A DNA stretch of 40,098 bases. It comes from an uncultured Patescibacteria group bacterium. Lineage in GTDB: Bacteria; Patescibacteriota; Microgenomatia; UBA10105; UBA927. The notes beneath the pieces were generated by a model. The model was not told where the DNA came from. It saw only the letters and a program-made list of their open reading frames with translations, and ran no database searches. Made by a program: the position numbers and the translations under genes. The first letter of the stretch is position 1. Every line of letters starts with the position of its first letter. The stretch spans positions 1 to 40,098 of the forward strand of contig CAKZSU010000009.1 in NCBI GenBank assembly GCA_937921305.1, given 5' to 3'. This document shows, piece after piece, positions 1 through 40,098 of this stretch.

Positions 1-1983
<1,983 letters not shown>

Positions 1984-2457
1984 CTATTAAATTTACTTAA
2001 ATTAATTTTAAAAATATATATTAAATTTTAAAAATATTAAAAGATAATTTCATGCATGCTTTTTTATGCTACAATATTACATTAGTATAGTATATATTTT
2101 GTTTAGATTTCGTTTGTTCCTTTCAACTACCTTTCTCATGATTTCTTACATGTATGTCTCTCCTTAAGAGATATAATCATTTTTCTTCTACAAAAATTAA
2201 TTTAAATTAAAAAAATATCAGACTCTCATATAGAGTGTTAGCAATAATTTTGGAAGTTTCAATATTCAACCTATCCATCTTTTATATTTTGAATTTTTAT
2301 TGTTTTTTTTATTTTTCTCCTGTTCTACTCTTATTTCCATTTTGATTATTTATTTCTTAAATACTCTTCATCAACAAGATAACATTCTGCTCTATTTATT
2401 AGTCGAATATAGATTTGAGTATCTTATGATAGTGTAAAGATTCATTGCGTAAGGCGT

Positions 2458-2512
2458 CAATACTTAATGTATTGCTATCAACGTTTCGTTGATGAAGATT
2501 TTTTCTTTTTTT
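2458..2512 (+). terminator. Double hairpin with T-run (orphan terminator or small RNA 3' end)
   Basis: Two adjacent hairpins, CAATAC/GTATTG (2458-2474) and ATCAACG/CGTTGAT with a TTT loop (2477-2493), are followed by T-rich sequence 2498-2512. This has the form of a rho-independent terminator on the plus strand. No gene lies upstream on that strand, so it may end a small RNA; a TATGAT at 2425-2430 could be its -10 box but lacks a good -35. Confidence 0.45.
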
Positions 2513-3093
2513 ATCTCCTTGCTATTCTTCTGTTTGACATTTATTTGGCATTCTTTCTGTTCTCTATCTTTTTGAGATACGTAGTAAAAATATATAGCTA
2601 AACAATTTTTAAAGCATTTTATTTTAACAAAACGCTGTGTGCGTTAATTGCGAAATGAAAAAATGAAATGTGAAAACATTTTATATATTTTTATCTATTT
2701 ATCGGTAATACAGAAGATATAATTCACGTATTAACGAATTTATAAATTATTTTAAAAAATAATTCTTTTTATAAAATAATAAAATAAAAATTTTATTATT
2801 TTTTATATATATTTTTATATTTTTTCGTTAAAAAATGGTTACATGGTTATTTTTATTTTTAGTTTTTCATGAATTTTTAAAGTAAATTTTATTGCGTTAA
2901 AAATGCACTTGTACATTTTTTAATTGATTTAAATAAAAAGCAGACTATAGTAACTTATAAAATATTTTAATAAAATTCTATGTGTGTGCTCTTTGATTTA
3001 GAATAAAAATTCTATTTTATATCTTATAAAAGATTAAAATATTTATTTATAGGATTCTTTAATTTTCTATTTTATTTCAAATATGAAATTATA

Positions 3094-3099
3094 TATAAT
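3094..3099 (+). promoter_or_regulatory. -10 box of leuS
   Basis: TATAAT 29 bases before the leuS ATG. Transcription would start near 3106, giving a leader of about 23 bases with no Shine-Dalgarno match. A ten-codon frame starting at 3103 (ATG GTA AGT) ends in a TGA that overlaps the leuS ATG as ATGA. It lies mostly upstream of the predicted start point and is probably chance. Confidence 0.4.
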
Positions 3100-3128
3100 A
3101 CAATGGTAAGTAAGCATTGTGTTACGAT

Positions 3129-5714
3129 ATGAAAACTAATACTATCCAAGTAATTGAAAAGAAATGGCAAGAAACATGGGAACGAGTAGGGCTATATATG
3201 GCAGATATTACTTCCGCAAAGAAGCCATTTTATAACCTCATGATGTTTCCTTATCCGTCAGCAGAAGGCTTACATGTCGGAAATATGTACGCGTTCACTG
3301 GGAGCGATATTTATGGACGATTTAAGCGGGCTCAAGGATATGATGTTTTTGAACCTATTGGACTAGATGGATTTGGTATTCATTCAGAAAATTACTGCAT
3401 CAAAATTGGTCGGCATCCAATGGAACATGCTCGTATTACGGAAAAAAATTTTTATGCGCAATTAAGAAAAATTGGCGCAATGTACGATTGGTCAAAAACT
3501 GTTGAAACATATAAACCAAAGTATTATAAGCATACACAATGGTTATTTATTCAACTTTTTAAGCGAGGCCTTGCATATCGAGCGAACGCAGAAGTAAATT
3601 GGTGTCCCTCGTGTAAAACCGTTTTGGCGGATGAACAAGTGATTGATGGAGCATGTGAACGGTGTGGTGGTTTTATAGAAAAGAAAGCATTGACGCAGTG
3701 GTTTTTTAGAATTACCGCATATGCCGATAGACTCGACGCTCATCTTTCGTCGCTTTACTGGAGCGACAAAGTTAAAATAGCGCAAAAGAATTGGATTGGA
3801 AAGAAAGAAGGGATTGATATCGTATACGATGTGGTGACTGAAGAAGGAGAAAAGGTTGGTTTTATAACGTGTTTTACAACGCGTCCAGAAACAAATTTTG
3901 GTGCCACATTTATCGCAATTGCACCAAATCATGAATTTATCACTCAAATTATAAGAGTGATAAAAAATAAAAAGATTGTTTCTGCAATAAAAAAGTATAT
4001 TAGCGGGGTAAAAGATAGTTCAATCTATGAAACTTTAATAAATCGGATAAAAATGAAGAAAGAAAAAACTGGCGTTTTTACTTGTCTTTATGGAATAAAT
4101 CCATTGAGCGGCAGGAAAATGCCGGTGTATGTGTCAGATTTTGTGCTCTCTGGCGTTGGCACCGGCGCGGTAGTTGGTGTGCCTGGTCATGACAGGCGAG
4201 ACTTTGAATTTGCTCAAGTGTTCGAGTTGCCAGTGATTCGCGTGGTATCTGACGGAGTGAACAGAGATGATATCCTAACAAAGGACGATGTGTATGAGGA
4301 TGCGGGAATTATGATGAATTCTAGCTTCCTTGATGGCATGACAACAGATGCGGCGAAAATTCGGATAATAAATTATCTTGAATCTCAAGGATTCGGGAAA
4401 AAAAGAGTTGTATATCACTTACGGGATTGGCTTATTTCTCGTCAGCGATATTGGGGGCCGCCGATTCCCATGATTTATTGTCGTTCTTGCGCTGAAAAAG
4501 GAAAAAGTTATTTTACTTCAAAAAAATCCTATAAAGATGAAATTTTCTTTAAAGATTTTGATATATTGGCTTCTTCCATGAAAGGATGGTATCCTGTAGA
4601 AGATAGTGACCTTCCTGTAGAGCTTCCATATCTTGAAGATTTTCAGCCTGGCAATGATGGTGTTCCTCCGCTAAAGAAGCATGCATCATTTTATCAAACA
4701 ATCTGTCCAGAGTGCCAGAGCGAAGCGATTCGAGAAACAGAGGTTTCTGATACATTTTTGGATAGCGCATGGTATTTTCTTCGATATCCATCAGTTGGTT
4801 CTTCAAGAGAGCATGAGGTGGCATTTGATCCAGAAATTACTCAACGATGGTTTCCTGTGTCTATGTATACAGGAGGCGCAGAACATAGTGTTCTTCACCT
4901 TATGTATTCTCGATTTATTACCATGGCGCTTCATGATATGGGGTATCTTTCTGTTGATGAGCCCTTTGCGAATTTTTTCGCGCATGGACTAGTGATTAAA
5001 GACGGCGCAAAAATGAGCAAGTCAAAAGGCAATGTGGTGAACCCTGACGAATATATCACTTTGTATGGCTCTGATGCATTGCGATTGTATTTGATGTTTA
5101 TGGGACCATACAGCGAGGGGGGAGATTTCCGAGATAGCGCAATGGAAGGGATGAGTCGATGGGTGCAGCGAGTATGGAATATCACGATCCGCGTAAAAGA
5201 AAACAATTATAGCGTGACAGATAATCAAATATTACGTGCCTTGCATAGATTAGTGAAGAAAGTAGGGGAAGATATTGAGCGTCGTCGATATAATACCGCG
5301 ATCGCGGCGATGATGGATTTTGTCAACATTCTGACGAATCGAGAGTTGAAGATTTCCATTCAAGATATGTGTGTGTTCCTTCAGTTGTTAGCTCCGTTTG
5401 CGCCGCACATGACGGAAGAATTATATCAACGGTTGCAAGATCGAGACATGATAATGGATTCTTCGCAATCGATTCATGCGCAGCAATGGCCAACATATAG
5501 AGAAGAATTATTAGTAGATAGTTTAATATCTATTGTTATACAAGTAAATGGAAAAGTAAGAGATAGTATAACGGTAAGTCCGGAAAATGGAAACAATCAG
5601 GCGATTGTTGAAGAGCAGGCAAAGAGAAGAGAGAAGGTGTTGCGATATTTAAAAGACGCGTCTGTGCGAAAGATTGTATTTGTCCCCAGAAAACTGATTA
5701 ATTTTGTTTTATAA
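3129..5714 (+). CDS. leuS: Leucyl-tRNA synthetase
   Basis: Class I synthetase that charges tRNA-Leu in the cytosol. 861 residues from the ATG at 3129, normal for bacterial LeuRS; a TTG four codons upstream is possible but less likely. Visible in order: PYPSAEGLHVGN signature (HIGH motif with Asn as last residue), a Zn ribbon CPSC...CERC near residue 160, the CP1 editing domain with TTRPET and GVPGHDRRDFEF, a second cysteine pair CRSC and a third CPEC, then DSAWYFLRYP, the KMSKS loop (KMSKSKGN) near residue 640, and the anticodon-binding and C-terminal domains. The Thr-rich editing motif and its Asp are present, so proofreading is probably intact. The next gene, comEA, starts 88 bases later and is functionally unrelated. 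Confidence 0.97.
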   Translation: MKTNTIQVIEKKWQETWERVGLYMADITSAKKPFYNLMMFPYPSAEGLHVGNMYAFTGSDIYGRFKRAQGYDVFEPIGLDGFGIHSENYCIKIGRHPMEHARITEKNFYAQLRKIGAMYDWSKTVETYKPKYYKHTQWLFIQLFKRGLAYRANAEVNWCPSCKTVLADEQVIDGACERCGGFIEKKALTQWFFRITAYADRLDAHLSSLYWSDKVKIAQKNWIGKKEGIDIVYDVVTEEGEKVGFITCFTTRPETNFGATFIAIAPNHEFITQIIRVIKNKKIVSAIKKYISGVKDSSIYETLINRIKMKKEKTGVFTCLYGINPLSGRKMPVYVSDFVLSGVGTGAVVGVPGHDRRDFEFAQVFELPVIRVVSDGVNRDDILTKDDVYEDAGIMMNSSFLDGMTTDAAKIRIINYLESQGFGKKRVVYHLRDWLISRQRYWGPPIPMIYCRSCAEKGKSYFTSKKSYKDEIFFKDFDILASSMKGWYPVEDSDLPVELPYLEDFQPGNDGVPPLKKHASFYQTICPECQSEAIRETEVSDTFLDSAWYFLRYPSVGSSREHEVAFDPEITQRWFPVSMYTGGAEHSVLHLMYSRFITMALHDMGYLSVDEPFANFFAHGLVIKDGAKMSKSKGNVVNPDEYITLYGSDALRLYLMFMGPYSEGGDFRDSAMEGMSRWVQRVWNITIRVKENNYSVTDNQILRALHRLVKKVGEDIERRRYNTAIAAMMDFVNILTNRELKISIQDMCVFLQLLAPFAPHMTEELYQRLQDRDMIMDSSQSIHAQQWPTYREELLVDSLISIVIQVNGKVRDSITVSPENGNNQAIVEEQAKRREKVLRYLKDASVRKIVFVPRKLINFVL

Positions 5715-5802
5715 TCGATTTTTCCATTATTAGAGTTTTGTGTTTGTTTGTGACAAGGAATTTCATTTTCTTTTCATCTTTCCTTGATAAGAAAGAAGAA
5801 AG

Positions 5803-6456
5803 ATGATCGCTTCTCGAGTTATTGCAGTGGTAAGTATTAGTAGTATAGTGTTTGCTCTTATTTTGTTCTATTTGCATGGAACGAGTCATGAACCGATTGA
5901 ATTTTCTGCGGAAGGAGAGAGTGTTGCGTCTTTCTCTGCGGATCAGAGACAGACAATCGTTGTGGATATTGCTGGAGGCGTGAGGCATCCCGGCGTATAT
6001 CGACTTCCTGTTGGATCTCGCGTGTCAGACGCGATTGATGCGGCAGGTGGTATTTCGGAAGAAGCGGATATAGTGATCCTTGAACAATTGATCAATAGAG
6101 CGCAAAAGATTCCCGATGGGGCAAAATTATATATCCCAAAGAAAGTTGATGGTCAAGATAGACAATTACTTACGAGTAACCGTCAAGAGACATCGCACAA
6201 TATTTTATTTCTTCAAGAGAAGCATGGAGACACATTAAGAACGTCGCACAATATAGAAATGCGAGAAAGCGGAAAGCGTCTTGTTAGTATTAATCTTGCA
6301 TCTGCTTCTGAATTAGAGATGCTTTCTGGTATTGGACCAGCAACAGCAAAGAAAATTATTGATGGTCGACCATATACAAGACTTGAAGATCTTGTTTCAA
6401 AAAAGATTATAGGAAAGAAAACATTTGAGAAAATTCGTTCATATATTTCGCTGTGA
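5803..6456 (+). CDS. comEA: ComEA-like DNA-uptake protein (SLBB plus helix-hairpin-helix)
   Basis: 217 residues. An N-terminal membrane anchor (residues ~5-24) is followed by a SLBB-type beta-grasp domain (VDIAGGVRHPGVYRLP, SRVSDAI, DGAKLYIP) and, after a variable linker, a C-terminal helix-hairpin-helix unit (INLASASELEMLSGIGPATA then KIIDGRPY). This is the standard order of ComEA, the double-stranded DNA receptor of natural transformation on the outer face of the membrane. A purine-rich AAGAAAG stretch before the ATG may serve as ribosome binding site. The ComEC channel pieces follow directly, supporting a DNA-uptake locus. Confidence 0.93.
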   Translation: MIASRVIAVVSISSIVFALILFYLHGTSHEPIEFSAEGESVASFSADQRQTIVVDIAGGVRHPGVYRLPVGSRVSDAIDAAGGISEEADIVILEQLINRAQKIPDGAKLYIPKKVDGQDRQLLTSNRQETSHNILFLQEKHGDTLRTSHNIEMRESGKRLVSINLASASELEMLSGIGPATAKKIIDGRPYTRLEDLVSKKIIGKKTFEKIRSYISL

Positions 6457-6583
6457 TGGTTCGTGAGTAGTTATTTATTTATTGTTGGGTTATTGGAGAT
6501 TCGCTGATTGCTAATCGTCGTCTGTAGTTTGTTGGCTGTAAATTGCTGTTTGTTGATTCCTTATTGATTGATCTTTGTTTGTT

Positions 6584-7408
6584 ATGGTCTCCGATGTTGT
6601 TGCCAGCATTAATCAATTATTACCTGAGCCGCATGCAGGATTACTTGCCGGAATATTGTATGGCGTTCGAACGCAGTTGCCGCGAGACCTTACAGATGCG
6701 CTCATTCGTTCTGGTACGCTTCATATCGTTGCATTATCCGGTATGAATATTACGATTTTATCCAATCTCACTGCTCTAACGCTCCTTCCTTTTTTTAGCA
6801 GAAAGATTTCTTGTTTGCTAACCGTCTTAATTATTATAGGCTTTGTTGTATTCGTTGGTCCAAGCCCAAGCATTGTTCGCGCTGCAATTATGGGGTCGCT
6901 AACCATGCTTTCCGTAGTTTTTGGTCGACAACATCATGCGCTTGTTTTTCTTTGTATCTCTGCTGTGTTTATGATAGTGTTTGATAGAGAAATGATTAGA
7001 AATATCTCATTTCAATTATCATTTCTTGCAACACTGGGATTGATTGTATTTCAAGCAAATTCTCATTATCAACAAGATGTATCTCTTCCTTTGTTTCATA
7101 GAATGATTCGAGCAATGTATCGGTTTGTTCGTGATGATATTCGCACAACACTGTCTGCTCAAGTGTTTGTATTGCCAATTTTTATCTTTCAATTTCATCG
7201 AGTCAGCATACTCTCTCCTCTTGCAAATCTTCTTATTTCATGGATTATTCCGCCGATTATGGTTTTGGGGTTGATGATGTCTTTTTTGGCGATAGCGTGG
7301 TTTCCTTTAGCAATTCCTTTCTCTTGGGTGCTATGGCTCTTTTTAGAATATCTTCTTCAAGTTATTTTTTTTGTTTCTGGTTTGCCATTATCTAGTATTG
7401 ATGTATAG
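6584..7408 (+). CDS. comEC: ComEC channel domain (N-terminally short, separate from its MBL domain)
   Basis: 274 residues from the ATG at 6584; a TTG at 6575 is an alternative. The protein begins inside the usual ComEC sequence with INQLLPEPHAGLLAGILYG, then TLHIVALSGMNITIL and many hydrophobic helices, the signature of the Competence domain that forms the channel for single-stranded DNA. The N-terminal OB-fold/DUF4131 region normally ahead of it is missing, and the protein stops before the metallo-beta-lactamase domain, which is encoded by the next gene in another frame. The 127-base gap after comEA is low-complexity sequence rich in TTGCTG/TTGATT words and contains no missing ComEC residues. 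Either a functional gene fission or early decay. Confidence 0.82.
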   Translation: MVSDVVASINQLLPEPHAGLLAGILYGVRTQLPRDLTDALIRSGTLHIVALSGMNITILSNLTALTLLPFFSRKISCLLTVLIIIGFVVFVGPSPSIVRAAIMGSLTMLSVVFGRQHHALVFLCISAVFMIVFDREMIRNISFQLSFLATLGLIVFQANSHYQQDVSLPLFHRMIRAMYRFVRDDIRTTLSAQVFVLPIFIFQFHRVSILSPLANLLISWIIPPIMVLGLMMSFLAIAWFPLAIPFSWVLWLFLEYLLQVIFFVSGLPLSSIDV

Positions 7409-7508
7409 CAATATTTATGAGGTTATTTATTTTTATCTTTTTTATTAGTAAATCATCTTATATGAATAAATTTTTTATTCAAAAAATAAATTCATTATTT
7501 CTTTATCT

Positions 7509-8426
7509 ATGATAAAACTTCACTATGGCTATATTTTTATTAGTATTTTTATAGGATTTATTCTTTTATGGCAATTTATTGCTTCTCTTTTGGATGATCG
7601 TTTATCTATTACCTTTTGTGATGTTGGGCAAGGCGATAGCGCATATCTTCGATTTCCAGACGGGCGAGATATGCTTATCGATGGGGGTCCGTCAGCAAAG
7701 GTATTGCAATGTCTTGGAAAGTCGATGCCATTTTGGGATCGACAGATTGATGTGGTGGTATTGACCCATCCGGACATGGATCACTTCGGTGGACTTTTGG
7801 ATGTCGCGCAACGATATCGCATTGGCATGTTTCTTCATAATGGTAGAGAAAATTCCGCTCCGCGATATCGAGAACTTCAGAAGACGCTCTCTCGACGCGG
7901 TGCCCTCATGAAAAGTGTTGCCGAGGGGGATGTTCTGACTATTGGCGATGTTCGCGCGCTCGTGTTGTGGCCGTCTCGAGATATTGCGTTTGACACGCTT
8001 GGGGTTTCATCAGATGAAACATCTTCTTTTCGTATTAATCAGAACGATCGTGGTATTGTATTGCATATTCGATACGGAACATTCGACGCAGTATTTCCTG
8101 CTGATGTAGATGAGCGAGTTCAACACGATTTGCTAGATCGTTTTTCATTTTCTGATAAGATTGAGATATTTAAAGTTCCACATCATGGAGCAGAAACCAG
8201 TATGACAGAGGATTTTTTATCTGTTGTTCAGCCGATAATCGCGGTGATTTCTGTTGGCGCAAATAATCGGTTTGGTCATCCTGCGCCCGAAATTATAGAA
8301 AAACTTGCAAAATATGGATCAAAAATATTTAGAACAGATCAGAATGGATCTATTACTGTCCGGACGGATGGAAAAAGGATAACAGTAGAAACAGAAAGGA
8401 AAAGCAAGAAACAAACAATACAATAG
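7509..8426 (+). CDS. ComEC-type metallo-beta-lactamase domain protein
   Basis: 305 residues. One membrane helix (residues ~8-28, IFISIFIGFILLW) leads into a complete ComEC-type MBL fold: ITFCDVGQGDSAYLRFPDG, VLTHPDMDHFGG (the HxDxDH metal site), FPADV, then VPHHGAETS and a C-terminal GHPAP motif. In most bacteria this domain is the C-terminal part of ComEC and is thought to degrade the non-transported DNA strand. Here it is 100 AT-rich bases downstream of the channel gene, in a different frame and with its own anchor. The metal ligands are intact, which argues for retained function. Confidence 0.9.
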   Translation: MIKLHYGYIFISIFIGFILLWQFIASLLDDRLSITFCDVGQGDSAYLRFPDGRDMLIDGGPSAKVLQCLGKSMPFWDRQIDVVVLTHPDMDHFGGLLDVAQRYRIGMFLHNGRENSAPRYRELQKTLSRRGALMKSVAEGDVLTIGDVRALVLWPSRDIAFDTLGVSSDETSSFRINQNDRGIVLHIRYGTFDAVFPADVDERVQHDLLDRFSFSDKIEIFKVPHHGAETSMTEDFLSVVQPIIAVISVGANNRFGHPAPEIIEKLAKYGSKIFRTDQNGSITVRTDGKRITVETERKSKKQTIQ

Positions 8427-8450
8427 ATATATCTAAATTTGATATTTATA

Positions 8451-8618
8451 TTACGGCTTCAGCGAGCGAATCGCAAACTTCACCATCGCAACAATATTTT
8501 TTATTATAGTGTTTACCAACCAATTCAGAAGATTATAAATCGTTGGCCAGATAGCGATCAGTTGCTTTTTTATCTGTCCCCATATGGTCATATTTTCATG
8601 ATATGGATCGAGTGGCAT
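8451..8618 (-). CDS. Possible small amphipathic protein (55 residues)
   Basis: A minus-strand frame from ATG 8618 (a second ATG at 8591) to TAA at 8451. The product begins MPLDPYHENMTIWGQIKK, continues with a Trp/Ile/Leu-rich amphipathic stretch (LLNWLVNTIIKNIVAMVKF) and ends IRSLKP. Codon choice and residue pattern look protein-like. No Shine-Dalgarno or -10 box is evident and nothing is known of its function. It converges on the comEC MBL gene. The overlapping plus-strand frame at 8439-8657 looks less protein-like. Confidence 0.33.
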   Translation of the reverse strand: MPLDPYHENMTIWGQIKKQLIAIWPTIYNLLNWLVNTIIKNIVAMVKFAIRSLKP

Positions 8619-8956
8619 AGAGATAGAACAAATATTCCAAAGCTTTTTATTTTATAGTCTATCTGTCTTATGTAATTCTACAAGAAGTTATTTGCAGATT
8701 ATAGTAGCTTTTAAACTAAAGTAGTATAAAATAATACTTTTTGGGATATGAGTAGCGTGATATTTTGTTTATTGCTAGAAGCTTCTAATCTTTATTTTGC
8801 TCGACAATACATATATCAATAAAAGAATTTTGAAATAAAAAATGTATTATAAAGCGTTTAACCCTTTTTATCTTTTTTATTCACTAAGATAGTGAATTGC
8901 TTTTGGTGTGATAGTGTTTTCTTTTTGAAAATTGTTTAAATAGTGTTATTGGCTTA
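8619..8956. other. AT-rich spacer
   Basis: No gene recognised. A 7-base perfect hairpin TTCACTA/TAGTGAA lies near 8880-8896. Otherwise nothing supportable. Confidence 0.5.
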
Positions 8957-8985
8957 TTGACAATTTTTCAATAAAGATATATGAT
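8957..8985 (+). promoter_or_regulatory. Sigma-70-type promoter ahead of a strong hairpin
   Basis: TTGACA at 8957-8962, a 17-base spacer, and TATGAT at 8980-8985. The predicted start is near 8992. The next feature is the terminator-like hairpin at 9021-9085, so the primary product would be an RNA of about 90 bases, unless read-through reaches argS. Confidence 0.6.
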
Positions 8986-8991
8986 TTTCAT

Positions 8992-9085
8992 CATATTTAA
9001 TAGTCCTATAGAAAAAAATTACCGTCTTTTGAGACCTCCATCCCTTCTGAGGGATGGGTATCTCAGAAGACGGTTTTGTTTGTTC
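8992..9085 (+). ncRNA. Candidate small RNA or argS leader ending in a strong terminator hairpin
   Basis: Bounded by the TTGACA-17-TATGAT promoter upstream and a hairpin with T-run downstream. No T-box consensus, SRP or other RNA family signature was recognised. argS starts 190 bases past the end with its own -10 box. It could be a free small RNA or the terminated form of an argS leader (attenuator). Confidence 0.42.
9021..9085 (+). terminator. Strong hairpin terminator, T-runs on both strands
   Basis: A 14-pair outer stem (9021-9034 with 9061-9074, one G-T pair), a small internal loop, and a 7-pair inner stem CCATCCC/GGGATGG closed by TTCTGA. It is followed by TTTTGTTTGTT on the plus strand and preceded by A7, a T-run for the minus strand. 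The whole element is far more GC-rich and stable than its surroundings. Confidence 0.75.
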
Positions 9086-9263
9086 GAGCAAATAATAATA
9101 TATTCTTATATTTTTTGATGCCTTTTGATTTTTTTCTTCTCATGGAAATACGTAGCGATGCATACGTTAGACGAGTGTATTGGGTAGTATTTATTGCATC
9201 GTTGGTTATTGAATATAATTTATTTTCTTTTGTTTTATCTTTCGTTCTTCGTTTAATATTTTG

Positions 9264-9269
9264 TATAAT
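9264..9269 (+). promoter_or_regulatory. -10 box of argS, 6 bases before the ATG
   Basis: TATAAT ends six bases before the ATG at 9276. Transcription would begin at about the A of the start codon, a leaderless mRNA. No convincing -35. Confidence 0.55.
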
Positions 9270-9275
9270 TGTAGA

Positions 9276-11003
9276 ATGACCATAAAACAATCGCTTCACA
9301 ATCTTTTGGAGAATGTTCTTGCTTCGTCTGGCTATCCCGTTGATCGTCTTGCGATTCGACGGTCAGATCATTCGTCTCACGGAGATTACACAACGAATAT
9401 CGCATTCCTTTTAGGAAAAGAGCTAAAGCGATCGCCACAAGATGTCGCGAATCAGATTATTGAGGCGATTCGTGAGCGGCAACAGAGCAATGTAGATGAT
9501 GCTGCTTCGTTTATTCGCAATGTTTTCGTTGCCGGTTCCGGCTTCATCAATATTGTTTTGACCGATGCCGCGTTGCTCCGCGAGTCAGTCAGCAACCATT
9601 CATCGGTGGTTGGCAATCGGTCGTTACATATTATGCTCGAGTTCGCTCATCCAAACACACACAAAGCGTTTCATATCGGCCATTTGCGAAATATCACAAC
9701 AGGTGAGAGTTTAGCGCGAATTCTTGAAGCGGTGGGCCATCGAGTGATCCGCGTCAATTATCAAGGCGATGTGGGGATGCATATTGCGAAATGTTTGTAT
9801 GCGATGATTTTCTTACCTGCATTCAGCGATCGGCTTCTTGCAATAAGATATGCGAGTACCGCTGAAAAGGTTGCGTTTTTGGGTCAATCATACGCGGCGG
9901 GAAGTCAAGCGCATGAGGAGAGCGAAGAAGCGAGAGGGAGAATCGGGAAGATCAATAAACAAATTTATGAGAAAGATCGAGAGGTATATAGTTTGTATCA
10001 AGAGACGCGCCAGTGGAGTCTTGATTATTTTGATCAGATCTATCGACGGGTAGGGACGACATTTGATCGATTGTATTTTGAAAGCGAAGTGTATCAAAAG
10101 GGAAAAGAATATGTCGAAGAAGGTCTTAAGAAAGGTGTCTTCGAGGCAAGCGATGGCGCGATTATTTTCCCCGGCGAGCGATATGGGTTGCACAATCGGG
10201 TATTTATCACAAAAGAAGGAAATCCAACCTATGAAGCGAAAGAAATGGGGCTTGCGCCATTACAAGTTTCTGAATTTCATCCCGACATGATTATTCATGT
10301 TGTTGGGCCTGAGCAGACCGGATATTTTCAAGTATGTTTTGAAGCGCTCGCGCGGTTGTTTCCAGAAATGCGAGGGAAGGAGATGCATCTCTCGTATGGA
10401 TGGGTGAGACTTAAGCATGGGAAAATGAGCAGTCGGACGGGTCAGGTGGTGCTTGGGGAATGGTTGCTGGACGAGGTGAAAAAATCAATCTATGAAATAA
10501 TGAATCAAACATCATCAAAATATACAAAAGAAGAACAAGAAGAAATTGCTGAAGCATGCGCGATCGCGGCGGTGAAATATAGTTTTTTGAAAGTAGGGTT
10601 ATCGCAGGAGATTGCGTTTGACATCGAAGAGTCTGTGAATATTCATGGAGATTCTGGTCCATATCTTTTGTATACCTATGCGCGATGTCAAAGCATTTTA
10701 CGAAAGGGGAAAGAGAGAGATGACGCGATGGCGCTTGATGGTGTTGATCATTTAGAGGAGGAAGAGAGAAAACTTGTTCGTCATTTGTTGTATTTCCCTG
10801 AAATACTTGAAGAAGCTGCAGAGCGACATTCGCCATCTGATATTGCAAACTATCTCTTAATTTTAGCGAAGTACTACAACACATATTATGGAATTTATCC
10901 GATAAAAGATGTTTCATATCGTATGCAGATTACAAAAGCGACTAGTCATGTTCTTCAGAAAGGGTTATTTCTTCTTGGAATACGAACTATAGCGCGGATG
11001 TAA
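9276..11003 (+). CDS. argS: Arginyl-tRNA synthetase
   Basis: Class I synthetase that charges tRNA-Arg. 575 residues from the ATG at 9276; a TTG at 9261 lies upstream of the -10 box and is rejected. N-terminal Add-1-like domain, then FAHPNTHKAFHIGHLRN with an exact HIGH motif near residue 135, NYQGDVGMHIAK, a KMSKS equivalent LKHGKMSSRTG near residue 385, and the DALR anticodon-binding domain (SGPYLLYTYARCQSIL). Slightly long but normal for bacterial ArgRS. No Shine-Dalgarno; the adjacent TATAAT suggests leaderless expression. A strong terminator-like hairpin 200 bases upstream may insulate or attenuate it. Confidence 0.97.
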   Translation: MTIKQSLHNLLENVLASSGYPVDRLAIRRSDHSSHGDYTTNIAFLLGKELKRSPQDVANQIIEAIRERQQSNVDDAASFIRNVFVAGSGFINIVLTDAALLRESVSNHSSVVGNRSLHIMLEFAHPNTHKAFHIGHLRNITTGESLARILEAVGHRVIRVNYQGDVGMHIAKCLYAMIFLPAFSDRLLAIRYASTAEKVAFLGQSYAAGSQAHEESEEARGRIGKINKQIYEKDREVYSLYQETRQWSLDYFDQIYRRVGTTFDRLYFESEVYQKGKEYVEEGLKKGVFEASDGAIIFPGERYGLHNRVFITKEGNPTYEAKEMGLAPLQVSEFHPDMIIHVVGPEQTGYFQVCFEALARLFPEMRGKEMHLSYGWVRLKHGKMSSRTGQVVLGEWLLDEVKKSIYEIMNQTSSKYTKEEQEEIAEACAIAAVKYSFLKVGLSQEIAFDIEESVNIHGDSGPYLLYTYARCQSILRKGKERDDAMALDGVDHLEEEERKLVRHLLYFPEILEEAAERHSPSDIANYLLILAKYYNTYYGIYPIKDVSYRMQITKATSHVLQKGLFLLGIRTIARM

Positions 11004-11299
11004 GAGAGAGGGGAATATTTTCGATAGAACAACTCTTGAACACTTCGAATCGCACAAAGAATTATGGTATATTAAAAGGGATGCATGATAATTTCCATAG
11101 GAAATAAGAGTATACAAGGCGATAGAGACATTTTAGCAAGATGATTGATCTAATTTTTTGATCTTGGAGAGAATAAGATAATCGTCTTAAAAGTAATTAT
11201 GAATCCTACAAGGATGATAAAGGAAAAAACAAATAGAATGAAAGCTAAAAAGAAGAATCGGTCAAACCATATTATGAAAAAGTATATGTTCTTATGGCA
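11004..11299. other. Intergenic region between convergent genes
   Basis: An extended -10 (TGG then TATATT, 11065-11073) points rightwards but leads only to very short frames, including a 34-codon Lys-rich one at 11199-11303 that runs into the end of the opposite gene. No terminator hairpin is clear. Confidence 0.4.
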
Positions 11300-14002
11300 T
11301 TAATAATTATTTAGTCTCTTTTTTATGTTTTCTATAGTATTAATGACGCGTTTGATGCCATTTTTTATTTCATAGCGGTAGACTTTGGTGGTCCGTGTAT
11401 TTCTTTTTCTATTAGTAGTAAATGTCATAATTGGGCTCCATTCGCCTGTTGCGCAACCATTTTGGGCTCGGACCTTTAGGTAATATGTCCTATTTGGTTG
11501 AAGGAAGAAAATATCATATGATTGGACGCCTTCTTTTTTAAGTGTTGCGAGAGCCCCATGTTTTTCTGCTGATGGATCTTCAGAGAAGCTGATGTAATAG
11601 GATGAATCAGAGTCATACACAGGGGTAAAGAAGAGTTTTGCGGTAGTATCTTTGGTATCGATTTGAAAGAGATCTGGGATGCCTTTTGGTTTCTCGTTGT
11701 TGCACTTCGGCGCTTCAAGCGGATTCGTTTTTCCTTGTGTGTTGTTTGCAGATATATTCGATTGATTCTGATTTAAAGAAAGAGTAGGAAGTGCATAGGT
11801 GATTTTTGCAAGATTTTTAAAGTATTGATTATTTTTGATTGATCCAAATGCTCCTCCAAGATATATAGCATTGCTATTTACAATTATTGAATATGTTATG
11901 TCGGTTAGTTCAAGATTAAATACCGTATCAAGCACTCCTGTTTGTTTGTTCACTTTTCCTCCATAACCAATGCCTTGCCCATTGATATCTGAAAACGTTC
12001 CAACAAAATAAACGTTTTCGCTGTCTGTTGTGATTGTGTTTATATAATTATCAAGACTCACACTCCAGCTCATATCGAGCGTTCCATCAAGATTCAATTT
12101 CGCAATGCGTTCTCTTGTTTCTGTTCCAATAAAAGTAAAAAATCCTCCAATAAATAGATTCGTATCTGTTTTATATATCTCAATTACCGCACGATCTGGA
12201 GATGGATTCCATGATGGGTCGGGAAGTCCAGTGGTTTCATCAAGTTTTGCTAGATAATTCCTTGGTTGTCCGCCAATAGTCGTAAATTCTCCTCCTGCAT
12301 ATATGCCGGATGTATCATATAGTACTTTTCTCACTATATCGTCTGGATTTGGGCTCCATGATGGCACAATACTGCCATCTGACTTATTTACTTTTTGTAA
12401 ACGCAATGCTGGGTTTGAAGAATCTCCTCCTATATACACATGATGAGGTGATATTCCAAGTGAAAAAACGCGATCTGCTGATCCAAAGCTAGGAACGATC
12501 CATCCTGGATCTGTGAGTCCGTTGGTTTTATTAACTCTTGCTACTTTATTTCTTGGTGCTCCTCCGATTGTGGTAAAATCTCCTCCTACATAAACATGGG
12601 CATCATCTACCATTACTTTGAAGATCTGATTGTTTGCCCTTGGATCCCATACAGTATCTAGTTGATCATTGCTTTTTTGAAAGCGGGCAATATTTTGTCT
12701 TCGTATACCATCGGCAACAGTAAATATGCCCCCCATAAAAATATATGATCCTTGTTCTGCCATCGTCCAAACTTGATTTGAAAAATTAAAATTCCATCCA
12801 GGTGTTTTTGCTCCTGTGGTTTTATTAGTGGATATGACGTAAGATGCACCATCTTCTGTGATAAGATTATTAAAATTCCCTCCAAAATATACGTTGGCTC
12901 CTGATGGTAGAATAGATAAAACCATGTCATTGATTTGATAAGGAGGCAACCATAAAGGATCTGCATCGCCATTGGTATTATTAAGTTTTGCTGCGTATTG
13001 ACGAGTATCTCCTCCTATAAAGGTGAACAATCCCCCGACAAATATATCTCCACCGGAAGAATACCGAATAACTGTTGGCCATGTATCTGGATTTGGATTC
13101 CATGTTGGATCTACAGCTCCTGTTCCTTTATCAAGTTTTGCAGCATAATTTCTTGGTGTGCTGTCAATTGTTGTAAAATATCCGACTACATATACATGGG
13201 AAGGGGATACATCGATATCTAATACAGAATTGTTTGGATTTGGATTCCATCCAAGAAGACTTCCTGTTCCTGCATCAAGTTTTGCTAGTCCTGATCGAGG
13301 TGTGCTTTGGATGGTATTAAATACCCCGCATACATAGATGTCGCTTCCATCTTTAATAATTTTATTCACATATTCGTTTGGATTTGGATTCCAAGAGGTA
13401 TCTGGAAGTCCCGTGGTAGGATTTACTCTTGCAAGACGATTGATTGATTGTCCTCCAATGATTGTGAAGTCTCCGCCGATATACACATGCGTTCCATCGT
13501 AAAAGATTGTTCTAACTTGGTTGTCTGGATTTGGTGTCCACGTGGTGTCAACGGTTCTATCGGGTTTAATGCGAGCAAGATTTTGAATATTATGAGATCC
13601 TACTTTATCAAAATTTCCACCGATATACCATCCGCCGCTTCCATCAGGGAACACTGCTTGAACATACCCATTTGGATGATCAACAAAATTTTCAATAGTA
13701 TTCCCGCTTGTGTTGTAGAGGACCATATTATTGTATCGTCTTTTTCCCACAAGAAAGAAAGATCCTCCAAAATATACATAATCATCGTCTTGCGCCATTG
13801 TGTATATGACACCATCTGTTGTGAGATTAAAATTCAAATCTAGTTCATATGTTCCAGATGCATAAATGCGAGAGGGAGTAAAAGATATCGCAGAAGCACT
13901 CATGGATAAGGTCAAAAATCCCCCTATTATACATCGAGAGAGCAGAGTAGAGATTCCACGAATAATAGAAGAATGCTTCAGTCGATAATATCGCATATGC
14001 AT
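11300..14002 (-). CDS. Exported delta-60-repeat beta-propeller protein with fibronectin-like C-terminal domain
   Basis: 900 residues. An N-terminal signal segment (residues ~15-40, IIGGFLTLSMSASA) is followed by about a dozen tandem repeats of 50-55 residues with the pattern VYIGGDFTxIGG, NxxARxxxTTG and WNPNPD, the delta-60 (DUF5122) repeat that builds beta-propellers. Residues ~750-855 are a fibronectin-type domain of the kind frequent in Patescibacteria exported proteins (PDLFQID, TTAKLFFTPV, YYLKVRAQNGCATGEWSP) with a Cys pair. The C-terminal ~45 residues are strongly basic with no anchor. Probably secreted or surface-bound; ligand unknown. It opposes argS and has AT-rich TATAAA-type sequence ahead of the ATG. 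Confidence 0.87.
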   Translation of the reverse strand: MHMRYYRLKHSSIIRGISTLLSRCIIGGFLTLSMSASAISFTPSRIYASGTYELDLNFNLTTDGVIYTMAQDDDYVYFGGSFFLVGKRRYNNMVLYNTSGNTIENFVDHPNGYVQAVFPDGSGGWYIGGNFDKVGSHNIQNLARIKPDRTVDTTWTPNPDNQVRTIFYDGTHVYIGGDFTIIGGQSINRLARVNPTTGLPDTSWNPNPNEYVNKIIKDGSDIYVCGVFNTIQSTPRSGLAKLDAGTGSLLGWNPNPNNSVLDIDVSPSHVYVVGYFTTIDSTPRNYAAKLDKGTGAVDPTWNPNPDTWPTVIRYSSGGDIFVGGLFTFIGGDTRQYAAKLNNTNGDADPLWLPPYQINDMVLSILPSGANVYFGGNFNNLITEDGASYVISTNKTTGAKTPGWNFNFSNQVWTMAEQGSYIFMGGIFTVADGIRRQNIARFQKSNDQLDTVWDPRANNQIFKVMVDDAHVYVGGDFTTIGGAPRNKVARVNKTNGLTDPGWIVPSFGSADRVFSLGISPHHVYIGGDSSNPALRLQKVNKSDGSIVPSWSPNPDDIVRKVLYDTSGIYAGGEFTTIGGQPRNYLAKLDETTGLPDPSWNPSPDRAVIEIYKTDTNLFIGGFFTFIGTETRERIAKLNLDGTLDMSWSVSLDNYINTITTDSENVYFVGTFSDINGQGIGYGGKVNKQTGVLDTVFNLELTDITYSIIVNSNAIYLGGAFGSIKNNQYFKNLAKITYALPTLSLNQNQSNISANNTQGKTNPLEAPKCNNEKPKGIPDLFQIDTKDTTAKLFFTPVYDSDSSYYISFSEDPSAEKHGALATLKKEGVQSYDIFFLQPNRTYYLKVRAQNGCATGEWSPIMTFTTNRKRNTRTTKVYRYEIKNGIKRVINTIENIKKRLNNY

Positions 14003-14436
14003 ATTTTTATATTTATAATTTAATTCTTTATACGAATGATTTATTTTGTCAAGAGATTAAGATTATCTGTGAAGCGCCATTGCTATAATATATGTTTATA
14101 TTTCTTACTCTATAATCTTGTTATGAAAGATAACTAATGATTAAAATCTTTGTTTTTAATTACATTTTTAATTAATTAAAAATCTTTTACAAGATGAGGC
14201 CTTGTATGTAGAAATAATTTTTCTCGTTTGACAGAGGGCGCTTACTCATCTGTTCATAGCATATCAGAGACACAAAAAATATTCGGAATTTGTAGTAGGT
14301 ATTGTGTATAATCGCTTACTGTATTGTAAATATATTGTAAACGATATCGTCATCATATTATGACTGTATGCTTTATCTACTTTATTAATATATAGTTATA
14401 TCTATTTATATATAGATATATTTACTATTTAATAGT
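14003..14436. other. Intergenic region upstream of lepA
   Basis: 434 AT-rich bases between two divergent genes. TGC-TATAAT at 14091-14099 (extended -10) and TATAAT at 14307-14312 both point rightwards; the second would give lepA a leader of about 118 bases. A TTGACA at 14228-14233 has no matching -10. No small gene or known RNA recognised. Confidence 0.45.
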
Positions 14437-16371
14437 ATGGATCAGTCGTATATTCGAAATTTCGCTATCATTGCGCATATTGACCATGGCAAATCAACGC
14501 TTGCAGATCGATTGTTGGAGTTTACGGGTACTATTTCTCCTCGAGAAATGGTAAATCAGTTGCTTGATAGCAATCCAATTGAACGAGAGCGTGGAATCAC
14601 GATTAAGCTTGCACCGGTGCGGATGATGTATCGAGCATCGAATATCGAGCATCGAATATCGGACGATGCATCTCGAACAAAAGAGAACAATCAAATATCT
14701 CCAGTTCATCATTTGACACCTAGAGCATATACGTTAAATCTTATCGATACCCCGGGTCATGTGGATTTTTCCTATGAAGTGTCGCGATCGCTTGCTGCGT
14801 GTGAGGGTGCAATTCTTGTGGTGGATGCGACACAAGGTGTACAGGCGCAAACATTGGCAAATCTACAGCAGGCAAGGAAGCATAATCTTGTGATTATTCC
14901 TGTAATTAACAAAATTGATTTACCCAACGCTCGCATTTCCGAGACGATCGCAGAGCTTCTAGATCTTGGGTTTCGCAAAGAGGAGATGATCCAGATTTCT
15001 GCAAAAACCGGTCAGAATGTTGCATTGGTTTTTCGCGCGATTGTTGAACGAATTCCTCCGCCGTCAGGTAATCGTGATCGTCCGCTTCGCGCGCTTGTAT
15101 TTTCTTCTCAATACGATCCGCATAAAGGCGTGGTCGTGTTTGTTCGCGTTGTGGATGGGAAAATTGACGGATCATCTCCTGAGTATTCGTTGCGGTTTAT
15201 GACGTCTGGCGCCGAGGTCAGCCCGATTGAGATCGGCTATTTTACCCCAAAGATGACACCGGGAATCGCGCTTTCCACAGGAGAAGTCGGGTATATTGCA
15301 ACGGGATTAAAAGATATTCGATATGCGAAGGTGGGGGACACGGTGACAACAGTAGACCGCAGTCAGCAGACCGCAGTCCTTGTTCCGTTACCGGGGTATC
15401 AAGAGCCGAAGTCAATGGTATTTCTTGCATTGTTTCCAGTGTCTTCTGATGAATTTCAGATGGCGCGGGAGGCGATGGAAAAATTACGATTGTCTGATAG
15501 CGCATTTTCTTTTCGGCCAATATCGTCATTGGCGCTTGGAAACGGATTTCACTGTGGTTTTCTTGGGCTTCTCCATGCAGAAGTTGTTCAAGAGCGATTG
15601 TTGCGAGAGTTTTCTTTGACAATGATTGCCACTGCGCCAAGTGTTGAATATCATATTGTAAAAAAAGACGGAGAGGAACTTGTTATTCAGTCTCCTGCTG
15701 AGTTTCCTGATCCATCAGTGATCGAGAGTGTAAAAGAGCCAATTATGGACCTTACAATTTTTGCTCCAAGACGATATGTCGGCGCAATTATGCAATTATG
15801 TCAAGAAAAGCGAGGAGAGTATATTGATTTGCAATATCTCACGCAAGGCCAGGCTTTGAAAAGCGAATCGGCGGATGCTGGCGCGTCTGATCTTGCGAAG
15901 TTTACCTATCTCATGCCGTTGTCGGAGATGATTGTTGATTTTTTTGATCGCTTAAAGAGCGCCACAGAAGGGTACGCAAGTTTGGATTATCAATTCTTTG
16001 ATTATCACGAGGTTGATGTGGTGAAGCTCGATATTTTGGTGAACAAGGAAAAAGTTGACGCGTTCTCCACGTTGGTGGTTCGAGAGCGGGCAAGAGATTG
16101 GGGGAAGCATTTGGTGGGAAAATTAGCGGAAGCGATTCCTCGTCAGCAATTCGAAGTGCCGATTCAAGCGGCAATCGGCGGGCAGATTGTAGCAAGGGCT
16201 GATGTGAAAGCGTTTCGAAAAGATGTGATCGCGAAGCTCTACGGCGGAGATCGGACGAGAAAAGATAAGTTGCTTGACAAACAAAAAAAAGGAAAAGTAA
16301 GAATGAAAATGATCGGAAAAGTAGAAATTCCTCAATCGGCCTTTTTCGCTGTGTTGAAGCGAGAGCAATGA
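14437..16371 (+). CDS. lepA: Elongation factor 4 (LepA) GTPase
   Basis: Ribosome-associated translational GTPase. 644 residues against about 600 usually. G1 AHIDHGKST, G2 ERGITIK, G3 DTPGHVDF, G4 NKID and G5 SAKTGQN are present, followed by domains II, III and V and the LepA-specific C-terminal domain (RKDKLLDKQKKGKVRMKMIG). The extra length comes mainly from about 30 residues inserted between the G2 and G3 elements (residues ~66-98), partly encoded by a 14-base tandem repeat, and a smaller insertion at residues ~307-316 encoded by another 14-base repeat. Both keep the frame and all GTPase motifs, so the gene is probably functional. Converges on the downstream protease gene. Confidence 0.96.
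   Translation: MDQSYIRNFAIIAHIDHGKSTLADRLLEFTGTISPREMVNQLLDSNPIERERGITIKLAPVRMMYRASNIEHRISDDASRTKENNQISPVHHLTPRAYTLNLIDTPGHVDFSYEVSRSLAACEGAILVVDATQGVQAQTLANLQQARKHNLVIIPVINKIDLPNARISETIAELLDLGFRKEEMIQISAKTGQNVALVFRAIVERIPPPSGNRDRPLRALVFSSQYDPHKGVVVFVRVVDGKIDGSSPEYSLRFMTSGAEVSPIEIGYFTPKMTPGIALSTGEVGYIATGLKDIRYAKVGDTVTTVDRSQQTAVLVPLPGYQEPKSMVFLALFPVSSDEFQMAREAMEKLRLSDSAFSFRPISSLALGNGFHCGFLGLLHAEVVQERLLREFSLTMIATAPSVEYHIVKKDGEELVIQSPAEFPDPSVIESVKEPIMDLTIFAPRRYVGAIMQLCQEKRGEYIDLQYLTQGQALKSESADAGASDLAKFTYLMPLSEMIVDFFDRLKSATEGYASLDYQFFDYHEVDVVKLDILVNKEKVDAFSTLVVRERARDWGKHLVGKLAEAIPRQQFEVPIQAAIGGQIVARADVKAFRKDVIAKLYGGDRTRKDKLLDKQKKGKVRMKMIGKVEIPQSAFFAVLKREQ
14630..14657 (+). repeat. 14-base tandem repeat inside lepA
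   Basis: Two exact copies of ATCGAGCATCGAAT (14630-14643, 14644-14657) followed by a partial third. They encode the ASNIEHRIS segment of the LepA insertion. The period is not a multiple of three, so expansion by single units would shift the frame. Confidence 0.85.
15354..15378 (+). repeat. Second 14-base-period repeat inside lepA
   Basis: AGACCGCAGTC occurs at 15354-15364 and 15368-15378, period 14 with spacer AGC. It encodes the DRSQQTAV segment, a short insertion before the conserved LPGYQEPKSMVF. Confidence 0.75.
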
Positions 16372-16552
16372 ACGATACGTTGATGCCTTCAAAAAGATGA
16401 GAATACAGCTTATCATTTTTGCAATGCCTGGTCTTGAAAAATCACATATCTTTTCTTGACAATTTCAAATATTAAATCAGTTTTGGCATGGTAAAGAGGT
16501 GTGATGCTGTGATCATATCGTAAATTGGATGAGTAATAGCATTTTGAAAGCA

Positions 16553-17296
16553 TTAGCGATGGTTTGGAAGAAAAAAGGCTATTGCGATGCTGACGATTAT
16601 AAATATCACGGTATTCACTGCCAGTACGATGCCAAGGTATTGCGCAATCGAGACGAGAAGATGGCTCATTACTTCTGTGACCCTTTCTGGTAGATAAATT
16701 CGGACGCCGGCGATATACAGCGATAATGAAATAATTCCAATCACGATTAGGACAGGTAATGTTTCTTTGACATCTTCTCGGGAGCTAAACATATTTGTGG
16801 AAATGGAAAACAAAAGGTAAAAGATGAAGATGGTTCCTAGCGCTGGAAGACGACAATCTAATTGCAGTATTTTTGGTGTCACTTTTAGTAAATCAATCTG
16901 AAAACATGCCCCAGAATGCATTGATTGCATAAGCAGAGAAAGTATTACGATCGAAGCAATACCCCAAAATATCGGCGCAAAGCCAATAATTGTCATTCGA
17001 AACGGATCGGCTTTTGCCACATGGACGCTTCCTGCTTCGATTTCTCTATAGTTGATCCGTTTTGGAATAAGGGAGAGTTTGCCAGTTTTGACGCCAAGAA
17101 TTTCCGCGGTGAACAAATGCGCGAGTTCATGAACAACTGTCCCGGGGAAAAAGAGAAGCGTCACGATGAAAAACGCGACGCGTTCCGACCTCGTGACAAG
17201 ATAGAAAAAGAGAAATATGGTTTGATTGAGCCGTTGAGCGAGCAAATAAAAGATGATTAGCTCTGCGGTTATGATGGGAAGGATGAGGGATAGCAT
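16553..17296 (-). CDS. Membrane metalloprotease with HELAH motif (M50-like)
   Basis: 247 residues with about seven hydrophobic segments. The motif VVHELAHLFTAE near residue 55 lies in a membrane segment, as in site-2-type intramembrane or membrane-embedded zinc proteases. No second M50 metal-ligand motif (NxxPxxxxDG) was found; SSREDVKE near residue 170 could supply an acidic ligand. Substrate unknown; regulated proteolysis or membrane quality control would be typical. The ATG is preceded by TATAAT with a seven-base gap and no Shine-Dalgarno sequence. The upstream acidic protein gene lies on the same strand 92 bases away. Confidence 0.7.
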   Translation of the reverse strand: MLSLILPIITAELIIFYLLAQRLNQTIFLFFYLVTRSERVAFFIVTLLFFPGTVVHELAHLFTAEILGVKTGKLSLIPKRINYREIEAGSVHVAKADPFRMTIIGFAPIFWGIASIVILSLLMQSMHSGACFQIDLLKVTPKILQLDCRLPALGTIFIFYLLFSISTNMFSSREDVKETLPVLIVIGIISLSLYIAGVRIYLPERVTEVMSHLLVSIAQYLGIVLAVNTVIFIIVSIAIAFFLPNHR

Positions 17297-17303
17297 ACAA
17301 ACG

Positions 17304-17309
17304 ATTATA
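17304..17309 (-). promoter_or_regulatory. -10 box of the HELAH protease gene, 7 bases before the ATG
   Basis: TATAAT on the minus strand, seven bases from the start codon at 17296. Predicts a leaderless transcript. Confidence 0.55.
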
Positions 17310-17388
17310 TCGTATATCGTTTTAAAAACGTTTTGTTTATTTTCAAGGGAAATTTATTTGTATTTTGATTCAAAGACAAATGAAGAAT

Positions 17389-18054
17389 TTATTTTTTATT
17401 TTTTCTATTCATTATTAGAAATATTCTTACAAATGGATTTTCTTCCCTTTCTTTTTTTCCTCTTTCACGAACTGCTTCATCTTCTTCTTGTTCTTGTTTT
17501 TTAATTACTTCTTTTGCTTTGTTTACGATAGAAAATCCAAGCTTCAGCATTTCTAAAACTTTTTCAAGCGCTTGTCTTTTCTTGCTTTGTTTTGGTTCTT
17601 TTTGTCTTTCAGGCTCTTTTTTGATTTGGTCTGGTATTTCTTCTTCCGCTTCTGCTTCGTCGAGATCTGGAGACGTTATTTGTCCTTCTAAAGCTTTGAG
17701 AAGTTTTTGTTGATCCTCTGGAGAAAGATTCGCTTCTTCTAGCACTTTTGTGATTTCTTCAATTGGCATATTTCGTAAATTTTGAATCATTTCCTCTACT
17801 GCTTTTTCTTCTGTTACTTTTTCTCCTCCTTCTCCTCCTTCTTCTTCTCTTTCTCCTTCTTCTCCTGATCCCCCTGGCGAATTGGGAGATGGTGGTTCTT
17901 CATTAGATGGCAATCCATCATTTTCCTTATTTGCTAATAGCATTAATGCCTCTCTGGGGTCTTCTCTTGTAGGCGGATTTTCTCTTGTAGGCAATCTAGG
18001 TGGAGAGGGATCTGGTGGGCGAGGGAGTGATGCTTCTGGTGCAATGCCTTCCAT
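17389..18054 (-). CDS. Acidic/proline-rich low-complexity protein of unknown function
   Basis: 221 residues. N-terminal third is Pro/Arg/Ser-rich (SLPRPPDPSPPRLPTRENPP) and probably disordered. A Glu/Gly-rich stretch follows, then a predicted helical segment (MIQNLRNMPIEEITKVLEEA), a second acidic/basic region, and a Lys/Arg-rich C-terminus (RIFLIMNRKNKK). No family recognised and no signal peptide or membrane segment seen. The start at 18054 is preceded by AAGG four bases away and a TATACT/TATATAA region ~20 bases upstream. Composition alone could mislead, but no other long frame competes here. Confidence 0.6.
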   Translation of the reverse strand: MEGIAPEASLPRPPDPSPPRLPTRENPPTREDPREALMLLANKENDGLPSNEEPPSPNSPGGSGEEGEREEEGGEGGEKVTEEKAVEEMIQNLRNMPIEEITKVLEEANLSPEDQQKLLKALEGQITSPDLDEAEAEEEIPDQIKKEPERQKEPKQSKKRQALEKVLEMLKLGFSIVNKAKEVIKKQEQEEDEAVRERGKKEREENPFVRIFLIMNRKNKK

Positions 18055-18210
18055 GGTGCCTTGATGAGTATTTATATAGTATACATATAGTATTCATGTA
18101 CTTTTTAGCGTACGACATTAAATAGAATATCACAAGCGATATTTTTTTTGACGTCTAGCCTTGCAACTTCAAAACGACTGTTTTTTTATAAATTTAATCT
18201 TTTTTGAAAT

Positions 18211-18803
18211 ATGCCAGAAAAACATAGAATAAAAGAATATACAGATTATACATAATATAACATGTACAATTCAGGCGTAAAGAAGTAGATGATATTCTTT
18301 GATCCTCATGATTATCTTGTCCTTCTTTTGTAGTTGAAAGAATATCTGCTTTCGCAGGATGAAGAGGGATTTCTTGCGTTTTGCTTATGCTGAATCATTT
18401 TCATCTTCTTGTGTATCACTATAATGTTCAAACGATTGATGCGTTTATGAATTCGTTGTGTGGTCGGTATGCTGCGTATTTCAATAAAAAATATCCTCGT
18501 TTGGTCTTTTAGTTTAAGGAGTTTAGAGAGTAGTTACAGTTGTTCAAGAAGAACAACTCTTGTATCTAACAGGATACATTCATAGAAATCTACTTAACAA
18601 TGGTGATACGCAGATGCTTTGATGATATACATATTCACTTTATTAATCTATAGAGGGAAAAACACATACAGCGGGTAAAACCAGGCGTTATCCTCTTGTA
18701 CTTCTAAACGAGTTACTATTCTAGGTATTCCTATAAATCGTTTGATGAACTTTCTCAGTTTTCTTATGAAGAAAAAACTTGTTTAAAAGGCTTAGCTTTG
18801 TAA
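18211..18803 (+). pseudogene. Decayed REP-associated tyrosine transposase (IS200/Y1 family)
   Basis: Found by joining three plus-strand frames. Frame A from ATG 18211 reads MPEKHRIKEYTDYT, stop, YNMYNSGVKK, stop, MIFFDPHDYLVLLL, stop, LKEYLL, matching the N-terminus of REP-associated transposases. Frame B gives LMLNHFHLLVYH, the HUH (HxH) motif, and MNSLCGRYAAYFNKKYPR. Frame C gives EEQLLYLTGYIHRN, the region carrying the catalytic Tyr. Frame A-like sequence then ends with KPGVILLYF and SYKSFDEL near TAA 18801. At least four in-frame stops and two or more frameshifts make it non-functional. These enzymes move or domesticate palindromic repeats. It lies between two minus-strand genes, next to another decayed module. 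Confidence 0.85.
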
Positions 18804-18817
18804 TGAATTTTTCTTTT

Positions 18818-19528
18818 TTATGATCTTTTCTTCATTACCGCATAGCCGGCGAATCCAAACATGGCGGATACTGCCATGATAAGCATATTGTGTGATCCAG
18901 CTTTTGGCAGTGTGGAAACACCTTTTACATTGTTATTGACACATACTTGGGCAGTGTCTTCGTCAAAGCGGTCTTCCGCTTTTACTTGCGCTAAGTTTGA
19001 GACACAGAATGTGGATTTTCCCGCCGGAAATTTTTCCGATTCTTCCACTTTCGCGGTGACGATGATTTGTCGAGACTCGCCCGGCTTCATGTTTTCTAAT
19101 TTCATGGTCAATGTTCGATTGGATGGGTCGTACACAGCACTTTTAACATCTCCACCGGTGATCGATCCGCCGGATGTCGGGTAGGTCATATATGGTGGAA
19201 AAATATCTTTCACTTCAACAGTTTTAAATTCTTTGTTTGAACTGTTCTTTACGGTCAATCGGAAGGTCATATACATTCCTGCCGAGGCGCTCGCTTCGGA
19301 AATGGACAGGTTTTCTACATACACCGCGCCGCCATCGGATCCTTGAACGCCGATTTTTTGCACTTCTTTATTGATGGTAAGGTCTTTTGGCGCGCAACTT
19401 GTGCCGTACTGGGATCCGCCGTATTGCGTGACGCAGGTTTCAGCAGATATTGGTTTCGCGCTTATCATCGCAATGATCATAAACGCTATAGTAAACAGTA
19501 TTGTGGAATGGTTTGATTTTATATTCAT
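18818..19528 (-). CDS. Sortase-substrate-like surface protein with DUF11-type domain
   Basis: 236 residues. Signal peptide residues ~1-29 (ILFTIAFMIIAMISAKPISA). Residues ~65-200 form a DUF11-like beta-sandwich (FRLTVKNSSNKEF, VEVKDIFPPYMTYP, MKPGESRQIIVTAKV) as in Gram-positive-type surface proteins. The C-terminus has LPKAG, a hydrophobic helix (MLIMAVSAMFGFAGYAVM) and the tail KKRS: a cell-wall sorting signal with Ala in place of Thr. A class of sortase that cuts such signals is encoded 0.8 kb away on the same strand. The promoter is the best in the window (TTGACA-17-TATCAT), with a leader of about 16 bases without Shine-Dalgarno. Confidence 0.88.
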   Translation of the reverse strand: MNIKSNHSTILFTIAFMIIAMISAKPISAETCVTQYGGSQYGTSCAPKDLTINKEVQKIGVQGSDGGAVYVENLSISEASASAGMYMTFRLTVKNSSNKEFKTVEVKDIFPPYMTYPTSGGSITGGDVKSAVYDPSNRTLTMKLENMKPGESRQIIVTAKVEESEKFPAGKSTFCVSNLAQVKAEDRFDEDTAQVCVNNNVKGVSTLPKAGSHNMLIMAVSAMFGFAGYAVMKKRS

Positions 19529-19550
19529 ATGATTATTTTTTATTGTGCGA

Positions 19551-19579
19551 ATGATAGCATAATTCTATAGGATTGTCAA
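19551..19579 (-). promoter_or_regulatory. Consensus promoter of the LPKAG surface protein gene
   Basis: TTGACA (minus strand, 19574-19579), spacer of 17 bases, TATCAT (19551-19556) with the TGC extended -10 element in front. Predicted start near 19544. Confidence 0.75.
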
Positions 19580-19743
19580 GTACTATGGGATAAGTGGAAT
19601 TTTATGTAAAAAGAGGAGAACAGAAATTGCCTTCCTACCGATTTTTTAAAAGAATACTCTTAAAAGTAAAATGAAATATATAGTATATAATCTACAATAC
19701 TCTTGTTTTTCTTTTATCTTTTGTGTATCCGTACAAAACGGAT

Positions 19744-19998
19744 ATGCATCAATACATTACCGTTTCTTCTCAAGGATAAATTGTTATCCCCAGCGCGATA
19801 CGAAAACAGATGGGGATTCAAGCTGGAAGCAAACTTGCGATCCGCGTTAGCTCTGATCAGGAAATTCCTTTTGTTATTCTTGAGCCAGCGGCAAGTCTAA
19901 CCAAGCGCGTTAAAGGAATCGCGAAAGGCGTTTGCGGATGGGACGAAACATTTGTTGATCTCTCGCGAGGGCGTCATGAGAGAAGTAATTACTCTTGA
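19744..19998 (+). pseudogene. SpoVT/AbrB-type antitoxin gene with a nonsense codon
   Basis: From ATG 19744 the frame reads MHQYITVSSQG, TAA (19777-19779), then IVIPSAIRKQMGIQAGSKLAIRV and a C-terminal tail to TGA 19998. The pattern TVSSxGQIVIPxxIRKxLGI is the AbrB swapped-hairpin DNA-binding domain of MazE/VapB-type antitoxins; the stop stands exactly where the conserved Gln is expected (CAA or CAG to TAA). Re-initiation at ATG 19810 would give a protein without half of the DNA-binding fold. It overlaps the start of the PIN gene by 23 bases, the usual coupling of antitoxin and toxin. The partner is also broken. Confidence 0.8.
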
Positions 19999-20295
19999 TT
20001 TCATGATATTTATCTATCTATTTGAGGTTAATGCGCGATATATCGACGCGGTTGAAGACATATTTGCATCTGTAGAGCAAGGAACAATGAATGCCGTGAC
20101 TTCTGTAATTTCTGTGATTGAGGCGTTGTCCACTCAAAATATACCGAGGATCGGCGGGTTCGTGAATATATTGCGTGATTTTTCTATGAATTGAACGGAT
20201 TAACGATCATTCACGCGAACGCATCCTACTTTCTTACGAATGATCGAAAGTTAGCATCGTTGAACATTCAAGATGTTCCTCTTGGGATGCTGTAG
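19976..20295 (+). pseudogene. PIN-domain (VapC-like) toxin, frameshifted and internally deleted
   Basis: From ATG 19976: MREVITLDFMIFIYLFEVNA and DAVEDIFASVEQG, the N-terminus of PIN ribonucleases with the first catalytic Asp, then VISVIEALSTQ. Near 20135 the coding frame shifts to YTEDRRVREYIA, meets a stop, continues FFYELNGLTIIHAN, and jumps to YFLTNDRKLASLNIQDV before TAG 20293. About 30 residues containing the middle acidic ligands (region usually like RTPDAIHLATA) are missing. The toxin cannot be active. It is the decayed partner of the antitoxin just upstream and ends 11 bases before the convergent sortase gene. Confidence 0.8.
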
Positions 20296-20306
20296 GGTCT
20301 TATTTC

Positions 20307-21110
20307 TTATCCTTCCACATCCACAAGGTCGGCGAAGATGAGAAGGCGTTGGTAGAGTGTTCCCGGTGGCCAGCAGGTTTGCAAGATGAGTTGCCGTTTC
20401 CCTGTGATTGGAAGGAGGTAGGAGGTATCCCGTGGTTGGACGATTTCTCTGCTTTTGTATTCATAGATATACCGTTTTTCCTTGTAGATAACGACGATTT
20501 TATCCCCGTGTTCGAGGTTTTTAACGGTGTAGAAAATTGCGTTAAGATCCTTCACAAACCATTCATAATTTGTTGAATGGGCGAAAAGGTAGGTGGCGCC
20601 GTCTTGATTGGGGAAGTACGAAGTTTTCGCGTGCGCGACGCCTTGCAAAAGAACGGGGGTGTATTCTTTTGAGTTCAAGGGGTCAACCGACGCGATAATC
20701 GGCGCGTTGATGCCAAGGCGAGGGATGATAATCGAAAATTCTGTGCTCACTGGTTCGATTTCTTTGCCATCTGGACCGACGAGCGGGGTATAGACAATCG
20801 GAACCGCAGGAGGTAAGGGAATTGCTGGTTCGACAATTTCTGTGATTTTCTGTTGAATCTGTTTTTTTGCGTAGAACGTTTCAAATCGAAGCTGAGGAAG
20901 AATGGCAATGATCGCCCCAAGAACGGCGGTAGCGATCATGCTCATCCCAAGAATTTTTCTTCCACTTCTACCAGTTTGTCTTTCTTCATTCTGACGCGTG
21001 GCGATTTTTGGGAGAATGAGATTGATCGTTGATAGCGTGAATGGGGCATGATGCGTTATTTTCTTGCCAATATACGATTGCATGAGGAGCGTAAACGATC
21101 TCGCTTGCAT
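20307..21110 (-). CDS. Sortase (membrane-anchored transpeptidase)
   Basis: 267 residues from ATG 21110. This start is preferred over the ATG at 21146 because a TTGATT-17-TATAAT promoter ends seven bases before it. A cytosolic basic N-terminus and one membrane helix (ILGMSMIATAVLGAIIAIL, residues ~55-75) precede a linker and the sortase beta-barrel: IIIPRLGINAPII, the catalytic His in YLFAHSTNYEW, Cys in LQTCWPPGT and Arg in YQRLLIFA. All three catalytic residues are present. It probably joins LPKAG-type proteins such as its neighbour at 18818-19528 to the envelope or to each other. The subclass is uncertain (class E/D-like). Confidence 0.92.
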   Translation of the reverse strand: MQARSFTLLMQSYIGKKITHHAPFTLSTINLILPKIATRQNEERQTGRSGRKILGMSMIATAVLGAIIAILPQLRFETFYAKKQIQQKITEIVEPAIPLPPAVPIVYTPLVGPDGKEIEPVSTEFSIIIPRLGINAPIIASVDPLNSKEYTPVLLQGVAHAKTSYFPNQDGATYLFAHSTNYEWFVKDLNAIFYTVKNLEHGDKIVVIYKEKRYIYEYKSREIVQPRDTSYLLPITGKRQLILQTCWPPGTLYQRLLIFADLVDVEG

Positions 21111-21117
21111 GGAAGTT

Positions 21118-21146
21118 ATTATACCGAAATAGCCTATAGTAATCAA
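21118..21146 (-). promoter_or_regulatory. Promoter of the sortase gene, leaderless geometry
   Basis: TTGATT (21141-21146), 17-base spacer, TATAAT (21118-21123), then seven bases to the ATG at 21110. It decides the sortase start. Confidence 0.68.
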
Positions 21147-21168
21147 GTAGAGGAGGAAGATATTTTTA

Positions 21169-23256
21169 TTATAGATTCGATGTATTCTGAAAATTGTTTA
21201 TTCCATTCGAGCGTTGCTTGAAGATATTTTTTAAATATTCTATCGCTTTTCGTTGATTCCCTCCGGTTTTTATTTTCATAGGAATAGTTCCATCTTTTCC
21301 TAATCGTCCGTAGGTTGCCGCAAGATCCTGCCATTCTGGCACAAGGGCGGGACAGCCGATCACATTGTGTTGTGGATTCAAGACAGACACCATGACTGCG
21401 CCCACATTTTTCGTGGCAAAGCGTCCAAGGACTCTTTGCGATACCCACGCGTTGAGTCTCCACAACATTTTTGGAAGACGAAACACTTGTCGTACCGTTT
21501 CCGTGCTATCTTCTTCATGAGCCTGTTGAGAGAAAATGACGCGGGCTTTTTGCAGAGCTTCTATTACGTTTGGTTCTATAACAATTTTTCCATCTTTAAT
21601 GGACAACCATTCTTTAGGATTGTCCGGCAAGGCAAGATCGGTGACCGATACTTCCATCAATTGTTCGCTCAGGGATTTTTGATCGACGAGTGTTCCTTTG
21701 GTTTTTTGTCGAGCAATGCTTGCTTTTCGCGCGAGTTCCATATGCCGTTGCCCTTCAAGGATCGCGATGATGGTTCCTATCGTAAAAGATCTGTTTTAAT
21801 AGGATTTCCTTCATTGTCTACAATCGGTATTTTGTCATTTTTCAACAGGTCTCGAAGTTTTTGGATCCAAGTAGTTTTAACGTGACGGTATATTCTGTAT
21901 ATGGCGGGAGTGTCTCTGCGTCTTCTTCTGACGGAAGATTGTCATCTTCTTTGGTAATAAGGGGAATAAGCTGTAACGCATTGGTTTCTCCCCACGGCAT
22001 TTCTTTCATGAATTGTCCAACTATATGATCGGCAAGAGGAACGCCGTCGGTGGTTGTATGGTCGGAGATACCAGATACATAAATCTCGCCATTGTTATAT
22101 CGAAAGATTGTTATTGATAAGGGCGTTAATTGTTTCATAGAATGGTGGCGAATGCGGCACTGTTCAGGATTGTTCATAAACGCTATCTGCGATCCTGGTC
22201 CATCTTGGGTAACATCAATAATCTGAATCGTTATGTTTCGACTTGCTTGTCTTTGTTCTAATTGTTTTCGGGCTTCCGCCAACGACGAGCAAGAAAAAGA
22301 CACAACATCGATGCGCGGAGGGAAGATTGAGTGGAGATTGCCTGATTCGTCCCTTTGTATGCCGAGCAGAACCCTTACAGGAACGCTGTCTATCGTATAT
22401 ATGTGTTCTTCTTCCTGTCCATGATTGTTGTTTTTCCAATGTTCTCGCTCGAGTCTATATGGCACCCCTCTTAGAAGAACGCGTCGCAGTGTTTCTTCGG
22501 CGTTTTTCATGAATGTTTTTATGTCTTCTTGATTGTTGTGTATTCGTTTGATTCCGCCTTCTGTTGAAAATCTTTCAGCTGGATTGTTCAAGATACGTCT
22601 TGAGAATTCTCTCCAGTGAAATTTGTCATACAGCGCCAACGCGGCAAGTTTTGCATGGACGATTTGGTCTGAGAGTATTTGTTGAATTTCTGGAGGGATT
22701 GATCGACCATTAAAGTCAACATTTGAAAGATCGTCTGACGAAAGAAGATCTTGTAAGAGTTGTTCTTTGGTTTTTTCAAGAAATAGTCCTTGTTCATGCA
22801 ATGTATTCGCTGGTTCGGTAAGGAGCTGAAAAAATGATTCTTCCGCTCTTTGAATTCTTTTTTTCAATAGAACCTTTGGTTTTTCTTGAATGTTCCCATT
22901 GAGTACATATGGGAGATGGTTCGATTCTGTAGTCTTTGCAGAGGCGTCTATATTCTTCCATCGCGTCTTGGTATACATGAAAGTAACGTCTTTTCTCTTT
23001 GTGTCCAAGCAATCGGAGCATCTCGTGTTGGATCTTTGTCAGATGAAGTAAAATGTTTAGTCTTCTTGTATAGGAAGTTCGAGATCGTCCTTTTGGTTCT
23101 TCAACAGAAATACGTGTATGTTTCTTCTGGTCTGCCATGGAATACGCGTTCCGCGAGTCTTATGAATGGATTTCTTTCTTGTTTTTGTGTTGGAATGGAA
23201 GGCTGCTCTTGACTATTGATGAGAGAAGATTGTTGCGATTCTTGTTGTTCGGTCAT
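21169..23256 (-). pseudogene. Decayed ~695-codon gene of unknown function, about four frameshifts
   Basis: Consecutive minus-strand frames join into one protein-like product. Segment 1: ATG 23256, MTEQQESQQSSLIN to IRLAERVFHGRPEETY, stop 23101. Segment 2: ISVEEPKGRSRTS, LNILLHLTKIQHEMLRLLG to YRIEPSP (to ~22910). Segment 3: LPYVLNGNIQEKP to YTEYTVTLK (to ~21870). Segment 4: TTWIQKLRDLLKNDKIPIVD and NEGNPIKTDL (to ~21795). Segment 5: TIGTIIAILEGQRHMELARKA to stop 21169. Each junction continues the protein with no spacer. Neighbouring genes are intact, so general sequencing error is less likely. The product appears soluble, helical at the N-terminus, with no family recognised. Segments 3 and 5 alone could still make 388- and 190-residue peptides. 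Confidence 0.72.
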
Positions 23257-23320
23257 GAAGACGATTTTATCGTATTTGAATCTATTTATCTCTACTGTTT
23301 TAGATAAATGACGAGATTAG

Positions 23321-23692
23321 TTATGCGCTTGCGCTTGCTTGCCAAACGATTTTGAGTTTGCCCGCGATTGCTCGTTTTGCAAGGTCTTCTGCTTCTTGAT
23401 ATTTTCCTTGGTGTATGTATGTAGAAACAGTGTTTCTGATTTTTTGCATAACGTTTTTGTCATAATCGCGGATGATTGGAAGCACAATTGGCGAAAGTTC
23501 GGTGAACTGGTCGTCGAGTTTGAAAATTGCTTGATAGAGTTCGTGAAAGTCCATGCCAGGTTTTATGGTGTCAAGCACATGTTGGGCAATCGCCTGACTT
23601 CGTTCTTCGGTCATGGTGCCGTCGGCAAGTTTTTGTTTGATAAGTTCAATAACTTTGAGTTCAACATCTTGTCGAAGATCGTCTGGGGTCAT
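23321..23692 (-). CDS. Conserved Patescibacteria-type protein, helical, unknown function
   Basis: 123 residues, all predicted helix: MTPDDLRQDVELKVIELIKQ, ERSQAIAQHVLDTIKPGM, LDDQFTELSPIVLPIIRDYD, and a C-terminal HQGKYQEAEDLAKRAI helix-turn that resembles a TPR unit. I believe similar short proteins occur widely in Patescibacteria, but that is memory, not a search. No signal peptide or membrane segment. It is upstream of the decayed gene at 21169-23256 on the same strand, 64 bases away, and may have formed an operon with it. Confidence 0.72.
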   Translation of the reverse strand: MTPDDLRQDVELKVIELIKQKLADGTMTEERSQAIAQHVLDTIKPGMDFHELYQAIFKLDDQFTELSPIVLPIIRDYDKNVMQKIRNTVSTYIHQGKYQEAEDLAKRAIAGKLKIVWQASASA

Positions 23693-24009
23693 GGTTCTAG
23701 TATTCTGTGTTCCTGTTCATCCGTCAAGAGATAATATTTTTATATAGATTAATATATTATTATATATATTTAATTATTTTATAGCACGAGATATAATTGA
23801 GTATTCGTTTCTTGTCATTCTCAATTCAGAATAGTGTTGTGCTTAATGTGTTTCAGCATCTTGGATCGACACGAAAAAAGAGCTGCCTTTCTTAAGATTC
23901 CCCAGATCCTGAAATACATTCAGGATGACAGGATGGAGTTCAGGATGACAAGGGTTTCTTTCCCTTGTCTGAGAGGATGGGGATGCGGTATCATATAAGC
24001 CTAAGCCTT
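23693..24009. other. Intergenic region upstream of the M16 gene, with repeat element
   Basis: 317 bases. The first half is AT-rich (23730-23790). The second half holds the dispersed-type repeat at 23902-23967 and the TATAAG at 23994-23999 that may serve the M16 gene. Confidence 0.5.
23902..23967. repeat. Palindromic intergenic repeat (AGATCCTGAA / TTCAGGATGACA type)
   Basis: TTCAGGATGACA occurs twice, at 23919-23930 and 23939-23950, and CCTGAA (23908-23913) pairs with TTCAGG (23919-23924). A further hairpin CAAGGG/CCCTTG (23949-23954, 23962-23967) follows with a T-rich loop. Words of this kind recur between genes in many unrelated bacteria. A single element is visible in this window. Confidence 0.65.
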
Positions 24010-25299
24010 ATGGACACTCCGTATCAACGGATTCTTCTTCCAAACAGTGTTCGGTTATTACTCATTCCGATGCCGGGGATTAATAGCGTTGCCACAAGCG
24101 TGATGGTAGGCGTGGGAAGCAGATACGAAGATCGGTCAATCAACGGCATTTCTCATTTTTTGGAACACATGGTGTTCAAAGGGACAGAGAAATATCCGAC
24201 GACAGACGATGTGAATATCATTGAGCGACAAGGAGGTCTTCAGAATGCGTATACCGATATTGATGTCACAAACTATCACAACAAGGTTCTTGCGTCTGAT
24301 TGGGAGGTGGGGTTGGAGATTAATAAAGAGTTGGCAATCCGTCCATTGTTGGAAGAACGATATGTTGAGAAAGAGCGGGATGTGATTTTAGAAGAAATGA
24401 AGCGATACGATGACGAGCCAGCGGCGAAAGTGGAAGAGTTGTATCATACGATGTTGTATCGCGGGACGAAGCTTGGTATGCGAATCATCGGAGAAGTAGA
24501 TTCCCTTCGCGCGATCGACGCGAAAGCGCTTCGCGCGTACCATGCGCGGTGGTATACGCCGAATCGGATCGTTGTTGTGGTTGCCGGGGCGATTGGCGGT
24601 CAGGAACAGGCAATTCAAGATCGTGTGATGGAGTGGTTTGGGTCGCTTCCCGCTTCTAGCGAGCAGTCTCATGGTATCGAGTATGTGACCGATACGCAAC
24701 GTGAGTCTCGATTTGAGTCGATAGTCAAGCCAGACGCGCAACAAGCGCATATTGAACTCGGCGTTCGAACATTTCCGCGAGGAAGTGAGGAGCGATTCGC
24801 GTGGTCTGTGTTTAATTTGCTAATGGGTGTATCCTTTACTTCGCGGTTATTCCGAGAGATTCGAGAACAACGAGGACTGTGTTACCACATTCGATCATCA
24901 TCGGATCAGTGGATCGATGTGGGAACGTGGTCGATCTATGCCGGCGTGGCGACTGAGAAAGTTCAGGAAGCGGTTCAGGCGATTATCGATGAGCTTCGGA
25001 AGGTTGTTCAGGACGGGGTAACGGAGGAAGAAGTCGCGATCGCAAAAAAGCGGTTGAAAACTATGATTGCGTTTCAATCGGAAGATCCTGAATTTCAAAA
25101 TGAATATTATGGAAGACAAGAAGTGTTCAATCAGGAGTTGTTGATGCTTGACGAGTATCTAAAAAAGATTGAACGCGTGACAAAAGAAGACATTGATTGC
25201 CTGACAAGGCGATACATCGTGACGAATACATTGAATCTCGCGCTTGTTTGGAGCGGCGGCGAGACGGATAAAATTCAGGAAGCGTTAAAGATATTTTAA
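24010..25299 (+). CDS. M16-family zinc protease (pitrilysin/processing-peptidase type)
   Basis: 429 residues from ATG 24010; ATGs at 23977 and 23983 are alternatives but lie directly after the repeat element and add residues not typical of the family. The inverted zinc motif HFLEH is in ISHFLEHMVFKGTEKYP near residue 57 and the distal Glu ligand in ERDVILEEMKRYDDEP near residue 133. The C-terminal half has the paired M16C fold with SFTSRLFREIREQRGLCYHI. Length matches single-unit bacterial M16 proteases that act on peptides or unfolded proteins. A TATAAG ends ten bases before the chosen ATG. The next gene starts 14 bases downstream. Confidence 0.93.
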   Translation: MDTPYQRILLPNSVRLLLIPMPGINSVATSVMVGVGSRYEDRSINGISHFLEHMVFKGTEKYPTTDDVNIIERQGGLQNAYTDIDVTNYHNKVLASDWEVGLEINKELAIRPLLEERYVEKERDVILEEMKRYDDEPAAKVEELYHTMLYRGTKLGMRIIGEVDSLRAIDAKALRAYHARWYTPNRIVVVVAGAIGGQEQAIQDRVMEWFGSLPASSEQSHGIEYVTDTQRESRFESIVKPDAQQAHIELGVRTFPRGSEERFAWSVFNLLMGVSFTSRLFREIREQRGLCYHIRSSSDQWIDVGTWSIYAGVATEKVQEAVQAIIDELRKVVQDGVTEEEVAIAKKRLKTMIAFQSEDPEFQNEYYGRQEVFNQELLMLDEYLKKIERVTKEDIDCLTRRYIVTNTLNLALVWSGGETDKIQEALKIF

Positions 25300-25313
25300 G
25301 GTATAGTAGAATA

Positions 25314-25970
25314 ATGGCAGAGTATTCTTTTTCTTCTCATGAATATATTTTTCATGTCCAAGATTGGCGAGATATCACAATAGGCATAGAACAGTATATT
25401 GCTAGTTTGTCTGATGGGCATCATGTTATCCGAGTTTCGTATGAACGCGATGTATTAGCATACAGTATTAAGTATTTCTATGGGAAGACATGTAGTCTTA
25501 CTGATGAAACGGCGAATCTTGAGGTGTTGCGAGTAGATCGGTACACAGGAAGTATTCCGTCGTTTCGAACGCAACCGCTTCAAGAAGAAAGAAGATATAT
25601 TCAAGAACAGTATCTAACCGTTCTTCAGCAAGGGGTATTGACTGCTGAAATGCAGAGTTATGTTCGAGGAGAGCGAGCAACCTATGTTTCGCCGAGCAAA
25701 CTTCTTGTCCCTTTTATAAAAAAAGTAGCTCCTGCAAAACTTTTTGGCGGTTTCTTCAGTCTTTGGCAATCCGGTGAGATGGGGAGTAATTACTCAGCAT
25801 ATCAAGACGCGTATCGAGCATTTTCTGACACTGGTATGTCTGAAGAAGAACGAAGAAACACTGCCGCCGCATCCACGATTACGGGAAAGGCACTTCAATC
25901 GCTTCGGTGTGTTCCTGTCTATGTTTCTGATAAAGGATCGTATATCGCGGCGCTTTTCAAAAAACAATAA
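25314..25970 (+). CDS. Unknown protein following the M16 protease
   Basis: 218 residues, soluble-looking, no signal peptide. Visible elements: FHVQDWRDITIGIEQYIA at the N-terminus, a Gly/Tyr-containing centre (FGGFFSLWQSGEMGSNYSAY) and a C-terminal strand CVPVYVSDKGSYIAALFKK. No family recognised. The 14-base gap to the M16 gene suggests co-transcription; a TATAGT six bases before its ATG could add its own leaderless promoter. ndk follows 64 bases later. Confidence 0.68.
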   Translation: MAEYSFSSHEYIFHVQDWRDITIGIEQYIASLSDGHHVIRVSYERDVLAYSIKYFYGKTCSLTDETANLEVLRVDRYTGSIPSFRTQPLQEERRYIQEQYLTVLQQGVLTAEMQSYVRGERATYVSPSKLLVPFIKKVAPAKLFGGFFSLWQSGEMGSNYSAYQDAYRAFSDTGMSEEERRNTAAASTITGKALQSLRCVPVYVSDKGSYIAALFKKQ

Positions 25971-26020
25971 GTGATTTAAAATCTAGAAAGAGCTCAAGTT
26001 TGCTTGATAAAAAAAGAAGA

Positions 26021-26026
26021 AAGGAG
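26021..26026 (+). promoter_or_regulatory. Shine-Dalgarno site of ndk
   Basis: AAGGAG eight bases before the ATG at 26035. It is the clearest ribosome binding site in the window and shows that the anti-Shine-Dalgarno mode is used by some genes. Confidence 0.8.
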
Positions 26027-26034
26027 AATTTTAT

Positions 26035-26454
26035 ATGTTCGAAAGAACTGTCGTTCTTATTAAACCAGACGGTATGAAAAAGCGGGTGATTGGAGAAATT
26101 ATCGCGAGATTTGAAAAAGCTGAGTTGTCGATTGTTGGATTGAAGATGGTTCAATTAAATCAGAATATTCTTGATCAATGGTACGCGCATCACAAAGATA
26201 AACCATTTTTTCCTGAATTATCATCCTTTATGATGTCGTCTCCAGTGGTAGCGATGATCGTGGCTGGCGAGGGCGCGATACAAAAAGTGTTTGATATCTG
26301 CGGTCCCACCGATCCAGCAGAAGCGTATCCAGGGACGATTCGGCGAGATTTTGGCGAGTCGAAAGGGAAGAATGTGGTGCATCGATCTGATTCTCTTGAG
26401 GCTGCGGAGAAGGAGATTGGATTGTTGTTTTCTGACGATGAAGTCTTTGCGTAA
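26035..26454 (+). CDS. ndk: Nucleoside diphosphate kinase
   Basis: Transfers the gamma phosphate of ATP to nucleoside diphosphates through a phospho-His intermediate. 139 residues, normal length. ERTVVLIKPDGMKKRVIGEI at the N-terminus, then MMSSPVVAMIVAGEGAI, the GPTDPAEAYPGTIRRDFG loop, and the active-site His in KNVVHRSDS. All key residues are visible. Its TAA abuts the stop codon of the convergent maf gene with no base between them. Confidence 0.97.
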   Translation: MFERTVVLIKPDGMKKRVIGEIIARFEKAELSIVGLKMVQLNQNILDQWYAHHKDKPFFPELSSFMMSSPVVAMIVAGEGAIQKVFDICGPTDPAEAYPGTIRRDFGESKGKNVVHRSDSLEAAEKEIGLLFSDDEVFA

Positions 26455-27120
26455 TTAGAGAATGCTTTTAGGAAGTGTGATAATATCGTAGGCTTTAAAA
26501 ATTGGGAGCAAAATTTCGAGCGGAAGACCGATGACATTCGTATATGATCCATCGATTTTTGTAATGAGATCCCACGGTGTTTCCGAGAGCGCGTACCCTG
26601 CGGAAAATCGAGTAAAATCATAACGAGAGACATACAGGTCAAGATCTGTTGCGTTCATTTTTCGGAGCGTCACTTTTGTTTCGGCAGTTTTATTCCATCG
26701 TTTGACCTCTTTTCCTTGATCGAACAGAACAATTGAAACGGCGGTAATTACGGTGTGCGTTTTACCCATGAGCGCTTTGATGATGTGTTTTGCGTGGTCT
26801 TTATTTTCTGCTTTTCCGTAGGCTTTTCTTGCATAGATCGCTTCGGTGTCTGCTGCAATAATAAGGTTTTTTGCCGTGGGTGAGAGTGAATACACGCCGG
26901 GATGATTGACAACTTCGTCCGCTTTTGCGATCGCGCGTCGTTGGAGCATCTTTATTGGGTCTTTATCGAGGATTGAGGATTCGTCTACATGGGTGATGAT
27001 GATTCGAAATCGTACGCCGAGTTTTTCTAAAATCGTTCGTCGTCCGATGGATTGGGAAGCAAGGATGATTTCTGTCGGCGGGATGACAGGTTCCTGCGGT
27101 TGTTTTGGAGAAAAATTCAT
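26455..27120 (-). CDS. maf: Maf-family nucleotide pyrophosphatase
   Basis: 221 residues. ILASQSIGRRTILEKLG matches the Maf phosphate-binding loop (ASxSPRR), with Ile-Gly in place of Pro. IIAADTEAI carries the catalytic Asp, and the C-terminal signature is GYALSETPWDLITKIDG then NVIGLPLE. Maf proteins hydrolyse non-canonical or canonical nucleoside triphosphates such as dTTP/UTP, acting in house-cleaning or septum control. A 17-residue Pro-rich N-terminal extension precedes the fold. An extended -10 (TGG-TATAAT) lies 11 bases before the ATG, leaving a leader of four or five bases. Confidence 0.9.
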   Translation of the reverse strand: MNFSPKQPQEPVIPPTEIILASQSIGRRTILEKLGVRFRIIITHVDESSILDKDPIKMLQRRAIAKADEVVNHPGVYSLSPTAKNLIIAADTEAIYARKAYGKAENKDHAKHIIKALMGKTHTVITAVSIVLFDQGKEVKRWNKTAETKVTLRKMNATDLDLYVSRYDFTRFSAGYALSETPWDLITKIDGSYTNVIGLPLEILLPIFKAYDIITLPKSIL

Positions 27121-27131
27121 AGATGAACATA

Positions 27132-27140
27132 ATTATACCA
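27132..27140 (-). promoter_or_regulatory. Extended -10 of maf
   Basis: TGG followed by TATAAT on the minus strand, 11 bases before the ATG at 27120. Near-leaderless transcript predicted. Confidence 0.55.
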
Positions 27141-27326
27141 CAATTTTTGCGAAAAATGATAGAAAAGCCGTTACATATTGTAAGCTCAGTTATTTCAATA
27201 CAAATATTCTGTCATTCCAATGTAATCTATCACATCATCTTGGATGAAAAAATTATTATTTTGAGGATAATTCAGGATCTAAGTTTAAGGAGGAATGAAA
27301 AAATGATGAGTTGAGTATTATTCCTC

Positions 27327-28046
27327 TCAACAATAGCGATAAGTGACGGGATGTTCATGTGTTGGTTTATGATTATAAGGAATCTGTTCAAGTCTTCCTA
27401 AAATACCTTCGATGTTAGTTGAATTTTCTGGTAGTTTACAAACTGCAATATCGTATGAGGTTGGAGGGTTTCCTCTTGGATTCCATTTCCATCCTTCCCG
27501 TGTTGTTGCTTCAATAAATCTTTTTCGATCTTCTTCGTTTGGCATAGCTTTTGCAAGAGGAAACGTATTGATGAGCAATACGCCACCTGGTTTAAGGAGT
27601 TGATTGCCTTGTACAAGTAGCGCGTTAATAGGATTATAAAGCCATATCGCGAGGTTGCTCCCAATGATGATATCAAATTGTTGCAGACCATGTTTTGTTG
27701 TATAGAGCTTCAGAAGATTATGAACATCGCCTTGTTTAAGATGTATTCCCGGGTGCATTTTCACGATTCTTGCTATTGTTTCTATTGGAGATTGAAGATC
27801 TATGCCGTAGACGTTTTTTACAGGAACAATCCCTGCAAGATCTTCTAAGAAATATCCTTCTCCAAAGCCAAGTTCAAGAACGGTTGTTTGTGGATTTGAT
27901 CGAACGCGATCTTCTATATAGTGTGTAACACTTAGTGTTCTTTCATTTGTCATCATTCCTATGATACTGGCAAAACGATCTTCGTATTCAAAAAGTCCAG
28001 TCATTTTATACTCTTTATATGGATAAGGATAATATTCATTTGACAT
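27327..28046 (-). CDS. SAM-dependent methyltransferase (class I)
   Basis: 239 residues. Motif I TTVLELGFGEGYFLEDLAG near residue 55, acidic motif II VYGIDLQSP, motif III region QGDVHNL, and IIIGSNLAIWLYNP followed by LLKPGGVLLINTFPL (motif post-III) form a typical class I fold. The substrate cannot be told. Asp after VYGI would bind the ribose of S-adenosylmethionine. It is divergent from the RSH-like gene 66 bases away and upstream of maf on the same strand. Confidence 0.85.
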   Translation of the reverse strand: MSNEYYPYPYKEYKMTGLFEYEDRFASIIGMMTNERTLSVTHYIEDRVRSNPQTTVLELGFGEGYFLEDLAGIVPVKNVYGIDLQSPIETIARIVKMHPGIHLKQGDVHNLLKLYTTKHGLQQFDIIIGSNLAIWLYNPINALLVQGNQLLKPGGVLLINTFPLAKAMPNEEDRKRFIEATTREGWKWNPRGNPPTSYDIAVCKLPENSTNIEGILGRLEQIPYNHKPTHEHPVTYRYC

Positions 28047-28099
28047 GATTTTATCTTAACGTATATTTGATCTTTTAAGATTTGTTTATACTTATAATT

Positions 28100-28105
28100 T
28101 ATAAT
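28100..28105 (+). promoter_or_regulatory. -10 box of the RSH-like gene, 7 bases before the ATG
   Basis: TATAAT with seven bases to the ATG at 28113; a second TATAAT lies at 28093-28098. Leaderless geometry. Confidence 0.55.
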
Positions 28106-28112
28106 CGATTAT

Positions 28113-30350
28113 ATGATATCAAAAGAGGTGTTTTTCGATCACTTTCCAGATCGGCAAGAAGATTGTAAACCATATCTTCGTGAAGCGGTTCAATCGATTA
28201 GCGAGCGATTTTCGGAGGATATTTTTTCGTTTCGACTTCTCGGAGTAAACACTTTTGTGGAGATGTGGAATCGGTTTTTTGTTTCTTATACAAAAGAAGA
28301 AAAACGAGTGATTGCTACCGCGTATGTCCTCGCTGAATATGCACATGTTCATCAACAACGGAGACAACGTGATCGAAAAACTGGTCTTCCTATTCCCTAT
28401 ATTCAGCATGTGTTGGCTGTGACGAGAGAGGTTGCGGAGCATGATCAGCAATCCTGGGTGATCGCTGCGGCGCTTGGTCATGATATCTTTGAGGATTCTC
28501 CTCGCTATAGACATCCTGTAACAAAATACGATATTAAATATTTTTTTCCGTCTGATGCGGAACGTATCGTTTCGACAATTGAGGCATTAACTGAGGTGCA
28601 GCAAAGCGAACGGGGGGATCCGTCTGTTGAGACGCTTCGGAAAATTATCGAACGGGGATTGGAGAATCCCGCTGTTGTATTGATTAAAACATGCGATCGA
28701 TTGCACAATATGCGGACGATTGCAGCGATGCCAAGAGAGAAGCAAGAACGAAAAGCGGCGGAAACATACATGATTTACGCGCCGCTCGCGCAACGGTTTG
28801 GGTTTTCTGAATATGCTCGAGAATTGTATGAACGGTCAATAAAAATTTTGAATATTCATCGAGGTGGACGATCATTAAACAAAAGAATTGCTCAATCAAT
28901 AGAGGCATTGGTTTCTCATGTCAACACTAACCACCTTCTTCAGGAAATTCATAACATTTATGCGATATATGGAGGAATTCAAGTTGTGTCTCTTCGGTAT
29001 CCATTATTTCATGAAGTGTATGATTCTGTATTGTTACGATATATAAATAGATTTTCTGATACTCTTTTGTCTGAATGGGAAGTTACTACAGCAGATCTTC
29101 CGATGCGATTAGATCTCGTGATACGAGATGATATTCTTGATCCAACGATGACGTCAGAGGAGAGGGTTGCGTGGGCAGAAGATCGGTTGCGAGCAATCCT
29201 TCCTCTTGCGATGGATTCTCTTGTTCAATTACCAACAAACAGAATTGTAGGATTGTATGATCTAATTTACCAAGCGCGTCGAGGCGTGTTTCAGGAAGAA
29301 ACGGTGTTTTCATTGGTATTATCCGATGGAACGCCGATTCGTGTTTATGTTTGTTCTGAAATAGATTATACTAAAAAACAAATTCCTCTTTCTATACTTA
29401 CCAAACGAGATAGCGATAAAGCTTCTATGGATCTTGCACAAAAGAAAATTCGAGAGATTCATCGGCAGTACGAAGAATGGATATCTAGAGAGATATCTTA
29501 TGATACTATTCGATATTTTGGGAATGTGTTGCATGGAAGCGTTCCAGTATTTATTTCATATGACGGAAATGATGCTTCCCTAAGAGAAACGCATCAACCT
29601 ATTCAGGCAACAATTGCTGATATACTGTTTCAACACGAAGATTGGATGCGAGTTCAGGAGATTACCATTAATGGAAAGGTGATTGATTTGACAACTGATT
29701 TGGGAATGCGGGTGCCTGCTGGAGGGAACATTGTGATTCGCATGCACGATAAAGATGATAAAGATGCAATCATGTTGATTCATCCCTCTTTTGCGGATCA
29801 TTTATGTCTTCGACAATATAAGCGACAGAGCGTGCTTTCTGATATAAAAAGAATATATTTAAGTCTTTCTGATACGGATCCAAGAAGAGAAGAATATCGA
29901 AGAATGATTGTTGCATATGGATGGAATCGACTTGTTGAGCCAATTAGAAATCAAATTGTTCCATTTAATCTTATGTTGGTTCTTCCTAAAAAATATTCAT
30001 CAAGTGAAGAATTTTTGCTTCGTTTGAGCTTTGGAGAAATAAATAAACATGAAATAGAGGCGATTCGTCGACGGATGATTGAATATTGCGCTTCGTTGCA
30101 TCGGATTCAAGTGCAAGTGAAGGACTTGCCTGGAATAAAAAAACAAATTATCGATATATTTTATCCTTCAGGTCAAGAAACAGGTGTGCCGAATTTAATT
30201 CATGACACAATCGATCGTCCTTATGGTGGAGACACGCCGGTATTAACGTTTTATTTTGATCCAAACGATCCGCATATCGGGAAGTTGAGTGAGATAATAG
30301 AAAAAATTCAACGTATAGGTGGTGTAATGAGTGTGCGTATTTTGTCCTAA
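28113..30350 (+). CDS. RelA/SpoT-like protein with HD hydrolase and TGS domains, no recognisable synthetase
   Basis: 745 residues. The N-terminal HD domain is clear: PYIQHVLAVTREVAE, ALGHDIFEDSP, KTCDRLHNMRT and YAPLAQRFGFSEYARELYE supply the metal ligands of the ppGpp hydrolase. The region where the synthetase normally follows (residues ~270-470) has no recognisable catalytic GxxYxS or ExQIRT motif. Residues ~510-560 look like a TGS domain (ATIADILFQHEDW, ITINGKVIDLTTDL, VPAGGNIVI). A further C-terminal section ends in an ACT-like segment (VLTFYFDPNDPHIGKLSEII). It may be a hydrolase-only alarmone enzyme or a repurposed HD protein. Confidence 0.8.
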   Translation: MISKEVFFDHFPDRQEDCKPYLREAVQSISERFSEDIFSFRLLGVNTFVEMWNRFFVSYTKEEKRVIATAYVLAEYAHVHQQRRQRDRKTGLPIPYIQHVLAVTREVAEHDQQSWVIAAALGHDIFEDSPRYRHPVTKYDIKYFFPSDAERIVSTIEALTEVQQSERGDPSVETLRKIIERGLENPAVVLIKTCDRLHNMRTIAAMPREKQERKAAETYMIYAPLAQRFGFSEYARELYERSIKILNIHRGGRSLNKRIAQSIEALVSHVNTNHLLQEIHNIYAIYGGIQVVSLRYPLFHEVYDSVLLRYINRFSDTLLSEWEVTTADLPMRLDLVIRDDILDPTMTSEERVAWAEDRLRAILPLAMDSLVQLPTNRIVGLYDLIYQARRGVFQEETVFSLVLSDGTPIRVYVCSEIDYTKKQIPLSILTKRDSDKASMDLAQKKIREIHRQYEEWISREISYDTIRYFGNVLHGSVPVFISYDGNDASLRETHQPIQATIADILFQHEDWMRVQEITINGKVIDLTTDLGMRVPAGGNIVIRMHDKDDKDAIMLIHPSFADHLCLRQYKRQSVLSDIKRIYLSLSDTDPRREEYRRMIVAYGWNRLVEPIRNQIVPFNLMLVLPKKYSSSEEFLLRLSFGEINKHEIEAIRRRMIEYCASLHRIQVQVKDLPGIKKQIIDIFYPSGQETGVPNLIHDTIDRPYGGDTPVLTFYFDPNDPHIGKLSEIIEKIQRIGGVMSVRILS

Positions 30351-30464
30351 AATAATATAGTTTTTTATATTTTTAAATAGTTTAAGCAGATCGTTTACTT
30401 GTTGTCCTATTTCTTCTTTTTTGGATGGTATTAAGATAGAATATACACGTGTGAATGCGTATTT

Positions 30465-30537
30465 CGGGGACTAGCTCAGTTGGTAGAGCGTACGGTTCGG
30501 GTCCGTAAGGTCGGCGGTTCAAGTCCGCCGTCCCCGA
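30465..30537 (+). tRNA. tRNA-Pro (anticodon CGG)
   Basis: Full cloverleaf in 73 bases. Acceptor CGGGGAC/GTCCCCG, D arm GCTC/GAGC, anticodon stem TACGG/CCGTA with loop TTCGGGT (anticodon CGG), T arm GGCGG/CCGCC with loop TTCAAGT, discriminator A. The C1-G72 pair is typical of bacterial tRNA-Pro. CCA is not encoded, so a CCA-adding enzyme is needed. A TAGAAT at 30437-30442 may be the promoter. Eight bases separate it from the next tRNA. Confidence 0.96.
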
Positions 30538-30545
30538 CTTATTTT

Positions 30546-30617
30546 GCCCCCATAGCTCAACGGAGAGAGCAGGCCCGTCCTAAGGGTACGATGAGGGTTC
30601 AATTCCTTCTGGGGGCA
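30546..30617 (+). tRNA. tRNA-Arg (anticodon CCT)
   Basis: 72 bases. Acceptor GCCCCCA/TGGGGGC, D arm GCTC/GAGC, anticodon loop GTCCTAA (anticodon CCT, reads AGG), T arm GAGGG/CCTTC with loop TTCAATT, discriminator A, no CCA. The anticodon stem GGCCC/GGGTA has a G-A mismatch at 27-43, a G-T pair at 28-42, and position 32 is G instead of a pyrimidine. The arm is weak but still has three C-G pairs. Ends 12 bases from the convergent PEGA gene. Confidence 0.9.
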
Positions 30618-30628
30618 CTTCATATGCT

Positions 30629-31951
30629 TTATCGCAAATGAACAGAGAAGAGGTTAGGAAGGGGGGAAGCGTTCGGATTAAAGTTACTGACGATGATAAT
30701 GCGGTTACCTCCGGGCCACGGCGCGACAAATTTGTCTTCCAGCGGGCCTTCGTAAATCGTTACCCAATTTGTCCTATCGTACTCAAGAATATCGATTTTT
30801 CTTTCCATAACCAGGATCAAGTGTCGATTCGTTGGAAACCAGTAGATAGGATAATGTGTTTGTTGATGTAATGTTTTTTGTTTCGCTTCATTTGGCGAAA
30901 TTTGTTTTTTTTGCAACGGTGACGGCGATGGAGATGGTGAAGGAAGAAGTTCTGTTCGATCTAATAATCGATAATTTTTATCTTCTTTCATGTCATACAC
31001 ATAGAGTGTTCCTGTTTGAAGAGTTCGTTCCTCTGCTATGCTATTCGCACCAATAACCGGTGGCATGATAAATAGAGGAAGCGTTGCGGATTGGGTTGCT
31101 TCGTAAAGTACTTTTGTTTCATCAGGCGAGAATGAAAGAATGCTAGCGCTTGATTTTGCTATAGTAATAAATTCTTTGGGGAACGATGAGAGCTGTCGAA
31201 GTTGTTTTTCGTTTCGTTCTTCTTGCCATGCCTTGCGAATGGTTTCAAGTTGATTCGTGACGATTCGTTGTTCATTGGTTCTTCCGACGCTATACAGTAT
31301 CGCGATTGTGTCGGTAAAAAGAAGAATTTCATTTGAATTCGGCGACCATTCGAGTGTTATGACATCAACAGACAACTCAGGATTGATTGCTCCGATTTCT
31401 CGAGGATCCCTGTTGAATCCTAATGCTCTATCTGTCAATTCGTACACCCATATGGCATATCCTTCTTTTTTTGCTCCTTCGTTTTTTATCGAGCTAATAT
31501 AGGCGATTTTGCTTCCATCGGGAGAAAGAGTTGGTTTGATAACCCCTCTATTTGTTAGCGGAGAGATGCTTGGATTGATAGGGAAGAGAAACGCGTCGGC
31601 CCGACGGACAACTTCTTTATCAATTCGAATATCCTTTTGCCACGATAGATAGCCGTCTTTTGCTATTTTAACGGTATATGTTCCTGGCTCTAGAGAGAGG
31701 GATGTGTTTGTCGCATTTTTAAAGACGCCATTGATGAAGATTTGCGCTCCAGATGGATCTGATGTAGTAGCAAGGATGCCTGTGGATGTGACGATTGGTT
31801 GTTTTTCTCCTTGAAGGTTCAGTCGATAACCTCGAGCATACAAAATGACCGCTATTGATGTTCCAAGAATAAAGAAGACGGTGATAACCGGAGATAGAAT
31901 TGACCATAAGTCGCTTTTGGAGAAGGCATGAAGGATTGTTTTTCTCTTCAT
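30629..31951 (-). CDS. Membrane-anchored PEGA-domain protein with TolB-like propeller
   Basis: 440 residues. A cytosolic basic N-terminus, one membrane helix (PVITVFFILGTSIAVILYA, residues ~20-40), a PEGA domain (TSDPSGAQIFINGVFK, LSLEPGTYTVKIAKDGYLSW), then repeated strands of TolB/WD40 type (KPTLSPDGSKIAYIS, LEWSPNSNEILLFT, LSFSPDETKVLYEA, YPIYWFPTNRHLILV). A Pro/Ser linker (PSPSPSPSP) lies near residue 335. Such proteins are common and uncharacterised in Patescibacteria; an envelope-facing binding role is likely. It shares a divergent promoter region with mreB. TATACT ends seven bases before the ATG. Confidence 0.88.
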   Translation of the reverse strand: MKRKTILHAFSKSDLWSILSPVITVFFILGTSIAVILYARGYRLNLQGEKQPIVTSTGILATTSDPSGAQIFINGVFKNATNTSLSLEPGTYTVKIAKDGYLSWQKDIRIDKEVVRRADAFLFPINPSISPLTNRGVIKPTLSPDGSKIAYISSIKNEGAKKEGYAIWVYELTDRALGFNRDPREIGAINPELSVDVITLEWSPNSNEILLFTDTIAILYSVGRTNEQRIVTNQLETIRKAWQEERNEKQLRQLSSFPKEFITIAKSSASILSFSPDETKVLYEATQSATLPLFIMPPVIGANSIAEERTLQTGTLYVYDMKEDKNYRLLDRTELLPSPSPSPSPLQKKQISPNEAKQKTLHQQTHYPIYWFPTNRHLILVMERKIDILEYDRTNWVTIYEGPLEDKFVAPWPGGNRIIIVSNFNPNASPLPNLFSVHLR

Positions 31952-31958
31952 ATCATGA

Positions 31959-31964
31959 AGTATA
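31959..31964 (-). promoter_or_regulatory. -10 box of the PEGA gene, 7 bases before the ATG
   Basis: TATACT on the minus strand, seven bases from the ATG at 31951. Leaderless geometry; the mreB promoter faces the other way within 20 bases. Confidence 0.5.
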
Positions 31965-31976
31965 TCGAAGGTGTGA

Positions 31977-31996
31977 TAGAATCGCTAGTGCATGGA
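31977..31996 (+). promoter_or_regulatory. mreB -10 box and ribosome binding site
   Basis: TAGAAT (31977-31982) and GGAG (31993-31996) eight bases before the ATG at 32005. They support the shorter mreB start and show a leader of about 16 bases, unlike the divergent partner. Confidence 0.5.
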
Positions 31997-32004
31997 GCAA
32001 TGAT

Positions 32005-33084
32005 ATGTTCTCAAAACGTCTTGGGATTGATCTTGGTACTGCAAATAGTTTAGTTTGGCTTGCCGGAAAAGGTGTTGTCTTAAACGAGCCGACGGTTGTC
32101 GCTGTTACAGAAGATGACGAGCGAGTTGTTGCCGTGGGGAATGACGCGAAAGAAATGTTGGGAAGAACTCCAGGTACTATGAAAGCGATGCGTCCATTGC
32201 AAAGTGGAGTAATAGCAGATTATAGGATAACAGAAGCAATGCTTCGATATTTTATTGATCGTGTTATAGGTCGAAATAGATTGTTTCGTCCTGAAGTGAT
32301 GATTTGTGTGCCAAGCGGTGTAACACAGGTTGAACGACGTGCTGTGTTAGACGCGACATTATCTGCTGGAGCTAAGGTTGCATATCTTATAGAAGAACCA
32401 TTAGCTGCGGCAATTGGCGCAAATATTCCGATTGCTCAACCTTCTGGGAATATGATTGTTGATATTGGAGGCGGTTCAACTGAATGTGCGGTAATATCAC
32501 TTGGCGGCGTGGTGGTGCATAAGAGTGCTCGTGTTGCGGGAAATCGTCTTGAAGAATTTATTATGCAATATATTAGAAAAACCTATAATCTTGTTATCGG
32601 AGAACGAACAGCAGAAATGATTAAAATTACTATAGGGAACGCATTGCTTGATGAAGAAACAACAATAGAATATGAATCTTCTTCTCAACATCATAACTCT
32701 CAAAAGCGACGGCATTCTGATGAATTGCCTTTGGTAGATAGGTTAGAAGTAAAGGGGAGAGACATTGTGAATGGATTGCCTCGGATGATCGAGGTTACTT
32801 CAAAAGAAATCACCAAAGCGATGAAGCCGATTCTTCGACAGATTGTTTTGACGGTGAAGGCTGCGTTGGAAGAGACGCCTCCAGAGCTCGCCGCTGATAT
32901 CATTGACAAGGGCATTGTGATGGCAGGTGGGACATCCAAACTGCGAAATCTTGATAAATTATTAACACAAGAAACAGGCGTTCCGTGTCATGTTGCCGAA
33001 GATCCGATGTTGTGTGTTGTCAAAGGAACGGGGATTGCGATTGAGAATATAGAACTGTATAAAAAAAGTATTACGAGAAAATAA
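32005..33084 (+). CDS. mreB: Rod-shape protein MreB (bacterial actin)
   Basis: 359 residues from ATG 32005. The frame is open upstream to 31900, but the family begins at KRLGIDLGTANSLVW and the GGAG site fits this start. Phosphate 1 loop GIDLGTANS, VPSGVTQVERRAV, phosphate 2 loop VDIGGGSTECAVISLGG, and the adenosine loop IVMAGGTSKLRNLD are present. It forms membrane filaments that guide wall synthesis. An insertion of about 22 polar residues (YESSSQHHNSQKRRHSDELP) sits near residues 215-240, before the conserved VKGRDIVNGLP. The glycosyltransferase gene follows after nine bases. Confidence 0.96.
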   Translation: MFSKRLGIDLGTANSLVWLAGKGVVLNEPTVVAVTEDDERVVAVGNDAKEMLGRTPGTMKAMRPLQSGVIADYRITEAMLRYFIDRVIGRNRLFRPEVMICVPSGVTQVERRAVLDATLSAGAKVAYLIEEPLAAAIGANIPIAQPSGNMIVDIGGGSTECAVISLGGVVVHKSARVAGNRLEEFIMQYIRKTYNLVIGERTAEMIKITIGNALLDEETTIEYESSSQHHNSQKRRHSDELPLVDRLEVKGRDIVNGLPRMIEVTSKEITKAMKPILRQIVLTVKAALEETPPELAADIIDKGIVMAGGTSKLRNLDKLLTQETGVPCHVAEDPMLCVVKGTGIAIENIELYKKSITRK

Positions 33085-33093
33085 TTTTTGCTT

Positions 33094-34149
33094 ATGAAGA
33101 TCGCGATGCTTGCACCTATTGAAGAATCAGTTCCTCCTAAAAAATATGGAGGAACAGAAATTGTTGTTTATAATCTGATTACTGAACTTGTCCGTCTCGG
33201 ACACACTGTTACTCTTTTTTCGTCAGGGGATTCGCAAGTGCCGTGTCATCTTGTTCCTGTTGTTCCAACATCGCTTCGAACAACAGAGCCATATGCGTCT
33301 GATCCTGCATCAAGAGAAAAAGGGAAAATTGTAGGGATAGCAAACGCATTACATCACATTCTTAATGGTTCATATGATATGATACATAATCATATTGGGT
33401 GGCGTTTTAATCCATTTATTCAGCTTCTCTCTTCTCCTGTTGTGACAACCCTTCATGGTCCGCCGGGGAGCCTTGATCAACGGATGATCTATTCTTTTTA
33501 TCCTCACCATTTCTTTATTTCTATTTCCAATAATCAACGGACGTTGTTTCCAGAATTAAACTATATTGATACTGTATACAATGGGATTGATATAGATAAC
33601 TATTGTTTTCGGGAACATCCTTCAGAGGAAGAGTATCTTTTGTTTTTAGCGCGATTTTCTCCGGAGAAGGGGCCGCGGGAGGCGATTGAAATTGCGAAAC
33701 GATCAGGGATGAAATTAAAAATGGCTGTTAAAGTTGATCAGGTTGATACAGCGTTTTTTGATGAATGTCAACCACTAATACAAGAAGCGAATGTAGAACT
33801 TGTGGGCGAAGTTGGCATGGAAGAAAAAGTGCGGCTATTGCAAGGAGCGAGGGCGCTTCTTGCGCCCATACAATGGGAAGAGCCGTTTGGATTGTTTGTC
33901 GTGGAAGCATTGGCATGCGGAACACCGGTAATTGGAATGAAGAGAGGATCATTCCCGGAGATTATTATGCATGGCGTTACTGGATTTCTTGGAAGCACAG
34001 TGGAAGAACTCGTCTCATATGTTCATCAATTATCAACGATCGATCGTCGAATGTGCAGAAGGACTGTCGAAGAACGATTCACAAAAGAACATATGGCGCG
34101 CGGATATCTTCGGGCGTATGAACGCGCAATTGCGAAATATCACGAATAA
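33094..34149 (+). CDS. GT4-family glycosyltransferase
   Basis: 351 residues from ATG 33094. GT-B fold: MKIAMLAPIEESVPPKKYGG with the N-terminal Gly-rich loop, GHTVTLFSSGDS, VTTLHGPP, YNGIDID, LLFLARFSPEKGPREAI, then the donor-site segment IQWEEPFGLFVVEALACGTP (E-x7-E) and GVTGFL. It transfers an activated sugar, probably to an envelope glycan; donor and acceptor cannot be told. The gap to mreB is nine bases, so co-expression with cell-shape control is likely. Confidence 0.92.
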   Translation: MKIAMLAPIEESVPPKKYGGTEIVVYNLITELVRLGHTVTLFSSGDSQVPCHLVPVVPTSLRTTEPYASDPASREKGKIVGIANALHHILNGSYDMIHNHIGWRFNPFIQLLSSPVVTTLHGPPGSLDQRMIYSFYPHHFFISISNNQRTLFPELNYIDTVYNGIDIDNYCFREHPSEEEYLLFLARFSPEKGPREAIEIAKRSGMKLKMAVKVDQVDTAFFDECQPLIQEANVELVGEVGMEEKVRLLQGARALLAPIQWEEPFGLFVVEALACGTPVIGMKRGSFPEIIMHGVTGFLGSTVEELVSYVHQLSTIDRRMCRRTVEERFTKEHMARGYLRAYERAIAKYHE

Positions 34150-34328
34150 TTTTTATATCTTTCGATATTCTTCTATTATTAGAAATATATTTTGATATCT
34201 TTTGTTCATTGCATCTTCATTGTTAAGAACATGTTTTGATCTTCGATATGTCAATATGCATCGGCTTGCTATTTGTTTTATAATACAAACGATACGCAGG
34301 TAGTACTCAAGATTCAAAAAAAAACACT

Positions 34329-35639
34329 ATGGTAAAACGTATTGCGATATTAACCGATCATGCGGACCCACTCGCGCCGATAGGCGGAATTGAGGCTGGA
34401 GGGGAAAATGTCTATGTTCTTGAATTAACGCGTTCTTTAGCGAAGTTAGGATGGGTGATTGATGTATTTACTCGCTGGTCATCCCCAAAAACAACAAGAA
34501 CCGCAAGGATATCCCCAACGGTGCGGGTGGTTCGATTGAAAGCAGGGCCAATCGATCATATTCCGAGAGATCAATTATTTTCTTATATGCCTGAATATGT
34601 AGAGAGCTTTTTTCAATTTTTAAAAGAAACAAGATTAGACTATCTTCTGGTTCATGGGAATTATTATTTTTCTGGATGGGCTGGGCTTCAGATTGCTTCA
34701 CGTCTTGGCGTTCCATTTATTAATACCTTTCATACGCTTGGAGCGATTCGTCATTTAGCTCTTGGAGATAGGGATAAGTCTCCGAAAGAGCGGATTAGTA
34801 TCGAAACAGAGGTTCTTCAAAATGCGTATGCCATAATCGCTACATCTCCACCCATGAAGGAAGACATGATTATTCATTACAAAGCACCTGCAAAAAAAAT
34901 TATTGTTATCCCTGGAGGTGTTAATCTGAATCGGTTTACGCCAACGCCGCAATTATTAGCTCGTCGAGTGTTGCATCTTGATCCAAATATATTTTTGATT
35001 TTGTATGTTGGCCGTATTGAGCGGCGAAAAGGGATCGATACGCTCCTTTCTGGTGTAAATGAGTTAGTTATGCGTTTTCCTCATCTGCGAAAGAAAATTC
35101 GATTGATTATTTCTGGAGGAGCGCATCCGAGCAAGTGGGGTAAGATTCCCGATGGACCAGAAAAAGAAGAGCTCTATAGATTGGAAGGTATTGTGGATCA
35201 ATTGCGGATCAAAGATGTTGTGCGATTTATTGGTGCGGTCAATAGGGAGTATTTGCAGTATTACTATTCAAGCGCTGATGTTACAGTTGTGCCATCATAT
35301 TATGAGCCATTCGGATTAGTGCCGCTTGAATCTATGGCGTGTGGGACATTAGTGATCGCATCGGATGTCGGCGGGATGAAGTGGACGATAAAAGAAGGGA
35401 AAACAGGGTTGTTGTTTCCAACAAAAGACCCAGTATCGCTAGCAGATAAAATTCAATATGTGCTAGAACATCCCGAGATAAGAAAAAAAATGAGAGAAAA
35501 TGGTATTGAACGCGTGCACCGTTTTTTTAGTTGGGATGCTATTTCAAAGCAAATGAGCCAATGTTATGAAGATATGCTGATCGAATTTTATTATAAAAAG
35601 GCCATGAACGGCAAAAAGCAGAGTGATTTACCACAGTGA
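34329..35639 (+). CDS. GT4-family glycosyltransferase, sucrose-phosphate-synthase-like
   Basis: 436 residues. ILTDHADPLAPIGGIEAGGENVYVLELTRSLAKLGW at the start, GAIRHLALGD, VIPGGVNLNRF, FLILYVGRIERRKGIDTLLS, and the E-x7-E donor site SYYEPFGLVPLESMACGT with GGMKWTIKEGKTGLLF. The extended N-terminal motif and overall pattern resemble the sucrose-synthase/SPS-like branch of GT4. Possible role in sucrose-type or envelope glycan synthesis; not certain. TATAAT at 34279-34284 may start the transcript with a leader of about 38 bases. The last 12 bases overlap the 3' end of the convergent GalT-like gene. Confidence 0.9.
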   Translation: MVKRIAILTDHADPLAPIGGIEAGGENVYVLELTRSLAKLGWVIDVFTRWSSPKTTRTARISPTVRVVRLKAGPIDHIPRDQLFSYMPEYVESFFQFLKETRLDYLLVHGNYYFSGWAGLQIASRLGVPFINTFHTLGAIRHLALGDRDKSPKERISIETEVLQNAYAIIATSPPMKEDMIIHYKAPAKKIIVIPGGVNLNRFTPTPQLLARRVLHLDPNIFLILYVGRIERRKGIDTLLSGVNELVMRFPHLRKKIRLIISGGAHPSKWGKIPDGPEKEELYRLEGIVDQLRIKDVVRFIGAVNREYLQYYYSSADVTVVPSYYEPFGLVPLESMACGTLVIASDVGGMKWTIKEGKTGLLFPTKDPVSLADKIQYVLEHPEIRKKMRENGIERVHRFFSWDAISKQMSQCYEDMLIEFYYKKAMNGKKQSDLPQ

Positions 35640-36473
35640 TCGAAGAGTGTTAGCAGCATCCTCTGGATGAATGCTATTGACGGATAATCCTGTCCCTAAT
35701 TCAAATCCCGCTCGATGAATGAATCTTGGGACAATTCGAAGAAAAAAATTGTTTTCATGAGAGATATAATAGTTATAACTAAATGGCTCGTTTTCATTAT
35801 GAGACAACAAAGTTTCTGATTTATACGCTTTTTTGAGTGTTTTGAGTGTGTGTTGTAGTAACAACCCGAGATCATTTCGTTCTTTTTCTGTTGTCTCTCC
35901 AAAAGAGATTGATGATCGCTTCGGCATAATCCATACTTCATATGGCCATTGAGAAAATGCTGGGCAATAGGCGACGGCATGTTGTCGTTCTTCTATAATA
36001 TTCGCTAGCGGTTCTCTCTTGAGAGTGTCAAGTTTGATTGTGTGAGGAATAACAACGATTTGCGCGTGGGGATGCGAAAGGCTTGCACCAGCATGAATGC
36101 CATGATTGCCGAAGATAAGCACCTGTCCGTTTTTTTTATGGGTAACATACCGCTGGTAGAATGTTTCCATAATCCGACTTACATGATCTGATGGAAGCAC
36201 GCAAAGGTCGTCGGTATGAGACGGATGGAGAATGACCACTTCGTGGATATCGGTAATAGGATATTTATTCGGAACAACGCGAACATCCCAAGTGCCATGA
36301 TTTTCAACACGAAATACTTCTGGCGGTGTGAGCGATTCGTTGCCAGTACAAAATGGGCAGATAGTTTGTGTTGGCTCATTGTTCGATTGATGTGTATCTT
36401 TAGGGCGTTCAAGTCGAATAGGACTAATAATCACATAGCGTTTTGTTGTAATATCGGGAATAAAGATTGCCAT
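35628..36473 (-). CDS. galT: GalT-like HIT-superfamily nucleotidyltransferase
   Basis: 281 residues, shorter than classic GalT (~340). CPFC near residue 39 matches the N-terminal zinc ligands, VRVVPNKYPI is the GalT/HIT strand, and the active site is SLSHPHAQIVVIP (HxHxQ with nucleotidylated His). The C-terminal half has WPYEVWIMPKR and FFLRIVPRF. Most likely galactose-1-phosphate uridylyltransferase or a related sugar-1-phosphate adenylyl/uridylyltransferase, supplying nucleotide sugars to the adjacent glycosyltransferases. TATACT nine bases before the ATG predicts a very short leader. Overlaps the GT gene tail by 12 bases. Confidence 0.82.
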   Translation of the reverse strand: MAIFIPDITTKRYVIISPIRLERPKDTHQSNNEPTQTICPFCTGNESLTPPEVFRVENHGTWDVRVVPNKYPITDIHEVVILHPSHTDDLCVLPSDHVSRIMETFYQRYVTHKKNGQVLIFGNHGIHAGASLSHPHAQIVVIPHTIKLDTLKREPLANIIEERQHAVAYCPAFSQWPYEVWIMPKRSSISFGETTEKERNDLGLLLQHTLKTLKKAYKSETLLSHNENEPFSYNYYISHENNFFLRIVPRFIHRAGFELGTGLSVNSIHPEDAANTLRSLW

Positions 36474-36482
36474 ATAGGCAAC

Positions 36483-36488
36483 AGTATA
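36483..36488 (-). promoter_or_regulatory. -10 box of the GalT-like gene
   Basis: TATACT on the minus strand, nine bases before the ATG at 36473, leaving a leader of two or three bases. Confidence 0.45.
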
Positions 36489-36530
36489 TCATAGCAATGA
36501 AAAGTAAGTAATGAATCATAAGGTGTTCGC

Positions 36531-36559
36531 TTGGCAAATAGCTCTAGAGTTTTTATCAT
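36531..36559 (+). promoter_or_regulatory. Promoter of the exported hairpin protein, leaderless geometry
   Basis: TTGGCA (36531-36536), 17-base spacer, TATCAT (36554-36559), then six bases to the ATG at 36566. With both elements present it is the strongest single case for a leaderless start. Confidence 0.7.
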
Positions 36560-36565
36560 GGAAGT

Positions 36566-37372
36566 ATGCGATATGTTGAATTGGCGTATGTAGCGATTTT
36601 TTCATTTTTTTCTCTTCTTGTTGGTCCTATTTTCGCGCAAGAATTTCCTTCTGGCCTTCCTGTGGCAAGGACATTTAATAATCTTCCCGATTCTGCTCTC
36701 GAAGGAGACATTGTTTCATTAACTGACCGTCCTTATGAATTAGATCTGTCGAGAACAATTGGTGATTCTCGTATATATGGCGTTTTGCACAAATATCCTA
36801 TTGTTGTATATCGAACTGCAGATAAAATGCCTGTTGTTTCCTCAGGAGATGTCATGGTGAATATAACAACAATTGGCGGACTAATCAATCGAGGCGATAT
36901 TATTGTGGCAAGCGAAATTCCTGGAAAGGGACAGAAAGCACCGATTAGAGGAAAAGGATATATGGTTGGATATGCGTTGGAATCATTTGGGGAGCAAGAC
37001 GGAGAAGCGTTTGTTTACAAAGGGAAAAAGCTTCGCAGAGGGAAAATACGAGTGCTATTGGCGATTCGCCCCATTGATCCATTGCATCAAGGATCCCTGC
37101 TTCATCGGGTTCAATCTACCTCGTTGGATTTCTTAAATGGCAATGGAGATCGGTGGATTCGCTATCTTATTGCGCTGCTTATTGTTTCGTCAACGATTTA
37201 TTTTTCCTATCGCACATTTCAGGAAAATGTTGCGAAAGGGATTGAAGGCATAGGAAGGAATCCGTTGGAAAAAATGAGCATTCAGGCCATGGTGACGATG
37301 AATATGATTCTTATTGGCATATTGTGCATTGGCGGAATTGCGTTAGGTGTTCTTATTATTGTTTTCGTGTGA
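36566..37372 (+). CDS. Exported protein with tail-fibre-type beta domain and c-subunit-like membrane hairpin
   Basis: 268 residues. Signal peptide residues ~1-25 (ending GPIFAQ). Residues ~40-170 match a beta domain seen in phage-tail-like and Patescibacteria surface proteins: EGDIVSLTDRPYELD, YGVLHKYPIVV, PVVSSGDVMVNITT, INRGDIIVASEIPG, GYALESFG, KIRVLLAIRP. Two membrane helices follow (WIRYLIALLIVSSTIYFSY and the C-terminal MILIGILCIGGIALGVLIIV) joined by a polar loop with GIGRNP, as in ATP synthase subunit c; the ion-binding acidic residue of helix 2 is absent. The exported domain would face outward. Function unknown. It is divergent from the GalT-like gene. Confidence 0.72.
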   Translation: MRYVELAYVAIFSFFSLLVGPIFAQEFPSGLPVARTFNNLPDSALEGDIVSLTDRPYELDLSRTIGDSRIYGVLHKYPIVVYRTADKMPVVSSGDVMVNITTIGGLINRGDIIVASEIPGKGQKAPIRGKGYMVGYALESFGEQDGEAFVYKGKKLRRGKIRVLLAIRPIDPLHQGSLLHRVQSTSLDFLNGNGDRWIRYLIALLIVSSTIYFSYRTFQENVAKGIEGIGRNPLEKMSIQAMVTMNMILIGILCIGGIALGVLIIVFV

Positions 37373-37375
37373 CAA

Positions 37376-37428
37376 GTATCCACAAACGAGCAAAAATTAT
37401 CCACAAAATTTAAAAAAAGTTATCCACA
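37376..37428 (+). promoter_or_regulatory. Three phased DnaA boxes
   Basis: GTATCCACA (37376-37384), TTATCCACA (37397-37405) and TTATCCACA (37420-37428), all in the same orientation, starting 21 and 23 bases apart, close to two helical turns. The last two are exact matches to the DnaA consensus. They begin four bases after the preceding stop codon and end 16 bases before the deacetylase -10 box. No dnaA gene is in the window. Confidence 0.72.
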
Positions 37429-37440
37429 AAAATTCATATA

Positions 37441-37449
37441 TGTTATAAT
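37441..37449 (+). promoter_or_regulatory. Extended -10 of the deacetylase gene, 6 bases before the ATG
   Basis: TGT followed by TATAAT (37444-37449) and six bases to the ATG at 37456. The DnaA boxes occupy the -35 region, so DnaA binding could control this promoter. Confidence 0.62.
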
Positions 37450-37455
37450 AAACAC

Positions 37456-38244
37456 ATGGAACAGAGTGAAAAACATCATCATGCTACTGGGTATAATTTA
37501 TCGCGACGAAAATTTTTGCAACGCATGACTTTTTTTGCCATAGGAATGGTTTTACCACCGCGAAAAATCTATCCCTTTCCTCAAAGGGAAGAAAACGGAA
37601 GAGAGCAACAAGGTATTAATTGGCCTGAAGATCTTCGAGGCAACGAAGATTTTCTTAGAGGAAATATTTTTATTACGATTGACGATTGTCAATTTACCCC
37701 GCATTTGCGATCGATGTTTGAGACGCTTAAAGAAAATCATGCTACTGCTACATTTTTTCCAAATACTGTTTATCAACGAACCGATGAAGTATATATGTTA
37801 TGGAAAGATATTTATGCTGCTGGCAACGATATTGGGTATCACACGACGAATCATGACTTTGGAAGCGGAAGTTCAACATCAAATTGGTCTATTGAGCAAC
37901 TCAAAGAAGATTTCGATAGATTTACGCAGACGATGCGAGAGATATTAAAGAATCCTTCTTATACGCCAAGATTTGTGCGACCGCCATTTGGGGCTTGGAA
38001 TCAGAAGTGGATGACATTTGTTAGAGAGCGGGGGTTGACGAATGTGCGATGGAATTTCGTTCCTAATGCAAAAAATAATAGTTTAAAATATTTTGATGTA
38101 GTCATGAAGCATCCGCAAGGAGGAAGAATTATTTTGCTTCATACGCGACAATGGGATGTAGAGTGGTTGCAACGTAATATTGTAGGCCTTCAAACATTAG
38201 CAACGCAATATAATGGAAAATTGATTTCATTTCGTAATCTCTAA
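37456..38244 (+). CDS. Polysaccharide deacetylase (NodB/CE4) with Tat-type signal
   Basis: 262 residues. The N-terminus has a twin-arginine motif (NLSRRKFLQR) and a hydrophobic segment (MTFFAIGMVLP), implying export in folded, metal-loaded form. NodB motifs follow: ITIDDCQF (catalytic/metal Asp), GYHTTNHDF (His-x3-His metal site), RPPFGAWN and ILLHTRQ. It would remove acetyl or N-acetyl groups from envelope glycan or peptidoglycan. Length is normal for a single CE4 domain. It is preceded by three DnaA boxes and a leaderless-type promoter. No downstream gene is close; a weak AGATAAAA/TTTTATCT hairpin lies 50 bases past the stop. Confidence 0.9.
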   Translation: MEQSEKHHHATGYNLSRRKFLQRMTFFAIGMVLPPRKIYPFPQREENGREQQGINWPEDLRGNEDFLRGNIFITIDDCQFTPHLRSMFETLKENHATATFFPNTVYQRTDEVYMLWKDIYAAGNDIGYHTTNHDFGSGSSTSNWSIEQLKEDFDRFTQTMREILKNPSYTPRFVRPPFGAWNQKWMTFVRERGLTNVRWNFVPNAKNNSLKYFDVVMKHPQGGRIILLHTRQWDVEWLQRNIVGLQTLATQYNGKLISFRNL

Positions 38245-38638
38245 TAAATGTTTGGCTTTATTAAGATGCTCTTTGTGTTTGCTGATCTAAAAAGATAAAA
38301 GATATTTAGTTTTTTTATCTCTTGCCTATAAGTAAATAATTCTTTTTATTTTGTTCGTTATCGTTATTCTCATTGCTATACTTCCTTGTATTTATATATA
38401 AAAATACTATAAGTATTATAAATACATACGATAAATGAAAATAAATTTTATAAGATAAGTTAATTTTTATAAAAATGATGTATTTTTATTTTCTCAATGT
38501 GTCTCATGAATAACATCGTATATTAATATATTATATAAATTTTGATATTGTTTATTTTATTCATAAATCAACATAGTTTAATCTTTATAAGATATATATA
38601 AATATTTATACTATTTCTGTGCTTCTTCAAAAAAAATA

Positions 38639-38654
38639 CTCTCTTTAAAGAGAG
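38639..38654 (-). terminator. Perfect 16-base palindrome with T-run on the minus strand
   Basis: CTCTCTTTAAAGAGAG; on the minus strand it is followed by TATTTTTTTT. Could end minus-strand transcripts, though no minus-strand gene lies upstream. Confidence 0.4.
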
Positions 38655-38981
38655 ACTAAATTACTCATTAAAACTAAATGTTTCATATTAAATAGATAAT
38701 TTTCCTATAAGTCTTTTAAAATAGACAAGTGGCACTGTTTAAAGAAATTTATATATCAATTATTTTTCCATTTTAAATGGTAATCTATTCTTTTTATAGA
38801 GTTACTATCTTTTTCGTATAAACAAGAGAGGAATTATCAATTAGATCGAATTTTTGCTGGCAGAAAAGAATATAATATTGCTTACTTCCCAGACTGATTT
38901 TGAATAATTCTTTTAATTATTCTTCTCAAAAACATCTTTTTATTTTTTGGATTACATCGCTTAAAAAATACCATGAATTTC

Positions 38982-39009
38982 TTGACAAATTAATAAATTC
39001 ATCTATGAT
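38982..39009 (+). promoter_or_regulatory. Promoter TTGACA-16-TATGAT in the long spacer
   Basis: TTGACA 38982-38987, 16-base spacer, TATGAT 39004-39009. The predicted start near 39016 is 240-370 bases before the possible starts of the collagen-like gene, so it either makes a long leader or a separate small RNA. A hairpin AGCTC/GAGCT followed by TTATT lies near 39076-39090. Confidence 0.5.
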
Positions 39010-39255
39010 GAAATAGATTAAGCTTGTATTTATTATTTTATAATTTTTCAATTTTCGTATGTAAAAACTGAAAATAGCTCAATAAGAGCTTTATTACACT
39101 AATATATCGTTATTCCTTATTTATTATCATATGTCCTGCCCAATAACTAATAAATTTATAAATTTACTTTATTCCAATTATTCTCAAAACATTCTTTTCA
39201 CTAATATAAAGCCGCGATTGAAAAATAGTGTATTATTTCATCCTTCTTGAAATGT

Positions 39256-40098
39256 ATGATAAATCGTTTTTTTGATTGCGCAAAGCAACGCATTACATAT
39301 CAAAATCGCTCTGCCTCTATTGATTATTTCAATACTGCTTCTTTTTTTCAAAAACGAATAAAAAACAAAGTTTCGTTCTTTTATATGGTTAGATTTTTTC
39401 CAATCTTTCTTCTTCTTCTTCTTCTTCTTATTCTTGGAGTTTCTCATGCATATTCATTGCGAGAAGAGAGCTTTATATATCAGTCAGCAAGCAATCCTGT
39501 TGAACATATAAAAGCATCGTTTACTCAAGTAGAACGAGAGAGATTGGAATTTAATGTAGATGTGGCAATGGCAAAGGGGCTTCAAATTGAAAGATCGCTT
39601 GATGTGCAACAAAATGCATCTGTGGCTGGTGTATTGAGCTCTTATGAAGGTAATATCCGTATCGGATTAAAGGTAGGGGAAGAATCGCAGTTTGTGGTTG
39701 ACAAGTCAGGAAGGATTGCTAATGCGTCGGGGATTACATCAGGTGGATTCATCTTTTTCACTGAACTTCCACAGGGATCTGGATCTGTATTGTGTCTTGC
39801 ATCAAATAATCAAGTGGTTCGTTGTTCGTCGCTTTCAAGTTCTCTTTTGCCACCTACGCCAACGCCATTACCGGAAAATCTCTTGAATATATTGCTTAAC
39901 CCTCTTCCAACGCCAACGCCAATTACTTTATATTTTGCTCCGACAGGACCTAGCGGAGGTACAGGAGTATATGGTCCAACGGGGGCAACCGGCTCAACCG
40001 GCGCAACCGGGGCAACGGGTGAAGCTGGCCCAACCGGCGCAACGGGAGCTACCGGAAGTCAGGGACCCACGGGAGCCACAGGAGGAACAGGGAGTCAA
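39256..40098 (+). CDS. Second collagen-like surface protein (C-terminus beyond right edge)
   Basis: 281 codons, open at the right edge. Two starts are possible: ATG 39256, giving a 43-residue basic N-terminal extension, or ATG 39385, giving an ordinary signal peptide (MVRFFPIF, poly-Leu, ILGVSHAYS). Residues ~68-205 are a beta-rich region ([25 protein letters not shown]-like segments). A Pro-rich linker ([19 protein letters not shown]) precedes Gly-X-Y triplets ([13 protein letters not shown]) from about residue 235. The triplet family and codon choice match the left-edge protein. Likely a secreted or anchored fibre. Confidence 0.85.
39409..39429 (+). repeat. (CTT)7 microsatellite in the signal peptide
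   Basis: Seven perfect CTT units encoding the poly-Leu core of the signal peptide. Slippage by whole units keeps the frame and changes the length of the hydrophobic core. Confidence 0.85.
39946..40098 (+). repeat. Collagen triplet repeat at the right edge
   Basis: GC-rich Gly-X-Y coding repeat running into the window end. 40039-40079 is identical to the reverse complement of 410-450. Confidence 0.88.

Follow-up and report, generated by a model that had tools for sequence, protein, structure and literature searches.

What are three co-oriented DnaA boxes doing on a contig other than the one that carries dnaA? The window, i.e. the whole stretch of DNA that was analysed (40,098 nucleotides), is the entire contig C9 of a 97%-complete genome that comprises 10 contigs and 969,865 bp. 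An initial annotation had described two exact boxes and one near-match that all point the same way, at start-to-start distances of 21 and 23 bp, in a short gap away from dnaA, and had offered two readings, the chromosomal origin of replication or a DnaA-controlled promoter of a wall-modifying deacetylase. The described arrangement was confirmed at 37376-37428, and the locus reads as follows.

36566 to 37372, forward strand: 268-aa upstream neighbour with N-terminal and C-terminal hydrophobic stretches and homologues in part of the class
37376 to 37384, forward strand: DnaA box 1, GTATCCACA, one mismatch relative to TTATCCACA
37397 to 37405, forward strand: DnaA box 2, TTATCCACA, exact, 21 bp after box 1 (start to start)
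37420 to 37428, forward strand: DnaA box 3, TTATCCACA, exact, 23 bp after box 2, over the -35 position of the putative promoter
37441 to 37449, forward strand: TGTTATAAT, extended -10 of a probable leaderless promoter, ending six bases upstream of the ATG
37456 to 38244, forward strand: polysaccharide deacetylase (NodB/PF01522 domain), 262 aa, probable target gene

The array spans 53 bp, with gaps of 12 and 14 bp between the boxes, and sits inside an 83-bp gap that extends from the stop codon at 37370-37372 to the ATG at 37456. Single boxes are not in excess: the window contains 13 near-boxes (at most one mismatch) against 12.1 expected from shuffles, and the genome contains 13 exact boxes against about 14 expected, which is chance level. 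The signal of the array is its clustering, not the frequency of single boxes. A third-order Markov model of the same genome, with boxes taken as independent, predicts 7e-5 same-strand triples per genome in which two exact boxes and a third with no more than one mismatch fit within 60 bp. A genome-wide search with the pattern ATCCACAN3-25ATCCACA retrieved two places, the array and the dnaA-dnaN gap, while the reversed control retrieved none; counted as close pairs, two are at the array and three in or beside the dnaA-dnaN gap. The count of clusters elsewhere that the initial annotation had proposed thus yields one other place, with a higher density of boxes. Six exact boxes fall outside both clusters, two in intergenic DNA and four within long ORFs, and the latter look incidental.

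The initial annotation had also placed the array beside AT-rich DNA. Such DNA is indeed nearby, but the strongly AT-rich block (38245-39390, 22% GC) begins about 0.8 kb from the array, beyond the deacetylase gene, and a similar block is found at the other end of the contig (about 2000-3110). Both ends of C9 (168-482; 39960-40098) break within collagen-like repeat genes of the GPTGATG type. Next to each of these genes is a noncoding stretch of about 1 kb with about 21-22% GC (2000-3110; 38245-39390), and it is probably the repeats that stopped the assembly.

Whether the array is the origin can be answered from the location of dnaA and dnaN, neither of which was found near the array. Both genes are on C7, a separate contig, where they are adjacent.

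C7, 108039 to 109142: dnaN, adjoining dnaA
C7, 109271 to 110662: dnaA, adjoining dnaN

The gap between the two genes, together with the end of dnaA, holds six boxes in about 75 bp (CTATCCACA, AAATCCACA, GTATCCACA, TTATCCACA, ATATCCACA and TTATTCACA), including boxes that are 12 bp apart from start to start and hence separated by 3 bp. Past this cluster come TTTTCCACAC and then, right before the dnaN start, the trio-like tract TACTACTAACTACTA. GC skew, computed on stretches of C7 and on C9, changes sign on C7 at about 108 kb, from negative on the left to positive on the right. This switch is at dnaA, so that the skew minimum that had been proposed as a check at the array is located there instead. 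On C9, the skew stays above zero all the way from the left end up to the array, except in one slightly negative 2-kb bin, and no switch was found at the array. No trio-like tract was seen near the array by reading the sequence, and the judgement rests on this reading; a regular-expression test was so stringent that it did not detect even the evident tract at oriC. With three boxes in 53 bp, co-oriented and helically spaced, and with AT-rich DNA in the wider neighbourhood, the array does resemble an origin, but the dnaA-dnaN gap is denser. An origin at 37.4 kb is rejected because the skew is positive on its left, where an origin needs negative skew. The skew switch, the denser six-box cluster and the trio-like tract are all at dnaA-dnaN on C7, and a skew switch elsewhere together with a denser cluster is what the initial annotation itself had named as refuting its proposal. 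Its first reading was thus ruled out, and we leave it practically no probability. The array is probably a rare second DnaA site away from the replication origin.

Two observations were made in passing at the dnaA locus. A head-to-head DnaA box pair, TGTGGATAAGTTATCCACA, is present just upstream of dnaA (L017 5691-5710), and a similar inverted pair precedes dnaA in another genome (G273, L123); such pairs suggest autoregulation of dnaA. The gene for ribosomal protein bL25 beside dnaA (L017 5734-6376, reverse strand) is distributed over two overlapping ORFs in different frames, one for the N-terminal part (6086-6376) and one for the C-terminal part (5734-6111), so the gene is either split or frameshifted, or the sequence contains an error.

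Comparison with relatives shows what the array has in common with origins. Of 374 genomes of the class, 55 contain box pairs that match TATCCACAN11-15TATCCACA, at 61 places in total (one match for the reversed control). Outside this genome, 50 of the 59 places with pairs spaced 19-23 bp are at dnaA, nearly all of them directly after or before the gene, as was confirmed by sequence reading for G017. In the nine family relatives that have a pair, the spacing is always 21 bp, the pair lies either at the 3' end of dnaA or immediately behind its stop codon, and the boxes are oriented in the direction of dnaA. Triples (TATCCACAN10-18TATCCACAN10-18TATCCACA) are present in three of the 374 genomes of the class and in three of 380 genomes of the phylum, with this genome counted in both. 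The other triples (G068, G273, G485 and G603) are all at dnaA, and the array is the sole triple off dnaA among 722 genomes. As most pairs and all other triples of the relatives are at dnaA, the array is built from the box word and the spacing of the origins of the group. Within the 374 genomes of the class, co-oriented pairs at such spacing mark DnaA-binding origins.

The remaining nine pairs are within coding sequence (G233 and G284, at the same site of one epimerase-like gene, and G324), in or beside small ORFs (G370 and G310), or intergenic (G034, upstream of a purD-like gene, G025, and G192 and G360, next to the same gene). The pair of G034 (L043 1500-1529), with boxes 21 bp apart in a gap away from dnaA, makes the upstream region of the purD-like gene another candidate for a DnaA-regulated promoter; purH is also bound by E. 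coli DnaA (PMC11317965). The intergenic pair that two members of family f28 (G360 and G192) have in common, with boxes 20 bp apart (L147 about 2008-2035; L148 about 1990-2017), is away from dnaA in the stretch that was read, and is either an off-origin site or the origin of f28.

What, then, might DnaA do at the array? If transcription starts at 37456, the -35 region is covered by box 3 (positions -36 to -28), box 2 and box 1 are about two and four helical turns further upstream, and 15 bp separate the end of box 3 from the TATAAT hexamer. A sigma-70 scan found no -35 partner for TGTTATAAT and omits the promoter because no -35 hexamer matches. Of 64 long ORFs of the window and of the C7 stretches L015-L018 and L020, 18 have a TATAAT-like hexamer 4-8 nt ahead of the start, compared with 3 of 65 control positions, and five of the 64 have Shine-Dalgarno-like motifs. 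Leaderless transcription therefore seems to be common here, and TGTTATAAT is a probable leaderless promoter of the deacetylase gene. The second reading of the initial annotation, a DnaA-controlled deacetylase promoter, is consistent with this anatomy, with box 3 over the -35 region and the -10 element six bases before the ATG, but no orthologue of the gene was found in the sampled family.

The genome has the protein that such a promoter calls for, with boxes clustered in the promoter region on the one side and a DnaA with a conserved DNA-binding domain on the other. DnaA is complete (TIGR00362, 448 bits), and its closest named relatives, from Candidatus Microgenomates, Beckwithbacteria and Daviesbacteria, are 41-42% identical, so that the genome probably belongs to a divergent lineage of Patescibacteria close to Microgenomates. 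DnaA contacts DNA through its ARPRQ and GGRDHTTV segments. Domain IV retains both of these segments of E. coli DnaA domain IV (PDB 1J1V; alignment), and the protein should therefore read TTATCCACA. Occupancy of the array by DnaA in vivo is likely.

The product of the putative target gene matches PF01522 (3e-17), with its TIDD, HTTNH and RPPFG motifs in place. The nearest relatives of solved structure, 7Y51 (a predicted xylanase/chitin deacetylase) and proteins of the PdaA/PgdA type, are all distant. A wall-modifying role, as claimed by the initial annotation, is plausible from the fold family and the PdaA/PgdA-like relatives. No orthologue was found in the other sampled members of the family or in genome_contigs, and the gene may have been acquired; weak homologues in the class have no box clusters. 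The N-terminus carries a twin-arginine-like motif, SRRKFLQ, before a hydrophobic stretch (37498-37520). Export by the Tat pathway was considered, but no TatC (PF00902) was found in the genome, so that the Tat-like signal may be an orphan, the protein a Sec substrate, or the gene a recent acquisition. The 268-aa protein upstream has no Pfam or NCBIfam match, and its homologues (G015, G048 and others) have no box clusters nearby.

Together, these data suggest a model in which the array is an off-origin DnaA operator of the deacetylase promoter, a reading to which we give about even chances. We infer it from the anatomy, namely that the boxes are spaced as they are and unique in the genome, that they adjoin a promoter-like element, and that DnaA is complete. 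DnaA at box 3 would cover the -35 region of the deacetylase promoter, and cooperative binding at boxes 2 and 1, which face roughly the same side of the helix, would stabilise it there. Abundant free (ATP-)DnaA would then lower the expression of the deacetylase, and expression would recover after initiation, as DnaA is inactivated or withdrawn. Repression is favoured over activation because box 3 is at the -35 region; by general rules of promoter architecture, a protein in this position would more likely block than help RNA polymerase. Three steps of the model are what we infer, namely that DnaA binds in vivo, that the promoter is used and that the effect is repressive. Counted against the operator are, above all, the absence of a deacetylase orthologue from the sampled family, with weak class homologues that lack box clusters, and further the lack of a -35 match, gaps unlike those of E. 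coli pairs, and the possible tandem duplication of box 2. The more specific proposal, that DnaA directly controls the leaderless promoter of an envelope deacetylase via the only off-origin array and so ties surface modification to the replication cycle, is made tentatively, with somewhat less than even chances.

Instead of serving a promoter, the array might titrate DnaA or switch its nucleotide state, by analogy with datA or DARS loci, and the neighbouring gene would then be incidental. No other box cluster of the genome lies off the origin, the boxes of the array copy the local origin style, and evidence from E. coli supports titration by boxes outside the origin (PMC12371093). However, there are just three boxes, they are placed exactly within one promoter region, and the array is not conserved in any relative. 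Moreover, the array (C9) and oriC (C7) are on separate contigs of the assembly. We regard such a role as unlikely. The array could also be a coincidence, i.e. a chance box that was copied by tandem duplication in A-rich intergenic DNA and has no function. The 23-bp units that hold boxes 2 and 3 are alike in 19 of 23 bases (83%), so that box 3 could stem from box 2 in this way, and the chance-level number of exact single boxes, the missing family orthologue of the deacetylase and the homologues of both genes without clusters are what one would expect from it. Duplication does not explain a third co-oriented box with a different flank, however, and the low expectation for triples (if boxes are independent), the spacing of 21 bp between boxes 1 and 2 that is also the spacing of the family origins, and the lack of a second triple away from dnaA in 722 genomes all make coincidence an improbable explanation.

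A relic or moved origin module, such as a duplicated dnaA region or an integrated replicon, would account for a box word, an orientation and a 21-bp spacing that are the same as in the family origins, and might fit with a deacetylase gene that lacks a family orthologue and may be acquired. On the other hand, dnaA, dnaN and a trio-like tract are all absent near the array, and the genes around it (mreB, maf, two tRNA genes and lepA) are of an ordinary chromosomal kind, which makes this origin of the array very unlikely.

DnaA boxes at promoters outside oriC are an already known kind of site. DnaA acts as activator and repressor at such promoters in E. coli, B. subtilis and Caulobacter, and nrdA, dnaA, mioC and uvrB are among the genes concerned (PMC8203912, PMC11317965). 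The array is like these promoters in that clustered boxes are located upstream of a gene, with one at the -35 region. It is unlike them in that the target is a putative envelope polysaccharide deacetylase, that the promoter is probably leaderless, and that it is known from sequence alone. Outside oriC, most targets of E. coli DnaA consist of two boxes separated by 2-3 bp (PMC11317965), whereas the boxes of the array are two turns apart; because of its gaps of 12 and 14 bp, the array is not a double DnaA box of the E. coli type. With oriC in the dnaA-dnaN gap of the family and class, it shares the box word, the co-orientation and the spacing of 21-23 bp, but not dnaA or dnaN, the skew switch or the trio-like unwinding tract, and it has fewer boxes than the genome's own origin. 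Like datA, DARS1/2 and the DnaA-box clusters of B. subtilis, it is a box cluster away from oriC; unlike these, it has few boxes, and conservation and partner-protein sites are known only for them. In E. coli, off-origin boxes titrate DnaA (PMC12371093), and titration is the main functional alternative to the operator.

Little seems to have been written on DnaA sites in Patescibacteria, and our literature search found no paper that joins Patescibacteria, DnaA box and oriC. The origin anatomy described here, with co-oriented boxes two turns apart after dnaA and a trio-like tract before dnaN, helps to place oriC in draft genomes of the class. In a genome with exactly two box clusters, one at the origin and one at a promoter, the clustered part of the DnaA regulon may consist of a single target. 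The lineage is thought to live attached to other cells, and if the operator reading is true, replication would be tied in it to the chemistry of the cell surface.
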